Source of the DNA: Actinospica robiniae DSM 44927
GTDB taxonomy: Bacteria > Actinomycetota > Actinomycetes > Streptomycetales > Catenulisporaceae
DNA length: 64,000 nucleotides
Direction of reading: 5' to 3'
Assembly (NCBI RefSeq): GCF_000504285.1
Contig: NZ_KI632511.1
Coordinates: 3,903,372 to 3,967,371 of the forward strand
Every line of letters begins with the position of its first letter. Position 1 is the first letter of the stretch. Of the stretch, positions 1-64,000 are shown one piece after another. The notes below the pieces were generated by a model, which was given only the letters and a program-made list of their open reading frames with translations, was not told the origin of the DNA and did not search any database. Position numbers and translations under genes: made by a program.

Positions 1-139
1 CGCCGATGATCCGCTCAAGCCGCTGAATCCGCTTGGACAGCGCTTGCTGAGACAAGTTCAGCTCCGCCGCAGCGCGGCCGAAGTGGCGGTGCTCGGCCAC
101 GGCGGCGAACGCGCGCACTTGCGCGAGGTCCAAATCCAC
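1..139 (-). CDS. LysR-family transcriptional regulator, N-terminal part (cut by window edge)
   Basis: Only the first 46 codons are inside the window. They encode a typical LysR winged-helix start: a hydrophobic opening followed by the helix-turn-helix with RAAAELNLSQQALSKRIQRL. The start is GTG at 139, directly after an in-frame TGA at 143-145, so the start is well fixed. LysR proteins are cytoplasmic DNA-binding regulators that often control the divergent neighbour; here that is the small membrane protein beginning at 335. The effector-binding domain lies outside the window, so the ligand cannot be inferred. Confidence 0.85.
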   Translation of the reverse strand, partial: MDLDLAQVRAFAAVAEHRHFGRAAAELNLSQQALSKRIQRLERIIG

Positions 140-334
140 GCGTCAACGATCCGGCGGTCAAGGCCGAACGTCAAGTCCAGATAGCGCGCCCACCTTGGTC
201 GACAACTGTTCGTTGATGCCGGGGACGACATTCTGTTGGACCGCTCCCGCGGACGCTGGTGTGCTGCCGGTAGCCGTCTACGCGGACCTCTTGCGCTCAC
301 GGCGCGCGAATCCCAACCCCGCACAGGAGACGTC
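140..334. other. Divergent intergenic region between lysR-type gene and membrane protein
   Basis: About 195 bases separate the LysR start from the plus-strand gene. It should hold the divergent promoters and any LysR box, but no clear palindrome or promoter hexamers could be read. The plus-strand ribosome binding site AGGAGA lies at its end (325-330). Confidence 0.4.
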
Positions 335-781
335 ATGGTCAGCCTCATCATCGGCGCCGCGGTACTCGCTCTGCTGATCTTCCGCCAGGTCTCGGTCCGC
401 CCGCTCCGTGAAGGCCACCGGGTCCCGCTCATCCTCACGGTTGTCGGCATCGTGGAGTTCAGCCAGTATCTGCGCAGCCACCGCGGGCATCCGGCCGCGA
501 TCGCATCCGCGCTGGGCGGAAGCCTGGTCCTCGCCGCGGTCTCCGGAGCCGCGCGAGCGCCGACGGTCCGGATCTGGACCCAAGACGGCACGGTCATGAG
601 ACAGGGCACTGCGCTCACCGTGCTGCTGTGGATCGTTCCCGCGGCGATGCACTTGGGCTACGACAAGCTGGCCGGCGGCAATGCCGTCGGCGACGTGGGT
701 GCATCGACGATGTTGCTCTACTACGCGGTCACCTTCACGGTCCAGCGAAGGGTCCTGCACGCCAGAGCACGAGCGCATTGA
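335..781 (+). CDS. Small integral membrane protein (DUF1453/CcdC-like)
   Basis: A 148-residue protein of hydrophobic segments: an N-terminal helix (MVSLIIGAAVLALLIFRQ), a second near residues 28-40, a third around 55-70, and further helices towards the C-terminus. The layout, with a short Arg-rich loop after helix 1, resembles the actinobacterial DUF1453/CcdC-type membrane proteins; this is by eye only. The ATG at 335 is chosen because AGGAGA lies just upstream. The reading frame is open further upstream but lacks a ribosome site there. It is divergent from the LysR gene and may be its target. Function unknown. Confidence 0.75.
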   Translation: MVSLIIGAAVLALLIFRQVSVRPLREGHRVPLILTVVGIVEFSQYLRSHRGHPAAIASALGGSLVLAAVSGAARAPTVRIWTQDGTVMRQGTALTVLLWIVPAAMHLGYDKLAGGNAVGDVGASTMLLYYAVTFTVQRRVLHARARAH

Positions 782-842
782 GCGTTATCAGTAGCCTGCA
801 TGTACCGAATGAAAATCACTAAAAGCCAAGGAGTTGATTTAG

Positions 843-1340
843 TTGAGACCCACGGCCGTACTTCGCCGCCGCAGCTCAGCCTGCATGTTCCTCGCCGCCT
901 ACGCCTCCGTCACCATCCTGTGCACCCTGCTCTCGATCGTGATCGGCGCGATCCAGCACGACCCTGGCACGGCACACCCTCTGCAGGACAAGGCGTACCT
1001 GCTCTCGGAGAAGTTCGATCCGGTGGTGAACCTCGCCGTGTGGACCGGATTCGCCGCGTTGTACTTCGCCCGGATCCCGCAGCCGCTGCGCACCAAGGAG
1101 CACGCGAGGGCGCTCGCCTGCACTTGGCTGCTGCTGGCCCTGCCCGTCGACTTCGTGTTCTTCGTGCTGATTCCCAACCCGATCTCGTTGAGTCCGCGCG
1201 ACTTCTATGTCGGCCAGTTCCCCTGGATCTACTTGATCTACGCGGCGGTGTTCGCCGGCCCGCTCGCGGCCCAACGCCTGGGGCGGTCCAGTAGCTCCCC
1301 CGCCCGGATCCCTGCCACCGCCCCATCGGAGATCACATGA
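843..1340 (+). CDS. Predicted integral membrane protein, unknown function
   Basis: A 165-residue protein with about four hydrophobic segments (roughly residues 14-36, 60-76, 89-110 and 125-145) and a polar, Ser/Pro-rich tail. The start is TTG at 843, supported by AAGGAG at 828-833 with 9 bases of spacing; no ATG or GTG fits better. It follows the previous membrane gene by about 60 bases on the same strand and may be cotranscribed. The family was not recognised; the pattern fits a four-helix inner-membrane protein. Confidence 0.7.
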   Translation: MRPTAVLRRRSSACMFLAAYASVTILCTLLSIVIGAIQHDPGTAHPLQDKAYLLSEKFDPVVNLAVWTGFAALYFARIPQPLRTKEHARALACTWLLLALPVDFVFFVLIPNPISLSPRDFYVGQFPWIYLIYAAVFAGPLAAQRLGRSSSSPARIPATAPSEIT

Positions 1341-1380
1341 CCCCGACACGGGTCGCTTAGCACCGCATCAGCCGCAGAAC

Positions 1381-1413
1381 GCCCCGGTCCCGCTGCCACT
1401 GCCGGACCGGGGC
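1381..1413. terminator. Hairpin terminator between convergent genes
   Basis: A perfect 10-bp stem (GCCCCGGTCC with GGACCGGGGC) encloses a 13-base loop. It lies between the plus-strand membrane gene and the stop of the minus-strand alpha-galactosidase, where a bidirectional terminator is expected. There is no U-tract, as is common in actinobacteria. Confidence 0.6.
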
Positions 1414-1414
1414 G

Positions 1415-3571
1415 TCAGTGTCGACCGGTGACGCCGGTCTGGGGCTCGGCGGATCCGGTGAGCTTGACGAGCGCGGCGCTCCACGGCTGGAGCGCGACGG
1501 TGAGCGAACTCGCGCTCTGGTCCCACACGGCACTCGTCTCGCCTTCCTCGGCGCTCGATGCCGGAAAGACGACCTTCGCCCGGCGGTCCGCCGCACCGAT
1601 CCACGCCAACGGCAGTTCAGCCAGCTCCTGCTCGCCGTCGCGGCGCCAGACGAGGACGTATCCGGCGGCTTCGGCCGCATCCACCTCGAGGGCTAGCGAG
1701 ACCCAGCCGTCGCGCCAGGCGGGCAATCCGAGCGGCCAGTGCGGCACCGCGGTCGGCAGATGCCGGCGCAACTCGCGGTAGACCGTGAGCGCTTCGAGAA
1801 CCAGCGCTTCCTGGCTCGGGCGCAGCAGGTCGAGCCGCCCGCTCAGATGCACCCGGCCGAGCAGGGCGCCGGCGAGGTTGAAGGCTGTCTCGCGGTCCGT
1901 CATCTCAGGCACCGGATAGGTCCACATCGCCCCCTGTTCAGGAGCGACGGCCATGGGCGCCGCCGCAGTGATGGCGGGAAGCAGGCGGAAGTCGGTCTGG
2001 TCGGTGATCGAGTGCAGCTGGGCGGTGGCGAGCATGGCGTGGTCGGTTCGCATGCCTCCGGAAGCGCAGCTTTCGATGACGAGGCCCGGATGGCGCTCGA
2101 GCAGTTCATCGAGCCACGCGAGATATGCGCGGTTGTGGCCGAGCAGACCGTCTCCCGCGCTGTGCGTGTCGCGGTCGGTTCCGGGGCCGATCTCGATGTT
2201 GTAGTCGAACTTGAAGTATCCGAGGCCGAAGTCGTCGACGAGGCGCTCGATGGTCTCGTTCAGGTGGGCGCGGGCGGCCGGGTGCCGCAGATCCAACTGA
2301 TGGCGGCCGCGCTCGGTCAGGCGATGCCCGGCACGCTGGAAGAACGCCTCGTCGGGCAGTGTCTGGGCAAGGGGGCTGCGCACGCCCACAACCTCGGGCT
2401 CGAGCCAGAGACCTGGTGTCATACCGCGTTCGCGCACGAGGTCCGTCACCTCCCGCAGACCCCCCGGAAAGCGGTGCGTCGAGGGTTGCCAGGCCCCGAC
2501 GCTGTCCCACCAGCCGTCGGTGTCGTCGTACCAGCCGGCGTCGATGACGAAGTACTCCGAGCCTGCCTTGGCCGCGGCCTCCACGAGGGGGGACAACCGC
2601 TCGGTGCTGGGGTCGCCGCTCAGGCAGTTCATGTAGTCGTTGAAGATGATCGGCAGGTTCTCATGGTCGGCGTGCGGCCTGCGAGTCAGGCGCCGGTGCC
2701 GCGTCAGCTCTCCGACCGCGCCCTCGAGCCCCAGGGCGGAAGCTGCGAGGGTGACCGGCACCGTGGTGAAGCACTCCCCCGGGCCGAGAGCCGTCGACCA
2801 CTGGTTCTCCGCGTCGCAAGGGCCGGACAGACCGAGGTAGACCGCGTCGTAGGTGTCGCCGATCTCCCAGGCCCACGAACCGTTGTGCTCGATCTGCCAC
2901 ACCAGGGCGCGACCGGTGTGCTCGTCGGTGAGTGCGCCCATCGGCAGGTGTTCCGAGGAGGACCACGATCCGGTGCTCGAGAGCGCCACGCGGTTGCGTG
3001 CGTCGGGGCGGTCGGTGACGGTCAGTCCGCGCTCGGCGAGGCTTGCGCGGCGCCAGCGGCCTTCACCGCACCACGGGTTGGCCGCATCCCAGACGCTCAG
3101 CCGCTCCTCCCACAGCGCGCCGGTGTCCACGGGCAGGGCGCCGGGCACGAGCAGGGAAGTGGCGTGCAGCAGCACGACAGGCTGTGCGCCGGCGGTGACC
3201 CGGGTCCAGCCGCGCACCGCGGCGACGCCGGAGCGCTGTTCGAGGCAGGCGACCACGGTCAGATCGCTGACCGGGTCGTGCGAGGTGATCTCCAGGATCC
3301 GGGTGTCGCCGGAGGCGACGACCGTGTGGGAGAGGTAGGCCAGACGCCCGGAGACCGCGCCGCCGATGTGGCGCTTGCTGCTGGTCCGCTCGCGGGAGTG
3401 GCCGGCGAGTTCGATGTGCGACAAGGGCAGGAGTATGCGGGTTTCCGGGTCCGAACTCTCGGCCGCCAGCAGCGTCTGCTCGTCGCCGAGCCGCACCGCG
3501 GCCAGACGTGGCGGCTCACCGGCGGTGCAGTGCAGGTCCAGCTCGAGGGCATCCCCGTGGGTGATGATCAT
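1415..3571 (-). CDS. Alpha-galactosidase, glycoside hydrolase family 36
   Basis: A 718-residue protein that is full length for GH36. It should hydrolyse terminal alpha-1,6-galactosides such as raffinose, melibiose or galactomannan side chains. The N-terminal beta-sandwich is followed by a TIM barrel. The nucleophile is Asp456 in YFKFDYN, and the acid/base Asp lies in the TDQTD motif at 524-528. Other family signatures are the WYDD segment and GLWLEPE. No signal peptide is present, so it acts in the cytoplasm on imported oligosaccharides. ATG at 3571 is the start; its ribosome site is weak. It lies 93 bases after the secreted hydrolase gene on the same strand and probably belongs to the LacI/ABC sugar regulon of 3.6-11.1 kb. 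Confidence 0.93.
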   Translation of the reverse strand: MIITHGDALELDLHCTAGEPPRLAAVRLGDEQTLLAAESSDPETRILLPLSHIELAGHSRERTSSKRHIGGAVSGRLAYLSHTVVASGDTRILEITSHDPVSDLTVVACLEQRSGVAAVRGWTRVTAGAQPVVLLHATSLLVPGALPVDTGALWEERLSVWDAANPWCGEGRWRRASLAERGLTVTDRPDARNRVALSSTGSWSSSEHLPMGALTDEHTGRALVWQIEHNGSWAWEIGDTYDAVYLGLSGPCDAENQWSTALGPGECFTTVPVTLAASALGLEGAVGELTRHRRLTRRPHADHENLPIIFNDYMNCLSGDPSTERLSPLVEAAAKAGSEYFVIDAGWYDDTDGWWDSVGAWQPSTHRFPGGLREVTDLVRERGMTPGLWLEPEVVGVRSPLAQTLPDEAFFQRAGHRLTERGRHQLDLRHPAARAHLNETIERLVDDFGLGYFKFDYNIEIGPGTDRDTHSAGDGLLGHNRAYLAWLDELLERHPGLVIESCASGGMRTDHAMLATAQLHSITDQTDFRLLPAITAAAPMAVAPEQGAMWTYPVPEMTDRETAFNLAGALLGRVHLSGRLDLLRPSQEALVLEALTVYRELRRHLPTAVPHWPLGLPAWRDGWVSLALEVDAAEAAGYVLVWRRDGEQELAELPLAWIGAADRRAKVVFPASSAEEGETSAVWDQSASSLTVALQPWSAALVKLTGSAEPQTGVTGRH

Positions 3572-3664
3572 GACCGGTGAGTCCGTCGCTTTCGATCTCG
3601 AAGGTGGTGCCCGCTCCCGCCGGCGGGCACGGCCGGCGGCGGGAGCGGGAGTGTGCGGCGGGCG

Positions 3665-6217
3665 CTACAGCTGCGCCAGCTGGATGTAGTCGATGTTCGG
3701 GACGTAGCCGGTCGAGTTGCTGAATTCGATCGTGTTGCTGCCGGCCGCGAGCGTCACCGGGATGGCGACGGTACGGAAGCTGTCCCAGCTGAAGGTGTTG
3801 GCGAACACCTCCGTGGTCGCGACGCCGCCGTTGACCGAGATCTGAGACCAGCGCGACTCGATGTTCGAGTTGTAGTTGCCCGATCCGGCCGTGTCGTCGT
3901 TCGAGTACCCGATGACGAGCATGTACGTGCCCGCGCTCGACGCGGTGACGTTCTTGAACGTGAGCGTGTTGGCCGATCCGTCGCCGATGTACCCGACGTA
4001 TTTGCCGCCCGAGGCCCACGTGTCGCTTGTGACGACCGCGGTGCCGCCGAGGGTGTTGGCCGAGCTTTCCGCCTCATACGTCGTCCCGGTGCCGCTGGGC
4101 GATGCCGCGACGAAGACGTCCTGCACCGATCCCGTGCCGGACGCGGTGACCGTGACCGGGTTGAGCCCGGCCTGCAGGTACACCGACGCGGTGGCGGTGG
4201 AGATCGAGCCGGAGGTGGACGGCAGCGAGGATCCGGCCACCGGTTCGCCGTTCGCGGTCAGCATCAGGCTGCTGCCGCTGTTGGCGGAGTAGCGGATGGT
4301 GGTCGGGTAGAAGCCGTTCGAAGGAGCGTAGACGTCGACGGTCGAGGCGGCGCCGGAAGCGAGGTCGAGCGTGCCCTCGCCGGTTCCGTCCGAGGCCGCG
4401 TAGTTGTAGGTGACGGTGCCGGAGGTACGGCCGAGGGTCGACTCGTAACCGGTCGTGGCCGACGAGGCCGCGGTGAGGACGATCTGGTCCAGCGTGACCT
4501 GGCCGATCGATGTCCCCAGCGTCGCGTTCGACACGGCGAGCGTGATCGTGTGAGTCCCAGCCGTGAGCGTGACCGGCACGGTGACGTAGCTGCGCCACAG
4601 CCAGCTGAGGGTGGCCGGATAGTTGACGAACTGCTTGGCCACGCCGTCGATGCTCAGCGCCTGCTGCGCATAGGTGCCGGTCTGGTTCCCGTAGTAGATC
4701 GCGAGGTTGTAGGACCCTGATGTGGGGGTGGCCACTGTGAAGGTCACCGCGCTGTTGGAGGCATTCAGCGCGCCGACGTCCTTGCCGTCGGCGGTCGCAT
4801 AGCCGCCCTGCGTGTACACGGTGCCGGCCGTGATCGAGGCATTGGCCGCGTAATACGTGGAACTGGACGGCACAGTCGGCTGGGTCACGCTGGTGGTGTT
4901 CGCCGGGGTCAGCACGATGCGATACGCCGACATCGCGTTCATGGTCGTCAGCGGCACGGTGATCGAGCCGGACGAGGTCGAGTACGTGCTCCGCGAGATC
5001 ACCCGCGGCGTCGCGCCGGCACCGGCGAAGCCGGACCAGTCGGTCTCCTCGACCGTCGCGGTCACGTTGGAGCCGAACACGCTCGAGGAGATGCCGTTGA
5101 TGACGGTGTTCGCGGCGCCCGAGGACCCGCCGAGGATGACCTGGGCCTGATCCTTGCTCGTGTCGTACGAGGCCACGCCCTGCAACGTGTCCGCCGTATT
5201 CGGCGAGGGCGGGGTGACCGCCACGGTGTTGCCGGTCATCCGGGCGTACCAGTAGTACAGCCAGTACGCGCCGGTCGGGGTGTTCTGGCCGGTCACGAGA
5301 TCGTCGAAGTCGCCTGCGATATCCCAGTAGGCCATGTCGCCGTAGACCTTGGCCTTCTCGAACATGGCGATCCACTGCACGAGCTGACCCGGCGAGGACA
5401 GGTCCAGGTCGGTACCGTACTCGTCGATGTCGATCGGGATCGGCGAGGTGATCCCGGCCGCCGTCTCATCCGCGCGGTAGGTGGAGTAGTGCCCGGCGAA
5501 GTTCGCGAGGCTGCTGGTGGCCAGTTCGTGCCAGCTGATCAGGCCCGGCAGGTCGCCCGCGGCCTTGGCGTGGGCCAGGAAGCCGGGCATGAACGCGGAG
5601 TCGAACCCGGACTCGTTCGGCCCGACGATCACCGCGCCCGGGTCGTCCGACCTGATCTCCGAGTACAGCGCGTCCCACCAGGTGTAGAAGTTGCTGTAGT
5701 AGCTGGAGCCGCCGCCGAGGTCGAACCACTGCTGGTCCGGCTCGTTGAAGGGCACGATCTCGAAGTCCGCCTTCTGCGGGCTCGCGGCGAGAGCGGCCAT
5801 GATGGTGTTGACCGTGGACTCGTAGGACGCCAGGGTCTCGGTCGGGTACGGCCAGGACGAGTAGTAGTCCTGCAGGTACACCAGGATCTTGCCGTTGCTG
5901 TCCTCGGCCATGAAGGACGAGGAGATCTTGCCGGCGTCGCCGTTGGGGTGCTGGGTGTCCCCGGGCGGACCCTGGGCGATGGTGGTGACGTTGAGCGGCG
6001 TGATCAGGTTCGCGGACGGCACGCCCGCGTCCGAGACCCCGTACAGGGCGCCGGTCGCACCGTGCATCACCGCGCCCGTGCTGGTGCCCAGGTTGACGGT
6101 GAAGGTGGATGTGGCGGCGGAGGCGGCAGGGGCGGTTGCCAGGGCGCCGGCGAAGGACGTGCCGGCGACGAGCGTTCCGGCGACCACGGCGCGCGCCTTT
6201 GCGCGTATGGACTTCAT
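3665..6217 (-). CDS. Secreted clan GH-A glycoside hydrolase (GH39-like) with carbohydrate-binding modules
   Basis: An 850-residue secreted enzyme. Residues 1-35 form a signal peptide ending in APAASAA. A (beta/alpha)8 catalytic domain follows: Glu159 in PFNEPD fits the acid/base on strand 4 and Glu266 in IDIDEYG fits the nucleophile on strand 7, the clan GH-A pattern. After a beta-sandwich come a CBM6/35-like module (about 453-583), a second beta-rich segment (about 590-705) and a further CBM6/35-like module (about 711-850, opening TTYEAE). The true start is the ATG at 6217; the frame is open upstream but the signal peptide begins here. A GTTAGCGGTAAC operator lies about 124 bases upstream. 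The exact GH family and substrate are uncertain. Confidence 0.88.
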   Translation of the reverse strand: MKSIRAKARAVVAGTLVAGTSFAGALATAPAASAATSTFTVNLGTSTGAVMHGATGALYGVSDAGVPSANLITPLNVTTIAQGPPGDTQHPNGDAGKISSSFMAEDSNGKILVYLQDYYSSWPYPTETLASYESTVNTIMAALAASPQKADFEIVPFNEPDQQWFDLGGGSSYYSNFYTWWDALYSEIRSDDPGAVIVGPNESGFDSAFMPGFLAHAKAAGDLPGLISWHELATSSLANFAGHYSTYRADETAAGITSPIPIDIDEYGTDLDLSSPGQLVQWIAMFEKAKVYGDMAYWDIAGDFDDLVTGQNTPTGAYWLYYWYARMTGNTVAVTPPSPNTADTLQGVASYDTSKDQAQVILGGSSGAANTVINGISSSVFGSNVTATVEETDWSGFAGAGATPRVISRSTYSTSSGSITVPLTTMNAMSAYRIVLTPANTTSVTQPTVPSSSTYYAANASITAGTVYTQGGYATADGKDVGALNASNSAVTFTVATPTSGSYNLAIYYGNQTGTYAQQALSIDGVAKQFVNYPATLSWLWRSYVTVPVTLTAGTHTITLAVSNATLGTSIGQVTLDQIVLTAASSATTGYESTLGRTSGTVTYNYAASDGTGEGTLDLASGAASTVDVYAPSNGFYPTTIRYSANSGSSLMLTANGEPVAGSSLPSTSGSISTATASVYLQAGLNPVTVTASGTGSVQDVFVAASPSGTGTTYEAESSANTLGGTAVVTSDTWASGGKYVGYIGDGSANTLTFKNVTASSAGTYMLVIGYSNDDTAGSGNYNSNIESRWSQISVNGGVATTEVFANTFSWDSFRTVAIPVTLAAGSNTIEFSNSTGYVPNIDYIQLAQL

Positions 6218-6340
6218 CGTGGGTTGTTCGCTCCGTTCGGTGAGCGGTGCAACTTCGGTGGATCCGACCCGCCGCGCTCCGGGCAGGGCGCGGAGAACTG
6301 CACGGCGGGCAGGTCTAGAGCGCGCAGACGACGCGCAACA

Positions 6341-6352
6341 GTTAGCGGTAAC
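6341..6352 (-). promoter_or_regulatory. LacI-type operator upstream of the secreted glycoside hydrolase
   Basis: GTTAGCGGTAAC, a GTTA-N4-TAAC near-palindrome with a CG centre as usual for LacI-family sites. The same arrangement occurs at 11069-11080 before the ABC permease genes. It should bring the hydrolase gene under the regulator encoded at 6437-7504. Confidence 0.65.
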
Positions 6353-6436
6353 AAAATGCGCGAGGGGCACGGGCGCCTACCGAGCCACGGCGGTTCGGCG
6401 GTTGCGTGGTCTCGCTGAACGGGTTCTACCTTGGGA

Positions 6437-7504
6437 TCAGCGCGGAGCCGGGCCGCTGCTTTCGCGCAGGATCAGCTCGGGCTCGTCCCATGCCGCGGGC
6501 GGCTGGAGGTTGGCGGGCTCGAGCAGGTTGTGCAGCAGTCCGAAGCTCGCCCGGCCGAGCCCCTCGAAGTCGAGCCGCACCGTGGTGAGGGCCGGTGCCA
6601 GGTACGCCGACTGCGGTGCGTCGTCGAACCCGATGACACTCAGGTCCCCGGGCACGTCCCGGCCGGCCTCGCGGGCCGCGCGCAGCACGCCGAGAGCCAG
6701 ATCGTCATTGCCCGCGAGGATCGCGGTGATCCCGGGGTCGGCGACCAGTTCGCGCGCCGCGCGGTAGCCGGACCGCGGGGTCCAGTCGGCCGCGTGCTGC
6801 TGCGGGACCGGGCGCCCGGCCGCGGTCAGAGCGTCGCGCCAGCCCCGGGTGCGCTGGCTGAGCTTCTGCGTGGAGGAGGGGATGGACAGGTAGTGCACGG
6901 TCTGGTGGCCGAGGCCGAGCAGGTGCCGGGTTGCGCGGGAGGCGGCCTCGCGGTCGTCGATCCACACCTGCGGCCGGCCGTCCGGCAGGTTCCCGGTCGC
7001 CGGCCGCTCGATGATACCGACCACCGGGAGATCCTGCGGCAACGCGTCCAGCGCGCGCACACCCGCCGCTTCGAACGCGATCACGATGGCCGCCCGACCG
7101 GCCGCCAAGCGCTCTATCACGTCCTGCGTCCCGGTCGCGGCATCAGGTTCCAGCACACTGATACCGACCGTGAACCGCGCGGCGCGGGCCGCCTCCTCGA
7201 TGCCGCGCAGCGCCGCAGCGTAGCCGTACTCGGCCGTCTTGGTGGTCAGCACCGTAACGGCCCGCACGGGTCCGCCGGCCAGCGCCTGCGCGGCCTTGTT
7301 CGGAGTGAAGCCGAGTTGCTCGATCGTCGCCAGCACCAGAGCCCGCGTTTCGGCCTTGACGTGCGGCTTGCCGTTGATCACCCGGGAGACGGTCTGGTGC
7401 GAGACCCCGGCGGCGCGGGCCACCTCCCAGATGCTGGTGGCGGCCGGCCCGCGGTCGGGCACGGTCCTCGAGGCTGCGCTGTTGATGTTACCGCTCCCTG
7501 TCAC
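6437..7504 (-). CDS. LacI-family transcriptional regulator (cluster 1)
   Basis: A 355-residue regulator. The helix-turn-helix and hinge (TSIWEVARAAGVSHQTVSR, then NGKPHV) are followed by a periplasmic-binding-protein-like sugar domain; the segment AILAGNDDLALGVLRA is typical. The GTG at 7504 is used here. The longer TTG at 7540 is doubtful because TTGACA at 7535-7540 looks like a -35 box; a GTG at 7462 directly before the DNA-binding domain is also possible. The gene follows the sugar-binding protein by 54 bases. It likely represses the importer and hydrolases through GTTA-N4-TAAC sites. A half-site (GTTACCGCT, 7487-7495) near its own start hints at autoregulation. Confidence 0.9.
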   Translation of the reverse strand: MTGSGNINSAASRTVPDRGPAATSIWEVARAAGVSHQTVSRVINGKPHVKAETRALVLATIEQLGFTPNKAAQALAGGPVRAVTVLTTKTAEYGYAAALRGIEEAARAARFTVGISVLEPDAATGTQDVIERLAAGRAAIVIAFEAAGVRALDALPQDLPVVGIIERPATGNLPDGRPQVWIDDREAASRATRHLLGLGHQTVHYLSIPSSTQKLSQRTRGWRDALTAAGRPVPQQHAADWTPRSGYRAARELVADPGITAILAGNDDLALGVLRAAREAGRDVPGDLSVIGFDDAPQSAYLAPALTTVRLDFEGLGRASFGLLHNLLEPANLQPPAAWDEPELILRESSGPAPR

Positions 7505-7558
7505 TCGGATATCTTCCGAACATTGATAAGGCGCTGTCAAACGCCCGATTTGCCCGTG

Positions 7559-8914
7559 CTAGCTGCCGCTGGCGACGGCTGCGTTGGACACCGTGGTGAT
7601 GTCGCCCGCGGCCACCTGCGGGGTCATCTGGTTGAGCCAGACCTGGTTCATGTCCTTGAGCACCACGTTGGTGAACGCGGTACCCGAGGTGGTCAGTGGA
7701 TACCCGATGGTCGTGCCCTGGGAGCCCTGGTAGAAGGCCGAGACGTCGATGCCCTTGGCCTTCCACGCGGTGATGAAGCCCGGGTCCAGGCTGGGGATCG
7801 CCGCCCAGACCGTGCCCGAGTCGGTCACGATCTTCTCCGACGCGGCCGAGCCGAGCCACTCCTCGAGCTCCCAGGCCTGCTGCGGGTGCTTGGTGCCGGC
7901 GTAGATCGCGTCGCTCAGGCCGTTGAACACGGTGCCGCTGCCGGCCGGGCCGGTCGGCAGGGCGGCCACACCCCAGCTGCCCGCGGGCAGCGAGCTCTGG
8001 TAGGTGTCCAGGTCCCAGTCGCCGTCGAAGGTGATGGCGGCGGTGTTCTGCGCCAGGATCTGCGGCAGCGCCGCGGCGTTCGGGGTGTTCGTGATCGTGC
8101 CCGGCGCGGCGACGTGCCACTTGTACATCAGGTCCTGCTCGAACTGCATCGCCTGGACGCACGCGGGCGAGCTAACGGTCCAGTTGCCGTACGCCTTGTC
8201 CTGCAGCTGGCAGCCGTTCTCCACGCCGAAGTCCCACCAGTCCTGCTGGCCGTTCGGGGCCTCGAGCGCGATGCCGTACTGCTTGACGTGGCTCGCGTCG
8301 AAGCCGGCCTCATTCGGGTGCTTGCCGTTCTGGTCGATCGTCAGCTTCTGCAGCGCCTGCACGAAGGTGCCGCCGTCGGTGGTGTTCCAGCTGAGCGAAC
8401 CCAGCTGCGCCGGGGTGATCCCGGCCGCGGTCAGGTCCTTCGCGTTGTAGATCGTCGCGATGGTGTCCCAGTCCTTCGGCAGGCCGTAGAGCGTGCTGCC
8501 GTTGGTCCACTCGGCGAGCAGCTTCGAGCTGTACTGGCTCAGGTCGACCTTGGAAGACTTCACGTCGGAGGCGATGTTGGTGATGATGCCTTCCTTCGCC
8601 AGCTGCGGCAGGTATTCCAGGTGGTCCCAGAACAGGTCCGGCATGTTCCGCCCGGCCGCCGAGGTCTGCAGCTTCGCCCAGTACTGCGCCCAGGGCACCA
8701 GATCGATGGTGACGTGGATGTCCGGGTGCGCCTTCTCGAACACGTTGATCGACTGCTGGTAGGCGGCCTCTTCGCTCGTCTGCCAGATCATGTAGGTGAG
8801 GTCGACCACTCCTCCGGAGGAACCGGAAGATCCTCCACAGGCGGAGGTCAGCCCGGCCACTGAAGCGGCGGCGGTGGCGAGAGCGAGTGTCTTCCTGGTG
8901 ACGCGTCGGAACAT
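7559..8914 (-). CDS. ABC transporter substrate-binding lipoprotein, sugar type
   Basis: A 451-residue binding protein of the cluster B (maltose/multiple sugar) type. The N-terminus is a lipoprotein signal with lipobox LTSAC, so Cys would be lipidated and the protein held outside the membrane to capture oligosaccharides. The typical family features are seen: the MIWQTSEEAAYQQSINVFE opening and the later ITFDGDWDL segment. The ATG at 8914 gives the most compact signal peptide; a GTG at 8929 adds five residues. It lies 61 bases downstream of the second permease gene and upstream of the LacI gene. No ATPase is present, so a shared MsiK-like ATPase elsewhere probably drives the importer. Confidence 0.92.
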   Translation of the reverse strand: MFRRVTRKTLALATAAASVAGLTSACGGSSGSSGGVVDLTYMIWQTSEEAAYQQSINVFEKAHPDIHVTIDLVPWAQYWAKLQTSAAGRNMPDLFWDHLEYLPQLAKEGIITNIASDVKSSKVDLSQYSSKLLAEWTNGSTLYGLPKDWDTIATIYNAKDLTAAGITPAQLGSLSWNTTDGGTFVQALQKLTIDQNGKHPNEAGFDASHVKQYGIALEAPNGQQDWWDFGVENGCQLQDKAYGNWTVSSPACVQAMQFEQDLMYKWHVAAPGTITNTPNAAALPQILAQNTAAITFDGDWDLDTYQSSLPAGSWGVAALPTGPAGSGTVFNGLSDAIYAGTKHPQQAWELEEWLGSAASEKIVTDSGTVWAAIPSLDPGFITAWKAKGIDVSAFYQGSQGTTIGYPLTTSGTAFTNVVLKDMNQVWLNQMTPQVAAGDITTVSNAAVASGS

Positions 8915-8975
8915 CGGAATCGGATCCACTTCTCTGTGGCTGTACTCGGATGAGGATGTTGTGGTGCGCGGTGTG

Positions 8976-9812
8976 CTATTTCAGACCGGTCAGTGCGATC
9001 GACCGGACGATGTGCCGCTGGAACACCAGGAAGATGGCGACCAGCGGGAGCAGCGCGACGGCCGCAGCCGGCAGCAGGATGTGCAGTTCCGAGGCGAACT
9101 GGCCCTGCAGCGCGGCGATGCCGACGGTGACGACCTCGTCCCGCTCGCTGCTGGTCGCCATCAGCGGCCAGAGCAGGCTGTTCCAGGTGTTGACGAAGGT
9201 GATCGTGGCCAGGGTGGCCAGGATCGGCTTGCTGAGCGGGAGCATGATCCGCCGCAAGATGCCCCACGTGCCCGCGCCGTCGATGCGGGCCGCGGCCTCC
9301 AGATCCGCCGGGATGGTCTGGAAGAACTGCCGCACCAGGAAGATCCCGTAGGGCGTGCCGAAGACGTAGGGCAGGATCAGCGCCCGGTAGGTGTCGATCA
9401 GGTTCAGGTGGCTCATGATCAGGAACAACGGGATCAGAGTCACGATCTGCGGCACCATCATCATGGCGATGAACGCCCAGAACAGCGGCTCGCGCCCGGG
9501 GAAGTCCAGCCGGGCGAACGCGTACGCGGCCATCGTCGTGAACACCAGCTGTCCGATGGTGATCGCGCCGGCCACGATCGTGGCGTGCACGATGAACCCG
9601 GACATGTCGTACTGGTGCCACAACTGGGTGAAGTTGGACCAGGTCGCCGGGGTGGCGGGGGTCCAGGCCTGGGTCGAGAGCAGCGTGGACTGCGGCTTGA
9701 ACGCTGCGTTGAGGGTCATCAGATAGGGCGCGATCGAGATCAGTCCGCCCACACTCAGCAGCAGGTAGATCGTGGTCGAGCTGATGCGCCCGCGGATCGG
9801 CTTGGTTGCCAT
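8976..9812 (-). CDS. ABC sugar transporter permease, MalG-like
   Basis: A 278-residue inner-membrane permease with six predicted helices. The cytoplasmic EAA-type loop near residue 170 (DLEAAARIDGAGTWGILRRI) couples to the ATPase. The C-terminus FQRHIVRSIALTGLK is classic for MalG-type partners. GAGGAGG lies 8 bases before the ATG at 9812, a very strong ribosome site. It is 13 bases downstream of the MalF-like gene. Together with that protein and the lipoprotein it forms an oligosaccharide importer. Confidence 0.94.
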   Translation of the reverse strand: MATKPIRGRISSTTIYLLLSVGGLISIAPYLMTLNAAFKPQSTLLSTQAWTPATPATWSNFTQLWHQYDMSGFIVHATIVAGAITIGQLVFTTMAAYAFARLDFPGREPLFWAFIAMMMVPQIVTLIPLFLIMSHLNLIDTYRALILPYVFGTPYGIFLVRQFFQTIPADLEAAARIDGAGTWGILRRIMLPLSKPILATLATITFVNTWNSLLWPLMATSSERDEVVTVGIAALQGQFASELHILLPAAAVALLPLVAIFLVFQRHIVRSIALTGLK

Positions 9813-9825
9813 CGTTTCGTCCTCC

Positions 9826-10869
9826 TCAGCTGAAGTCGTAGATGGTGCGCTTGCGGAAGTAGCGGAACTGGGCGAACGTCACCAGCAAGATCACCGCGAA
9901 CAGGAGGATGGAGAGAGTCGCGGCGTAACCGGCGTGGAAGAGCTGGAAGGCCTGCTGGTAGATGTAGTAGTTCATGGTCGTCGTGGACTGACCCGGGCCG
10001 CCCTGCGTCATCACGAACACTGTGTCGAACTGCTGGAACGAGCCGATCACGTTGGTCACCAACACGAAGAACATCGCGGGCCGCAGCAGCGGCAGGGTGA
10101 TCCGGAAGAAGCGCTGCACCGCGTTGACCCCGTCCAGTGCCGCTGCCTCGTACACGGTCTGCGGAATCGCCTGCAGGCCCGCGAGCAGGAACAGCATCGT
10201 GTAGCCGGTGTACTGCCACACGTTCACCGACGCGATGACGGGCATCGCCCACGTCGACGAGGTCAGCCAGTTCGGACCGGTGAACCCGAACATGGAGATG
10301 ACGTGGTCGATGATCCCCGAGCGCGGATCGAAGAACCAGTTCCAGATCACGCCCAGAGCCACCGGCATCGCCATCCACGGCAGGACGAAGATGACGCGGA
10401 AGAACTTCGAACCGCGCATCTTCCGGTTCAGCGCGAGCGCCAGCAGCAACGCCAAGACCGTCTGCAGCGGGATGTTCAGCACCACGTAGTAGACCGTGTT
10501 GAGCAGCGCGTGCCAGGTCTGCGAGTCGCCGAACATCTGCCGGTAGTTGGCCAAGCCGACGAACTGCGGCGAGGTGATCAGGTTCCAGCTGAACAGGCTG
10601 AGCACGAACACGATCACGACCGGCGCGACCAGGAAGGCCAGGAACCCGAACAGGCTCGGCGCGATCAGGAGGTAGGCCTCGAACGTGGTGCGGGAGTGGT
10701 TGCGGCGGCGGCTGTCGGCGCGTCGGCCCCCGCCCCGCTTCGGCGCTGACGCGACAAGCGACTTCGCCATGTCAGCATCCGGGCTCACGGCCCGCACGGG
10801 CACCGGGACGCCCGCTCCGCGGAGGCCCGGCGGAGGCTCTGCCGCCGTTCTGGCTATGTCAGCGCTCAC
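9826..10869 (-). CDS. ABC sugar transporter permease, MalF-like
   Basis: A 347-residue permease: a basic, disordered N-terminal region of about 75 residues, then six helices starting AYLLIAPSLFGFLAFLVAP. The EAA loop reads EAAALDGVNAVQRFFRITLP. The start is GTG at 10869, preceded by GGGAG with good spacing; an ATG at 10770 would give a more usual family length but has no ribosome site. This is the first gene of the importer operon (permease, permease, binding protein, LacI). A TTGACA -35 box and a LacI-type operator lie about 200 bases upstream. Confidence 0.93.
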   Translation of the reverse strand: MSADIARTAAEPPPGLRGAGVPVPVRAVSPDADMAKSLVASAPKRGGGRRADSRRRNHSRTTFEAYLLIAPSLFGFLAFLVAPVVIVFVLSLFSWNLITSPQFVGLANYRQMFGDSQTWHALLNTVYYVVLNIPLQTVLALLLALALNRKMRGSKFFRVIFVLPWMAMPVALGVIWNWFFDPRSGIIDHVISMFGFTGPNWLTSSTWAMPVIASVNVWQYTGYTMLFLLAGLQAIPQTVYEAAALDGVNAVQRFFRITLPLLRPAMFFVLVTNVIGSFQQFDTVFVMTQGGPGQSTTTMNYYIYQQAFQLFHAGYAATLSILLFAVILLVTFAQFRYFRKRTIYDFS

Positions 10870-11330
10870 AATTCTTGCTCCCAGACAGCATCGTTGAGGA
10901 CGGGACTCGCAATTGATCACGATGCGCCAGCCCAGCGGCAGCGCGGCCAGAGGGCGAGCGGTGATGCCCGTTCACCTGCTGGTTTGTAAAGACGTGCGCA
11001 ACCGCGAGGATCGAAATCGCGCCTGCGGCGGCGGTCTTCGCTGACGCCGTGTCGACGTTGAAGGAATAGTTACCGATAACAGGATCGGCTTGTCAAGACT
11101 CGCCAGGCCCTGGAGCTCGGGAACCGCAGGGAGAAGTCCTTCTTGGTCGCATTCGCGGCGCAATGGGCATGGAGCCGGAGCGCCCTGCGCGCCACCGCTC
11201 ATCCACGAGGCGCTCAGGACCGATTGACCGCGAGCGAGCTCCCTTCGCCTCCTGCGACGGCTGTCTGGCTCCGGCTCCAGGGCTGCCCGGTTGGGTGCCC
11301 CGAAGTTCTTCGACATGAGTCAGGCATAGT
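10870..11330. other. Leader and promoter region of the cluster 1 importer operon
   Basis: About 460 bases without a convincing gene. Minus-strand open frames here are Arg-rich and low in signal. The region holds the operator/promoter at 11067-11096. The long stretch from there to the GTG at 10869 would form a leader of about 200 bases; no riboswitch structure was recognised. Confidence 0.5.
11067..11096 (-). promoter_or_regulatory. Promoter with LacI-type operator for the cluster 1 ABC operon
   Basis: On the minus strand, a perfect -35 TTGACA (11091-11096) is followed by the operator GTTATCGGTAAC (11069-11080) lying in and just after the spacer. The -10 region (around TAACTA) is weak. A repressor bound here would block RNA polymerase. 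The motif matches the site at 6341-6352. Confidence 0.65.
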
Positions 11331-11370
11331 ATGGATGTTCAGGCCACGATAACGAGACGGCTCGCAGGGC

Positions 11371-11843
11371 TCGTAGGTGCTACTCGCCGGAGTTCAAGGA
11401 GCAGGCGGTCTCACCCAGTGACCCAGCTCGGCGGTGAGTCCAGATCGCGAGGGAACTGGCCCGCATCGACCACGAGCGCGCTGAACGCATCGCCGTCGCG
11501 CCGCCCCCGGCCCACCGTCCTCGATCACGCTGAGGTGTCGATGCCCACCGCCGACTCCACCGCGGGCGAAGCCGCGTGGGAAATGGTCGCCACTGACCCC
11601 GCCGCGCCGTTCGCGTCGCAGAGTTCATCGCGGACCTGGACCATGCAGCTCAAACGCGCCATGTTCCTCTCCGCTTTCGCCGCACTGTCCGACCCCGACT
11701 CACGCACGTACCACGGCCGAGAACGCGCCAACGGCAAAACCCACACCCAGGCGATACTCCGCCTCGCCCGACGACGCATCAACGTCCTGTACGCCATGCT
11801 CCGCGACGGTGCGTTCTACACACCCCGCGCGATCACCACCTGA
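11371..11843 (+). pseudogene. Decayed insertion-sequence cluster (IS3 OrfA fragment plus IS110-type transposase tail)
   Basis: Two transposase fragments in tandem. Around 11372-11430 the plus strand reads YSPEFKEQAV, the usual start of IS3-family OrfA, then loses frame. From 11643 to 11843 an intact reading MQLKRAMFLSAFAALSDP, continuing to LRDGAFY, matches the C-terminal part of IS110/IS1111-type transposases. The catalytic parts of both are gone, so neither can move. Confidence 0.7.
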
Positions 11844-11883
11844 CCAGCGCGACGACAGGCAACTTTCGTCGCAGTAGCACCGC

Positions 11884-12303
11884 TCATGTCATGGGAGTCG
11901 CCATCAGCAGTGTGGGCACCATGAACGACTCCGGGGCAGAGGAGGATCGCGGTAGCGGTATCCAGCTCAGCCCGACCATGCGGGGGCAGCCACATCTCAA
12001 ATCCTTGTCAACGCCGAGTCGGGGTTCACCAGGGGCCACCCACACCCGGAAGCAAGCAGTCCAGCCGGACGGGAAGGGCACATCGTAGAGGAAGCGCGCG
12101 GTCAGCGGCTCCAGCCCGACCTCTTCAACGACCTCCCGCATCACGGCGTGCTCCGGAGTTTCACCGGCCTCGATTCCGCCCCCGGGCACCGTCCAGTACT
12201 CCTGCCCATCATGGAGCCCGAGCGGGCCGGTTCCCCGCTCGCGAACCATCAGAAGCCGCCCGTCCCGGATGATCACTGCCGCTGCGCGCTTTCTGTCCGC
12301 CAT
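11884..12303 (-). CDS. NUDIX hydrolase
   Basis: A 139-residue single-domain protein. The Nudix box is complete: [13 protein letters not shown] followed by REVVEEVGL, giving the metal-binding REVVEE residues for pyrophosphate cleavage of a nucleoside-diphosphate-linked substrate. The opening [20 protein letters not shown] is typical of MutT-like small proteins. The ATG at 12303 is chosen because the domain begins there; the open frame upstream belongs to a broken DAHP synthase fragment. Flanked by IS debris and broken genes, it may be a stranded passenger. The substrate cannot be predicted. Confidence 0.85.
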
Positions 12304-12423
12304 GGGCCGATCATGCCAACTGACCGGCGACAGCGCACCCGACCGCGCAAACACGCTCCACGGCAACACCCGTGCACACCCCGGATGACAGCCCCTCCGA
12401 CTTGACGAAGCCCATAGGGGCAC

Positions 12424-12669
12424 CCCCCAGGACACGGTGTCGGCGATGTATTGGGGGCTGGTCGGTTCCAGGAACTCGCAGCCTGTCGGCAGACCGGCGT
12501 CCAGCACGTCGGGCAGGATCCGGCGCGCCAGGCGCAGCGCCCGGTGCACGTCGTGCGTCCCATCCAGGATCTGGCGAACGGCTTGCCGGCTCTCGCGCAC
12601 CAGAGCCGCACGCTGGGGGCCGAGCGGTAGTTCAGCGCGCAGGGCAGAGGGCGGGACGAGTGGCTGGAA
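12424..12669 (-). pseudogene. DAHP synthase fragment, N-terminal and middle part, with internal deletion
   Basis: Class I DAHP synthase starts the shikimate pathway from phosphoenolpyruvate and erythrose-4-phosphate. This fragment reads [20 protein letters not shown], then [14 protein letters not shown], then directly [20 protein letters not shown] and [20 protein letters not shown]. In intact enzymes roughly 60 residues, including the PEP-site GPCS motif and the metal region, lie between the two LDG tripeptides; here they are missing. The frame continues into unrelated sequence after SWG. The continuation of the same enzyme (from ESQVHRQ) is at 37.6-37.8 kb. Confidence 0.75.
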
Positions 12670-12737
12670 ACCGGTCCACGCAGATCGCTGGTGCCTCCAT
12701 CGGCTCGACGCTCGTGACGGATTCGGCTGCAGAGGTC

Positions 12738-13019
12738 ATGGGAAGGGCTCCTGTGGGGAAGAGACGGCACGGCCTCAGAGTCCAGATTCCGTCTGGCGAG
12801 ATCGGAGTAGTCGACCGTATCGAGCTTGCCGACGGCTACGTCAACCCAGAGGATTGGCCGGCGATCGGCTCGGTGATCACGGTCCTCGGCGCGGGCTGCT
12901 GCGGTCGTCAGCTTCGGCTGAGCACTCGTCCGAGCCACATCGAATTGGCAAGGCGCCGGATGACTTCCGCGGGGTCCGCAGGCAGCATCGAGCCAGAAAT
13001 TGCAGCTTCGGACGACTGA
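12738..13019 (+). CDS. Small hypothetical protein, possibly a truncated S1-like domain
   Basis: A 93-residue open frame. The middle (GEIGVVDRIELADGYVNPED, then PAIGSVITVLGAG and QLRLSTRPSHIELAR) resembles the end of small S1-like/OB-fold actinobacterial proteins. The first half of such a fold is absent, so it may be a fragment. The ATG at 12738 is a guess; AGAGG lies too close upstream to be a good ribosome site. It lies among broken genes. Confidence 0.35.
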   Translation: MGRAPVGKRRHGLRVQIPSGEIGVVDRIELADGYVNPEDWPAIGSVITVLGAGCCGRQLRLSTRPSHIELARRRMTSAGSAGSIEPEIAASDD

Positions 13020-13657
13020 CCCGGCGTAATGCTGTCAGCTTGGGAATCAGAGTACGCGCAGCCGCACTGGCCTGCGTGCTGGTCAGAGGCTCGACGGAGA
13101 GTCGATCTCCCGTGAGTCCCCGTGGTTCATCGTTCGGCTACCTCCCGACGGGCACGCAACGGGCACGTCGCGGTCGAGGCGTCGGCGTGTTTGTTGTGTT
13201 TGTGGCGCTGGACCACGGGGCCCGCTCGACCAGTCGGACGATGCGCTCAGTTCAACAGCCGTGCCTATGCCACGAACGCTGCGCACAGGACGCCGACCGT
13301 GAGTGGCAGAACAAGCGTCGACCATCTCCGGGGATAAACGCCCGTCGCGACCAGCTGCTCCGCGCGACGACGCACGATCAAGGCCAGGTGGGCAGCGAAG
13401 TTTATGACCCCGCGCCCACTGCGATCACGACGTCCAACACGGCACCGGCTTCTTCCCGAACCCGACGCGTGTCAGTCGCGCCGCGACAAGGAGCCCCCAG
13501 TCGACACGAGGCTCAGACATCCGCAGTCCCCCAGGCCGTGTCTTCAAAGGAGGGTTGATGGTGCTCGTTCACAGCCTGGCCATGGCCACGTGTCGCAGTA
13601 TACGTACGAACGAGGTCTTCGGTAGGCGAGTCGTCGACCACGAAGAGCACGACACCT
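13020..13657. other. Gene-poor debris, with a possible membrane-protein remnant
   Basis: No intact gene was supported. On the minus strand 13265-13440 reads VLDVVIAVGAG, then after a one-base shift INFAAHLALIVRRRAEQLV and LVLPLTVGVLCAAFVA with a stop. This looks like the tail of a decayed membrane protein. Confidence 0.3.
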
Positions 13658-14164
13658 TCAGTGGCTCATCCTGCTGAATGACATCCGCCAGTTGTGCACC
13701 CAGGTGCCGCCGTCGTCGAAGGAGAAAGCCTGGTCCCACTGCGCGGTGTCCTCATCGGTCACGGTCCAGTCGAACTGGATGAGGATCGGCTTGCCGGCCA
13801 CGGTGTCGGTGCCGTGGAACCTGCCGTGCTCACCCTCCCAGCGTCCGGTGACGGGCGGGTCGAGGTGCCCGGGCGCGGCGGTCGAGGCCCATCGGATACT
13901 CCACAGGCCCGTCTGCGGGTCGAACAGTCGCAGCGACATGCCCTCGAAGCTGGATCCGTCCGGCATCCGCTCGATCCGCAGGTTGTCGACGTTGCCGAGG
14001 CCGCCGACGACCTGGCGCATCCATTGGATGCCGTCGAACTCGACCCACTCGTCACACTCGGGATCGGCCATGCGGGCGAGCTTGCGGTGGTGGACGTGCC
14101 ACTCGCCGACGAGGAAGTCGAAGTCGTGTCGGCCGTCGTCGTTGCCGTGATGCGTCGTCGTCAT
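13658..14164 (-). CDS. Conserved hypothetical protein, DUF1579-like
   Basis: A 168-residue soluble protein. The order HDFDFLVGEWHVHHRKL, a WVEFDG segment, LRLFDPQTGLWSIRW and FDWTVTDEDTAQWDQAFS is the pattern of DUF1579-type beta-barrel proteins of unknown function. The ATG at 14164 is chosen because the conserved part begins soon after it; the TTG at 14194 is alternative but falls at the edge of a perfect palindrome better read as an operator. Monocistronic, with the next minus-strand gene far upstream. Confidence 0.75.
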   Translation of the reverse strand: MTTTHHGNDDGRHDFDFLVGEWHVHHRKLARMADPECDEWVEFDGIQWMRQVVGGLGNVDNLRIERMPDGSSFEGMSLRLFDPQTGLWSIRWASTAAPGHLDPPVTGRWEGEHGRFHGTDTVAGKPILIQFDWTVTDEDTAQWDQAFSFDDGGTWVHNWRMSFSRMSH

Positions 14165-14185
14165 GAAACCATGATGGAGGAAGTC

Positions 14186-14206
14186 CACTGACAACCCCTG
14201 TCAGTG
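14186..14206. promoter_or_regulatory. Perfect palindromic operator upstream of the DUF1579-like gene
   Basis: CACTGACA-N5-TGTCAGTG, a perfect 8+8 palindrome with spacer ACCCC. It lies 22 bases before the ATG at 14164, where a TetR- or MarR-type repressor would block transcription. No regulator gene is adjacent, so the binding protein is unknown. Confidence 0.55.
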
Positions 14207-14455
14207 AAGATGCGCCATCCTGACGGGTGTTTTCACGGTGCCGGTGTGGCGGGCTCGTGGGTGCCGCTCTTGGTTGTGGGCAGCCGTCCCCCGGTAGACC
14301 GGGTCCCCTGGTGCTCAGGTTATGCCTCGTGACGATATCTACTTGTTACAGACGGACTCTGTCGCCGCAACATAGTAAGACCAGTCTCCCACCTACACAG
14401 CTTACGAAGCGTCAGCTGACGCATATTCACAAGGCAGTGCGAAGGAGACGATCGA

Positions 14456-16078
14456 GTGACGCAAACTCAGAGCACCGGCATGTCCCGGCGGAACCTGCTC
14501 CGCGCGGTGGGCATCAGCGGCGGCGCGGGCACCATGTTCGCCGCCATGGGGGCACTCGGCCTCGCGCCCACCGCGCAGGCCGCCACCGCGGCGGCGTTCA
14601 CTCCGCCGAGCGTCTCGGACTTCCACCTCACCGGCCGCGGCGCGGCGAAAGTCGTGATCCTCGGCGGCGGGATCGCGGGCCTGGTCTCCGCGTACGAACT
14701 GGGCAAGGCCGGCTATCAGTGCACGATCCTCGAGCCGCGCGACCGCACCGGCGGACGCAACTTCACCGCCCGCAACGGCACCGAGCAGACCGACCTGTTC
14801 GGCAACAGGCAGGTCTGCGGCTTCAGCGAGGCCCAGTACATGAACTGCGGCCCGGCCCGGCTCGCACAGTGGATGGTGACGCTCGACTACTGCCGCGAAC
14901 TCGGCGTCCCCATCGAGGTTTTCACCAACGTCAACGCCGACGCGTACATCTACAACGAGTCCAGCGGCATGACGCCCGGGCACCCGGTGCGCTACCGCAC
15001 CGCCAAATCCGACGTCTACGGCTATGTAGGCGAGCTGCTCGCGAAGGCGAGCGACCAGGGCGCACTGGACTCGGAACTGACCGCCACCGACAAAGAGCAC
15101 CTGATCTCGTTCCTCGAGGACTGGGGCCAGCTCTCCGGAGCGTCCCATGGCTACGCCTACACGGGAGGACCCAACCGTGGATACAACCCGTACCCCGGAG
15201 CAGCCGGTTCTCCCGGCACGGTGCTCGGACCGGTGCCCAGCCTCTCGGACGTCTTCGCCTCCGGCGTCGGGCAGTACTTCTCCTTCGAGTTCGAATTCGA
15301 CCAGGCGATGCTGATGTTCCAGCCGGTCGGCGGCATGGACCAGATACCCAGGGCTCTGACCAAGGCCGTCGGCGCGCAGAAGGTGCGGCTCGGCTGCCAG
15401 GCCACGAACGTCGAGCAGCGAACGGACGGCGTGACCGTCACCTACACCGACGCATCCGGCCACGCCAAGGCGATCGAGGCGGACTACTGCATCGCGGCGA
15501 TGCCCCCGCACCTGCTGGCCGAACTGCCGCACAACCTCGGCTCCGCCGTGCAGAGCGCACTGACCGCCATCACCCCCGCCTCGGCCAGCAAGATCGGCCT
15601 CGAATACAAGAGCCGCTGGTGGGAGACCGACCACCGCATCTACGGCGGCATCACCGAGACCGACCTGGACCTCACCCACATCTGGCACCCCTCTCACGGA
15701 TTCCACGGCGAGCGCGGCGTGATGATCGGCTACTACAACTACGGGTCCGACGCCGATGCTTACGGCCGTATGACGCCCGCCCAGCGCGAAGCCCGCGCCA
15801 CCGAACTCGGCGCGCGCATCTACGGCCCCAAGTATCAGACCGAGCTCGCCTCGTCCTTCTCCCAGTCCTGGCGCTTCATCCCCCACCTCGAGGGCGCCTG
15901 GCACAACCTGCCCGGCTACACCCCCGACGCCGCGATCCTCCAGCCCCTCAACAACCCCACCGGGCGAGTTCTCTACGCCGGCGACTGGCTCTCCTATCTG
16001 GACGCCTGGCAGCACGGCGCGATCACCTCCGCCCGCAAGGCCGTCACCGCCCTGCACTCCAGGGTCATGTCCGCATAG
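14456..16078 (+). CDS. Tat-exported flavin-dependent amine oxidase / L-amino-acid oxidase
   Basis: A 540-residue FAD enzyme expected to oxidise an amine or L-amino acid, giving imine, hydrogen peroxide and, after hydrolysis, ammonia. The N-terminus carries a twin-arginine signal (SRRNLLRAVG, then a hydrophobic stretch to AQAAT), so it is folded and exported. The FAD-binding dinucleotide motif is VVILGGGIAGLVSAYELGKA near residue 65. The second flavin contact is near the end (VLYAGDWLSYLDAWQHGAI). Start GTG at 14456 with AAGGAG eight bases upstream. It stands alone between terminators. Substrate preference (aromatic L-amino acids are common for this size class) is inference. Confidence 0.88.
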   Translation: MTQTQSTGMSRRNLLRAVGISGGAGTMFAAMGALGLAPTAQAATAAAFTPPSVSDFHLTGRGAAKVVILGGGIAGLVSAYELGKAGYQCTILEPRDRTGGRNFTARNGTEQTDLFGNRQVCGFSEAQYMNCGPARLAQWMVTLDYCRELGVPIEVFTNVNADAYIYNESSGMTPGHPVRYRTAKSDVYGYVGELLAKASDQGALDSELTATDKEHLISFLEDWGQLSGASHGYAYTGGPNRGYNPYPGAAGSPGTVLGPVPSLSDVFASGVGQYFSFEFEFDQAMLMFQPVGGMDQIPRALTKAVGAQKVRLGCQATNVEQRTDGVTVTYTDASGHAKAIEADYCIAAMPPHLLAELPHNLGSAVQSALTAITPASASKIGLEYKSRWWETDHRIYGGITETDLDLTHIWHPSHGFHGERGVMIGYYNYGSDADAYGRMTPAQREARATELGARIYGPKYQTELASSFSQSWRFIPHLEGAWHNLPGYTPDAAILQPLNNPTGRVLYAGDWLSYLDAWQHGAITSARKAVTALHSRVMSA

Positions 16079-16111
16079 ACCCCGGTGCAGCCCGGACCCC
16101 GAACCACGCTC

Positions 16112-16155
16112 GGCGCCCCGCCCGTTCAGCGCAGCCGCTGGACCGGCGGGGCGCC
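16112..16155 (+). terminator. Long GC-rich hairpin after the amine oxidase
   Basis: A perfect 11-bp stem, GGCGCCCCGCC with GGCGGGGCGCC, encloses 22 bases. It begins 33 bases after the stop codon. No U-tract follows. Confidence 0.55.
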
Positions 16156-16266
16156 ATGGGTGTGGAAGGCCGTGCGGTGACGGCCAAGGCCGCCACCGCG
16201 CGGCTGCCATCAGTCGGTCTCAGCAGCTGCCAGCAGGCTCCGGCGTCGCTGCGATGAGCCGCCACA

Positions 16267-16371
16267 TGGCACCACTTCACGAGCCTCGTGGCACCATCCG
16301 ACTGCCGCTCGGGTGCCATTGGGAGCCATAGTGGGTTGCAGTGGTGCCAAAATGGTGCCACAGTGGAGCCA
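16267..16371 (+). promoter_or_regulatory. Helically phased array of TGGNGCCA boxes before the RHH/ABC operon
   Basis: Eight-base boxes occur at 16267 and 16289 (TGGCACCA), 16311 (GGGTGCCA), 16321 (GGGAGCCA), 16342 and 16353 (TGGTGCCA) and 16364 (TGGAGCCA). Start-to-start distances are 22, 22, 10, 21, 11 and 11 bases, so all boxes fall on about the same face of the helix. The last box overlaps the ATG at 16371. The first two boxes are in the opposite orientation. Likely an autoregulatory operator for the ribbon-helix-helix-type product of the first gene. Confidence 0.65.
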
Positions 16372-16907
16372 TGGAACTCACCCAGTACGTCGAAAACCTG
16401 CGGCGGGAACTGGCCACCGCGGCCGAGGTCGGCGGCGAGGAGGCCCGATCGCTGGCCGACCGGCTGCTCGCGCCGCTCGACGCCGCGGTGCGGCTCACCC
16501 TGCTGGAGGCGCTCTCCGACGCCGCCGACGAGATCTCCGCCGAACTCGCGCCCGGCTCGGTCGACGTCCGGCTGCGCGGCGGAACGGCCGGGTTCGTCGT
16601 GACGCCGCCCGCGCCCGCCGCGCCCCCGGCCGCCGAGGACGCCGCCGCCGGCCGGGGGCCGGTCGACGTGCGGCTGCCGCTCGGCGAGGGCGACGAGGCG
16701 GCCATGGTCCGGATCAACCTGCGGCTGCCCGCCAATCTCAAGGCCCTGATCGAGAACGCGGCCGCGGCCGGCGGCCTCTCGGTCAACGCCTGGATCGTCC
16801 GGGCGGCGGCCGCGGGCCTGGCCGGCGAGGGCCGGCTCGGCGCCCGGCCCGTCGGGCAGCAGACCGACCGCGTCGTCGGCGCGCACTACACCGGCTGGGC
16901 CCGCTGA
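16371..16907 (+). CDS. Ribbon-helix-helix (HicB/Arc-like) domain protein, probable operon regulator
   Basis: A 178-residue protein. The N-terminal half is helical and acidic (about 1-60). An Ala/Pro-rich linker follows. The C-terminal part reads VRINLRLPANLKALIENAAA then GGLSVNAWIVRAA, the strand-helix-helix of ribbon-helix-helix DNA-binding proteins of the HicB/Arc type. The ATG at 16371 has GGAG just upstream; an in-frame ATG ten codons earlier lies within the box array. It is the first gene of an operon with a DUF4097 protein and a drug-type ABC exporter. It probably binds the TGGNGCCA boxes at its own promoter. No toxin gene is adjacent, so a toxin-antitoxin role is not supported. Confidence 0.75.
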   Translation: MELTQYVENLRRELATAAEVGGEEARSLADRLLAPLDAAVRLTLLEALSDAADEISAELAPGSVDVRLRGGTAGFVVTPPAPAAPPAAEDAAAGRGPVDVRLPLGEGDEAAMVRINLRLPANLKALIENAAAAGGLSVNAWIVRAAAAGLAGEGRLGARPVGQQTDRVVGAHYTGWAR

Positions 16908-16962
16908 TCCCCCGGCCCGCCGCCCACCACCCCGATCTGACTACCCGGCAAAGGATTCCGCG

Positions 16963-17856
16963 ATGACCCGCTCCACCTTCAGTACCCCGTCCGCCGTCAC
17001 CGTCGCCCTCGACCTGTACGTCGCCGACGTCCGCTTCGCCGTCTCCGACCGCGTCGAGACGATCGTCGAGGTCGAGCCGAGCGACCCGAACAAGGGCGCC
17101 GACGTCAAGGCCGCCGAGAACACCCGCGTCGAGTATGACGAGGCCACCCGCACCGTGAGCGTGGTCTCGAAGAAGCCCCGGAGCAGGTTCATGAACTTCA
17201 GCAGCAAGCGGCCCGAATCGATCAACGTACTGATCCAGCTGCCGACCGACTCCGACGTGCGCGGCGAGGCCGATCTCGGCGACTTCCAGGCCGACGGCGT
17301 GCTGGGCACCGTCACGCTCAAGACCGGCCTCGGCTCGCTCCGGTTCGCCGAGACCGGCCCGCTGGAGCTGCGCTACGGCGTCGGCACGATCGTCGTCGAG
17401 GGGATCAGCGGATCCGCCGCGGTGCACACCGGTTCCGGCGACATCCGGATCGGCGCCGTGGACGGCACCGCGGAGATCTCCAACAGCAACGGGAAGGTGC
17501 GCGTCGGCGTCGTCACCGGCCCGGCGAACGTCAAGGCCGCCAACGGCTCGGTGTTCGTCGAACGGGCGCTGTCCGACATCACCGCCACCAGCGCCAACGG
17601 CGAGGTGCAGATCGGCGAGGTCGTACGCGGCAAGGTCAACGCCACCTCGAAGAACGGCAGCGTCGAGGTCGGCGTCCGCGAGGGCAGCGCCGCCTGGCTG
17701 GAGCTGGACACCGAGGTCGGCCGGGTCTACAACGAGCTGACCTCCACCGACGCGCCGGAGACCGGCGACCCGGTGGACAAGGTCGAGGTGCACGCCGGCA
17801 CCAAGCTCGGCGACGTCACCGTCCGCCGCGCGCCCCGGCTGGAGGACCAGGCGTGA
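16963..17856 (+). CDS. DUF4097-type beta-strand repeat protein
   Basis: A 297-residue protein built of short repeated strands with the pattern GxGxIxV/xxxNGxVxV, for example VHTGSGDIRIGAV, ISNSNGKVRVGVV and ATSANGEVQIGEV. This forms the single-stranded beta-helix of DUF4097 (adhesin-like) proteins. There is no signal peptide, so it is cytoplasmic. The ATG at 16963 lies 55 bases after the RHH gene, and its stop overlaps the GTG of the ATPase gene by four bases, which implies translational coupling. Proteins of this family often sit beside ABC exporters or membrane stress sensors; the role here may be sensing or regulating the exporter. Confidence 0.85.
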   Translation: MTRSTFSTPSAVTVALDLYVADVRFAVSDRVETIVEVEPSDPNKGADVKAAENTRVEYDEATRTVSVVSKKPRSRFMNFSSKRPESINVLIQLPTDSDVRGEADLGDFQADGVLGTVTLKTGLGSLRFAETGPLELRYGVGTIVVEGISGSAAVHTGSGDIRIGAVDGTAEISNSNGKVRVGVVTGPANVKAANGSVFVERALSDITATSANGEVQIGEVVRGKVNATSKNGSVEVGVREGSAAWLELDTEVGRVYNELTSTDAPETGDPVDKVEVHAGTKLGDVTVRRAPRLEDQA

Positions 17857-18815
17857 CCGCCGCGATATCGCCGGGCACCGGCACGACCCTCGCCATCTCG
17901 GCCCGCGGCCTGCGCAAGTCCTTCGGCGAGAAGACCGTGCTCGACGGCATCGACCTGAGCGTGCGGTCCGGCACGATCCTGGCCCTGCTCGGCCCGAACG
18001 GGGCCGGCAAGACGACCGCCGTGCACCTGTTGACCACCTACCTCAAGCCCGACGCCGGCGAGATCCGGATCGCGGGGCGCGACCCTGCGACCGACGCGCA
18101 GGCGGTCCGCCGCACGATCGGCGTCACCGGCCAGTTCTCCGCCGTCGACGGCTACCTCACCGGCCGGGAGAACCTGCTGCTGATGGCGGACCTGCACCTG
18201 CTGCCGCGGGACGTCGGGCGCCGCCGGGCCGCGGACCTGCTGGAGCGGTTCGAGCTGGCGCAGGCCGCCGACAAGCCCGCGTCGACCTATTCCGGCGGCA
18301 TGAAGCGCAAACTCGACCTGGCCATGACCCTGGTCGGCAAGCCCAGGGTGATCTTCCTGGACGAGCCGACCACGGGCCTGGACCCGCGCAGCCGGCGCAC
18401 CATGTGGGAGATCATCCGCGGGCTGGTCGCGGAGGGGACGACCATCCTGCTCACGACCCAGTATCTGGACGAGGCCGACCAGCTCGCACACCGGGTCGCG
18501 GTGCTCGACGGCGGCCGGATCGTCGCCGAGGGCACGCCCGCCGAGCTCAAGGCGCGCATCCCCGGCGGCCACATCGAGCTCTCCTTCGCGGACAGAGCGC
18601 GCCTCGACGCCGCCGCGGCGACGCTCGACCCCACCTCCCGCGACGACGACGGCCTCACCCTGCAACTGCCCGGAGACGGAAGTGTCAGCACCCTGCGGGC
18701 GCTGCTGCGCCGGCTGGACGACGCGCAGGTCGACGTCGAGTCGCTGAGTGTGCACACCCCCGACCTCGACGACGTCTTCTTCGCCCTCACGGGTAAGAAG
18801 GGAACCGACACATGA
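17853..18815 (+). CDS. ABC transporter ATP-binding protein, DrrA-like
   Basis: A 320-residue ATPase of the daunorubicin-resistance (DrrA) class that energises export of drugs or lipids. Walker A is GPNGAGKTT near residue 49, the signature is YSGGMKRKLDLA, and Walker B is VIFLDEPTTGLDPRSR followed by the H-loop region LLTTQYLDEADQLAHRV. The C-terminal 80 residues are the DrrA-type regulatory extension ending in HTPDLDDVFFALTGK. The start is GTG at 17853, overlapping the previous stop; the stop overlaps the ATG of the permease by four bases. The three genes are coupled. Confidence 0.95.
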   Translation: MTAAISPGTGTTLAISARGLRKSFGEKTVLDGIDLSVRSGTILALLGPNGAGKTTAVHLLTTYLKPDAGEIRIAGRDPATDAQAVRRTIGVTGQFSAVDGYLTGRENLLLMADLHLLPRDVGRRRAADLLERFELAQAADKPASTYSGGMKRKLDLAMTLVGKPRVIFLDEPTTGLDPRSRRTMWEIIRGLVAEGTTILLTTQYLDEADQLAHRVAVLDGGRIVAEGTPAELKARIPGGHIELSFADRARLDAAAATLDPTSRDDDGLTLQLPGDGSVSTLRALLRRLDDAQVDVESLSVHTPDLDDVFFALTGKKGTDT

Positions 18816-19666
18816 GCGCCATGACGTTGCCGGACACCGGTCTCGACGCCGCTGCCGGCAAGACCCGCTCGCACGCCTTCGTCCACACGAGGGTCATGCT
18901 GCGCCGCAACCTGCGGCACATGCAGCGCTATCCGTCGCTGACCCTCATGATCACCCTGATGCCGCTGGTGTTCCTGCTCCTGTTCGTCTACGTCTTCGGC
19001 GGGACGCTCGGATCGGGCCTGGGCCCCGGCATGCCGGCCGGCCTGCACGGCGGCCGGTCCGCTTACGCGGACTACGTCTCCCCGGCGATCATCCTGATGG
19101 CCGTGGCCGCGGCGGCGCAGGGAACGGCGATCGCCGTCGCCCAGGACATGACCGAGGGCGTCATCGCCCGATTCCGCACCATGGCGGTGGCCCGGTCCTC
19201 CGTGCTCACCGGGCACGTGGTGGGCGCGACGATCCAGACGATGATCGGCGTCGTGGTGGTCACGGCCGCCGCGATCGGCGTCGGATTCCGGCCGCACGCG
19301 CACGTGGCCGAGTGGTTCGCCGCGTTCGGCGTGGTGCTGCTGCTCACCTTCGCCGTCACCTGGCTGTGCGTCGGCCTGGGCCTGTCGGCCAAGAGCGTGG
19401 AGACCGCGAGCAACTCGCCGATGTTCCTGATCCTGTTGCCGTTCCTCGGCAGCGGCTTCGTCCCCACCGCCTCGCTGCCGACCGGAATGCGCTGGTTCGC
19501 CGAGTACGAACCCTTCACCCCGGTCAACGAGACCCTGCGCGGCCTGCTGACCGGCACGAGGATCGGCGACAACCTGAGCATCACGATCGCGTGGTGCGCG
19601 GGAACCGCAGTGCTCTCCTACGTCTGGTCCCGGCGGCTCTACGAGCGCGAACCGCGTCCGAGCTGA
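18812..19666 (+). CDS. ABC-2 type transporter permease, DrrB-like
   Basis: A 284-residue ABC-2 permease with six predicted helices. The opening HTRVMLRRNLRHMQRYPSL, then a hydrophobic run MITLMPLVFLLLFVYVFGG, is typical of DrrB. Later segments include the loop DMTEGVIARFRTMAVARSSV and FVPTASLPTGMRWFAEYEPF, both ABC-2 hallmarks. It partners the ATPase immediately upstream to form an exporter in the cytoplasmic membrane. It is the last gene of the operon and is followed by a strong hairpin. The exported compound is unknown; no biosynthetic genes adjoin. Confidence 0.95.
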   Translation: MSAMTLPDTGLDAAAGKTRSHAFVHTRVMLRRNLRHMQRYPSLTLMITLMPLVFLLLFVYVFGGTLGSGLGPGMPAGLHGGRSAYADYVSPAIILMAVAAAAQGTAIAVAQDMTEGVIARFRTMAVARSSVLTGHVVGATIQTMIGVVVVTAAAIGVGFRPHAHVAEWFAAFGVVLLLTFAVTWLCVGLGLSAKSVETASNSPMFLILLPFLGSGFVPTASLPTGMRWFAEYEPFTPVNETLRGLLTGTRIGDNLSITIAWCAGTAVLSYVWSRRLYEREPRPS

Positions 19667-19694
19667 GGTTTTCAGATCACAGGAGGCGAATCCC

Positions 19695-19729
19695 AGGGCT
19701 CTCAGACTGATGTCTGAGAGCCCTGTTTT
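19695..19729. terminator. Strong bidirectional terminator
   Basis: A perfect 12-bp stem (AGGGCTCTCAGA with TCTGAGAGCCCT) and a six-base loop, followed by GTTTTG. It separates the ABC operon from the convergent APH-type kinase gene. Confidence 0.85.
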
Positions 19730-19763
19730 GCCAGGGTGGTGATGTCGGTTGCCGTCCCTGGCT

Positions 19764-20684
19764 CTAGACGAGCACTCGCGCAAGATGGTCAGCGAGGTCC
19801 GTGAGCCGATCCGGCTCTGCGCTGCGACCTGCACGGGCGAATCGGTGCCGACGCCGCCAGAATGCCGATTCGACCGCACGGAACTGAGCCCAGCGACGGA
19901 CGCGCTCACCATCGAGTTCCGCGGCTTCGGCAAACATCTCCAGGCAGCGCGCAACAGCCCCGTCGAGCTCATCTTCCTCAAGCAGGGCGAACACGTGTGT
20001 CTTCAGAAAGGTGCCGCCGTCGTACGCCGGATCTCCCACGAGCCCTTTCGGATCTACCGCCAGCCACGGCTCGCGCTCTGCGCTGAGGATGTTGCGCGCG
20101 TGCAAATCACCATGGATCACAACCTCGGGCTGATCAGTCCCAAGCTCACGAAGCGTCGCGACCGCCGCCTGAACAACGCGCCTCGACAGCGCGTGCGCGA
20201 AGTCCGCGGCATCTCGGCGTAGGGACTCCTCCCACTGCCCCACGTGATCGCGCAGCCGCGGCAGGCCGGCAGTCGCCGGGATGGCCAGCCGCCTGTTGAC
20301 CCGCCCGGCGATCCCCACGACCTCGTCGTTGTCGCCCAGTTCCGCAAGCGTCCGTGAGCCCGCTCGCTCAAGCAGCATCGCGAAGCATTCATCCTCGCGC
20401 TCGTAAAGCAGCACAGCCCCCTGCCCCTTCCAGGCCGCGAACGCGTCCGGCTCGCAGACATTGCCGGGATGAGGGAACGAGACCTTGATGACAGCAGGAC
20501 CTTGATCACGCAGCACTGGAACGATCACGCCGATCTCGCCATGCATGACCGGCCCATCGGCCCGGCACCCCCACCGCTCGAACAGCGTCGCGACGATCTC
20601 CGGCAGCGCGGCCAACCACCGCTCACCACGCTCCCCCTCACGTTCGATCGTGCTTCGTACAAACACCTCCGGAACCTCGATCAC
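19764..20684 (-). CDS. Aminoglycoside/hydroxyurea phosphotransferase-like kinase (APH(6)-type)
   Basis: A 306-residue kinase-fold protein of the streptomycin 6-kinase/hydroxyurea phosphotransferase group. The catalytic loop is VIHGDLHARNIL near residue 188, and the metal-binding segment is AVDPKGLVGDPAYD. The N-lobe lysine is in PAVIKVSF. It would use ATP to phosphorylate a small molecule, possibly an antibiotic; many members are uncharacterised. Start GTG at 20684 without a clear ribosome site. Convergent with the ABC operon, and followed downstream by the bidirectional terminator. The chromosomal setting gives no sign of a resistance island, so antibiotic resistance is only possible. Confidence 0.9.
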   Translation of the reverse strand: MIEVPEVFVRSTIEREGERGERWLAALPEIVATLFERWGCRADGPVMHGEIGVIVPVLRDQGPAVIKVSFPHPGNVCEPDAFAAWKGQGAVLLYEREDECFAMLLERAGSRTLAELGDNDEVVGIAGRVNRRLAIPATAGLPRLRDHVGQWEESLRRDAADFAHALSRRVVQAAVATLRELGTDQPEVVIHGDLHARNILSAEREPWLAVDPKGLVGDPAYDGGTFLKTHVFALLEEDELDGAVARCLEMFAEAAELDGERVRRWAQFRAVESAFWRRRHRFARAGRSAEPDRLTDLADHLARVLV

Positions 20685-20794
20685 GCAAGCACCCTATGAG
20701 CGCGCCGACTTCTGGGACACGCCACTGCCTTGAGAGAGCCGTAGAGCACTGTCATCTGGTGCCGGCCGGTCGCGTCCGTGCTGGCCTGCTGCTC

Positions 20795-20873
20795 GCCCGC
20801 TGTCGCGTGGTGTCGTCCCTTGTCCGCCGTTGCCGTGCGATTCGCTGAGTTTCCGCTGACTTCAGACGTTGAC
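20795..20873 (+). repeat. Att-like degenerate repeat, left copy
   Basis: This stretch shares GCTGTCG-N2-TGGTGTCGTC and, further on, TTCGCTGA and a CTGACTT ending with 21688-21745. The two copies are in direct orientation and flank the SUKH-like gene. They resemble decayed ends of an integrated element. Confidence 0.4.
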
Positions 20874-20953
20874 CTCTCCGAGGTGGAAGCCTCCATCGGT
20901 CCCGGCGGGTGGCCCTCGGAACCGCTGGCGTTCGATATGCCCTCACACCAGCT

Positions 20954-21568
20954 GTGAGCCAGCCATCCGAGCCCGAGCGCCCGCCGTCGACTCCGAGCAC
21001 ACAGCCCGCCAGGGACGCCGACCTCTACCAACCCACGAAAAGCGACCTGCTTGCCTGGGCTGGCATGACGCACGTCACCTGCGCTCGGTCAGCCATCATC
21101 GCCGCCTGGCGCATCCCCGACGCCGACAAGGCCATCCTGACGCGTACGGGGATACCCGTCGTCGACCAGTTGATCGAATACGCTGACATCCAGGCTGAGC
21201 CGGAACCTCAACTGCCCACCGACGACGGGCGGCTGCTGTACCGCCTGACCCGCAACCACCACGGCCAGAAGAGTCTCACCTGGGCATTCGGCATCGAGCC
21301 AGACACCGGCGCGGTCTACTACGTGCTGCCCGACGCCGAACCCTGGTTCGCTGGCTCCTCGGCCCGCCACTGGATCAGCCTCCTGCACCACTACGGTCAA
21401 CACGTCGCTGCCTCGAGCAGGCTGACCAACCCCGACAACTATGAGGAGGAGGAGGTCCTAGCCGAACTGCGCACACTAGCCCAGGAGCTGAAAGGAATCG
21501 ACCCGCCGGCCTTCGCCGGCTACCACGGCTTCATCTGGGCGGAATTCCTCGAACGGTGGCTGTGGTGA
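20954..21568 (+). CDS. SUKH-4-like immunity-type protein
   Basis: A 204-residue acidic protein. The central part (LTWAFGIEPDTGAVYYVLP, then WFAGSSARHWISLLHHYGQ) and the end (PPAFAGYHGFIWAEFLERWLW) match the layout of SUKH-4 proteins, which neutralise nuclease and deaminase toxins of contact-dependent or secreted polymorphic systems. No toxin gene is adjacent. The GTG at 20954 is chosen; an ATG at 20909 is also in frame, and neither has a clear ribosome site. It is enclosed by att-like repeats and a tRNA-Val-like fragment, which suggests arrival on an integrated element. Confidence 0.65.
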   Translation: MSQPSEPERPPSTPSTQPARDADLYQPTKSDLLAWAGMTHVTCARSAIIAAWRIPDADKAILTRTGIPVVDQLIEYADIQAEPEPQLPTDDGRLLYRLTRNHHGQKSLTWAFGIEPDTGAVYYVLPDAEPWFAGSSARHWISLLHHYGQHVAASSRLTNPDNYEEEEVLAELRTLAQELKGIDPPAFAGYHGFIWAEFLERWLW

Positions 21569-21582
21569 CAGCAATGACAGCC

Positions 21583-21625
21583 CGCCGGGAGTTGAACCAC
21601 TGACCTCCTCCGTGTCAGAGCGGAT
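21583..21625 (-). other. tRNA-Val(GAC)-like 3' fragment, possible decayed attachment site
   Basis: On the minus strand the sequence runs CTCTGACACGGAGGAGGTC and on to AGTGGTTCAACTCCC, like the anticodon loop (GAC), variable region and T-arm of actinobacterial tRNA-Val. The 5' half is absent and T-stem pairing is poor, so it is not a working tRNA. Such 3' tRNA halves are left by tyrosine-integrase elements. It lies between the SUKH-like gene and the right att-like repeat. Confidence 0.5.
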
Positions 21626-21687
21626 TCCGGGTCTCGGCTGGTGCGTCCTGTTGTCGTCCACCATGGTCTGTTGCTGGGCGTTTGTCG

Positions 21688-21745
21688 TCTGCTGTCGGCT
21701 GGTGTCGTCTGTTGGCGGGCATTTCGCTGACTTCTGGCTGACTCG
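21688..21745 (+). repeat. Att-like degenerate repeat, right copy
   Basis: Counterpart of 20795-20873, sharing the GCTGTCG/TGGTGTCGTC core and the TTCGCTGA end. It directly follows the tRNA-like fragment. Confidence 0.4.
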
Positions 21746-21789
21746 AAAGGCGCCTGCCCGGAGCGGTCAGCGCGCTCTATAGTTCGCAC

Positions 21790-22251
21790 GTGAATAGCGT
21801 CGAGTTCAAGGTTAGGCAGCGCCGATGGCTCCTGGGATGGTCGGCACTCAGCTTCGCGCTCGGGATAGGCGCCGCAGGCAGCACGGTAACCGGTGCGCAT
21901 CTCCTACGAGGCGACGTGACGACCATGCTCATCGCGTGGGGTGCTTTAGCGGGGCCGTACCTTCTCGACTTGGCCTCGGGCAGGACCGTCATCACCGACA
22001 CCGACATCTCGACGCGCTCACTCTTTCGACGCCGGTCGTGCAACTGGGGTCAGGTCAAAGGCGTGGACGTTTCGGTTAGCCGAGGCCGTGGAGGCACCAG
22101 TTCGTGGATAGTCCTCCACCAGGTCACCGGGAGACCCATCACCCTCAGGGCGCCATTCATGACAGGCGGCGGCCAGGACCTGTACTTCGAAGAAGCACTT
22201 TCGCTGGTGAACAGGCGGAAGCCCTACCGCGCTGGCCGTTCGAAGCCCTAG
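21790..22251 (+). CDS. Membrane-anchored PH-like domain protein, unknown function
   Basis: A 153-residue protein with two hydrophobic segments (about 13-34 and 42-61) followed by a beta-rich C-terminal domain (VITDTDISTRSLFRRRSCNW to the end). This is the layout of small bacterial PH-domain membrane proteins. The start (GTG or ATG near 21790) is preceded by a promoter-like region without an obvious ribosome site. The last two-thirds of the gene and 36 bases beyond it are repeated almost exactly at 54347-54730. This copy is the complete one. Confidence 0.7.
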   Translation: MNSVEFKVRQRRWLLGWSALSFALGIGAAGSTVTGAHLLRGDVTTMLIAWGALAGPYLLDLASGRTVITDTDISTRSLFRRRSCNWGQVKGVDVSVSRGRGGTSSWIVLHQVTGRPITLRAPFMTGGGQDLYFEEALSLVNRRKPYRAGRSKP

Positions 22252-22287
22252 TCAACAACTTGCTGGGCCCCAGCCCACAGAGCGGGG
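21904..22287 (+). repeat. 384-bp direct repeat, left copy
   Basis: Matches 54347-54730 with two differences (A/G at 22059/54502 and at 22164/54607). It covers the last 116 codons of the PH-like gene and 36 bases of downstream sequence. The boundaries are sharp at both ends. The two copies are direct repeats with an offset of 32443 bases. Confidence 0.97.
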
Positions 22288-22399
22288 ATGATCCGAGTTG
22301 ACCGCCACCACCCTCCCAACCGCAGCCTTGCCCGTCATCCATCCCCGAGGCGGTCCGCCGGAGACGTTGCTTGTCGCTCTTCTCCCTCGCTGCGTGCGG

Positions 22400-23722
22400 C
22401 TACGTGGCGTCGTCCAGGTGCTCACGGTCCTCGGGAGTCCCGCCGATGGCTCCGGCCGCGGTGCTCCTGGGCGTGGTGGTCGACTCTGCACCCGTGCGTC
22501 TGTCTGGTGCTCGTTGGAGTCGGCTCGGGCGGCGACGGGCGCACCCGACCGCAGGGAGAGTGCCTTGATCCGTGAGTTCGATCTCGCCGAGGACGATCTT
22601 GCGGCCCTCGGCAGCCGAGCGCAGTCCGGCCTGGGCCAGGCGCACACCGCGGGCGCCGGCGAGGAAGTCGTAGGGGTGTGCGCCGTCGCCGACGACGTAG
22701 CGGATGAACTGCTCCCACTGGGCCTTGAATCCGTTATCGAACACGGCGTTGTCCGGCACCTGCTGCCACTGCCCGCGGTAGCCGCCGACTTCGGCGAGGT
22801 CGGGGTTCCACACCGGTTTCGGGGTGGCGGCCCGGTGCTGGATCACGCACCGGTGCAGGCCCGCTACCGCGCTGCCCTCGGTCCCGTCGACCTGGAACTC
22901 GACGAGCTCGTCGCGGTGCACGCGCACCGCCCAGGACGAGTTGAGCTGGGCGATGACGCCGCCGGCGAACTCGAAGATCGCGTAGGCCGCGTCATCTGCA
23001 GTGGCCTGATACGGCTTGCCCTGCTCGTCCCAGCGTTGCGGGATGTGCGTGGCGGTGACCGCAGTGACGGCTTCGACTTGGCCGAAGAGGTTCTCTAGAA
23101 CGTAGTTCCAGTGGCAGAACATGTCGGTGGTGATGCCGCCGCCGTCCTCGAGCCGGTAGTTCCAGCTCGGGCGCTGGGCGCCCTGCCAATCGCCCTCGAA
23201 GACCCAGTAGCCGAATTCGCCGCGCACCGACAGGATCCGGCCGAAGAACCCGGCGTCGATCAGGCGCTTGAGCTTGAGCAGGCCCGGGAGGTACAGCTTG
23301 TCGTGCACGACGCCGTTCTTCACCCCGGCCGCCGCAGCCGCCTCGGCCAGGCGAAGCGATCCCTCGACGGACTCTGCGATGGGCTTCTCGGTGTAGACGT
23401 CCTTGCCGGCGGCGACGGCCTTGAGGATCGAGGCTTCGCGCACGGAGGTGAGCTGGGCGTCGAAGTAGATGCGCAGGTCGTCCTCCGCCAGAATCTCGTC
23501 CAGGTCGGTACTCCAGCGGGCGATGCCGTGGCGCTCGGCGATGTCGCTGATCTTCTCGGCGTTGCGGCCCACCAGGACGATCTCGATGGGCTGTCGGGTG
23601 CCGTCGGTCAGCTCCACGCCGCCTTGGTCGCGGATGGCCAGCAGAGAACGGACAAGGTGTTGGCGGTAGCCCATCCGGCCGGTGGCGCCGTTGACGATGA
23701 TGCCGAGAGGCTTTCGGGCCAT
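22400..23722 (-). CDS. Gfo/Idh/MocA-family oxidoreductase
   Basis: A 440-residue NAD(P)-dependent sugar or polyol dehydrogenase. The N-terminal Rossmann fold begins LGIIVNGATGRMG; the catalytic-lysine motif is YTEKPIAES. The C-terminal half carries the substrate-site beta-sheet with WNYRLEDGGGITTDMFCHW. The ATG at 23722 has GGGAG seven bases upstream. The last 60 residues, after EIELTDQ, are low-complexity and Arg/Thr-rich and do not look native, so the original stop may have been lost. It is the last gene of the second sugar operon, 19 bases after the cupin gene. Confidence 0.9.
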   Translation of the reverse strand: MARKPLGIIVNGATGRMGYRQHLVRSLLAIRDQGGVELTDGTRQPIEIVLVGRNAEKISDIAERHGIARWSTDLDEILAEDDLRIYFDAQLTSVREASILKAVAAGKDVYTEKPIAESVEGSLRLAEAAAAAGVKNGVVHDKLYLPGLLKLKRLIDAGFFGRILSVRGEFGYWVFEGDWQGAQRPSWNYRLEDGGGITTDMFCHWNYVLENLFGQVEAVTAVTATHIPQRWDEQGKPYQATADDAAYAIFEFAGGVIAQLNSSWAVRVHRDELVEFQVDGTEGSAVAGLHRCVIQHRAATPKPVWNPDLAEVGGYRGQWQQVPDNAVFDNGFKAQWEQFIRYVVGDGAHPYDFLAGARGVRLAQAGLRSAAEGRKIVLGEIELTDQGTLPAVGCARRRPSRLQRAPDRRTGAESTTTPRSTAAGAIGGTPEDREHLDDAT

Positions 23723-23741
23723 GCTGAAGCTCCCTGTATGG

Positions 23742-24491
23742 TCACGCGTCCGGGCCGAGGCGGCGGACCGGGTCGTAGGCGTGCAGGAACCCACACATGC
23801 CCAAGGTGGTGTGCGGCGGGCTGGGGATGCGCTGGACCGAGGCGTCGCGCAGGTGCGCGACCCGCCCGTCACGCAGGGCCCTGACATTATCGAGGGCGGC
23901 TGCGGCCGTGGCCGCGGCGCCGTCCTCGATCAGGCGTTGCCATTCGGCCAGCCGCGGGGAGACGAGAGCGGCGGCTTGTCGGTGGAAGTCGTCGAGGGCT
24001 GCGTGGTTTCCCCGCTCCCATTGCCGCAGGAGGTCGGTGAAGCCCTCGATGGCAAGATCGCGCCGGGCACGGGCGCGCTCCGCGCTGGGTTCGCCGTCGG
24101 TGTCGAGCACGGATGCGGCGCTCCCGTAGCCCTCAGCTGTGAGGTGCGCGGGCGGGAAGGTCATCACGGCGTCGCCGGCCTCGGGTAGGCCGGAGTTCTG
24201 CATGATGACGAGTACGCGCAGGTCGCCGTCGTTGATGGCGCGGTGGATGGTGCCCGGGGTGAACCAGACGACGTCGCCGGGTTCGAGGCTCTGCACGGTG
24301 GGCCCGCTGTGACTCAGCGTCTGCAGCCGTCCCCGGCCGCCGACGACGACGTACGCCTCCGTGCACGTCAGGTGCATGTGCGGCGAGCCGCCGTGTTCGT
24401 CGTCGGCGGTCGGCCAGGGGTAGGCGGTCAGCTCGCTGATGCCGACGGCGCCGGGGAACTCCGGATACGCCCGCCCGGCTGCGGCGCTCAC
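23742..24491 (-). CDS. Cupin-domain protein of the sugar operon
   Basis: A 249-residue protein. Residues 1-115 form a cupin: HMHLTCTEAYVVVGG gives the metal-binding HxH and Glu, and DVVWFTPGTIHRAIN the second histidine motif. The remaining helical half (ARRDLAIEGFTDLLRQWERG) is of unknown role. The start GTG at 24491 overlaps the stop of the PmoA-like gene by four bases, so the genes are translationally coupled. Cupins in such clusters are often isomerases or sugar-binding proteins. Function here is inferred only from context. Confidence 0.85.
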   Translation of the reverse strand: MSAAAGRAYPEFPGAVGISELTAYPWPTADDEHGGSPHMHLTCTEAYVVVGGRGRLQTLSHSGPTVQSLEPGDVVWFTPGTIHRAINDGDLRVLVIMQNSGLPEAGDAVMTFPPAHLTAEGYGSAASVLDTDGEPSAERARARRDLAIEGFTDLLRQWERGNHAALDDFHRQAAALVSPRLAEWQRLIEDGAAATAAAALDNVRALRDGRVAHLRDASVQRIPSPPHTTLGMCGFLHAYDPVRRLGPDA

Positions 24492-25408
24492 AGCGCGAAC
24501 TCGTCCGCTATCGGCTCCAGGGCAGCGCGGTCGGTTGAGTGGTCGATGAAGACGAACCGGTGGCGCAGCCGTAGGGTGTCTCCGGGTTCGAGCTTGATCT
24601 CGGTGTCGAAGGCCGGGGAGGGGTTGAGGCAGGCGAAGGGATCGCTGCGGGAGAACCAGGTGAGCGGGACCTCGGCCGAGGACGTGCCGGCGAAGGCGAG
24701 GACAGTGGCGCCGCCGTCGATCTCGTCGTGCTCGCCGCTGATCGCGGCCCACGCGCCGCGCGAGCCCATGACCGTGTCGTTCTCCGCGCCGTCGGCGAGG
24801 ATGCTCGCGCCGGTGAACGCGCGCGGGCCCCGCCAGAACAGGCCGGTGTACCCGGCGTTCGGGCGGCCGTGGGTGCTCGGGCTGCCCAGGTCCAAGGTCA
24901 CCTCGTGCACGTTGGTCAGGTCGGTGGCGAAGTCCAGGGCCCAGATGCCGCGGGCCGCGTCGGCGCCGTGGAAACGCAGGGTCCTGGTCTCCTCGATCCA
25001 CCGTTCGTCGGTGGAGGCGACCCAGTCGAGCCGTTCGACCACGCTCGCGTCGGTCGCGTCTGCGTCGCAGTGCTCGAAGGAGCTGTGCAGCTGGCGGCCG
25101 TGGTTCTCGCGCCAGACGTAGCCGTGGCCGGGTGCGCCCTGTTCGAAGCTCGGGCCGCCCCAGAAGTTCTGGCCGGACAGGTGCGACCAGGTCAGCTGCA
25201 GTCCTTTGTGCCAGCGGTGGTCCCAAGGGCGGTAGACGCCGACGGGCGCGCCGGAGAGGGTGCGCAGCGGGTAGAGGTAGGGCTTCGGCGACTCGGTCAG
25301 GGGCGTGTCCGGCCGGTAGACGTAGCTGGCGACCTGGATGCCACCGATGGTGACAGCGAGGGCGGTGCTGTCGTTGTCGTCGCGCAGGTGGAAGACAGTG
25401 TCAGACAC
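24488..25408 (-). CDS. PmoA-like protein (DUF6807)
   Basis: A 306-residue protein of the family named after methane-monooxygenase PmoA but in practice found in sugar-degradation clusters. The motifs YLYPLRTLSGAPVGVYRPWD, HRWHKGLQLTW and NFWGGPSF are characteristic, with many His and Trp residues in a beta-sandwich. It is soluble and cytoplasmic. The GTG at 25408 overlaps the end of the upstream Gfo/Idh gene by eight bases; its stop overlaps the cupin gene. The constant pairing with Gfo/Idh enzymes suggests that it acts on the same sugar acid or glycoside; the reaction is unknown. Confidence 0.85.
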   Translation of the reverse strand: MSDTVFHLRDDNDSTALAVTIGGIQVASYVYRPDTPLTESPKPYLYPLRTLSGAPVGVYRPWDHRWHKGLQLTWSHLSGQNFWGGPSFEQGAPGHGYVWRENHGRQLHSSFEHCDADATDASVVERLDWVASTDERWIEETRTLRFHGADAARGIWALDFATDLTNVHEVTLDLGSPSTHGRPNAGYTGLFWRGPRAFTGASILADGAENDTVMGSRGAWAAISGEHDEIDGGATVLAFAGTSSAEVPLTWFSRSDPFACLNPSPAFDTEIKLEPGDTLRLRHRFVFIDHSTDRAALEPIADEFAL

Positions 25409-26516
25409 GGACGGTCTCCTTCTCGGTGCTCGTGTCCAGGGCGCCGCTCATGGAGCGGTAGTACGGGTTTTCGGGTCCGGGCGGGGCGGTCACGGGCCGG
25501 CCGGTGGCGGCGGATTCGTAGAGCGCCGCGATGAATCCGAGCACGCGCCGTCCGTCATCGCCGGAGGCCTCGGGACGCCGTCCGGCGCGCAGGTCCTCGA
25601 GCAGGTGGCGCAGCTGTGCGGTGTGGCTGCTGGCCTCGTCGAGCTCAGGCGCGCCGAGGTCGGCCGCGGTGTCCTCGGCCCGGTGCGGGGCCGGGGTCCA
25701 GGTCCAGTCGGTGTTGTCGTATCCGTACAGGTGGGTGAGCTCGACGGTCGCTTCGGGGAAGTCGAAGCGCAGGTAGCTGGTCTCGCGCGGAGACAGGACA
25801 CTGTTGACCATGGAGACCATGGCGCCGGAGGCGAACCGGACGATCGCCATGGATGCGTCTTCGGTCTCGACGTCGCGGGCGAGGGTGCCGGCTGCGGCGC
25901 GAACCTCGGTCCACTCCCCCATCAGCGCGAGCATCAGGTCCATCTGGTGGATGCCGTGGCCCATGGTCGGGCCGCCGCCCTCGGTCGCCCACTTCCCGCG
26001 CCACGGAACCTCGTAGTAAGCATCATTGCGGTACCAGAGGGTGTGGCAGATCCCGACGAGCGGCGCCCCGAGCGTTCCGGTGCGGATGTGCTCGCGCAGG
26101 GCGCGGGCGGCCGAGCCGAAGCGGTGCTGGAAGACGTAGGAGACGTAGGGCCCGTCGGTACCTTCGTGGGCTGCGATCTCGTCGTATTCGGCCAGGGACA
26201 GGGTCGGGGGCTTCTCGCACCACACCGACACCCCCCGCTGGAGGCAGGCGATGATCGCGTCGCGGTGGGCGATCGGCGGGGTGCAGACGATAGCGAGGTC
26301 CGCGCGGGTCTCTTCCAGCATCTCCTCGAGGTCGCCGTACGCGGCGGGTATCTCCCACCGTTCGGCGAACGCGCGGGCCCGGTCGATGTCGACATCGAGG
26401 ACGGCGACGGTCTCCACGGGCGTGTTCTGGGCGCGCAGGGCGGGCAGGTGGCAGGTCTCGGCGATGTTTCCGGCGCCGATGATCGCCACCCGTACGGGAC
26501 GGGCGGGGTCGGTCAT
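25401..26516 (-). CDS. Gfo/Idh/MocA-family oxidoreductase
   Basis: A 371-residue NAD(P)-dependent dehydrogenase. The Rossmann motif VRVAIIGAGNIAETCHLPAL is at the start, and CEKPPTLSLAEYDEI carries the catalytic Lys of the EKP motif. The C-terminal alpha/beta domain has the usual EGGGPTMGHGIHQMDLMLAL segment. The ATG at 26516 has AAGGGA upstream. It begins the catabolic part of the operon, 51 bases after the last permease gene, and overlaps the PmoA-like gene. Two different Gfo/Idh enzymes in one operon suggest a two-step oxidation-reduction, as in some inositol or glycoside pathways. Confidence 0.92.
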   Translation of the reverse strand: MTDPARPVRVAIIGAGNIAETCHLPALRAQNTPVETVAVLDVDIDRARAFAERWEIPAAYGDLEEMLEETRADLAIVCTPPIAHRDAIIACLQRGVSVWCEKPPTLSLAEYDEIAAHEGTDGPYVSYVFQHRFGSAARALREHIRTGTLGAPLVGICHTLWYRNDAYYEVPWRGKWATEGGGPTMGHGIHQMDLMLALMGEWTEVRAAAGTLARDVETEDASMAIVRFASGAMVSMVNSVLSPRETSYLRFDFPEATVELTHLYGYDNTDWTWTPAPHRAEDTAADLGAPELDEASSHTAQLRHLLEDLRAGRRPEASGDDGRRVLGFIAALYESAATGRPVTAPPGPENPYYRSMSGALDTSTEKETVRV

Positions 26517-26567
26517 GGTGGTCCCTTGTTTGTTTCAAAGAGCACGGTGTTCAGAAGGCGCAGCAGG

Positions 26568-27449
26568 TCAGGAGCGGTGGTTCGGCCGGGCCAGCGTCTG
26601 GGCGGGGTTGGCGAACCGCAGGCTCACCAGCAGTCCGAGCAGTGCGATGGCCATGTAGAACACCGTCATCGCGGCGGTGAGGGCGGGCGGCGGGCCGCCG
26701 GGGTCCGACAGCGCGCCGAAGATGGTGACCACGAGGGTCTGGGTCTTGGCCCCGGAGACGAAGAAGGTCAGCTCGAAGGAACCGAGTACCCGCACCAGGC
26801 TCAGCACGCCGGCCGCGACGATGCCGGGGGTGAGCAGCGGGACCAGGACCCTGCCGAACAGCTGCAGGTTGTTCGCGCCGAACACCTTCGCGGCGTTCTC
26901 GACGTCCGGGGAGATCTGCTCGACGAACGGCACCGTGATCAGGATGACGAGCGGGAGGATCGGCACCAGGTTGACCAGGATCACCGACAGCAGCGTGCCG
27001 CCGATCCCGAGCCGGTACATCAGGGCCGCGAGCTGCACCGCGTAGGTGAGCGACGGGAGGATCACCGGCAGCAGCGCGAACAGCAGGATCGCGTTGCGGC
27101 CGGGGAACTTCTTGCGGGCCAGGACGTACCCGGCCGGCACTCCGATCGCCAGGGCCACGAGCACGTCCACGATGGCCACTTCGAAGGTGACCTCGATGGA
27201 CTGGGCCAGGCCGGGAGTGTGCCAGGCCTGGCGGAACCAGTCGAGGGTCCAGCCGCCGGGCAGCCAGCTTCCGCCCCAGGACGTGCCGAGCGAGGTGACG
27301 ATCACCGAAACGAGCACGGACAGCAGGGTCGCGGCGAACACGCCCGCGACGATCCAGGTGAGTACCGCGGTGACGGTGGGGCGGCGGCGCGCGGCGGCCG
27401 GGGCTTCGGTTTTCGGGACCGGAACGGGTGCGAGTGTCGTGGAGGTCAT
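26568..27449 (-). CDS. ABC transporter permease, PotC-like
   Basis: A 293-residue permease with six predicted helices and the EAA loop DVENAAKVFGANNLQLFGRV near residue 190. It belongs to the spermidine/putrescine and iron-type branch (PotC). The ATG at 27449 follows the stop of the PotB-like gene by one base. Its place in a carbohydrate operon implies a sugar acid, amino sugar or similar solute rather than polyamines. Confidence 0.93.
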   Translation of the reverse strand: MTSTTLAPVPVPKTEAPAAARRRPTVTAVLTWIVAGVFAATLLSVLVSVIVTSLGTSWGGSWLPGGWTLDWFRQAWHTPGLAQSIEVTFEVAIVDVLVALAIGVPAGYVLARKKFPGRNAILLFALLPVILPSLTYAVQLAALMYRLGIGGTLLSVILVNLVPILPLVILITVPFVEQISPDVENAAKVFGANNLQLFGRVLVPLLTPGIVAAGVLSLVRVLGSFELTFFVSGAKTQTLVVTIFGALSDPGGPPPALTAAMTVFYMAIALLGLLVSLRFANPAQTLARPNHRS

Positions 27450-27450
27450 G

Positions 27451-28356
27451 TCAGCCCTTCCCGCCGATGGCCGCGCCCTTGAACAGCCGGCCGCGGATGA
27501 AGACGACCAGGCCGAGGATCAGCAGTTCGATCGCGGTGAGCACGATCGCGATCGCCGAGGCCTGGGTGTAGTCGGAGTTCTGCGATGCGGCCTGGTAGAT
27601 CGGGATGGTCAGCACATGGGTCTGGTTGTCGGGCTGGCCCACGAGGATCGCCGAGGGGAAGATCGCGAACGCCTCGACCAGGGCCAGCATGAACGCTGTC
27701 AGGATCCCGGGAGCCGCGAGTGGCAGGATGATCCGCCAGAACCGGGCCGCCCGGCCGGCGCCGAGCGAGGCCGCCGCGTGCTCGAGCGAGCGGTCGATGC
27801 CGCCGAAGAACCCCATCATCATCAGGAACGCGAGCGGGAGCGTGGTGAGCACGGCCGCGATGAACGTGCCCCAGTAGTTGTAGATCAGGTTCGCCGAGCC
27901 GAGCCCGACTGCCTTCAGGACGAGGTTGAGCCAGCCGAAGGGCGAGAAGACCCGGGGCATGCCCTGGGCGATCAGGATGCTGCCGAACGTGATCGGCAGC
28001 ATCACCACCAGCGTGACGATCTTTCGTCCCCGGAAGTCACGACGGCACTGGTAGGCCAGCGGAGCCGCGATCCCGACGCTGACGAGGGCGACCGGCAGGG
28101 CGAGGCGCAGCGTCTTGAGGATCGAGCCGGCCTGGTAGGGGTCGGAGAAGAAGTTCTTGTAGTTCGCCAGCGCCCCGCCGCCGTTCACCGGCTCGAAGGA
28201 GATCGAGACGCCGTAGATGAACGGGTAGAGGAACAGCCCTGCGATCACGGCGACCGCGGGAAGGAGCAGGAGCAGGGACCAGTCGATGCCGCGCTCGGCC
28301 AGCCGGTGGCGTATCGGGCGGCGCGGATCGAGCGAGGAGACAGGGATGTCGGTCAT
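27451..28356 (-). CDS. ABC transporter permease, PotB-like
   Basis: A 301-residue permease. The first helix is [20 protein letters not shown], and the EAA loop reads [20 protein letters not shown] near residue 195. It partners the PotC-like protein to form the membrane channel. The ATG overlaps the stop of the ATPase gene by four bases. Confidence 0.93.
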
Positions 28357-29504
28357 GGCGCGCCGGCCTCGACGTCGAGCTCGCTGCGGTCCAGCCCGCC
28401 CTGGTAGACCAGCACCCGGTCCGGACGGGCCGTCAGGGCGAGCGTGGAACCGGCCACCACGGGCAGGTCGGTCTTCAAGTGCAACACGCCGCCCGCGGCG
28501 GTGCGTGCCTGGACCGAGAGCTCACGTCCGTGGAACTCCACCACCTCCGCGACCGCCTTGATCGCGTTCGGGTCTGACTCCGCGCCGATGGTCAGGTCCT
28601 CCGGGCGGACCGCGACCGTCACCCCGGCACCGGAGGCGAGTCCGGTGCCGGAGATCAGGGTGCCGGTCACGGTCGTGGCGAACGCCGTGACCGACACCTG
28701 CGCGCCGGAGCCGGACTCCAGGAACTGGGCCGGGAACAGGTTGCGGTAACCCATGAACCCGGCGACGTACGCACTGGCCGGATTCGTATACACCTCTTGC
28801 GGAGTGCCGGTCTGCTCGAGGCGGCCCTTGCGCAGCACGACCAGTCGGGTTGCGAGCGAGAGCGCCTCTTCCTGGTCGTGGGTGACGTAGAGAACCGTCA
28901 GCCCGCGCTCCTGGTAGATCCGCTTGATCTCGGTGCGCATCTCGATGCGCAGCGCGGCGTCGAGGTTCGAAAGCGGCTCGTCCATCAAGACCACTTCGGG
29001 TTCGATCGCCAGGGCCCGGGCGATCGCGACGCGCTGCTGCTGACCGCCCGAAAGCTGTGAGGGCAACTTGGCCGCGTGCTCCTCGAGCTGCACGGTGCGC
29101 AGCGCCGCGAGCGCGCGCTCCTGCCGCTCCCGGCGCGCCACCTTGCGCATCGCCAGCCCAAACTCGACGTTCTTGCGCACACTCAGGTGCGGGAAGAGCG
29201 CGTAGTTCTGGAACACCATCCCGAAGCCGCGCTTCTCGGTCGGCTGGGTGTCGATGCGTTCGCCGTCGCGCCAGATCGAGCCGCGGGTGAGCGGCTGCAG
29301 GCCGGCGAGGCAGCCCAGTGCGGTCGACTTGCCGCACCCGGAGGGGCCGAGCAGGGCCACGAACTCTCCGCGGCCGAGCTCGAGGTCGAAGTCGGCCAGG
29401 GCGGGCGGGTTCTTACCGTAGGCCCGGGTGACCCCGCGCAGCGAAAGCTTCTCGAATCCCACGCTCGTGGTCCTCACGTTCAGGTCGGTCATCGTGCCGG
29501 CCAT
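28353..29504 (-). CDS. ABC transporter ATP-binding protein, PotA-like
   Basis: A 383-residue ATPase with Walker [10 protein letters not shown] near residue 54, signature [15 protein letters not shown], Walker [13 protein letters not shown] and the H-loop [12 protein letters not shown]. The C-terminal TOBE domain (from about residue 245) is usual for importers that contact a regulatory ligand. It drives the adjacent PotBC-like permeases. The start is ATG at 29504, three bases after the binding-protein stop; an ATG four codons later is also possible. Confidence 0.95.
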
Positions 29505-29507
29505 GGA

Positions 29508-30761
29508 TCAGCTACCGACCTTGGCGCCCACATTGCGCTGCCAGAGGCTGAAGGCCTGCTGCATGTTCGCCGGCGTGAGCGGAGTACGGACATTGCCGCC
29601 GGCGAGCGCGGACGGGAAGAAGTCCGGACGGCCCCACTGCGCGATGAACGCGGTCACCGCGGAACCGGAGTTCTGCGCCGTGACGTTCTTGTTCGCCGTC
29701 GTCAGCACGCCGGTGGTCAGCCGCATCTGCTGTGCCGGAGCCGAGACCATGTACGACTCGAGTTTGAGGTCCACGTACAGCGTCTGGGCGTTCACCCCGG
29801 CCGGGATCATCGCGTAGTGCCCGTCGCTGATCCAGTTCTGGTCGGAGAACAGTGCGATGCCGGTGTTCGCGGGCCAGGTCCCGGACTTCCGATTGGACAC
29901 GTCGTGCGCGATGATCGTCGGGATCAGATCGAGCTGCCCGGCGCCGAACTGCTGGGCCAGGATCGTCGAGCTGGTCGGGTAGCTGCTGACGTACTGCCCG
30001 AGCTGCTGAAGGTACGCCCAGGTCTTGGTCCAGCCGTTGACGGGGTCAGACGGGTCCGAGTCGCCGAGCATGTACGGCAGCGCCTCGATGAACGCGCGGC
30101 CGGAACCGGAGTTGGCCGGCTCGGCGTAGGAGAACTTGCCCGGGTGCGCCTTCGCCCACGCCAGGATCGCCGCCGGCGTCGTCGGCACCTGGCTCGCGCT
30201 CACCACAGACGGGTTGTAGTCCACGAACGGGCCGTTGGGGTCGTAGTTGACCAGCAGGCCGTACCCGTTCGACATGCTCTGGAAGTTCGCCCGGCCCTCG
30301 TCCTGGATGGTGGAGAGCACTGGCAGGCTCGTGATCTGCTCCGGCAACTGCTGGAGCAGCACGTGCTGCGCCTCGCCGGCGCCGAGCACGTCCGGGCCGC
30401 CGAGCACCAGCGAGGTGCTCACCGAGTTGCCCATCTGCTGCGCCTTGATCTTCCCGGTCACATCGGTGGCTGCCGCGGTCTGGTAGGTGACCGAGGAGAC
30501 GAGGTCCGGGTTGTCCTTCACGAACTGCGCTATCGCGGCCTGTCCGCCGCCGGTGAGGTCGCCGCCCCCGTCCAGGATCGTCAGCGCGATCGGGCTGGTC
30601 GGCTTGACCGGCACCAGCGGGTTCGAGGACGACGACGAGGAGGAGGTGGCGCTGCCGGGCGCGCCGCAAGCGGAGATCAGGGCAGTGGTCAGCACCGCCG
30701 CGGCGGCACCTGACAGGACTCTCGAGGCCCGAAACACCTTGAGGTTAGCGCGCTGTGTCAT
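29508..30761 (-). CDS. ABC transporter substrate-binding lipoprotein (PotD-type fold)
   Basis: A 417-residue extracellular lipoprotein. The signal ends at lipobox LISAC, followed by a Ser-rich linker (SATSSSSSSSNPLVP). The mature part opens PIALTILDGGGDLTGGGQAA and has the hinge pattern of class F/PotD-like periplasmic proteins. The ATG at 30761 is chosen because GGAAGG lies seven bases upstream; the frame is open for another 40 codons without a signal peptide. It is the first gene of the second sugar operon and carries the double-operator promoter just upstream. The ligand is unknown. Confidence 0.9.
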   Translation of the reverse strand: MTQRANLKVFRASRVLSGAAAAVLTTALISACGAPGSATSSSSSSSNPLVPVKPTSPIALTILDGGGDLTGGGQAAIAQFVKDNPDLVSSVTYQTAAATDVTGKIKAQQMGNSVSTSLVLGGPDVLGAGEAQHVLLQQLPEQITSLPVLSTIQDEGRANFQSMSNGYGLLVNYDPNGPFVDYNPSVVSASQVPTTPAAILAWAKAHPGKFSYAEPANSGSGRAFIEALPYMLGDSDPSDPVNGWTKTWAYLQQLGQYVSSYPTSSTILAQQFGAGQLDLIPTIIAHDVSNRKSGTWPANTGIALFSDQNWISDGHYAMIPAGVNAQTLYVDLKLESYMVSAPAQQMRLTTGVLTTANKNVTAQNSGSAVTAFIAQWGRPDFFPSALAGGNVRTPLTPANMQQAFSLWQRNVGAKVGS

Positions 30762-30876
30762 CAATGATCCTTCCGTGGCACACCAATGTGCCGTAAAGCA
30801 CCGGTTGAGGCGATAGCCGGACCGGGAGCAAGTGGAGGGGACGAGCCGTTCATCGGTTCTCAACGGCGCGGAGTTG

Positions 30877-30929
30877 AACATAGTGATCGATCACCCTAGG
30901 CGTCAAGACTTCTGGTGGTGATCGATCAC
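30877..30929 (-). promoter_or_regulatory. LacI double-operator promoter of the cluster 2 importer operon
   Basis: Two identical perfect palindromes GTGATCGATCAC at 30883-30894 and 30918-30929 (35-base start spacing). Between them on the minus strand lies -35 TTGACG (30901-30906); the first palindrome fills the 18-base spacer and -10 TATGTT is at 30877-30882. The same layout occurs at 32149-32200. A LacI repressor would cover both promoter and upstream site. Confidence 0.85.
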
Positions 30930-30985
30930 TTTTCTTGCCCAAGGTCTACCTGACCTGCTACTTCAGAGAAACTCGCGGGCTCCCG

Positions 30986-32002
30986 CTACCGCGGCGCGGG
31001 CCCGGAGGAGGCGCGCGGGATCAGCGTGAACAGGCCCTCGATCTCGATGGAGGGCTTCGGCTCGTCGCGGATGAGCGCGATCAGCTGCCCCATCGCCTGA
31101 CGCCCGATCGTCTCGCGGTCGGAGGCGACGGTGGAGATGGACGGCAGGAAGTACTCGGTGAACTGCTCGTTGTCCCAGCCGAACACGCTCACCTCTTCGG
31201 GCACGCGGACTCCGCGGTCCTGGAAGCCGCGGATCACACCCATGGCCACGTAGTCGTTCGCGGCCAGTACCGCCGTCACACCGGAATCCGCCGACAGTTC
31301 CCGGGCCGCGTCGTACCCGGAGCCGACCGACCAGTCCCCCTCGACCACCCCGTAGTTCTCCAGCCCGAGCTCCTCGAGCGTCTGCTCGTAGACGAGTCGC
31401 CGGTTGAGCGCGGAAGCCCAGTCGGGCGAGCCCGCCACATGCAGGAAGCGTCGATGCCCGAGCTCGGCGAGATGACGCACGATCATCCCGGCCGGCCGGC
31501 CGTCGGCCAGATCGCCGCGCGCGTGCATCCGGTCGTCGTACTCGCCGTAGACCACGATCGGCCGGTTGCCCGCCGCCTCGATGACCTGGTCGCTCAGCGG
31601 CGTGAAGGAAAGCACGCCTTCGACTTGCTGACTGTCGAGCAGCGAGAGCGTGCCCTCGGCCCGGCGGGTCTCATCGCCCTCGAGACCGACCACGTCCGTG
31701 GTGTACCCGGCCGCACGCGCCGCCCCGGACGCCCCGCGCAGCACCGGTATCGGGACGAAGGTCGTCAGCTCCGGCAGCACGATCGCGATCCGGTTGGTCC
31801 GGCGCGTGCGCATGGACCGGGCGACGAGGTTGGGCTTGTAGTCGAGCTCCTTGACCGCCTTGTCGATCTTCTCCCGAGTCGCAGGCCGCAGCCCGCCCTC
31901 GTTGCGCAGGTACCTCGACACCGTCTGATGCGAGACGCCCGCCGCGTGCGCGACATCCCAGATCGTCGCCCGCTTGCGGCCGTTTTCGGACTCACCTGTC
32001 AT
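30986..32002 (-). CDS. LacI-family transcriptional regulator (cluster 2)
   Basis: A 338-residue repressor. The DNA-binding domain ATIWDVAHAAGVSHQTVSRY and hinge are followed by a sugar-binding domain ending VIRGFQDRGVRVPEEVSVFG. The ATG at 32002 is the only good start. It lies between the importer operon and the divergent beta-helix gene, both of which carry GTGATCGATCAC operators, so it is very likely their repressor. A TATGAT box next to the operator at 32149-32160 could serve as its own -10. The inducer is probably a product of the polymer attacked by the secreted beta-helix protein. Confidence 0.93.
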   Translation of the reverse strand: MTGESENGRKRATIWDVAHAAGVSHQTVSRYLRNEGGLRPATREKIDKAVKELDYKPNLVARSMRTRRTNRIAIVLPELTTFVPIPVLRGASGAARAAGYTTDVVGLEGDETRRAEGTLSLLDSQQVEGVLSFTPLSDQVIEAAGNRPIVVYGEYDDRMHARGDLADGRPAGMIVRHLAELGHRRFLHVAGSPDWASALNRRLVYEQTLEELGLENYGVVEGDWSVGSGYDAARELSADSGVTAVLAANDYVAMGVIRGFQDRGVRVPEEVSVFGWDNEQFTEYFLPSISTVASDRETIGRQAMGQLIALIRDEPKPSIEIEGLFTLIPRASSGPAPR

Positions 32003-32148
32003 GAGCCGGCTGCCACCCCTCTCCGTACGAGAACCACCGGTCGCCGTCGATGCCTACGCGGGCCCACGGTATAGCCGACGCGGCCGCGCCGGACAGTGCC
32101 GCGCACAGACATCGCCCACCAGCGCGAAGCACATCCGGCCATCATAGG

Positions 32149-32200
32149 GTGATCGATCACTTCATGTCTCTTGACGCCAAGTGTGATCGATCACTATCTT
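32149..32200 (+). promoter_or_regulatory. LacI double-operator promoter of the secreted beta-helix gene
   Basis: Palindromes GTGATCGATCAC at 32149-32160 and 32183-32194. The plus-strand -35 TTGACG (32171-32176), an 18-base spacer containing the second palindrome, and -10 TATCTT (32195-32200) copy the arrangement at 30877-30929. On the minus strand TATGAT next to the first palindrome may belong to the LacI gene. Confidence 0.85.
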
Positions 32201-32309
32201 CCTCGATGCCGCCCGCCCACCACGGTTGCCCGCCGCGAGTGCCTGGCGGCCGGTTGACCGTACTTATACGTACGGACCCTCACCCCGGTTGAACCTGGAA
32301 GGCGACACG

Positions 32310-34562
32310 ATGAAGTGGACTTCCCTCCCCCGACGGCTGCACAGCGGGCGAAAAGCCCTGGCCGTCATAGGCACGCTGGCGATGGCGACGAGCGGCCTGG
32401 CGATCTCGGCGGCCTCACCGGCCGCCGCGGCTACCGGCACGACGTACTACGTATCCACCTCCGGCAGCGACTCGAACTCCGGCACCAGCTCAAGCTCGCC
32501 GTGGAAGACGCTCGCGAAGGTGAACGCCACCACGTTCCAGCCCGGCGACCAGATCCTGTTCCAGGACGGGGGAACCTGGACCGGGCAGCTGTGGCCCAAG
32601 GGCTCAGGCTCCTCGAGCGCCCCGATCACGATCGCCGGCTACGGATCCGGCGCCAAGCCGGCCATCGCCGGCGCCGGGACCGTGCCCGACACGGTGAAGA
32701 TCTGGGACCAGCAGTACTGGACCATCACCGGCATCGACGTCTCCAACAACGCGGGCAGCTCAGCGTCGAACCTCGGGGACTTCCGCGGCATCCACATCGG
32801 CGGCGACGACAGCCAGGCCCTCTCCGGCTTCACCATCAACGCCGTCAACGTGCACGACGTGACCGGCGTGGACGACTGGATCGGCGGCTCCACCTCGAAC
32901 AACAAGACCGGAATCAACTTCCAGATGGGCTGGGACCGGGCCAAGGACACCGGCGGCATCGTGTTCAACACCACCGTGCCCGACATCGCCTCACCGCCGA
33001 GCACAGCGACGACCCTGAACGACATCACCATCGAGAACTCCTCGATCGAGAACACCTCCTGGGGCGGGATCGTCCTCAAGCAGTACACCGGCGACGCGCC
33101 GGGCGCCGTGGCGACCGGATGGGGCGTGCCCAGCTCCTCCACCGACTCGCGCTACGCACCGTTCACCAACGTCACGATCGAAGGCAACTACATCACCCAG
33201 CAGGGCACCGCCTACGGCTCCAACGGCATACTCATCGCCGATGTGCGCAACAGCGTGGTGCAGAACAACCTCATCAACCAGGTCGGCACCTGCGGCATCG
33301 AACTCGACTACTCCGATGTCGCCAGCGTGCAGCACAACGAGGTCACCGGCACCACCGTCAAGGCCGGCGGCGGCGACTCGAACGGCATCGACACCGACAT
33401 GGGCACCACGAACATGACGGTGCAGTACAACTACCTGCACAACAACGACGTCGGGTTCCTCGTCTACCAGATCCACTGGGGCAACAGCGTCTGGCGCTAC
33501 AACGTCATCACCAACAGCAGCAAGTACTCCATGCAGCTCGGCTCCGTGAGCAGCGCCACCGCACAGATCTACAACAACACCTTCTACAACACGTCATCGT
33601 CCATGGCGTGGCTCATGACCGCGAGCAACTACGCGTTCACAAACGACATCTTCTACACCACCGTCGCTTCGCCGACCATGGCGTCGGGCACCGGGGTGGT
33701 CTACAACAAGAACCTCTACGGCGGCACCTCGCCGACCGTCCCGTCCGGCGATGCCCATGCCATCACCGGCGACCCCCGATTCGCCAACCCCACCGCCGGC
33801 GGAACCGGCACCCAGGCGACCGGACCGGATCTCAGCGCCGGGCTCAACTGGCAGATCGCCGCGACCTCACCGGCCGCCAACGCGGGTGTGACCATCGCGA
33901 ACAACGGCGGCATCGACTACAACGGCGCCACCGTCCCGACCGTGCCGGACATCGGCGCCCTCCAGCACAGCACCTCGACCCAGAACCCGGCGTTCAAGGA
34001 CACCTTCGACTCACTCGCCACCGGCGCCCTGGCCACCGGAACCGACGGCTGGACCGTCACCTCCACCGGCAACGCAGTGAACGTGGTGGCCACGCCGAGC
34101 TCCACCGACCACAGCGTCGAGCTCATCCGCACCGCGAACACCGGCGGCACCCCGGGTACGAACATCACCCATGCCTTCTCCAGCGGTCTGACCGGCAGCT
34201 TCTCCGTCTCCGCTGACGTCATGCGCGACTCGAGCACCAGCGGCACCGGCTACTTCTGCCTGCCCTACCTCTACAACTCCTCGGGCGCCCCGGTGATCAG
34301 CGTCGCGTTCAGCAACGGCGAGATCGAAGCCTACGAAGGCACGACCCTGACCAACATCGAGGCCTACACGCTCGGCAGCTGGTACCACATCGAACTCGAC
34401 GTCGACACCGCCAGCCAGACCTTCACCCTCTACATCAACGGAGTCGAAAAAGTCTCCGGCGCCGGCTTCCGCGCAAGCGCCACCAGCATCAACAGCCTGG
34501 CGTTCTACGCCAACGCCTCCAACTACGGCGACGCGTACGTCAACAATGTGACCGTCTCGTAG
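32310..34562 (+). CDS. Secreted right-handed parallel beta-helix protein with C-terminal LamG-like domain
   Basis: A 750-residue secreted protein. Residues 1-41 form a signal peptide ending ASPAAAA. The mature start TYYVSTSGSDSNSGTSSSSPWKTL is the common opening of bacterial polysaccharide lyases/pectate lyase-like beta-helix proteins. Repeated short strands (NITVEGN-like turns such as NVTIEGNYITQQ, VVQNNLINQ, VQYNYLHNN) make up the helix to about residue 580. The last 170 residues are a LamG/concanavalin-like sandwich (DTFDSLATGALATG onwards). GGAAGG lies nine bases before the ATG at 32310. Control by the same repressor as the importer suggests that it cuts or binds the polymer whose fragments are imported. 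The exact activity is unknown. Confidence 0.88.
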   Translation: MKWTSLPRRLHSGRKALAVIGTLAMATSGLAISAASPAAAATGTTYYVSTSGSDSNSGTSSSSPWKTLAKVNATTFQPGDQILFQDGGTWTGQLWPKGSGSSSAPITIAGYGSGAKPAIAGAGTVPDTVKIWDQQYWTITGIDVSNNAGSSASNLGDFRGIHIGGDDSQALSGFTINAVNVHDVTGVDDWIGGSTSNNKTGINFQMGWDRAKDTGGIVFNTTVPDIASPPSTATTLNDITIENSSIENTSWGGIVLKQYTGDAPGAVATGWGVPSSSTDSRYAPFTNVTIEGNYITQQGTAYGSNGILIADVRNSVVQNNLINQVGTCGIELDYSDVASVQHNEVTGTTVKAGGGDSNGIDTDMGTTNMTVQYNYLHNNDVGFLVYQIHWGNSVWRYNVITNSSKYSMQLGSVSSATAQIYNNTFYNTSSSMAWLMTASNYAFTNDIFYTTVASPTMASGTGVVYNKNLYGGTSPTVPSGDAHAITGDPRFANPTAGGTGTQATGPDLSAGLNWQIAATSPAANAGVTIANNGGIDYNGATVPTVPDIGALQHSTSTQNPAFKDTFDSLATGALATGTDGWTVTSTGNAVNVVATPSSTDHSVELIRTANTGGTPGTNITHAFSSGLTGSFSVSADVMRDSSTSGTGYFCLPYLYNSSGAPVISVAFSNGEIEAYEGTTLTNIEAYTLGSWYHIELDVDTASQTFTLYINGVEKVSGAGFRASATSINSLAFYANASNYGDAYVNNVTVS

Positions 34563-34868
34563 TCGGGAGGCACGTCACCGGCACGGTCAGTTCCGCCACA
34601 TCAGCTCACGGCGCGCGGCAGATTGCCGGCGCTCTCACCAAGTCGGCTCCGGCGAAGCCGGAGCCGACTTCTGGGACCGGACTGGTCCGCGACTCGGGCC
34701 GGATCGAGAACGAACCGGGGCGTGCCTGTCATACTGGGGCGACGCCGTGCGCCGGATCGGGTCTGGATACACCGGACCTGACTCGGTATCAGGTGTGAAG
34801 TCACGGGTCGGTGATGTCCCGCGGGATGCGCCGGGCATCCTGCGGCCGCCCGGGTGCAGGAGGCCGCG
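34563..34868. other. Intergenic region between beta-helix gene and KUP gene
   Basis: Holds the terminator at 34640-34670 and the KUP leader. No gene is supported. The leader was checked by eye for a ydaO-type cyclic-di-AMP riboswitch, common before potassium transporters, but its conserved core was not seen. Confidence 0.5.
34640..34670. terminator. Very strong hairpin after the beta-helix gene
   Basis: A perfect 14-bp stem (AAGTCGGCTCCGGC with GCCGGAGCCGACTT) and a three-base GAA loop. It lies 78 bases after the beta-helix stop. Confidence 0.8.
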
Positions 34869-36845
34869 GTGACCGATCGTCAGGACAGAGCCACGCCCGA
34901 GCCGCCCGAGCCGCCCGGGGCGGGCGCGGCATCGGGGCACGGCCCCGGAACGCGGGACACGCTGCGGCTCGCGGTCGTGGTCGGCGCGCTCGGCGTGGTC
35001 TTCGGCGACATCGGGACCAGCCCGATCTACACGCTCCAGACCGTGTTCAACCCCTCCGACCCGCATCCGGTCCCGGTCAGCAGCCAGAACGTCTTCGGCG
35101 TCGTCTCGCTCGTGTTCTGGTCCGTGACGATCATCGTCACGGTCACCTACGTGCTGCTCGCGATGCGCGCCGACAACGACGGCGAGGGCGGCATCATGGC
35201 CCTGATCACGCTGCTGCGGCCACCGGGCGGTCGGCGGGGACGGCGGCACGCGGCGGTGCTGGCGGCGCTGGGGCTGTTCGGCGCCTCGCTGTTCTTCGGC
35301 GACAGCATGATCACCCCGGCGATGTCGGTGCTCTCGGCGACCGAGGGGCTCAAGGTGGTCGAACCCTCGCTCGCCGACCTGGTCGTGCCGGTCACCGCGG
35401 TGATCATCCTGGTGCTGTTCCTGGTGCAGCGCCGCGGCACCGCGGCGGTCGGCCGGATCTTCGGGCCAGTGATGGTGCTGTGGTTCGTCGCGATCGGCCT
35501 GAGCGGCGTCGGCGGCATCACCGAGCACCCCGACATCCTCAAGGCCCTGTCGCCGACCTACGCGCTCGGCTTCCTCGCCGGCCACTTCGGCATCGGCTTC
35601 TTCGCCCTGGCCGGCGTCGTGCTCGCGGTGACGGGCGCGGAGGCCCTGTACGCCGACATGGGGCATTTCGGCCGCAGGTCGATCACCTGCGGCTGGCTGC
35701 TGCTGGTCTTCCCCGCGTGCACGCTGAGCTACCTCGGCCAGGGCGCGCTGATCCTCGACGACCCGGCCAACGTCTCCGGCCCCTTCTTCCTGCTCGTGCC
35801 CGGCTGGGCGCGGCTGCCGATCGTGCTGCTCGCCACCGCGGCGACGGTGATCGCCTCGCAGGCCGTGATCACCGGCGCCTACTCGGTCACCTCCCAGGCC
35901 GCCCAGCTCGGCTACCTGCCCAGGCTGCGGATCGCGCACACCTCGGAGCACCGGATCGGCCAGGTCTACGTGCCCTGGATCAACTGGCTGCTGATGGTCG
36001 CGGTGCTCACCCTGGTCTTCGCCTTCCGCAGCTCGGCCGCCCTGGCCTTCGCCTTCGGCATGGCCGTGACCGGCACGATCACCATCACGACCCTGCTGTT
36101 CTTCTCCTACGCCAGGGCCCGGTGGGGCACGCCGCTGTGGCTGCTTGCCCCCGGCGCGGCCGTCCTGCTGGCGGTGGACGTGCTCTTCGTCGCGGCCAAC
36201 CTGACGAAGCTGATCCACGGCGCGTGGCTGCCGCTGCTGATCGGGCTGGTCGCGTTCGCCGTGATGACCACCTGGCGGCGCGGCCGCGAGATCGTCTCGG
36301 CCGAGCGGGCCCGGCGCGAGGGCCCGCTGCGCGAGTTCGTCGAGCAGCTGCGGGCCGAGGAGCTCGGGACGCACCTGGTGCCCGGCACGGCCGTCTTCCT
36401 CAACCGCGGCAAGGCGAGCGCACCGCTGGCCATACGCGCGAACGCCGAGCACAACCACGTGCGGCACGAGCACATCGTGATCATGTCGGTCGAGACCGAG
36501 CCGGTGCCGCGGGTCCCGGCCGAGCGCAGGATCGAGGTCGACGACCTCGGCTACACCGACGACCGGATCATCCACGTCACCGCCCGGTTCGGCTACATGG
36601 AGACGCCGAACGTCCCCGCGGCGCTGCGGCTGGTGGACCCGGCTCTGACCGAGGGGGAGCTGGACCTCGAGAACGCGTCCTACTTCCTCTCGACGATCGA
36701 GCTGGACCGCGGCGACGCGCCGACGATGGCGCCGTGGCGCAAACGGCTGTTCATCGCCACCTCCTACATCACCGCCGACGCCGCCGAGTACTTCGGCCTG
36801 CCCCGCAACCGCACCGTCATCATGGGCTCGCAGATCGAGGTGTGA
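34869..36845 (+). CDS. kup: KUP-family potassium uptake protein
   Basis: A 658-residue K+/H+ symporter of the KUP/HAK/KT family. The signature VVFGDIGTSPIYTLQTVF lies in helix 1; about 12 helices follow to residue 440, then a soluble C-terminal domain of about 200 residues (HNHVRHEHIVIMSVETEPVP, RFGYMETPNVPAAL, SSYFLSTIEL-like segment). The start is GTG at 34869, supported by AGGAGG at 34858-34863; ATG at 34854 would precede the ribosome site. The N-terminal 40 residues are Pro/Ala-rich. It is monocistronic and ends before a hairpin at 36860. Confidence 0.96.
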   Translation: MTDRQDRATPEPPEPPGAGAASGHGPGTRDTLRLAVVVGALGVVFGDIGTSPIYTLQTVFNPSDPHPVPVSSQNVFGVVSLVFWSVTIIVTVTYVLLAMRADNDGEGGIMALITLLRPPGGRRGRRHAAVLAALGLFGASLFFGDSMITPAMSVLSATEGLKVVEPSLADLVVPVTAVIILVLFLVQRRGTAAVGRIFGPVMVLWFVAIGLSGVGGITEHPDILKALSPTYALGFLAGHFGIGFFALAGVVLAVTGAEALYADMGHFGRRSITCGWLLLVFPACTLSYLGQGALILDDPANVSGPFFLLVPGWARLPIVLLATAATVIASQAVITGAYSVTSQAAQLGYLPRLRIAHTSEHRIGQVYVPWINWLLMVAVLTLVFAFRSSAALAFAFGMAVTGTITITTLLFFSYARARWGTPLWLLAPGAAVLLAVDVLFVAANLTKLIHGAWLPLLIGLVAFAVMTTWRRGREIVSAERARREGPLREFVEQLRAEELGTHLVPGTAVFLNRGKASAPLAIRANAEHNHVRHEHIVIMSVETEPVPRVPAERRIEVDDLGYTDDRIIHVTARFGYMETPNVPAALRLVDPALTEGELDLENASYFLSTIELDRGDAPTMAPWRKRLFIATSYITADAAEYFGLPRNRTVIMGSQIEV

Positions 36846-36859
36846 CGGCCGCCGAATCT

Positions 36860-36880
36860 CGGAGTGCGCGTCGCACTCCG
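36860..36880. terminator. Hairpin after kup
   Basis: Perfect 9-bp stem CGGAGTGCG with CGCACTCCG and a three-base loop, 15 bases after the kup stop and facing the convergent DUF6919-like gene. Confidence 0.7.
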
Positions 36881-36931
36881 CCGGACGCTGTGCTGATGCC
36901 CACGCGTGCATGCATGATCCCGCAGCGCCCT

Positions 36932-37492
36932 TCATCCCCAGGCGGCGTCCAGCCTCTCCCAGAGCAGCCCGGCCCGTCCCCACGCCGGGTCGAGGATCGT
37001 GACTTGCCAGGCGAGGAAGAGCGAAGCGACAGCGCGGGGGCAGTCTTCGCCGTAGTAGACGCCGATGTCCACGACTGAAGCCACCGCCCCGGCCCACGTG
37101 CAGGGCTTTGCATCGCGGATGCTGACGGCGATGCGAGTCGGGTTCTCCCACGCGGGCGGCGTCGCCATGACGACGAGGTCGGTACCGAGACAGACGTTCT
37201 GGATCCGCTCGGCGGTGTCCTCGGTGCAGAAGCCGTCGACGGACGCGCGCTGCCCGCAGCCGTCAGCGAGTGCGACGCCCGGTTGAGAGTTCGTGGTGAC
37301 GTAGCCGTTGCGGTTGGCGCGGGCCAGGTGCGGGATGAGCGACACCGTCTCGTCGGCGGGTCGGACCTTCCCATCCTCACCTGGGAAGTAGGCGGGCAGA
37401 TAGCTGTTGCAGCCCTCGAGCCAGTCGGCCGTGAGGTTGCCGAGATCGGCGAGCGTGCGGGCGTACTGCCAGAGTTCCTGATGGGTGGTCAC
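36932..37492 (-). CDS. Conserved hypothetical protein (DUF6919-like)
   Basis: A 186-residue soluble protein with the pattern LWQYARTLADLGNLTADWLEG, then YLPAYFPGEDGKVRPADETV and GFCTEDTAERIQNVC. This resembles the actinobacterial DUF6919 family, often seen near mobile genes; assignment is by memory only. The GTG at 37492 has AAGGAAG upstream. It has no operon partner: the next minus-strand sequence upstream is a DAHP synthase fragment. Function unknown. Confidence 0.75.
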   Translation of the reverse strand: MTTHQELWQYARTLADLGNLTADWLEGCNSYLPAYFPGEDGKVRPADETVSLIPHLARANRNGYVTTNSQPGVALADGCGQRASVDGFCTEDTAERIQNVCLGTDLVVMATPPAWENPTRIAVSIRDAKPCTWAGAVASVVDIGVYYGEDCPRAVASLFLAWQVTILDPAWGRAGLLWERLDAAWG

Positions 37493-37554
37493 GGTGCTTC
37501 CTTGTCCGGTGTCTGCGTTCGCATACGTCAGGTAGCGATCATGACGGAACCTCA

Positions 37555-37761
37555 GGCCGCCGCATCGCGGTGGGCGGGATCGCCAACGCGGCGAACTGCG
37601 GATCCCAGATCGTCGAGGGAACGTCGAGGCAAGAAGACCCGCGCGCCGGCCGCGGTCCGGCAGCCGTCGATGGCCGGCTGAACATCGCCGTCAGTGGCGT
37701 TCTTGAACCCGACCGGCATGGACAAGCCCGAAGCCGGTTGCCGATGCACTTGGCTTTCGGA
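37555..37761 (-). pseudogene. DAHP synthase fragment, C-terminal part
   Basis: Reads ESQVHRQPASGLSMPVGFKN, ATDGDVQPAIDGCRTAAGA and then loses similarity. This is the strongly conserved core after the central region of class I DAHP synthases. It starts almost exactly where the fragment at 12424-12669 stops (TVSWG). No start codon or N-terminal half is present next to it. It cannot be functional alone. Confidence 0.75.
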
Positions 37762-37873
37762 GACGAACTCACCGACCCGGTTCGCCCCCCTCACCCGAAC
37801 GGCGCAATCCGAGAGGCGACGGGGGCGATAGGCGAGTTGCGTGGGAGGAGTCGAGACTCTTGGAGGTAGGGCC

Positions 37874-38062
37874 ATGCGCAAGGTGGCAGATTGCCGGGAA
37901 TACCCGAGCGAGGTGAACTGCACGCTCACCATCTCGGGCGAGGAGGACGAGGTCGTCGCCGCGGCCGCGGTGCACGCACAAACCGTGCACAAGGAGCAAG
38001 ACACCCCTGAACTGCGCGAACAGATCCGCGGCATGCTCAAGGACGAGGCGGCGATCGGCTGA
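37874..38062 (+). CDS. DUF1059-type small protein
   Basis: A 62-residue protein. MRKVADCREYPSEVNCTLTI with a later VVAAAAVHAQTVHKEQDTPE and LREQIRGMLKDE is the standard sequence of the DUF1059 family, small soluble proteins with two conserved cysteines and unknown role. GGAGG lies seven bases upstream of the ATG at 37874. It is monocistronic. Confidence 0.9.
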   Translation: MRKVADCREYPSEVNCTLTISGEEDEVVAAAAVHAQTVHKEQDTPELREQIRGMLKDEAAIG

Positions 38063-38132
38063 CGGCGACGCCGAACCAGTCGAGGCCACACGGACACGCC
38101 AGAGCGAGGAAGGCGGGCCCGTCAACCTCGGA

Positions 38133-38182
38133 CGTCGAAAGTCCCACCACTTATGCCCGTCGAAAGTCCCACCACTTATGCC
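38133..38182 (+). repeat. 25-bp perfect tandem duplication in the zinc-ribbon gene
   Basis: The unit CGTCGAAAGTCCCACCACTT (first 20 bases) occurs at 38133-38157 and again at 38158-38182 with no differences. The unit length is not a multiple of three, so the second copy changes frame and supplies the stop codon of the small zinc-ribbon gene. Confidence 0.95.
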
Positions 38183-38264
38183 CGCAGTCCTTGCACTGCC
38201 AGTAATCGCCGCGGGCTCCATGCGCACCCGATGTATTCCCGCTGCCGCACTCAGGACACTTCAT
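38151..38264 (-). CDS. Tiny zinc-ribbon protein
   Basis: A 37-residue protein MKCPECGSGNTSGAHGARGD followed by YWQCKDCGHKWWDFRRA. Two CxxC pairs form a single zinc ribbon, seen in small actinobacterial proteins of unknown role. The ATG at 38264 directly begins the ribbon. The C-terminus is set by a 25-bp tandem duplication that creates a new stop, so the protein may originally have been longer. No partner gene. Confidence 0.7.
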   Translation of the reverse strand: MKCPECGSGNTSGAHGARGDYWQCKDCGHKWWDFRRA

Positions 38265-38445
38265 CGAGCCTCCCGGATAACCTATCCAATACGGGTATGC
38301 ACTTCGCGTCCCGTCTGGGGCGATGCACAGCCGCTCACCGCGAGACGGATCCACGCGTGCCCGGCCGCCGCCTGCCCGCGACCGAACGCGACCGGAGCCT
38401 CATCGTGGAACTCAACGCTCTCCCGGGTGGCGTCCAACCGACTTC

Positions 38446-39363
38446 CTAATGCTCCTCGCCGATCAACGCACAAGCTCGGACCGGGAAGGTCCCCATGCCC
38501 TCGACCGCCAGTGGCGCGGCGTGGAAACGGAATCCGTAGGCAGGGAGCTGTTCCAGCCCGCGAAGATGCTCCACGATGGGGATACCGGCATCCAGCAACG
38601 CGGTGTGTGCCGGCCGGGTGCCGTCGTCGGTGTCGTCGATGTTCAGGGAGTCGATCCCGACCAGCGCGGGCTGCTGCTCCGCCAGCCACTTCGCGGCGTC
38701 GGCGGAGAGGAACGGGTGTCCACTGCCGTACCGCTCAGTGCCCCAGTTCCGGTCCCAACCGGTGTGGATGAGCACGGCTTTGCCTGCGACATCGTAAGGC
38801 AGGAACACGCCACGCTCGATCGCCCGCTCCGAGCTGCCGACGGTCCGGACCACTACCCCGTCGACATCGGTGAGACGGGACAGCGGCAGCGCCGCAAGGT
38901 CTGCGCCGCCTGCGAAGCGGTGGAAGGGACTATCGACGTATGTGCCGGTATTGGCGACCATCGAGATGCTGTTGATGGAGAATTCGGTGCCGGGTTCGTA
39001 GTGGTCGCGCGACGCCTCGCGCGAGAGATGGTCACCGATCTGAGGACCGGGCAGCCCCGGGTAGGTGACCATTCCTTGCCTGATCACGTGGCTGAGGTCG
39101 ACGATCGCCCGCGTGCGCCGGTGCTCGGCGCCCGCTGTCGCCCGCGATCCCTTGTGCGCCTCCCGCAGCATCAGCATATTGCTGATGTCCACCCGGTCGA
39201 CCATCAACAGCCCGAGGTGGCGCACGAACAGCTCGCCCACCGCCGCGGCGGTGATCTGCGGCCCGGCCGCGTCCAGCCGGAAGTCCTGGGCCTGTAGGGC
39301 GCCGCCGTTGGCGAAGGTCACCGCGGCGTCGAATTGCACCCGCCACTGGTCGTCGTCGCTCAT
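38446..39363 (-). CDS. Cyclase-family hydrolase (kynurenine formamidase-like)
   Basis: A 305-residue protein. The first 75 residues form a small beta-rich domain (FANGGALQAQDFRLDAAG, VRHLGLLMVDRVDISN) often fused to these enzymes. The cyclase domain then begins IVDLSHVIRQGMVTYPGLPG and carries the metal motif in variant form, NTGTYVDSPFHRF (the usual form is HxGTHxDxPxHF), so the first His is Asn. Later GVLIHTGWDRNWG-type and HPFLSADAAKWLAEQ segments fit. It would hydrolyse an amide or ester such as N-formylkynurenine; the changed metal ligands make this uncertain. The ATG at 39363 has no clear ribosome site. Divergent from a LysR fragment. Confidence 0.85.
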   Translation of the reverse strand: MSDDDQWRVQFDAAVTFANGGALQAQDFRLDAAGPQITAAAVGELFVRHLGLLMVDRVDISNMLMLREAHKGSRATAGAEHRRTRAIVDLSHVIRQGMVTYPGLPGPQIGDHLSREASRDHYEPGTEFSINSISMVANTGTYVDSPFHRFAGGADLAALPLSRLTDVDGVVVRTVGSSERAIERGVFLPYDVAGKAVLIHTGWDRNWGTERYGSGHPFLSADAAKWLAEQQPALVGIDSLNIDDTDDGTRPAHTALLDAGIPIVEHLRGLEQLPAYGFRFHAAPLAVEGMGTFPVRACALIGEEH

Positions 39364-39433
39364 GACTCGATGATCTGTGAAGTCCTGCTTGATGACAAGC
39401 GCTACTTTCTGAAGTGAAGACACAGCAGAGCTT

Positions 39434-39560
39434 ATGAAACCCGACCCGCGCTGTCTCAGGGTCCTGCGTGTGGTGGCGTTGCGCCGAGGGATGGCGGACG
39501 CGGCACAACTGCTGCATCTGACGCCCTCGGCTGTCTCACAGCGCCTCGTGCAGGTCCCGG
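39434..39560 (+). pseudogene. LysR-family regulator fragment (DNA-binding domain only)
   Basis: Reads DPRCLRVLRVVALRRGMADA and AQLLHLTPSAVSQRLVQV, a LysR winged-helix N-terminus, then becomes unrelated Arg-rich sequence. About 40 residues of a 300-residue regulator remain. It starts 71 bases from the divergent cyclase gene, the usual place for its regulator, so the cyclase gene has probably lost its original control. Confidence 0.6.
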
Positions 39561-39715
39561 GCGATGGGGCGAGGCAGATCGCCGGCAGGCGCCGGCGTAG
39601 CGCCAGTGGTGCGCACTGCCCCATGGTGAGGACGGTGGCCCAGGCACCGTCCGGGCTCAGCGCAAGCTCATCCGACTGCACGCCGTTTCCGGCCGATTGC
39701 GAGGTGAAGGACGCG

Positions 39716-40657
39716 TCAGCCCACGTCTTTCGCCATGGCTTCGATCTGGGCCTCGACGAGGTCGGGGTGGTCGAGGGGGATGTCGTGGGAACTGTCGGCG
39801 GCCGTGAGGAGGTGCCGGTTGGGTGCCGCGTCGGCGAACTGGGCTTGCGCGGTGCGCCATGCCTGGGCGTCGGGCGGCGAGGTCGGGAACGGGGTCTGGG
39901 AGGAGACGATGACGGTGGCGGGTACGGCGGCCGGCCAGGTGGCTTCGTGGTAGGCGTGCTGGTCCGCGACGTAGTCGGCAGCGACGGCGAGCAGTTGGCG
40001 GTCCGCCTGGGTGACGGACGCGGGCTTCAGCGCCTGGATCGCTGCGACCTGTGCTTGGGTGGCGGCCGCGACCCGGGCGATCTCAGTGTCGGTGCTGAAC
40101 TGGGGCACGCTGGCGTCGACGAGGACGGCGCCGGCGAACTGGCCGGGGTGCTGGCCGGTGATGTAGGTGGCGATCTCTCCGGCTTCGGAGTGGGACACGA
40201 GGATCACGTCGTGGGTGGCCCCGAGGGCGGTGAGCCCGGCTTCGAGGTCTGAGACGGCGTTCTGCACCTTCCAGGGGCCGGGGACGGGGTCGCTGGCGCC
40301 CATCCCCTCCCGGTCATAGGTGATGATCTCCGATCCGGTTTTCTTTGCCAGGACAGGAACGATGTTCTTCCAGTAGGAGGAGTCCTCGCCGCCGCCGGCG
40401 TCCAGGACGATCGCCGGCAGGTTGCCGGGGGTGATGTGGAACGCCAGCTTGTGCCCCTGATTGGTGATCATGCGCAGGGTGGACTGGGGCGCGGCGGCCG
40501 GGGCGGCCTTCGTCGTGGCCACCTCGGCGGAGGCACTGCGGGAGGCTGAAGGATTGGCGGACTGCGCGCAGCCGGCCAGGACGCCGGCCATCGCCGCGGC
40601 CGAGCCCACCTGGATCGCGGTGCGCCGGGCGGCGGAGCGCAGCTTGTATGCGGCCAT
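39716..40657 (-). CDS. Alpha/beta-hydrolase lipoprotein
   Basis: A 313-residue exported hydrolase. The signal ends with lipobox VLAGC followed by a Ser/Ala-rich linker, so it is a membrane-anchored lipoprotein. The hydrolase fold follows: VLDAGGGEDSSYWKNIVPVL, YDREGMGASDPVPGP, the nucleophile elbow SHSEAG (usual GxSxG, here Ser in place of the first Gly), an acid in VLVDASVP and the His in SSHDIPLDHPDLV. The ATG at 40657 has GGAG six bases upstream. Two direct ATCGTGGAT repeats lie in its promoter. Substrate unknown. Confidence 0.85.
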   Translation of the reverse strand: MAAYKLRSAARRTAIQVGSAAAMAGVLAGCAQSANPSASRSASAEVATTKAAPAAAPQSTLRMITNQGHKLAFHITPGNLPAIVLDAGGGEDSSYWKNIVPVLAKKTGSEIITYDREGMGASDPVPGPWKVQNAVSDLEAGLTALGATHDVILVSHSEAGEIATYITGQHPGQFAGAVLVDASVPQFSTDTEIARVAAATQAQVAAIQALKPASVTQADRQLLAVAADYVADQHAYHEATWPAAVPATVIVSSQTPFPTSPPDAQAWRTAQAQFADAAPNRHLLTAADSSHDIPLDHPDLVEAQIEAMAKDVG

Positions 40658-40672
40658 GACGAACTCCAAATG

Positions 40673-40692
40673 ATCGTGGATTTATCGTGGAT
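40673..40692 (-). promoter_or_regulatory. Two ATCGTGGAT direct repeats in the lipoprotein-hydrolase promoter
   Basis: ATCGTGGAT occurs at 40673-40681 and 40684-40692, 11 bases apart, in the 30 bases before the ATG at 40657. One-turn direct repeats at a promoter are typical regulator sites. The binding protein is unknown. Confidence 0.45.
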
Positions 40693-40948
40693 ATAAGGTG
40701 CTTGTGTTCGAGAGCGCGTTTCTTCGCTTCCCGGCGAGATCAATCCTGCTCGGGTTGCCCGGCATGGTCACTGGGGCTGGACACCCAGGGCGGGTGTACG
40801 AAGCTTCACCGCGCGCAGGGGCGATTTCGCGCAGCCGGGCCGGCCGCACCCCGGACCGGCTGCGCCGTGGTCGGAGAGCAGCCGGCCCGGGGATCGCAGG
40901 GCCCGGGAATCAGAGGGGCCAGGCGAATCAGGGGTCAGCGAGGCGCCG

Positions 40949-41854
40949 TCAGTACCGGGGCAGCGGACCCCACTGCTTGATCGCGAACCCCTCCCCCGAG
41001 TTCTCGATCTCCAGGGCGCTGTGTCCGCTGAGGTGGGCGGGCAGTATGAGGGCCTTGTTCTCGGCGGCCCAACCCAGCAGCCGGAGACGGGTGGTACGGG
41101 ACTGCGCCGGGTCGAGGTCGAAGCAACTGCTGTGATCGGGGTGGGTGACCTGCAGCGGAGTGTGCAGGATGTCACCCGCGAACAGTGCCCGGTCGCCGCC
41201 TGAGGCGAGGGTGATCACGGAGGCGCCGGGGGTGTGGCCGGGGGCCGCTTCCAGGCGCAGGTTGGCGTCGATCACGTGGTTCGTCTCCCAGAGACGGACC
41301 TGTCCCGCGGCGAGTACGGGCGCGACGCTGTCTTCGAAGGCGTTCTCGTTGATGCCGCCGGCGATGTTCGGGTTGTTGTCGGGGTTCCAGTAGTCGAAGT
41401 CCACCTTGGGCATCAGGTAGGTGGCGTTCGGGAAGGTGGGGACCCAGTCGCCGTCGGCCAGCCGGGTGTTCCAGCCGATGTGGTCGAGGTGGAGATGGGT
41501 GTTGATCACCAGGTCCACGTCCTCGGGTCGTACGCCGGCGCGGGCGAGGTTGCCGAGGTAGTCCAGCGACAGGTGGCTCCAGCCGTCGACCGCCGGGCGG
41601 GTCTTGCCGTTGCCGACGCCGGTGTCGATCAGGATCGTGCGGCCGCCGCTGCGTACCACCCAGGTCTGCATGGCGGTGATCACCATGTCGTCTTCCGCGC
41701 CGAGGTGGTCGGGCACGAGCGTGTCGCGGTGCTCTTTCCACGCCTGCTCGGGCAGGCCGGGGAAGAACTGGTCCGCGGGCATGATCGGCCCGTGCATCTC
41801 CTCGACCCGGGCGACGGTGACCTCGCCCAGGACGATCTCGTGTATGTCCTGCAT
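40949..41854 (-). CDS. Metallo-beta-lactamase-fold hydrolase
   Basis: A 301-residue zinc hydrolase of the MBL superfamily. The metal motif is THLHLDHIGW (HxHxDH) near residue 120, with later metal ligands in AAPGHTPGASV and AGDILHTPLQ. The first strands ILIDTGVGNGK are typical. There is no signal peptide. AAGGAG lies before the ATG at 41854. It follows the beta-propeller gene by 11 bases and forms an operon with it. Proteins with this layout include lactonases and quorum-signal-degrading enzymes, but the substrate cannot be fixed from sequence. Confidence 0.93.
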   Translation of the reverse strand: MQDIHEIVLGEVTVARVEEMHGPIMPADQFFPGLPEQAWKEHRDTLVPDHLGAEDDMVITAMQTWVVRSGGRTILIDTGVGNGKTRPAVDGWSHLSLDYLGNLARAGVRPEDVDLVINTHLHLDHIGWNTRLADGDWVPTFPNATYLMPKVDFDYWNPDNNPNIAGGINENAFEDSVAPVLAAGQVRLWETNHVIDANLRLEAAPGHTPGASVITLASGGDRALFAGDILHTPLQVTHPDHSSCFDLDPAQSRTTRLRLLGWAAENKALILPAHLSGHSALEIENSGEGFAIKQWGPLPRY

Positions 41855-41865
41855 TGTTGTCTCCT

Positions 41866-42831
41866 TCAGTCGTTGAGGTGGGCGGTCAGGAGGTTCGGGT
41901 CCTGATTGGTGACGTAGGCCGCGCTCAGGACGTAGACGCTCGCGCCGCGTATGGCGAGGGAGGTCGGGTTCGACAGGCCGTCGGCCGCGGTCAGGACGAT
42001 GGTGTGGCTGCCGTGGGGCTGGACGAGCGCGACTTCGCTCGGACCGTTGAGCGCGGCCAGTAGTTGGTCGCCGTGGCCGGTGAAGACGAAGTCGTCGATC
42101 CCGGCCAGCCCGGTGGCCTCGGTCCGCACCGCGCCGGCAGTGCCGTCCGGGCGGATCGGGATGCGCAGGACGGTGCCCTTGTCGAGGTTGGTCGTCCAGA
42201 TCGCGCCGTCGTGGATCTTCAGGCCGTTGGCGCCGAGGAAGCCGGTGGAGGCCAGTTCGGGTGCGCTGGACCAGGCTGTAGGTGTGCCGCCGACGGTCGG
42301 GACGCTCCAAACCCTGCCAAGCACGGAGTCGGTGACGTAGAGGGTGTCCGTGCCGGCGTCCAGGGCCAAGCCGTTGGGCAGGCCGTTCACCGGCAGCGCC
42401 GCGATCCGCCGCGGGACGCCTCCGGGGGTGAGCCGCCACACGCCGGTGAGGTCGGCCGTGCCGGTCGCATACAGGAAGTACAGGGTGCCGTCATGGGCGC
42501 GGACGATGCCGGTGGTCAGCGCGAAACCCATCACCGGGGTGCCCGCGCCGCCGTCGGCGGGCACGGGCAGGGTGGCCAGGATCCGCACTGCGCCGGCCCG
42601 GGAGATCTCCGCAATCTGCTGCCCCGCGGCGAAGGTGACATACGCGTCTCCATTCGGTGCCATGGCGATGTTCTCCGGTTTCTGGCCGGCGTCCAGGTCG
42701 AAGTGATCGATGATCCGCGGGCCGCTCAGCGGCGCGGAGACGGCCGATGCCGTGGTGGGAGCAAGGACCGAGGCCGCGGCCGCGGTCAGCACGGCCGCCG
42801 TCACGGCAGACCCGAAAAACTTCTTGGACAT
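41866..42831 (-). CDS. Secreted SMP-30/ScyD-like beta-propeller protein
   Basis: A 321-residue exported protein. A signal peptide (residues 1-31, ending TASA) precedes a beta-propeller with repeated blades such as PENIAMAPNGDAYVTF, LPNGLALDAGTDTLYVTDS and GANGLKIHDGAIWTTN. This is the calcium-binding lactonase-like fold of SMP-30/gluconolactonase and ScyD/E proteins. AGGAAG precedes the ATG at 42831. It is the first gene of a two-gene operon with the MBL-fold hydrolase; an MmyB-type regulator lies upstream on the same strand. A joint lactone-hydrolysing role is inference. Confidence 0.88.
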   Translation of the reverse strand: MSKKFFGSAVTAAVLTAAAASVLAPTTASAVSAPLSGPRIIDHFDLDAGQKPENIAMAPNGDAYVTFAAGQQIAEISRAGAVRILATLPVPADGGAGTPVMGFALTTGIVRAHDGTLYFLYATGTADLTGVWRLTPGGVPRRIAALPVNGLPNGLALDAGTDTLYVTDSVLGRVWSVPTVGGTPTAWSSAPELASTGFLGANGLKIHDGAIWTTNLDKGTVLRIPIRPDGTAGAVRTEATGLAGIDDFVFTGHGDQLLAALNGPSEVALVQPHGSHTIVLTAADGLSNPTSLAIRGASVYVLSAAYVTNQDPNLLTAHLND

Positions 42832-42972
42832 GATGGTCTTCCTGTTTCAGGGTGTCGTCGGGCATGCGGCGGCGACACGCCGACGCATGGGGAAATCAGT
42901 AGATGGATGGTCAGTGCGCGGCGGCCACCGTCGGCCGCGCGGGTTCGGGCCGTCTTCTCGGGCCCTTGCGGT

Positions 42973-43866
42973 TCAGTCCTGGAGGATGTGGGAGCGTGCC
43001 TGCAGGGTGGAGAAGACGGGCGGCTCGCTGGCGTGCGCGAGCAGGGTCAGCGCCGCCCGCGAGGGCGTATCCGGCTCCGCGGTGGCCACCACGACCACGG
43101 GTCCGGGTCCGTAGCTGAGGGTCTGCTGGGTGACGGTCAGTGATCCGACCAGCGGATGACGCATCTCGTAGGCGGCCACCGTGCACGGCTTGATCCGGTG
43201 GTCTGCCCACATCGCGGCGAACTCCCCGCTCTTGGCGCAGAGTTCACCTACCAGGGCGTGCAGCGCTGCGTCCTCGGGATGTTCGCCCGCTACCAGCCGC
43301 AGCGCCCCGACCGCGGCCTTGGCCTTGCTCGGCCAGTCCGCGTAGAGCTCCCGCAGATGCGCGTCCAGGAACAGCAGCCGCGCCATGTTGGGACGCTCGC
43401 CCGGCACGTCCGGGGCACCCGGATCCACGTGGCCTGCGAACAGCGCGTGCCCCATCCGGTTCCACGCCAACACGTCGGAACGCCGCCCCAGCACGAGCGC
43501 CGGAGCCTCGCCCAGCGCGTCGAGCAACTGACGCATCGGCTCCGACACCCGCTCCGGCGCCGGCCGCCGCGCTCGCGTTCGCCCCTTGCCCATCCGGGCC
43601 AGGTCGTGCAGGTACCGCCGTTCCGACTCGTCCAGCCGCAGCGCCCCGGCGATCGCGTCGAGCACCTCGGGCGAGGCGCCGAGCGACTGCCCCTGCTCCA
43701 GCCGCGTGTAATACGACGAGCTCACTCCCGCCAGCAGCGCCAGCTCCTCGCGCCGCAGGCCCGGCACGCGTCGGCGTTCCCCGTACGTGGGCACCCCGAC
43801 ATCCTCCGGACGCACCTGCGAGCGCCGCGTGTGCAGGAAAGCCCCGAGGGGCGAGTTCGCCGTCAT
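42973..43866 (-). CDS. XRE-family regulator with MmyB-like ligand domain
   Basis: A 297-residue regulator. The helix-turn-helix (VPGLRREELALLAGVSSSYY, TRLEQGQSLGASPEVLDAIA) is followed by a C-terminal domain (LGRRSDVLAWNRMGHALFAG, ARLLFLDAHLRELYADW) of the MmyB type that binds fatty acids or similar ligands. The ATG at 43866 is the obvious start. It lies 141 bases upstream of the beta-propeller/MBL operon and on the same strand, as is common for MmyB regulators and their target oxidoreductases or hydrolases. Confidence 0.93.
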   Translation of the reverse strand: MTANSPLGAFLHTRRSQVRPEDVGVPTYGERRRVPGLRREELALLAGVSSSYYTRLEQGQSLGASPEVLDAIAGALRLDESERRYLHDLARMGKGRTRARRPAPERVSEPMRQLLDALGEAPALVLGRRSDVLAWNRMGHALFAGHVDPGAPDVPGERPNMARLLFLDAHLRELYADWPSKAKAAVGALRLVAGEHPEDAALHALVGELCAKSGEFAAMWADHRIKPCTVAAYEMRHPLVGSLTVTQQTLSYGPGPVVVVATAEPDTPSRAALTLLAHASEPPVFSTLQARSHILQD

Positions 43867-43908
43867 GACTCGAGTATCTGCCGAACCCGCACCGGTAGCC
43901 TGCCCCGC

Positions 43909-44826
43909 TCAGGGGTAGGCACGAGCGGGTCTGCCGGCATCAGCCCCCCGTCGAGAATGTTCCTCGTAGAAGGAGAGCAGCCCGTCCGCGAGCCTGTCGG
44001 GGGCCTCCATCGCCGCATAGTGGCCGATGCCGTCGATGAACAGGGCACTGACGTCCTCGGCGACCTGCCGCATGGTCGTCGGGGTGAACTCCCTGGACCT
44101 GCCGCCGACGGCGAGCACGGGCATGGTGAGCTTCCTGGACGCCAACTGACGGATTTCGTCGCCTTCGCGGAGCATCGATCGGTACAGCCCGGCCGCGCCC
44201 TTGAACGCGTCGGGCCGTGCGTAGGAGCGGGCGAGCTCGTCGACGTCCTCGTCGGTGAACGCATCAGGGGTCGCGCAGAGCGAGGGGATCGCGTACTGCT
44301 CGAGGAATACCCGTTCTCGTCCGGCGAGCAGCATTTCGGGGATGCCCGCGGCTGCGAGCACGCCGATGTGCCACACGCCGCCGCGGGTGACGTCCGCCAG
44401 CGCTTCGACACCGAAGCCGGGCAGGCCGGTCTCGATCGCCGCGTAGCTCCGCACGAGCTCGGGGTGTGTGGCGGCGACGCGGAACGTGGCGGGGCCGCTG
44501 ACGTCCTGGCCGGTGAGGTGGACCGGGCCGACGTCGAGTCGCGCGATCAGTTCGCTCAGGTCCTGCGCCGCGGTCGCGCTGTCGTGCGCTCCGGTCGCGG
44601 TGGCGGAATCGCCGAAGCCGCGAAGATCGGGGACGAATACCCGGTGGTGCGTGCTAAGCAGCGGGATCAGCTTGCGGAAGACCCACCAGGTCTCGGGAAA
44701 GCCGTGGACCAGCATGACGGGAGAGCCGGCGGTGCCGGCCGAGACGTAGTGCAGCTCGGTCCCGTTCACGCCGACGCGGTGGTGTTCGACGCCCGCGATG
44801 GTGGCGCCGCCGGTGCTGGGGCTCAT
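43909..44826 (-). CDS. Alpha/beta-hydrolase, epoxide hydrolase/haloalkane dehalogenase-like
   Basis: A 305-residue cytoplasmic hydrolase. HGFPETWWVFRKLIPLL gives the oxyanion-hole motif, and the nucleophile is Asp in TGQDVSGPA, as in epoxide hydrolases. A cap domain follows, and the catalytic His is in DGIGHYAAMEAPDRL. It should open an epoxide or cleave a halide via an ester intermediate. The ATG at 44826 has an AGGAG-type site (GAGGAGAAC). It is divergent from the MarR gene, and the shared region carries two GACAAC-N3-GTTGTC palindromes, so its expression is probably repressed by that MarR. Confidence 0.9.
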   Translation of the reverse strand: MSPSTGGATIAGVEHHRVGVNGTELHYVSAGTAGSPVMLVHGFPETWWVFRKLIPLLSTHHRVFVPDLRGFGDSATATGAHDSATAAQDLSELIARLDVGPVHLTGQDVSGPATFRVAATHPELVRSYAAIETGLPGFGVEALADVTRGGVWHIGVLAAAGIPEMLLAGRERVFLEQYAIPSLCATPDAFTDEDVDELARSYARPDAFKGAAGLYRSMLREGDEIRQLASRKLTMPVLAVGGRSREFTPTTMRQVAEDVSALFIDGIGHYAAMEAPDRLADGLLSFYEEHSRRGADAGRPARAYP

Positions 44827-44843
44827 CGTTCTCCTCTTAGATC

Positions 44844-44906
44844 GACAACGTGGTTGTCAATCTACAGGTCGACAACATGGTTGTCTACCCTGGCCTCTCG
44901 TATGAT
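44844..44906. promoter_or_regulatory. Divergent promoter region with two MarR-type palindromes
   Basis: GACAACGTGGTTGTC at 44844-44858 and GACAACATGGTTGTC at 44871-44885, both perfect six-base arms with a three-base spacer and 27 bases apart. For the plus strand, TATGAT at 44901-44906 is a good -10 box and would start transcription close to the ATG at 44914, giving a leaderless mRNA. On the minus strand TTGACA overlaps the first palindrome. Confidence 0.8.
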
Positions 44907-44913
44907 TCCTCGC

Positions 44914-45396
44914 ATGTCACGTTCACGGGGCGCTGAACTCGCACTACTGCTGCTCGGCGGCTTCCAGTCGATGGCGGACGAGGTGCACAGCGAACTCGCG
45001 CACCGCGGGCACCCGGGCGTGCGCGCATCGCACGAGTTCGCCCTGCGCGCCGTCGACGAGGGCGCCGACACGGCCTCGGAGCTCGGCCGGCGGCTCTCGG
45101 TCTCCAAGCAGGGTGCTGCCAAGACGATCGCCGCGCTGGAGCGGCTGGGATACCTCGAGCGGGAGTCCGACTCGAGCGACGGCCGCCTCAAACGCCTGCG
45201 GGTCACCGACCACGGCCACGACATGATGACGCTCGGCGCCTCGCTGTTCGACGATGTGCGCGAGCGCTGGGCGGCCCAGATGGGACCCGGACAACTCGAG
45301 GCACTCGAAGCGCACCTCGCCCGGCTCGTCGCGAGCCGGCCGTCGAGCGTGGACGCCGCCGCACGTCTCAATGAGGACCTCGGCGAGGTCACCTGA
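44914..45396 (+). CDS. MarR-family transcriptional regulator
   Basis: A 160-residue regulator. The winged helix reads TASELGRRLSVSKQGAAKTI, AALERLGYLERESDSSDGR and LKRLRVTDHGHDMM, flanked by N- and C-terminal helices that form the dimer. The ATG at 44914 is preferred; the earlier ATG at 44902 lies inside the -10 box TATGAT. It probably binds the two palindromes at 44844-44885, controlling itself and the divergent epoxide-hydrolase-like gene. The inducing ligand is unknown, often an aromatic or electrophilic compound in this family. Confidence 0.92.
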   Translation: MSRSRGAELALLLLGGFQSMADEVHSELAHRGHPGVRASHEFALRAVDEGADTASELGRRLSVSKQGAAKTIAALERLGYLERESDSSDGRLKRLRVTDHGHDMMTLGASLFDDVRERWAAQMGPGQLEALEAHLARLVASRPSSVDAAARLNEDLGEVT

Positions 45397-45455
45397 CGGT
45401 GGCCGAACGCCGGACGCCACCGCAGGCACCGTCTTCCCGCGCTCGGCTGCGTGAC

Positions 45456-45710
45456 CACACGAACCTGCCGTCGAATCCGTGCCGGAGCCCGAGCCGCAGC
45501 CCCGATCAGCCGCCGTGCGAGGCCTATGCCGATGGCGATGAGCAGTGTGGGTTCCAGGACGTCGCCGACGTAGCTGCCCTGGACGTGGGCCTGAGTGAGC
45601 CAGCTGAAGCCGGTGATGAGGCATCCGCTGCCGGCCAGTATCAGCGCGCGCACGCCTGTTCGCGGCAACAGTGTGGCGGCCCATCGCGCGACGAGTAGGA
45701 ACGTCGCTAA
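45456..45710 (-). pseudogene. MFS transporter fragment (DHA2-type, late helices)
   Basis: Reads LATFLLVARWAATLLPRTGV, RALILAGSGCLITGFSWLTQ, VQGSYVGDVLEPTLLIAIGI, which matches helices 9-11 of EmrB/QacA-type drug/proton antiporters. The sequence before and after is unrelated and there is no start. It is a remnant, convergent with the MarR gene. Confidence 0.65.
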
Positions 45711-46262
45711 AGGCGGGAGTCTGTCCCAGCCCGGCTCGCAGAACCGACCGCGGGCATGCCCGTGCGCGAGTCGGCGTTGCGCACGTTCGCCACCTGCCGG
45801 GAGCCATTGGCTCCAAGCCCAGCCAGCGGCGCACGGTTGGTGGCCAGCGGGCACGAGTGAACCAAGTTGCCACTCAGCTTCTTGCGGGACCCTTTGTCTG
45901 CCAGGCGCCAGACCCCGAACATCAGTGGTACCCAAGCATTCCCTTCCATCGCCGATGCGCGCCGCGACATGCAGCGACGCCCGCCGCCGCTGTCTATCTC
46001 ATACCCAACAGTTGCCATGTTTCGTGTTGCATCCACTCGTTACCCGCTCGTTGAAACGTGGCCGATCCGGCCGCCCGTGAGCTGCGCACACCGCGTATCG
46101 CAGACGCTCGAAGTCATCCACCTCAACGCCGCCGCACTCGGTAGAAGACCCGACCCAGAGGAACCCGCCAAGCTTTCCGAGCCATCTGACCTGCATGGAT
46201 TGGGTTATCGGCAAGCACAAAGCCCCGGGCAACGACACCACGCCTTGAAGGTCAGTAGCATC
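45711..46262. other. Gene-poor stretch
   Basis: About 550 bases without a supported gene. Several open frames exist on both strands, including a plus-strand extension of the following gene, but they are Arg/Pro-rich and show no domain. Confidence 0.4.
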
Positions 46263-47288
46263 GTGGATGTGCCGAATGCGCAGGCTGATCCGTTCTCGTC
46301 AGATCCACGACTTGCCCGGCTGACCCGGCTGCGCACGTCTCGCGGGTGGAGTTTCCCGAGCCCGATGGGCGAGGTCGCGGCGGTGCGGGCCGCGGGTTTC
46401 GAACCGGTCGGGCAGGTCTTCGGCACGACGGTGGTGCTCCTCGGCTCGGGCGACAGCTCACTTCCCGGTCCGCCGGGGTTCGGCCGCTGCTTCGTTCGTG
46501 ACGGCGGATCCGTGGCCGGCACGCCCACAAACGCCGACCCGCACAACCCGCTGCTCGCAGCGCTGACGGAGGCCCGGGATCGGGCGCTCGAACGCGTTCT
46601 CGACGAGTGTGCGGCGCTCGGCGGGGACGGAATCATCGGGATGCGGCTGCGCCGAACCGAGTTCTTCGCGCATACCGTGGAGCTCACCCTCGAGGGCACG
46701 GCTGTGCGGGCACGCGCATCGACCCGTCCCGCCGCGCTGTTCACCACGCACGTCTCCGGCCAGGACCTGGCGAGGCTCCTGGACGCGGGCTGGTTGCCGT
46801 TCGCGTTGGTCTTCGGCACGGCGTTGGCCGCGTGCCACTTTGACGACAGCATGTTCCAGCAGACCCGACGTGGCGTCGGACCCGCTGGAAACCGGGAGGT
46901 GGCGGGCTATACCCGCCTTGTCAACGACGCGCGGCACGAAGCTCGCCGGACGCTGGAGAACGCCGTGCGCGAGCGAGGCGGGCATGGAGCCGTCGTCCAC
47001 GAGATGACGCTTCAGTTCAGCGAACGCGAATGCCCCCGGCAGTTCGAACAGCACGCGGACTACGTCGCCGAAGCCACGATCCTCGGCTCGGCCATCATTC
47101 CGTTCGACAGAACCGTACCGTCGGCGCGGCCGGGTCCACTCACCATCATGAGACTCGACGGGCGCATCGCGCCGACGTCCAGGCGCGCGGGCGCACCTGA
47201 AGCCGAATCCGAGCCGCACACGCTTCCATCACCGAGCCTCGCGGACCGGGCCATCGCCTACTGGTCCAGCCGACGGCGCGGGCCATAA
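46263..47288 (+). CDS. YbjQ/heavy-metal-binding-domain (DUF74-like) protein
   Basis: A 341-residue protein with two related halves. The first has AVRAAGFEPVGQVFGTTVVL and then EARDRALERVLDECAALGGD and GIIGMRLRRTEFF; the second repeats the pattern (NDARHEARRTLENAVRERGG, HGAVVHEMTLQF). This is the pattern of YbjQ-type proteins, proposed to bind metals, here as a tandem duplication. GTG at 46263 is chosen because the conserved DPFSSDPRLARL opening begins soon after and GAAGG lies upstream; the open frame extends further without signal. Function unknown. Confidence 0.8.
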   Translation: MDVPNAQADPFSSDPRLARLTRLRTSRGWSFPSPMGEVAAVRAAGFEPVGQVFGTTVVLLGSGDSSLPGPPGFGRCFVRDGGSVAGTPTNADPHNPLLAALTEARDRALERVLDECAALGGDGIIGMRLRRTEFFAHTVELTLEGTAVRARASTRPAALFTTHVSGQDLARLLDAGWLPFALVFGTALAACHFDDSMFQQTRRGVGPAGNREVAGYTRLVNDARHEARRTLENAVRERGGHGAVVHEMTLQFSERECPRQFEQHADYVAEATILGSAIIPFDRTVPSARPGPLTIMRLDGRIAPTSRRAGAPEAESEPHTLPSPSLADRAIAYWSSRRRGP

Positions 47289-47499
47289 CCACCTGCTGTT
47301 CCGCAGGCCGGGCGAGGGCGCCGTCGACGAGCAGGACCAGCCGCCGAGGTACTCCGACACCTGGTTCGTCTTCCTCCTGGCCGCGCGTCTGCCTGCGATC
47401 TGGGGACAGTTCGGCAGTCCCCGAGCGCAGCGTCTGGCGGGTATTCATCCAGTCAACCCACTGACGTGTCGGTGGGCACGCGTATCGTGCCCGACTGCA

Positions 47500-47533
47500 G
47501 CCCCGCAGTGCTCGACCACTGCGGGGCCGTTTC
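47500..47533. terminator. Bidirectional terminator
   Basis: Perfect 11-bp stem GCCCCGCAGTG with CACTGCGGGGC and a six-base loop, followed by CGTTTCG. It lies between the plus-strand metal-binding-domain gene and the convergent beta-trefoil gene. Confidence 0.8.
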
Positions 47534-47566
47534 GCGTCCTGACGTGGCCATGTGGTCGTGGCGCCT

Positions 47567-48058
47567 CTATCCCTCCACGGGGACCAGGCGCCACGCCGTA
47601 AAGAAGTCTTCGCAGCGACTGGTCTCGGCCACGCCGGGGCCGAAGGCCAAGCAGGCGTTGAGAGCGAAGAAGCGCACGGTGCCGTCCCCAGCGTCTTGCT
47701 GGCGCCAGCTCTGCTCCAGCGAGCCGTCACACGGCCTCAACTCGACAGGGGCGTCGCGAGCAAACGGGAAGAACGACACGCATGCGCCGCTGTCCCGGTT
47801 GACCAAGGAGACGCCGTCCTCGGTGGGGGCGAGTTCCCAGACCTGTCCGTCGACGCGGCCGAATGGGTCGATGCGGACCGGACCGCCGTACTGTAAGCCG
47901 GTCAGGACGAGGCCGGGGTGGTCGGCGGATTCGATGAAGTAGCCCGGCGTGAGGGCTGCTGTGGCGGCCGATGCGGTGGCGGGGGCGAGCAGGCCGGTCG
48001 CGCAGCAGGAGGCCGCGGCGGTCGCGAGCGCGAGGCCGCGATTGATCAGAGATCTCAT
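47567..48058 (-). CDS. Secreted ricin-type beta-trefoil protein
   Basis: A 163-residue exported protein. The signal peptide (1-32) ends ATASA. The mature part has trefoil repeats: PGLVLTGLQYGGPVRIDPFG with QVWELAPTEDGVSLVNRDSG, and ELRPCDGSLEQSWRQQDAGD, matching the QxW-type ricin B fold, which binds galactose-type sugars. It stands alone without a catalytic domain, so it may be a secreted lectin or inhibitor. The ATG at 48058 is set by the signal peptide. Confidence 0.8.
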   Translation of the reverse strand: MRSLINRGLALATAAASCCATGLLAPATASAATAALTPGYFIESADHPGLVLTGLQYGGPVRIDPFGRVDGQVWELAPTEDGVSLVNRDSGACVSFFPFARDAPVELRPCDGSLEQSWRQQDAGDGTVRFFALNACLAFGPGVAETSRCEDFFTAWRLVPVEG

Positions 48059-48162
48059 GATCGAATTAATACCGCTGGGCGCCTCGACACCCGCGGACGA
48101 TCGGTCGCGGGTCATCCTCACGAGCGGCCCGGTAGCCCGACGGGACCAACCGAGACGCGCGA

Positions 48163-48194
48163 CGGCCTCGCAGCGAGTGCTGCGAGGCCGTTCC
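48163..48194. terminator. Hairpin terminator upstream of the beta-trefoil gene
   Basis: Perfect 11-bp stem CGGCCTCGCAG with CTGCGAGGCCG and a six-base loop. It lies 31 bases beyond the stop of the membrane gene at 48225-48830. Confidence 0.7.
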
Positions 48195-48224
48195 GTGTCG
48201 GCGCGCGCCTTCGGGCCTGGTTGC

Positions 48225-48830
48225 TTATACCCGATCGCCTGGAACATCCCAGGGATCCGTCACAGGCTGGGGCTGCGCGGTGCTTTGCATGGTGGCGTAC
48301 GACTGCGGAACCGGGTGATAGTAGCCCGGGCCGTATGCCGGGTACGGCATCGGGACGGGTTTGAAGTACGGTGCCGTCTTCTTGTGCCAGAGCAGGATCA
48401 CCGTGAACAGGCCGATGGTCCAGGACAGGCAGGTGACGGCGAGGGTCACGAACACGAGCCCGCCCGGCGCGGCATCGGCGAGGTCGACCACAAGGTTGAC
48501 GAGCAAGATGAGGGATGAGATCCCGAAGAACACGGTGCTGGTGATCCGCGCCCAGTTCTTGCCGGCCTTGTTGGCCTGCGCCATCCACAGCCACAGGCCG
48601 GCGAGAGTCAGATACCAGCCCATGTAGCCGACTATGTAGCCGACTTCGTACGTGGCACTGTTGGTGCTCGAACTGTCGCCGAGTAAGACCGTGCCAAGCC
48701 CGTTCGCCGCCGCGAGCGCTGCGCCGACGCGCATCAAATGGACGGCTCGCTGCAGGGTCGGTGGGAGCGGTCGCTTTCCCGGCGTGATGTATTGCGGGAA
48801 GGCTGTGTGCGGCGGCCCGGGTTGTTCCAT
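48225..48830 (-). CDS. Four-helix membrane protein, unknown function
   Basis: A 201-residue protein with a Pro-rich cytoplasmic N-terminus, four hydrophobic helices (about 30-50, 63-84, 95-118 and 126-148) and a Pro/Tyr-rich tail (YPAYGPGYYHPVPQSY). This layout is common among actinobacterial small membrane proteins. The start is ATG at 48830. It ends before a hairpin terminator. The family was not recognised. Confidence 0.8.
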   Translation of the reverse strand: MEQPGPPHTAFPQYITPGKRPLPPTLQRAVHLMRVGAALAAANGLGTVLLGDSSSTNSATYEVGYIVGYMGWYLTLAGLWLWMAQANKAGKNWARITSTVFFGISSLILLVNLVVDLADAAPGGLVFVTLAVTCLSWTIGLFTVILLWHKKTAPYFKPVPMPYPAYGPGYYHPVPQSYATMQSTAQPQPVTDPWDVPGDRV

Positions 48831-48996
48831 GGCGTTCCCCTCCTGGATTCGATCATGCAGGGGCTCATGGTAGGGCGCGACGGGTGTTCATAGTAAGACC
48901 TTTTGGTTCGGGTTCCTAAGTCAGCGCTCCCCAACCGGTCGCCCGCGTGGCCGACACGGGCTCGCGGCCGCCCGCCCAGCGCGGTTCGACGACCCC

Positions 48997-49197
48997 ATGA
49001 GCGACCGGGCAGGATACGCAGAAGTCACCCCGAGCGTGGTCCTGCGCGGCAGTCCGCTCGACGGCGTGGTACGGCACGTCGAGAGCAGGGAGCCGAACGA
49101 CGACCCGAACGTGATCGCCTTCCCCACGCCGAACGAGCTGATGCAACGCCGAACCGTCCTCGCAGGCCTCATCAACGAGTATCGACCAGCAGCCTGA
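48997..49197 (+). CDS. Small hypothetical protein
   Basis: A 66-residue open frame: MSDRAGYAEVTPSVVLRGSP, LDGVVRHVESREPNDDPNVI, and a C-terminal helix PNELMQRRTVLAGLINEYRP. Composition is protein-like (acidic/basic balance, few Arg runs) and resembles short actinobacterial proteins starting VVLRGGPLDG. No ribosome site is clear. May be an orphan or a fragment. Confidence 0.45.
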   Translation: MSDRAGYAEVTPSVVLRGSPLDGVVRHVESREPNDDPNVIAFPTPNELMQRRTVLAGLINEYRPAA

Positions 49198-49562
49198 AGC
49201 CTCAGGTCACACCATTGGCCGAGTTCTCGACCGCTAAAGGCTCCGAGATCTGGCACGATCACGAGGAAACAGGCTTCTTCGAAGGTGCGCACGCAGTGTT
49301 CACCTTCGCCGGCCACGCCACCTGGCACAACCCGCGCGCAGCCCATCGAGAACAACGAAGCATTGTCGGGAAAAGCGCTTCGCCTCGGGGGCCGTCCGCT
49401 GCCCCGGTTGTCGGCCCGGGGCGCCTCGATGTGTTCCTCATGGGGCTGGGAGTGGTTCGGGCTGGCTCGACGTGGGTTGGCTTCGGTTGGTGACGGGTCG
49501 CGCCAGGGTGCTCGCGATGTCATCAGCGCACTTGTGTCGGTGCTCGCATGTACGCTGCGCGC
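49198..49562. other. Gene-poor stretch before the SWIM gene
   Basis: About 365 bases. A plus-strand fragment reading LAEFSTAKGSEIWHDHEETG, FFEGAHAVFTFAGHATWHNP looks protein-like but has no start and was not identified. The end of the region contains the promoter of the SWIM gene, with TACGCT at 49551-49556 as a possible -10 six bases before the ATG. Confidence 0.4.
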
Positions 49563-50963
49563 ATGCCCGCGACTTCAGCGACCCAGACCTATAGGTACAT
49601 GCGTGCGTCTTCGATGACGGATACCGGGGTCCTTGATCTTCAGACCAGTGGCGGCATCGCTCATGGCGCCGAAGCTGCTCGGCCGGGAACCGGGGACGCG
49701 CCGGGGAATCCACGGTTCTTCTCGGGCTTCCTGGCGGAGGCGGAGCCTGCGGCCGCGGGGCTCCTCGGCCTGGCGAACGTCGCGGCGACCCACTACTTTC
49801 GGCGCGCTCCGTCGTTTCGTGATCCTGTGGTCACCTGCGACGCCGAGCGGCTGCGGTTCGAGTCGTTCTCCGCGTGTTGCGGCGTGTACGCACGTCTGGA
49901 TGTGCTGCCGGAGGCGATAGACGGAGAACGTCTGGCGCGTGGAACGACGAACGTCGATATCAACGACGCTCTCCGGTTATCGCTCGGCAGGGTTCGCGGG
50001 GCGGAGCCGATGCGTCTTGACGTGGGTCCGGAGGCGTTGAAAGTCACGACACTCGACGGCGCCGTCGTCGAGCGCAAGGTGCCCCTGCCTGGACGGTGGC
50101 TTCGCGGTTTCGCGGAGGTCCAGGCCCTGACGGCGCGGTTCGAGCCGCAGGCGCGGCTGAGCGCCGTGGACGGGCTGCGGTTTCTGCGCTCGCTGCCGTC
50201 GGGAGGGCGCGCGTCGCTGTGGGCGGTGCCTGCCGGGCGCTCGCTTCGTTTGACCTCCCGCGCGGTGCCCGGAGCAGTCAGCCTGCCGGATCCGGCCCGG
50301 TTGAAGGAGTTGCTGGCACTGCTGCGTTTCGGAGGCGCGCTGACCGTGTTCGGACCCGTGCTCGCCGCGGGCAGCGTGCCGGTCTCCTCCTGCTGGCTCC
50401 TCGAACTGCCGGGTATGCGCTTTACCCTCACTCTCTCGCCACAGGCCACACGAGGCTTTTCCGGGGAGGGCGCCGCGCTCACGGCGCTGTTGCAGGAGGA
50501 GTCGAGTGAGGATGCGCTCGCCGTTGTCGCTCTGCTTGACTATGAGGGACGGATAGAGCCGGAAGAGCTCTGCGAACGCGCGGGACTGAGCCGTGAGCGT
50601 GTCCGGGCCGCGTTGAGCATGCTCGGCAGCAGCGGCCGGGTGGGCTTCGACCCCGTCGACGCAGCCTACTTCCATCGGGAACTGCCTTACGAGGCGGCTC
50701 GCGCGATGAGGGACAACCCGAGGCTCGCAGCCGCGTATGCCCTCTGCGACGCAGACCTGGTCAAGACGCATGGAGACAACGTCCGCGTCCTTTCCGGCGA
50801 AAGCGACCACCTCGTGCGCTTCACCTCCCCGAACCCCGACGCCGAACCGATCAGCTGCACCTGCGCCTGGTGGGCCAGATACCAGGCCGGCCGCGGGCCG
50901 TGCAAGCACACGCTCGCCGCGCTGCTGCACCGCCGCCACGTCGATGCCCTCGAGGGAGAGTGA
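49563..50963 (+). CDS. SWIM zinc-finger protein (partner of DUF6493)
   Basis: A 466-residue protein. The N-terminal two-thirds is a conserved actinobacterial domain (NPRFFSGFLAEAEPAAAGLL, ESFSACCGVYARLDVLPEAI, VERKVPLPGRWLRGFAEVQA). A SWIM zinc finger lies at the C-terminus: Cys432, Cys434, Cys447, His449 (CTCAWWARYQAGRGPCKH). The ATG at 49563 is chosen because the conserved TQTYRYMR opening follows; ATGs at 49599 and 49614 are later options, and no ribosome site is seen, so the mRNA may be leaderless. The next gene starts five bases after the stop, so the two act together. Function unknown, possibly nucleic-acid or protein binding. Confidence 0.9.
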   Translation: MPATSATQTYRYMRASSMTDTGVLDLQTSGGIAHGAEAARPGTGDAPGNPRFFSGFLAEAEPAAAGLLGLANVAATHYFRRAPSFRDPVVTCDAERLRFESFSACCGVYARLDVLPEAIDGERLARGTTNVDINDALRLSLGRVRGAEPMRLDVGPEALKVTTLDGAVVERKVPLPGRWLRGFAEVQALTARFEPQARLSAVDGLRFLRSLPSGGRASLWAVPAGRSLRLTSRAVPGAVSLPDPARLKELLALLRFGGALTVFGPVLAAGSVPVSSCWLLELPGMRFTLTLSPQATRGFSGEGAALTALLQEESSEDALAVVALLDYEGRIEPEELCERAGLSRERVRAALSMLGSSGRVGFDPVDAAYFHRELPYEAARAMRDNPRLAAAYALCDADLVKTHGDNVRVLSGESDHLVRFTSPNPDAEPISCTCAWWARYQAGRGPCKHTLAALLHRRHVDALEGE

Positions 50964-50968
50964 TCCAG

Positions 50969-53680
50969 ATGACCCGGGAAACCGCCACGCGACCCACGGC
51001 GCACGGCGCACGCCCGTCCTGGACCGAAGTCCGGGAGACGATCGCCGACTGTTGCCCCACTAAGGTCATCGAACTGCTCGCCCCGCATGAGCCCGCCGAA
51101 CTCAAGGGACTTCATACGCCTCTCAAGGCGCTACATACCGAGCTTCGCCGCGCGGAACGCACCGACTATCGGCACGTCTACCAGCAGTATGCGCCGTTAC
51201 TCGTCGCAGCCCTGATGTCCGCCCCGACTCCGGCGCAGGCGGCATGGTGGCTGTCGAAGCCCATGCTGCTACACGCCACCTGGGCATGGGGCCCCAACAG
51301 CGGATCATCCAATCCCGACCACGGCAAGCTCCTTGCGCTCTTGACCGCACGTCGCGGCACGGATTGGACCGGTGATCTCGCATGTCGCCTGGCCACTGGC
51401 ATGCGGGCGAACCCCGATCGAGCACTGTGGCAGATCGCGTCCGGCCTCGCCGAGCACTCGCGTGCCGAGGTGCCCCTGAGCGACGGATACGTGGTCGGCT
51501 GGGCCGCGGCTGGATCACGCGTGCGCTACCGGCGTCCAGGAGGCACTGAGGAGCACACTCTGGCCTCATGGCTGCGGGCCGAACCCCGGCTCGGTCAATA
51601 CATCGCCCGCACCTTCGAGATACCCGGATTGGGAAGCGAGTTCGTCGATCCGAACGCGCACCGCTTCGGCGCCGACAACGACTGGCCGAAGGTACTCGCC
51701 AAGCTGTGCGCGGAGGGACGGCTGGTGCGCGGCGAAATCATCGACGCCTGCGCGGCGCGGCTGCTCGCAGGCGACAGACCGGGAAGCCTGCGCGGCCACA
51801 TCATGGTGCACGAACAGCTGGCGCCGACGCCTACGGAGATCCACGACCGTCTGCCCACATACTTGGGCATGGCCGCCACAGCCCCCGGCGTGGCCGCGAA
51901 ACTCGCCCAAGACGCCCTGCGCCGGCTCGATACGGCTACAGCGCTCGACACCTACACCCTGGTCGGACTCTCCACCGACGTCTTCTCCCGAGCTGAAACA
52001 GGCCTGGCCAGCCGGCAACTCGGATGGATCGACGCGACGCTCAAGAAGAACCAGGACGCGGCACCGATACTCCTGCCCTCCATCGGCACGGCGTTCACCC
52101 ACCCGGCCGTGCCCATCCAGCAGCGTGCACTGCGCGTGGCTGCCAAGCATCTGCACAGCGCGGGCGCCGACGTCATCTCCACGCTGTGCCAAGCCGCGCA
52201 ACACCTCGATCCGGCACTGCGCGACGATGCCCGACGCGTGTTTTCCGCCCCGGACGCGCAAGCCATCGCCACCCCGGCTTCATCGGCGCCGGTCCGGCTC
52301 CCGCCCTACCAGCCTGCGCCGATGCCATCCGCGGTTGAGTCACTCGACGAGTTGGTCACCGCGTTCACGCCCGTGTTGGCGAATACGGCCATCACTCCGC
52401 TCGAGGCGGAACAGCTCATGGCGGCGGTCGCCATTCATGCCGACCGGCACCGCGAGGCGCTGGCCGCGGCGCTCGCGCCACTGCGCGTGACGTATCCTCC
52501 GCAGACGATCTACGGCTGGCAGCAATGCACCTTCCCAGGAGCACTGCGCTGCCTCTTCGACGCGGCGGTGGGAGAAGACCACCGCCAGTTCAAGATCGCA
52601 CGTCTGAGCGCGGGCGAAGCCACCAGGCCCATCATGGTGACCGTCCTGCGCATCAACGAACTCACCGACGCGCTCCTGGTCGAACGGCGCGTTCCTGCAC
52701 TCCTCGCTACGCCCACCATGCCCTCGGGCGCCATCGACGTCGACGTCTTGCGTGCACGCCTCGCAATGTACGAACAGCGCGAAGCCAGCCCGCTCAAGCA
52801 CGACCTGCAGCAAGCACTGATCCGCGTCAGCGACAGCGAGCGAGACGGCATTCATGCCGAACTCAGCGCCCTGCCCGCGCTACCGGCCCCGATACCGGCT
52901 CTCGATGACTACCTCGACCAGGCCAAGACGTACGGCAGAAACCTGATGCCGTACGCGAGACCGCTGGGCATGCCCAGCGGTACCCGACCCGAGACCCTGC
53001 GTCCCGTCGGCGAGGAGGCAACGAGCCCGTACTGGGTCCTGGTACCGCCATTCGACCCGCATGACAAGATCGCCTTCGCGCAGGACGGCTGGAACATCCA
53101 CTGTGACCACTGGCCGATATTGCTGCCCCACGACCCGGAACTCCTCGCCGCCCACGCAATACCGATCCTCTACCGGCAGGCCAACGGCGAAGACCGAAGC
53201 GGACCCACGATCTTCCCCCACCTCGCCGAAACAGCCGGGACCCCCGGCCCCATCACGCACCTCGCCCTCGCCTACGGCCTGACAGCCGAACGACTACACA
53301 ATCGAGTCGCAGCCCAAGACGCCCTCCTTACCCTGGCCGCCCGCGATCTGCTCCAGCCCGCACACCTCGGCCGACTGGCCGCAGAACTCTGGCGCCGCGA
53401 AATGATCAGACCGAAGCGGCTGATCACATCACTTCAAGAGGCTGAGAAGGCCGGAGCGGCCACGCAGGTCTTCACGGCCACCGCCACGGCCATCGACGTT
53501 CTCGCCACGACGCCCGACACGCGAGGCCTACCGGACCTACTCCTGCTCGCCACGCGATGCGCGGCCAACGCCGCGGCAGGAGCGGCGCAGATTCCCGGGC
53601 TCGCTGCGCTCACCACCGTGAGGAAGCCGGCTCGAGTCGGCCAAGAAGCCAACCGGCTCCTTGAAGCATTGAGCCAATAG
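50969..53680 (+). CDS. DUF6493-type large helical-repeat protein
   Basis: A 903-residue soluble protein made mainly of paired helices (HEAT-like repeats) with no signal or transmembrane segment. It matches the DUF6493 proteins encoded next to SWIM genes in actinobacteria, by eye. Conserved-looking blocks include QQYAPLLVAALMSAPTPAQA, ERRVPALLATPTMPSGAIDV and DALLTLAARDLLQPAHLGRL. The ATG at 50969 has GGAGAG upstream. It is coupled to the SWIM gene. In some genomes such pairs go with MoxR ATPase and VWA genes, but none are present here. Function unknown. Confidence 0.88.
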   Translation: MTRETATRPTAHGARPSWTEVRETIADCCPTKVIELLAPHEPAELKGLHTPLKALHTELRRAERTDYRHVYQQYAPLLVAALMSAPTPAQAAWWLSKPMLLHATWAWGPNSGSSNPDHGKLLALLTARRGTDWTGDLACRLATGMRANPDRALWQIASGLAEHSRAEVPLSDGYVVGWAAAGSRVRYRRPGGTEEHTLASWLRAEPRLGQYIARTFEIPGLGSEFVDPNAHRFGADNDWPKVLAKLCAEGRLVRGEIIDACAARLLAGDRPGSLRGHIMVHEQLAPTPTEIHDRLPTYLGMAATAPGVAAKLAQDALRRLDTATALDTYTLVGLSTDVFSRAETGLASRQLGWIDATLKKNQDAAPILLPSIGTAFTHPAVPIQQRALRVAAKHLHSAGADVISTLCQAAQHLDPALRDDARRVFSAPDAQAIATPASSAPVRLPPYQPAPMPSAVESLDELVTAFTPVLANTAITPLEAEQLMAAVAIHADRHREALAAALAPLRVTYPPQTIYGWQQCTFPGALRCLFDAAVGEDHRQFKIARLSAGEATRPIMVTVLRINELTDALLVERRVPALLATPTMPSGAIDVDVLRARLAMYEQREASPLKHDLQQALIRVSDSERDGIHAELSALPALPAPIPALDDYLDQAKTYGRNLMPYARPLGMPSGTRPETLRPVGEEATSPYWVLVPPFDPHDKIAFAQDGWNIHCDHWPILLPHDPELLAAHAIPILYRQANGEDRSGPTIFPHLAETAGTPGPITHLALAYGLTAERLHNRVAAQDALLTLAARDLLQPAHLGRLAAELWRREMIRPKRLITSLQEAEKAGAATQVFTATATAIDVLATTPDTRGLPDLLLLATRCAANAAAGAAQIPGLAALTTVRKPARVGQEANRLLEALSQ

Positions 53681-53954
53681 ACGACATGACCGCACCTCCC
53701 TCCCGCTCGCGTCTGTGGTCGGGAGGGAGACCACAGCGGCTTCGCCCTGACCGACTGCCGATTCCATACCCGACCACGCCTGGTCCGGCGCGAGGGCGCA
53801 TGCTGAACGCACGACGGCCCATTCCGCTGGGCGTCATCATCCGGGGCGATGCGTTCCATGTCCTCATCGTCCAAGGTGCAGGATTGAACGGCATCTCAGG
53901 ACGAACATTCCCACTGGTGAGCAGAAAGCCCGGTAGCGCGGTGGATCCCCACAC

Positions 53955-54347
53955 TCAGCTCGCGGACGACGTGGCCTCGCCTCGACGCTTGCGTGGGGCG
54001 GCCGAGCGGGGCGGTTGGGTGCGGACGTGGTCGCGGACGCGGGTCATGATCTCGCCGAGACGCTCCAGGTCGGCGTCGGACAAGGGGTCGAACAGGAGTC
54101 GCCCCCGGGTGACCTGGATGTGGCCGGGCAGCACCCGGCCCACGAGTTCTCTGCCCTTGTCGGTGATGGTGACGAGCACGGCGCGTTCGTCCTCCGCGAA
54201 CGTGCCGCGGGTGATCAAGCCCGCCTTCTCCAGCAGCCCGGCCTGGTAGGTCAGGCCGGCGCGGCTGTAGACGGCGCCATCGGCCAGCTGCGTCATCGTC
54301 AGCGGACTGCCGGCGTCGGCAAGGCGGGCCAGCACCTGGAACTGCAC
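53955..54347 (-). pseudogene. MarR-family regulator, 5'-truncated by the 384-bp repeat
   Basis: Starts abruptly in the middle of a MarR domain (QFQVLARLADAGSPLTMTQL), continues through the wing (LEKAGLITRGTFAEDERAVL) and the C-terminal helices to the stop. About 40 N-terminal residues, the first dimer helix, are missing. The open frame reaches exactly the first base of the right copy of the 384-bp repeat (54347), so the repeat replaced the 5' end. A GTG at the junction could give a shortened protein, which is unlikely to dimerise. Confidence 0.85.
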
Positions 54348-54730
54348 TACGAGGCGACGTGACGACCATGCTCATCGCGTGGGGTGCTTTAGCGGGGCCG
54401 TACCTTCTCGACTTGGCCTCGGGCAGGACCGTCATCACCGACACCGACATCTCGACGCGCTCACTCTTTCGACGCCGGTCGTGCAACTGGGGTCAGGTCA
54501 AGGGCGTGGACGTTTCGGTTAGCCGAGGCCGTGGAGGCACCAGTTCGTGGATAGTCCTCCACCAGGTCACCGGGAGACCCATCACCCTCAGGGCGCCATT
54601 CATGACGGGCGGCGGCCAGGACCTGTACTTCGAAGAAGCACTTTCGCTGGTGAACAGGCGGAAGCCCTACCGCGCTGGCCGTTCGAAGCCCTAGTCAACA
54701 ACTTGCTGGGCCCCAGCCCACAGAGCGGGG
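54347..54730 (+). repeat. 384-bp direct repeat, right copy
   Basis: Second copy of 21904-22287 with two A-to-G differences. Its left edge cuts the MarR gene, and its right edge ends after GAGCGGGG. It lies 32.4 kb from the left copy in the same orientation. Confidence 0.97.
54359..54694 (+). pseudogene. Truncated copy of the PH-like membrane gene
   Basis: Encodes the last 111 residues of the protein at 21790-22251, identical apart from at most one residue. The first hydrophobic helix and the N-terminal 42 residues are missing. A GTG at 54359 allows translation of the shortened form, but there is no native promoter. Confidence 0.85.
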
Positions 54731-54951
54731 CTGCTCGGTTCATCCCCGGGGGGCGGCAAACTCCTGTTTCGCCGGGCGGTGGTCGGCGCGTCAAGACACG
54801 CTCTTCGCGAGCCGTCCGGTTCGTACTCCCACAGCCGACTCCATGACTTCCGCCGGAGCTGCCGGTTGACCTCCACGACGGTTTGCGCCGACCCGCTCGC
54901 GCGAGCCTCGGCGGCCCGTGGCAATTCGCTGAACGCTGCGGCGCTCTCTAC

Positions 54952-56295
54952 TCACCTCCGCGGATCGTCGATGCGCCACCGCAACAAACAGGTGTCGGTG
55001 TGAGCCGCCAATTCCTGTGCGGTTCGGTGATGGTGTGTGGGGTGGAACCCGCGCACCGATCCCAGTCGAGCTCCGGTATCGGGATCCCAGATCTCAAGCC
55101 CTGTGTCACCCACCGCGTAGAGCAGGCCGCGTGCGGTGAAGAATGGCCCACTGGGGCCGGCGAACGCGAAGGTCTCCGCGCCGTCCAGCCATCCATTGGG
55201 GCTCCGGCTGCCACGGCGCAGGTCGAAGATGCGAGCTCCCGGGATAATCAATAGATCGTCGTCGCCGATGCCGCCAATGGCGATGCGATCGTCGTCGAGC
55301 CAAACCATCGCGTGATCCCAGTAATACTCCCGCGCGCACAGGCTCATGCGGGTGGCTCCGTCCTCCGACTCGAACGGATTGGCCGTGAGCCACGGCTCCA
55401 GCGCCCACGAGGTCACTGCTCCAACGGGGCTCCAGATCCAGCCGTCGTCGGCGATGCGTGTGCCGGACGGGCTCAGGTGGAGAGCGCCGTGGAAGTAGTG
55501 GAGATAGTGCGGAGGCCGGCGCTGGGCAGGGTCCGTGGAGGCGGGAAACTCGCGCGTGGTTATCGTGTTGCCGCTTGCGAGGTCGACGGCGTCCAGGCGG
55601 TTCCACGCGGTGCGGTGGATGAGGATCTCGCGGCCATGGAAGCTTGTGAGCGCAACGGAGAACGGGACGGTGTTCTGGTGGTGCGTCCCGCCGTGGAGTC
55701 GGAGCACTTCCTTTCCTGTGGACAGATCGAGGACGACGCCGTCGGTGCCGTAGTCGACGGCGACCACCACGAATCGGCCGCTCGGTGAGGCCTGAATCCG
55801 CAGTGCGGCCTCATGTCCTCCCCACGTGTGCGGGGACTGGCCCTTTGTCGTGAGAGCCGTCGAGCCGACGAGTTCGCACGCTCCCGTGTCGCAATCCCAG
55901 CGGTAGATCCGGCCGTGACCGGAAAGAATCAGCCACTGCCTGGAGCCGGTCGCGTCAAGGGGCGCTACGGCCCGGGCAGGCATGGCCTCAACGGGTAGCG
56001 GTGTGATGAGCAGGGTCGTATCGGTCGGTCGCGAGTCGTCCACGATCTGCGCTCGCCCCGCCCACCTGGTGCAATCGAGCAACAGCGTGTCATGACAGGG
56101 CTCGCAGACGCTGCCGACAGGCACCGTGACGCCGGATTCGGCGCGTCGGGCGCACTCCTCGCACAGATCTTGATGATTGACGCCGTCGCCGGTGTAGAAG
56201 CTCACACACTTGAGCACGGATCCGGTAGCGGCCCGCGCATGCACGCAGGAAGGCGCCCCGTAAGGCGGGGCCGGGTCATGCCCGCACGAGAGCAT
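54952..56295 (-). CDS. Beta-propeller-like protein with N-terminal cysteine cluster
   Basis: A 447-residue cytoplasmic protein. The first 75 residues hold several Cys/His (LSCGHD, CEECARR, CEPCHD), probably a zinc-binding module. The rest shows WD40/YVTN-like repeats: ILSGHGRIYRWDCDTGACEL, VAVDYGTDGVVLDLSTGKEV, LYAVGDTGLEIWDPDTGARL, with W-D-P/C-D-T-G turns. The ATG at 56295 overlaps no other gene. It stands in the accessory stretch rich in immunity-like genes. Function unknown. Confidence 0.75.
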   Translation of the reverse strand: MLSCGHDPAPPYGAPSCVHARAATGSVLKCVSFYTGDGVNHQDLCEECARRAESGVTVPVGSVCEPCHDTLLLDCTRWAGRAQIVDDSRPTDTTLLITPLPVEAMPARAVAPLDATGSRQWLILSGHGRIYRWDCDTGACELVGSTALTTKGQSPHTWGGHEAALRIQASPSGRFVVVAVDYGTDGVVLDLSTGKEVLRLHGGTHHQNTVPFSVALTSFHGREILIHRTAWNRLDAVDLASGNTITTREFPASTDPAQRRPPHYLHYFHGALHLSPSGTRIADDGWIWSPVGAVTSWALEPWLTANPFESEDGATRMSLCAREYYWDHAMVWLDDDRIAIGGIGDDDLLIIPGARIFDLRRGSRSPNGWLDGAETFAFAGPSGPFFTARGLLYAVGDTGLEIWDPDTGARLGSVRGFHPTHHHRTAQELAAHTDTCLLRWRIDDPRR

Positions 56296-56691
56296 CGAGC
56301 ACCTTCTGATTCGGAGGCTGAGAGGTATTACTCAAGCACACGGGGGCTCTTGCACGCACAACCGACCGCCGGCCAGAAACTGCCCGCTAGCGAAGCCGCG
56401 GCCTACACCGCCGCGATGGATGGCCTGGACGCGCTCCAAGAGCTGCGCAAGTCCAGACTCATCAGCGAGCGCGCCTACCAGGCGCACGCGGCAGCCGTGC
56501 TCAGACGACTCGGCCCACATCTGACAGTTCCCCAGAACGCAGAGCGCCCCACCGTCTACGAGCTGGTCGCCGAGTACAACGCGGTCGAACGCCGCCAGGC
56601 GAACGCCCCGCACCTACGGCAGGCGCCCGCGACGGGGCCGGTCGACACTCTCCACCGGCGCTGGTGGCTGACGCAGCACACCTGCTCGTGA
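56278..56691 (+). CDS. Hypothetical helical protein
   Basis: A 137-residue protein with a mostly helical middle (AAAYTAAMDGLDALQELRKS, LISERAYQAHAAAVLRRLGP) and a C-terminal RPTVYELVAEYNAVERRQAN. The ATG at 56278 is preceded by AAGGCGGGG at a slightly long spacing. It overlaps the start of the divergent propeller-like gene by 18 bases. The family was not recognised; composition is that of a real protein. Confidence 0.5.
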   Translation: MPAREHRAPSDSEAERYYSSTRGLLHAQPTAGQKLPASEAAAYTAAMDGLDALQELRKSRLISERAYQAHAAAVLRRLGPHLTVPQNAERPTVYELVAEYNAVERRQANAPHLRQAPATGPVDTLHRRWWLTQHTCS

Positions 56692-56949
56692 CGCGGCGTT
56701 CGGGGTCTGCGGCCCTGCTTTGCGAGCACATGAAGATCGGGCCCGAGACGGTGGTTGTGTCCTTGGCCGCCTCGTCGAGCTTGGCGTCGTGGCTCCGGCA
56801 GGTGTGGTCCGCCGGCGGCGGCCTTTGCCGCAGCCGATCGAAGCCGACGCGGTGCGGAAACGGGTGCTGGCCCAATGCGCTCAGATGCCGCAGGGTCCGA
56901 GCCGCAGAACTCGATCACCGATGCTGTACTCGAGCCAGCACCCGCACTA

Positions 56950-57135
56950 ATGCCGCGGGGGCTGCTGCTGCGGGCCGCGGACCTGGTTGTCTCCAGCCAG
57001 TTAGGCTCGACGAGCATGCTCCAGCGCAAGCCCCGGTGCGACTTCGCCATGGCCGGCCGCCTGATGGACGAGCTTGAGGCCCACGGAATTGTGGGGCCTC
57101 CGGAAGACGCCAAGGCGCGCGAGGTATTGATCCGG
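56950..57135 (+). pseudogene. FtsK/SpoIIIE gamma-domain fragment
   Basis: Reads [56 protein letters not shown]. This is the C-terminal winged-helix gamma domain of FtsK-type DNA translocases, which reads KOPS-like sequences (intact form: QRKLRVGFAKAGRLMDLME). The motor and membrane domains are absent. Likely a relic of an integrative element encoding an FtsK-type transfer protein, or of a duplicated ftsK. Confidence 0.75.
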
Positions 57136-57272
57136 CGCCATACGCACCTGGCCAAGTCCTCACCCAGCTCACGGAGATGTGAGAGGGCGTTATGCGGGGC
57201 CCTTGGGGTGGCCGGAATGGGCAGTGATTGGGCGTACCGTTGTGGCCGGGTCGTTGAGGGCTGGAGGAGCGG

Positions 57273-57863
57273 ATGAGTCACGTAGTTGCACGGATCGTGG
57301 AGCTGATGGCGCGGCCTCGCGTTAGTGGGGCAGCAGTTCCGTGGGACCAGGCGGCCGGCGAGGTGGGATTCGGTTTCCCGGGTGACTACCGCGAGTTCGT
57401 GGATGTCTACGGGGCCGGGACCATCAACGATGAACTGTTCATCGCCGCCCCGACGCTCCGGGCCCGGCGCGGGTATCGTCCGGGCTTTCGCGGGCTCGTG
57501 GACGTGACCACGGCGGGGGTCGGCCGATCTATCGCCGAGATGAGGGAGGACGCGGTCGCACTCGGCGATGAGGAGACCTACCCCTTCCCGATCCATCCCG
57601 AGCCGGATGGCCTGTTGATCTGGGGATACAACGGCAACACAGACGTGTGTTTCTGGGACACGCGGGAAGCGGATCCCGATCGCTGGCCGGTGGTGGTGTT
57701 CCTGCTCTCCAGCAGGAGCTGGGAGAGGTTCGATGGTGGAATGGCCGAGTTTCTGCTTGCGATCCTGCGCGGCGAGCACCTGCTCGCCGAGAGGCTGATC
57801 TGGCCTACCGAACCGTCATCCGGTCGGCCCGTGTGGGATCGCCAGTTCGGCTGGGATGAGTAG
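57273..57863 (+). CDS. SMI1/KNR4 (SUKH)-family protein
   Basis: A 196-residue protein. The SUKH core is [39 protein letters not shown] and later [44 protein letters not shown] proteins are immunity proteins against toxins of secreted or contact-dependent systems. GGAGGAG lies before the ATG at 57273. No toxin gene is adjacent, so it is an orphan or broad-spectrum immunity gene. Confidence 0.9.
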
Positions 57864-58175
57864 ACCCTCACAAGGCAGCGCAGCCTATTTTCGCGCCCGT
57901 GTGCGGGGCCGGGGTTCGGGCCCGTCGTCAGGCCCTGGTTCGGCCGGTGCAGACACTTCGCCAAGCGGAGAAATCGGTGCCCGCCTCGGGGACCGACGGT
58001 CGGCATTCTCAACAGCATTTTCTCCGACAGCCAGCCGGAGTCGAGGCGCACCAGGGTGGGTCGGGTGGCATGAGTGCTCGCGAATCGTTCGATACCTCGA
58101 CATAGCCCGGCAGCAGAATGCCACCGGTGCAAGGATGGCCGCCCCACTCGCGATCCACAGTCTCGGAGTTCTGTA
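57864..58175. other. Intergenic stretch
   Basis: About 310 bases between the SUKH gene and the DUF1963-like gene. No gene, hairpin or clear promoter was recognised. Confidence 0.4.
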
Positions 58176-59210
58176 ATGGCTCGGGTCACTCCGCCTCGGC
58201 CGATTGACATCACCACGGTCTTCCCGGAACTCTCCCCCCTCTCGGCGACGGCGGTGCGCCTGCACCCCCGCCCCGGGAATCCCACCGAGTGGGACAGCTC
58301 CATCGGTGGCCCGATGCTGTGGCAGCCAGACGCGCCGTGGCCCACCTGCCCACTCGACCACGGACCCTTTGACCAGATCGAGTTCTCAACCCCGGCCGAC
58401 ATTCGGGCGAGACGCCGGTTGATCGAGACCGCTGCCGCAGGCGGTCGGCGCCTGACCACCCAGGAACACATCGAACTCCAAGCTCACCGGCCCAGAACCG
58501 CCAACCCGCCGACCGGACTCGATTTCCCCCTGCTCCCGATACTCCAGATCCACGCCCCAGACGTGCCCTGGTTCGAGATGCCGTTTCAGGCGGAACTCCT
58601 GCAGATCCTGTGGTGCCCTCTGCTCCACCATCGCCCCAGCTCACCCCCTAACGGAGACGGTGCCCCCTGGGTGAGCGTGCAGTTCCACCTCGATATCGAT
58701 CCGCTGACCCTCCTCACGCCGCCAAGACCCCAACTGATCGAGTACGACTGGTTCGTGCCCGAACCCTGTGTGCTGCATCCCGAGCCGGTCACCGAGTATC
58801 CCCAACCCCCCGCCCTGAACGACAGCCTCGCCCAACGCGTCGAGCAGTGGGCTCGCGACGAATACGGAAACGCCGAGGGCGACATGGGAAACTACGGCCA
58901 ACTCTTCGCGACAGCCCCGGGATGGAAACTCGGCGGCCACCCGGACTGGAGCTTCGGATTTCCAGCCACCGCGATCCTGTGCCCGTGCGGAGCGCCGATG
59001 CTATTCCTCTGCACCATCCCCAGCTGCGAGTGGGACGCGGGCACAGCCAGCTGGGCTCCGCTCCAAGACATCGAGCTCACAACGACGAACTTCGGCGGGC
59101 GCCGCAACAATGGACCGACCTGCGTGCAAGTCGGCAACTACCAGCGCATGCGGATCTTCGTGTGCTCCGCCGACCCCGACCACCCCGTCCGCAGCGACAT
59201 CGTGCTCTGA
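58176..59210 (+). CDS. DUF1963-like (YwqG-type) protein
   Basis: A 344-residue protein. RPGNPTEWDSSIGGPMLWQP, FPLLPILQIHAPDVPWFEMP, and APGWKLGGHPDWSFGFPATA fit DUF1963/YwqG proteins, which frequently occur in immunity-gene neighbourhoods. The ATG at 58176 is chosen by the start of conserved sequence; the ribosome site is weak. It may have reached this place together with the SUKH gene. Function unknown. Confidence 0.8.
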   Translation: MARVTPPRPIDITTVFPELSPLSATAVRLHPRPGNPTEWDSSIGGPMLWQPDAPWPTCPLDHGPFDQIEFSTPADIRARRRLIETAAAGGRRLTTQEHIELQAHRPRTANPPTGLDFPLLPILQIHAPDVPWFEMPFQAELLQILWCPLLHHRPSSPPNGDGAPWVSVQFHLDIDPLTLLTPPRPQLIEYDWFVPEPCVLHPEPVTEYPQPPALNDSLAQRVEQWARDEYGNAEGDMGNYGQLFATAPGWKLGGHPDWSFGFPATAILCPCGAPMLFLCTIPSCEWDAGTASWAPLQDIELTTTNFGGRRNNGPTCVQVGNYQRMRIFVCSADPDHPVRSDIVL

Positions 59211-59565
59211 CCGGCGGGCCACCGAACAGCGACTTCTCGCGGGAAACAATCCTCTTGAAGGCGGGGATCCCGAGTCCTGGCGTCCGGCCAACCGCGGGTC
59301 GTGGCCGTTTCGTCGGTACACCCGCACGCGGGGGCGCCGACGGGTGGCCCAGATGGCCGCTGCTTGCGCGGGCAGACAAGAAGCGACGGAGCGTTCCGCC
59401 GTGTCCGCGGGCGCCTCGTGGAGGACTGCAAGACCACCGCGGCATCGTGGTGAACCGCTGAACCAGCGGCAGCCACCCGAGCACCCCCGTCGCAGAACGG
59501 TCGAGGATGCTCGCTGTCGTCCCGCGCTGACTGGTCGTCGGCATCGGGTGAGCAGCCCGCCGGGA
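59211..59565. other. Intergenic stretch
   Basis: About 355 bases between convergent genes. No gene or long hairpin was seen; open frames here are Arg-rich shadows. Confidence 0.4.
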
Positions 59566-60402
59566 TCAACGGACTTCTGGCGAGACCTGTCGCCTGGAGA
59601 GGGTCAGCTTGCGCTGCTCTCGGTCGAGTTCGATGACGAGGACCGAGACCTCGTCGCCGACCTGGACGACCTCTTCGGGGGCTTCTACGGGTGTCGTCGT
59701 GAGCTCTCGAAGATGAATCAGCCCCTCGATCCCGTCGGCAACCTGAACGAACACGCCGAACGGGACCAGCTTCGTCACTCGCCCATGCAACACGGTCTGG
59801 CCCACCACGATGCCGTCCGCGATGGCCTGGAAGGGATCCGGCCGCGCCGCTCGCAGGGACAGCCTCGCCTCGCCGTTACAGGTGTCGAACTGGAGGAACG
59901 CACACGAGAGGCTCTGTCCGACCTGAACGACCTCCGAGGCTGTCTCATAGCGACGCCACGACAGTTCGGGGATCGTGATGAATCCGACGCCCGGATAGAC
60001 CGGGTGGTCGGGACCGTCGTCCAGCTTCACGAACACGCCGAACCGCTCGATCGCTGCGACCGTCCCGGAAAGGATCTCGCCGCGTTGAAGTGACGCCAGA
60101 AACCTCCAGAGTCCGGGGTTCTCGGTGGCAGCCATCGACATCCGGACCTGCCCTTCCTCCTGGTCGACGGCGACCACTTCGGCGGTGATCCTCTGACCGG
60201 CTTGCACGGCGGAAGAAGGACTCTGACGCCAGGACACGTCCAAGGGTCCGACCGTCCCCAGCGGGCGCGCGGGGAACCCGTCCAGAGTCACGGCGACCCC
60301 GTGAGATCGAGTGACCTCCGTTGCGGTTCCGTGGCAGACGTCACCGACGTTCAGTGCTACCAGAAAATCCCGGGAAGTCTGATCGTCCGATGTCCCACGC
60401 AT
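59566..60402 (-). CDS. Triple S1-domain RNA-binding protein
   Basis: A 278-residue protein made of three S1/OB folds: about 20-95 (GDVCHGTATEVTRSHGVAVT), 105-185 (GEILSGTVAAIERFGVFVKL) and 195-270 (GQTVLHGRVTKLVPFGVFVQ, GIEGLIHLRELTTT). The GxFV and GLIH motifs are complete in the last fold, which suggests real RNA or ribosome binding. The start at 60402 precedes MRGTSDDQTSRDFL. It is distinct from ribosomal protein S1 (shorter, different order). Role unknown; similar orphan S1 proteins occur near toxin-immunity genes. Confidence 0.88.
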   Translation of the reverse strand: MRGTSDDQTSRDFLVALNVGDVCHGTATEVTRSHGVAVTLDGFPARPLGTVGPLDVSWRQSPSSAVQAGQRITAEVVAVDQEEGQVRMSMAATENPGLWRFLASLQRGEILSGTVAAIERFGVFVKLDDGPDHPVYPGVGFITIPELSWRRYETASEVVQVGQSLSCAFLQFDTCNGEARLSLRAARPDPFQAIADGIVVGQTVLHGRVTKLVPFGVFVQVADGIEGLIHLRELTTTPVEAPEEVVQVGDEVSVLVIELDREQRKLTLSRRQVSPEVR

Positions 60403-60483
60403 GCCATCCAGCCTCTCACGAACGACAGTTCGCTAACCCTGTGCCGTTCATCAGCCGTCGCTACGCGGGGTCTGTGCCTCCGT

Positions 60484-61364
60484 TTCGTCTTCCTACTTGC
60501 CTCCCAGATGCTCACTGCGGCACGCGTCTCGCGCCGAGATGCGGCCTGGCGCACGGCGGAGATCCTGCTACTCCGGCACCAACTCACCATCCTGCAGCGC
60601 CAGCTCGGCGACCACGCCCGACCGAAGGTCTCATAGGCCGGCAGAGCGCTGATCGCGCTGCTGTTCGGGCTGATACCCCGAACTCGTCATGCCCGGATGA
60701 GGTTGATCGTAACTCCGGGCACGATTCTGCGATGGCGCCGTGACCTGCTAAGCCGCCGCTGGGCTCACAAGTCCCCGCCGAAAGGCTGATCACCGACACG
60801 CCGCAACATCAAAGCCCTGGTGCTTCGGATGGCCCGCGAGAACGACGGATGGGGACACAGGCGCATCGCCGGAGAACTCGCCGGCATCGGCATCAAGATC
60901 GCACCCTCGACCGTCTGGGCGATCCCGAAGAAGGCCGGGATCGACCCAGCACCGCGACGAAGCGGCCCGAGTTGGCGAGCTTCCCACGCTCCCAAGCAGA
61001 GGCGATCCTCGCCACCGACTTCTTCACCGTCAACCTACTCGACGGCACCACAGCCCACGTCCTGACGATGATCGAGCACGCCACCCGCCGCATCCACATC
61101 CTCGGCGCAACCGTGCACCCCACCGCCGAGTGGACCACGCAGACGGCCCGCAACATGCTCATGGACCTCAGCGCGCAGCCCAAGCGGTTCAAGTTCCCCA
61201 TCCGCGATCACGGCGCACAGTTCACCACCGGCTTCGACGCCGTATTCCACGCCTCCGACATCCGCATCGTCACCACCGGCATCCAGGCCCCAGTCATGAA
61301 CGCGATCCGGGAACGCCGGCACCGCACGGTCCGCACCGAACTGCTCGACCGCACACTCGTATGG
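60484..61364 (+). pseudogene. Broken integrase-core transposase (IS3/IS481-like)
   Basis: Several frames together give a transposase: RRDAAWRTAEILLLRHQLTI, GTILRWRRDLLSRRWAHKS, RMARENDGWGHRRIAGELAG, then the DDE core with first Asp in LATDFFTVNLLDG, second in IRDHGAQFTTGFDAVF and Glu in MNAIRER, ending LLDRTLVWN. In-frame stops near 60636 and 60789 and a shift near 60980 break it. The last part joins directly to an IstB fragment. Confidence 0.8.
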
Positions 61365-61365
61365 A

Positions 61366-61650
61366 ACCTTCGGGGTCAAGGCCGCGCACGCCGGACACTC
61401 GGTGCTGTTCGACACCGCCAGCAACTGGATCGCCCGCCTGGCCGGCGCGCACCAGGCCGGACGGCTGGACGCGGAGCTGAAAAAGATCCGCCGCTACCGG
61501 TTGATCATCATCGATGAAGAAGGCTACATCCCGTTCGATCAGGATGCCGCGAACCTGTTCTTCCAGCTCATAGCGTCCAGGTATGAGCTCGGCTCGGTGA
61601 TGGTTACGAGTAATCTGCCCTTCGGAGAAGCGCACATGTTCGCGCGAAGG
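61366..61650 (+). pseudogene. IstB-like ATPase fragment (IS21 family)
   Basis: Reads TFGVKAAHAGHSVLFDTASN, WIARLAGAHQAGRLDAELKK, YRLIIIDEEGYIPFDQDAAN, LFFQLIASRYELGSVMVTSN. This is the Walker B and sensor part of IstB, the IS21 helper ATPase. The Walker A region and the C-terminus are missing. It joins the preceding integrase remnant at the GGAACCTT sequence, so the junction is a recombination scar. Confidence 0.8.
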
Positions 61651-61713
61651 CATGCAAGGTGGCGCGAAGATGTCACGGGTTCGCGTGTTCGTTGAGATCA
61701 GCAGCGCGGCCAG

Positions 61714-62115
61714 TTACCGATCCGGTGGCTGTACCCACGGCGCGAGGCCTTCACCCGGGGTCAAGTTCTCGCGCCAGTACCTGAAGACCGTGCCGAGCTT
61801 GACCTCTACGCTTTCGGCGGCGATCAGGCACGTTGTGAGCTCCCGCCCGCCGGCATCCGCCTCGAATGCGACCAGCAGCGATGGAAGCTCGCCGACTCGG
61901 CTGGTGATGGCCTGCAGCTCTTGTGGCGTCGGAGCACGGAAGACAGGGTCCTGAAAACCGATCGGGCAGTTGACGATTGCCGGCCCGTGGAAGATCAGCT
62001 CCAGGCCGTGGTGATACGTGAGGTCGTGCCCCGCACCCAGGCGAAGCTGGCCGGCGTCGCAGCTCACGATGTCCCAGTCCCACCACGATCCCTCCGGCAG
62101 TTCGATGCTCGTCAT
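61714..62115 (-). CDS. Hypothetical protein, immunity-type
   Basis: A 133-residue acidic protein: MTSIELPEGSWWDWDIVSCD, LTYHHGLELIFHGPAIVNCP, ELPSLLVAFEADAGGRELTT. This beta-rich layout resembles small orphan immunity proteins but no family was recognised. The ATG at 62115 is chosen because the preceding nine residues look non-native. Sits between IS debris and the DUF6228-like gene. Confidence 0.6.
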   Translation of the reverse strand: MTSIELPEGSWWDWDIVSCDAGQLRLGAGHDLTYHHGLELIFHGPAIVNCPIGFQDPVFRAPTPQELQAITSRVGELPSLLVAFEADAGGRELTTCLIAAESVEVKLGTVFRYWRENLTPGEGLAPWVQPPDR

Positions 62116-62240
62116 CGGTCGTCGGGTGTGCTCCGAACCCACGCCGCCCCCTCTTACGTCCTGTTCGGGCTCACGCTATAGCGACGCCGCCAGACCCCGA
62201 GCTTCGGCATCGCTCGTCCTTGCGGCACCTCGGGCGAAGT

Positions 62241-62702
62241 TCAGCCATCGATGCCTGGTGCCTCGTGGAGGAAGGCGTCGACGTCAGCGGCCAGAGCGGT
62301 CATCTGTTCGCCTGCCTCCTGCCAGGTGGTGACGGCGGTGCTCCAGCCGCCGTGTTTCGCGGGCCAGGGCCGCAACGTCCAGGTGAGGCCGACGTGCCCG
62401 CCGGAGCGGAACTCCGCTGTGATGGTGAGATCGCGTTCGAGAGAATGCCATGACCGCTCGCCCGACCAGCCGCGGAAATCCTCGGCCAGTCCGGTGAGGA
62501 ACGCGGGCAGGTCCGGCGCTCGTTCCCAGACCGCGGATACCGCCTCGTCGACTCGGGCGGACAGGCCCGGTGCACTGGCTTCGACGGCGTAGTGGATGCT
62601 GTCTGCATCCAGGCGCCACCGGTCGCACAGGCGCACGACGGTGTCGCTGTCGATGCAGCGGATGACCACGGCGGGCGCGTCGGTGGTGTCCAGGCTTTTC
62701 AT
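62241..62702 (-). CDS. DUF6228-like protein
   Basis: A 153-residue protein. VVIRCIDSDTVVRLCDRWRL, VWERAPDLPAFLTGLAEDFR and ITAEFRSGGHVGLTWTLRPW fit the DUF6228 family of streptomycetes; many members sit near toxin-immunity genes. The start is the ATG at 62702. Function unknown. Confidence 0.8.
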   Translation of the reverse strand: MKSLDTTDAPAVVIRCIDSDTVVRLCDRWRLDADSIHYAVEASAPGLSARVDEAVSAVWERAPDLPAFLTGLAEDFRGWSGERSWHSLERDLTITAEFRSGGHVGLTWTLRPWPAKHGGWSTAVTTWQEAGEQMTALAADVDAFLHEAPGIDG

Positions 62703-64000
62703 CCTCAGTACGGTATGTCATCGGGGTTCGGGCTGTCGCCTCGTATACCCGGCGCCGCGCCATGAGAATGAGGTAGAGGCCCAACCGTACGAAAGTGCCT
62801 GGTCGCAGGAACAACCCGCACGGGGTCAGTTTTCACGAGACGTTGACAGCGGCCGGCCGACACGTGTCTTGTCGGCGCCGTTCCCGCTCACCGTGCCGTG
62901 GATATGGGAGGACGACGATCGATCCGAGGGAGAACTCGACGAGCTACTCCCCCCAGCAGGGCGCGGGAGCCGTTGCCGCACGTCAGGCGCGGTATGCGGG
63001 TTCGATGATCTGTCTGTTGCGACCGTGGCTGCGCGAGTCGTGCGCGGCCGCGGATGACGCGTGGTCCCCGAATGGTCCCCAACGCCAAAGGATCTCGGTC
63101 AAGGGAAGCGAACCACCGACCATCAGGACACGGGACACGCGACAGCCGGCCTCTAGCGCTTGCACTTCGGGGCGCACATGGTTCAAGCCTTCCTCGCAGG
63201 CTGGGCAGCCGCATCTACGGAGCCACGTAGTCGAGCGCCCGCCGCACCGTCGGACGTGCGGCAGCACGGCTGTTCGCCCGCTGGTCCACCTGCCGCAGCC
63301 CTCGCGCCGGCCGCGGCCCGCGCACGCTCTTGTCTGCAGACCGGCAAGCTCCGCCCGCGCTCTCGACCGCGCGCGATCGGCTTCCCACCGAGCTTCCGCC
63401 GGACCCGAGCGCGCGACCGCGCACCGGCCGACGCGGACAGCGCCGGTCCGCGCCCGTACGAGCTGCCGAGCACGCCCTGGCGAACCCAACTGGTACCCGT
63501 GGCGGGAACACGGTCCGATGAGACGAGCGCGACACTAAACACGCGGCGACCGCCGTACACGCACGTGCATGGATCACAAACCCGCGTGCACGACGGTCGC
63601 CGCCCCCGGTGCACCACCCAGGTCAGCAGCCCGACAACCGCATCCAGACAAAGAATCCCGGCCGCCTGCGCAGCCAGCGCCACCGCAAGGTCCTCACACC
63701 CACACGGCTGAGGTTCTCAAGGTCCTGGTCCAGGAAGAGTGACCGGGCGGGACTCGGCCGCCGGCCTCACCCGCCGGGCCGCCGCTCCCTTCCCGACCGG
63801 TAAGACCCTCGGGTCCTGACGGGCCGAGGACTCCTCGATCCCCGCCGGGACCCAGAACTCGCTGACCGCGCTGAAGTGGATCGATTAGGGCGTAGAGCGT
63901 CGCGGCCACACGTCGTATCCACCGTCGATGCCGCCCTGCGCCGGCGAGCCCGGTCTCTGGGAAATGCGATCGGGGGTCGCCGGAAGGCCGCTCCGGCTCA
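62703..64000. other. Gene-poor right end of the window
   Basis: About 1.3 kb with no supported gene. Long open frames exist in several frames but are Arg/Ala-rich with no domain. Two TGGTCCCC repeats (63062-63069 and 63073-63080) and a nearby tRNA-arm-like sequence suggest a decayed attachment region; see findings. Confidence 0.4.

Follow-up and report, generated by a model that had tools for sequence, protein, structure and literature searches.

A helix-phased array of palindromic boxes across a predicted leaderless promoter, probably the operator of an autoregulated RHH–Toastrack operon in Actinomycetes

Organization of the locus

The window (the whole 64-kb stretch of DNA that was analysed) carries seven copies of a short box at 16267–16371, leading into the start codon of a gene for a ribbon-helix-helix (RHH) protein. 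This gene is followed on the same strand by a DUF4097 (Toastrack) gene and by genes for the ATPase and permease of a DrrAB-type ABC exporter. The features are listed below; boxes have no assigned strand, and negative positions are counted from the predicted transcription start.

16267..16274, no strand, upstream box TGGCACCA, exact palindromic half-sites
16289..16296, no strand, upstream box TGGCACCA, exact
16311..16318, no strand, upstream box GGGTGCCA, one outer mismatch
16321..16328, no strand, upstream box GGGAGCCA, one outer mismatch
16336..16341, + strand, predicted -35 hexamer TTGCAG, 17 bp from the -10
16342..16349, no strand, core box 1 TGGTGCCA, -29 to -22, occupying the -35/-10 spacer
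16353..16360, no strand, core box 2 TGGTGCCA, -18 to -11, its final two bases being the first two of the -10
16359..16364, + strand, predicted -10 hexamer CACAGT, pattern [CT]AnnnT
16364..16371, no strand, core box 3 TGGAGCCA, -7 to +1, its last base being the A of the ATG
16371..16907, + strand, gene of the putative RHH autoregulator, 178 aa, ATG at the predicted +1 (leaderless)
16704..16829, + strand, RHH domain (residues 112–153), strand residues R114-x-N116-x-R118
16716..16718, + strand, codon of Asn116, the best predictor of box sequence
16963..17856, + strand, DUF4097 (Toastrack) gene, constant partner
17853..18815, + strand, DrrA-type ABC ATPase, accessory
18812..19666, + strand, DrrB-type ABC-2 permease, accessory

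The open reading frame as called mechanically begins at an in-frame GTG (16341), but homologues align from the ATG at 16371. A flavin amine oxidase gene lies upstream on the same strand (14456–16078), with no evident operon link.

The box array

Five of the seven boxes are exact copies of TGGNNCCA and two have one outer mismatch, a box being called where at least five of the six outer bases of TGGNNCCA agree. From 16267 to 16371 the steps from one box to the next are 22, 22, 10, 21, 11 and 11 bp, and all seven boxes share one phase within about 1.3 bp at a period of 10.75 bp, which bears out the initial annotation of at least seven boxes on one face of the helix. TRF calls an 11-bp tandem array at 16342–16371 only. 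A density of five exact copies of TGGNNCCA per 112 bp was reached in none of 20,000 first-order Markov simulations (simulated maximum, 2), and other 105-bp stretches of the window hold at most one exact copy each. Over the entire window, the loose motif TGGNGCCA is present at its expected frequency (11 observed vs 12 expected, no enrichment), so that the unusual part is the clustering. The tandem pattern TGGYRCCANNNTGGYRCCA, with the core TGGYRCCA-3-TGGYRCCA, occurs a single time in the 9.9-Mb genome.

The outer bases of the box are palindromic and its orientation is carried by the central dinucleotide alone, which at the same position in relatives is CA, TG or CG. The apparent reversal of the first two boxes therefore means little, and the switch of orientation or second dimer stack that had been read into it is not upheld.

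Conservation across Actinomycetes

Homologues of the RHH gene were found in at least 574 stretches of the GTDB contigs, and in 102 of 297 sampled Actinomycetes genomes. The comparison set consists of 188 distinct homologous genes having upstream DNA; L192, which has a misplaced start and lacks boxes, was kept in the counts. Common to nearly all of these is a layout of three 8-bp boxes at exact 11-bp steps, lying across the promoter and the start codon. The three-box site scores at least 22/24 in 164 of the 188 genes; among roughly 3,600 other ATGs of these loci, 2 score as high. Box 2 starts at -18 in 171 genes and at -19 in 16. The homologous genes thus have an operator-like series of repeated short boxes at their own promoters. 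This comparison of orthologous operons, which had been proposed as a check, speaks in favour of an operator, and it backs the earlier prediction of a cooperative RHH operator, on one helix face, heading an operon for a DUF4097 protein and a DrrAB-type exporter.

Further boxes extend upstream. Loci whose protein has Asn at residue 116 (Asn-type) carry about 10 exact boxes per kb in the first 200 bp upstream of box 1 and less than 1 per kb beyond that; the frequency in coding DNA is 0.04 per kb. The distance of upstream boxes to box 1 is periodic, at 10.5–11 bp. The Rayleigh power is 28 for the 51 boxes outside Streptomyces and 45 for the 67 boxes of Thr/Ser-type loci, and in both cases 0 of 2000 locus-shift permutations gave a value as high. 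The nearer boxes of Streptomyces show weaker phasing (9 of 2000 permutations). This genus often has boxes of the same type densely clustered again at 120–200 bp upstream of box 1, with frequent 10-bp steps; such a cluster may allow looping or an extended filament.

Two other elements were seen in these upstream regions. One, near TTTCCGCAGGTCAG, is conserved in 32 of 62 Streptomyces-type loci (e.g. L030, L045, L048, L078), about 83–105 bp upstream of the RHH ATG and between the proximal and distal box clusters; outside this element, these loci contain its core GCAGNYCAG at 0.05 per kb. The other, GTTTCGCGTGAAAC, is found 80–150 bp upstream of the RHH ATG in six loci of the Catenulispora group (L003, L004, L006, L007, L008, L009) and is absent from the window. 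We take it to be one base away from the actinobacterial parS consensus, GTTTCACGTGAAAC.

The RHH protein

The protein contains a strand-helix-helix DNA-binding domain of the RHH (MetJ/Arc) type. In Pfam, TacA1 scores over its gathering threshold while RHH_1, Arc and HicB fall slightly under theirs. In the structure model (mean pLDDT 81), two helices and a beta hairpin make up an N-terminal unit (residues 3–78, pLDDT mostly above 90), which a disordered linker connects to the RHH helices at 121–133 and 138–153. These come after the strand sequence MVRINLRLP, where DSSP draws no strand in the monomer model. Arc is the top structural match in Foldseek, with a probability of 1.00 but an E-value of 0.14, and no PDB match to the N-terminal unit was returned by the structural search. 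A sequence search of the PDB gave TAL-effector matches that are sums of about 20 stretches of 2–8 bits each, and these were dismissed as artefacts of repeats. In the profile alignment, residues 114, 116 and 118 of the protein correspond to residues 9, 11 and 13 of Arc, which read the bases of the Arc operator; R114 and R118 are invariant among 85 diverse homologues. At the extreme C-terminus, after a disordered stretch, the protein and its homologues carry a strongly conserved G-x-x-[FYHL]-[ST]-G-W, which is possibly a docking motif.

Gene-site co-occurrence and residue 116

Gene and site were compared in 21 related genomes, a very weak match in G002 not being scored as an RHH gene. Of the 16 near relatives with an RHH gene, 15 have the strict tandem site once per genome, ahead of that gene; the 5 relatives without the gene have no such site. 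The single exception lacks the strict tandem pattern, one of its boxes being TGGTGTCA.

Box sequence varies with the protein. Among its 178 columns, residue 116 has the most mutual information with box bases 3 and 6 (0.61 of 0.95 bits); the next column has 0.46 bits, a value also reached by columns that track phylogeny. Proteins with Asn116 go with G-type TGG..CCA boxes in 109 of 113 cases, and those with Thr or Ser116 with TGA..TCA or mixed boxes. The mixed boxes TGACGCCA are frequent with Ser/Thr proteins, so the residue-box code is loose. In two Catenulispora genomes, a Ser116 paralogue adjoins TGACGTCA boxes in the same layout, and the Asn116 copy has TGGYRCCA boxes. On the tree, residue 116 changes about 6 times and box type about 15 times, with supported branches forcing only one residue change. 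With so few supported switches, a tree-based pair test of the association did not attain significance, and the association is partly due to shared ancestry. As judged from these sequences, it supports, and does not prove, the view that residue 116 sets the box type.

Short palindromes of this kind could be read by other dimeric regulators, and one may ask whether some other, global regulator binds them, the RHH gene being merely a target. This is improbable given a tandem site that occurs once per genome, only before the RHH gene, and is absent from relatives without that gene, and given a box sequence that tracks the reading residue of the RHH protein itself.

The partner genes

The gene next to the RHH gene encodes a DUF4097/Toastrack protein in 173 of 178 homologous loci, whereas, of the 133 loci having enough downstream sequence, no more than 64 have DrrA at a distance of up to 2.5 kb. 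With Toastrack constant and DrrAB optional, the core of the operon is the RHH–Toastrack pair. The exporter, on which the initial annotation had laid the emphasis, is an addition that is common in Streptomyces and present in the window; as a conserved target it is ruled out by these counts. One sentence in the accessible text of PMC11237479 (2024) mentions that in actinobacteria Toastrack shares an operon with an ABC ATPase, a permease and an RHH factor; this is very likely the operon studied here. The same text proposes Toastrack as a scaffold for sub-membrane or envelope-stress signalling.

An RHH gene followed by a partner, with an operator across the promoter, is also the order expected of a type II toxin-antitoxin pair, in which the RHH protein would neutralise the product of the next gene and both would repress the operon. 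Public records such as WP_053763564.1 (L196) indeed call the RHH protein a “toxin-antitoxin system HicB family antitoxin”, and the RHH antitoxins AtaR, KacA and TacA2 are among its structural matches. The chance that this applies here is slim: the partner is a 297-aa Toastrack protein, from a family that PMC11237479 describes as an envelope-stress signalling scaffold, and is not a known toxin; the exporter is often part of the operon; and the RHH domain is C-terminal to a 100-residue domain, the HicB match reaching 20.2 bits vs a cut-off of 21. Neither HicA nor any other known toxin was encountered beside the RHH gene in the window or in the 173 of 178 loci, where DUF4097 stands instead. With that neighbour, the HicB antitoxin name is likely to be misleading.

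A predicted leaderless promoter

A -10 of the pattern [CT]AnnnT is present in 187 of the 188 homologues vs 0.6% of control ATGs, and TTG is found 17–18 bp upstream of it in 181 (control, 1.8%). The start codon is ATG in 187, and none of the 188 genes has a Shine-Dalgarno-like sequence. With the -10 about 7 nt ahead of the start codon and no Shine-Dalgarno sequence, the mRNA is predicted to be leaderless, with the A of the ATG as its first base. For S. coelicolor, a -10 consensus of TANNNT has been published, and 21% of primary starts there yield leaderless mRNAs (PMC4895711). At the homologous genes, [CT]AnnnT begins with the two bases that end box 2, runs through the 3-bp spacer and closes on the first base of box 3. 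It opens almost invariably with C, because box 2 has to end in CCA, so that operator and promoter share letters.

The position of the promoter also bears on whether the repeats might work in RNA, as an attenuator or leader hairpin. The palindromic boxes are able to pair with one another, but the region folds no better than shuffled sequence (z -1.5), and a start at the ATG would leave the boxes untranscribed; no Rfam match was found in four orthologous loci. A role in RNA is accordingly very improbable. Slippage is able to create short tandem arrays, but position, phase and sequence are kept over many Actinomycetes genera in which the flanks have diverged, and the likelihood of functionless repeats made by chance or slippage is close to nil.

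Proposed mechanism

The array is thus very probably an operator for autorepression by cooperative RHH dimers. At each 8-bp palindrome, an RHH dimer would insert its two-stranded sheet into the major groove, and three adjacent dimers, spaced by 11 bp along the same helix face, would occupy -29 to +1. We infer that such a stack would mask the start point as well as the -10 and the spacer between it and the -35, and so exclude RNA polymerase. Additional boxes that are weaker or lie farther away, spaced by multiples of about 10.5–11 bp, would lengthen the filament upstream and make the response steeper. The phasing of the boxes and the association with residue 116 point, indirectly, to binding that would be cooperative and sequence-specific. 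The box would be read by residues 114, 116 and 118, both arginines being fixed and residue 116 dictating the third base: G with Asn, A or either with Thr or Ser. Removal or inactivation of the RHH protein would turn on the operon, i.e. the Toastrack gene and, here, the ABC exporter. The inducing signal is possibly an envelope signal relayed by the Toastrack protein. The array could also permit activation at low occupancy.

A broader view is put forward tentatively, and with considerable doubt: a class-wide envelope-stress switch, hitherto undescribed, in which RHH proteins form a phased filament that may span about 200 bp (as two clusters some 100 bp apart, perhaps looped, in Streptomyces), Toastrack from the same operon relieves or tightens repression, and one strand residue determines the operator type and thereby keeps the paralogues of a cell separate.

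Relation to known systems and significance

Autorepression by RHH proteins via tandem operators is already known. The protein resembles Arc and Mnt of phage P22 in having an Arc-like RHH domain, the strand reading R-x-N-x-R here vs Q9-N11-R13 in Arc. Neighbouring Arc dimers lie 11 bp apart, the same spacing as that of the core boxes here. Differences from Arc/Mnt are the long N-terminal domain, at least three boxes per site, the predicted leaderless promoter, the chromosomal operon and the non-phage nature of the protein; no phage homologues were found in a phage search. MetJ, with boxes that repeat every 8 bp, and the plasmid omega repressor likewise cover a promoter with multiple RHH dimers bound to short tandem boxes, but unlike in either of them the boxes here come every 11 bp, near one helix turn. 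The omega repressor polymerises on heptad repeats, i.e. every 7 bp (PMC4803016). AvtR and SvtR, RHH proteins of archaeal viruses, begin at strong sites and oligomerise for about 100 nt into their own promoters (PMC5569661). In this they resemble the proposed array, and they differ in their archaeal promoters and imperfect inverted repeats, AvtR moreover consisting of two fused RHH motifs.

The operon in PMC11237479 shares Toastrack, ABC and RHH genes with the present one; the RHH–Toastrack pair without exporter is more widespread. Operator, promoter and specificity are not described in the accessible text of that paper, and a literature search found no description of the operator. As far as these searches show, what is new is the three-box core of 11-bp steps fused to a predicted leaderless promoter, its conservation across the class, and the variation of residue 116 with box sequence.

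A single 37-bp stretch would encode promoter, operator and start codon, with a grammar kept across a bacterial class. The homologous loci provide a natural series of well over a hundred protein-operator pairs with three residues at one position, of use for studying DNA recognition by the RHH strand and the avoidance of cross-talk between paralogues. The RHH–Toastrack pair is probably an envelope-stress module in antibiotic producers, and the promoter would offer a ready readout for the signal that it senses.
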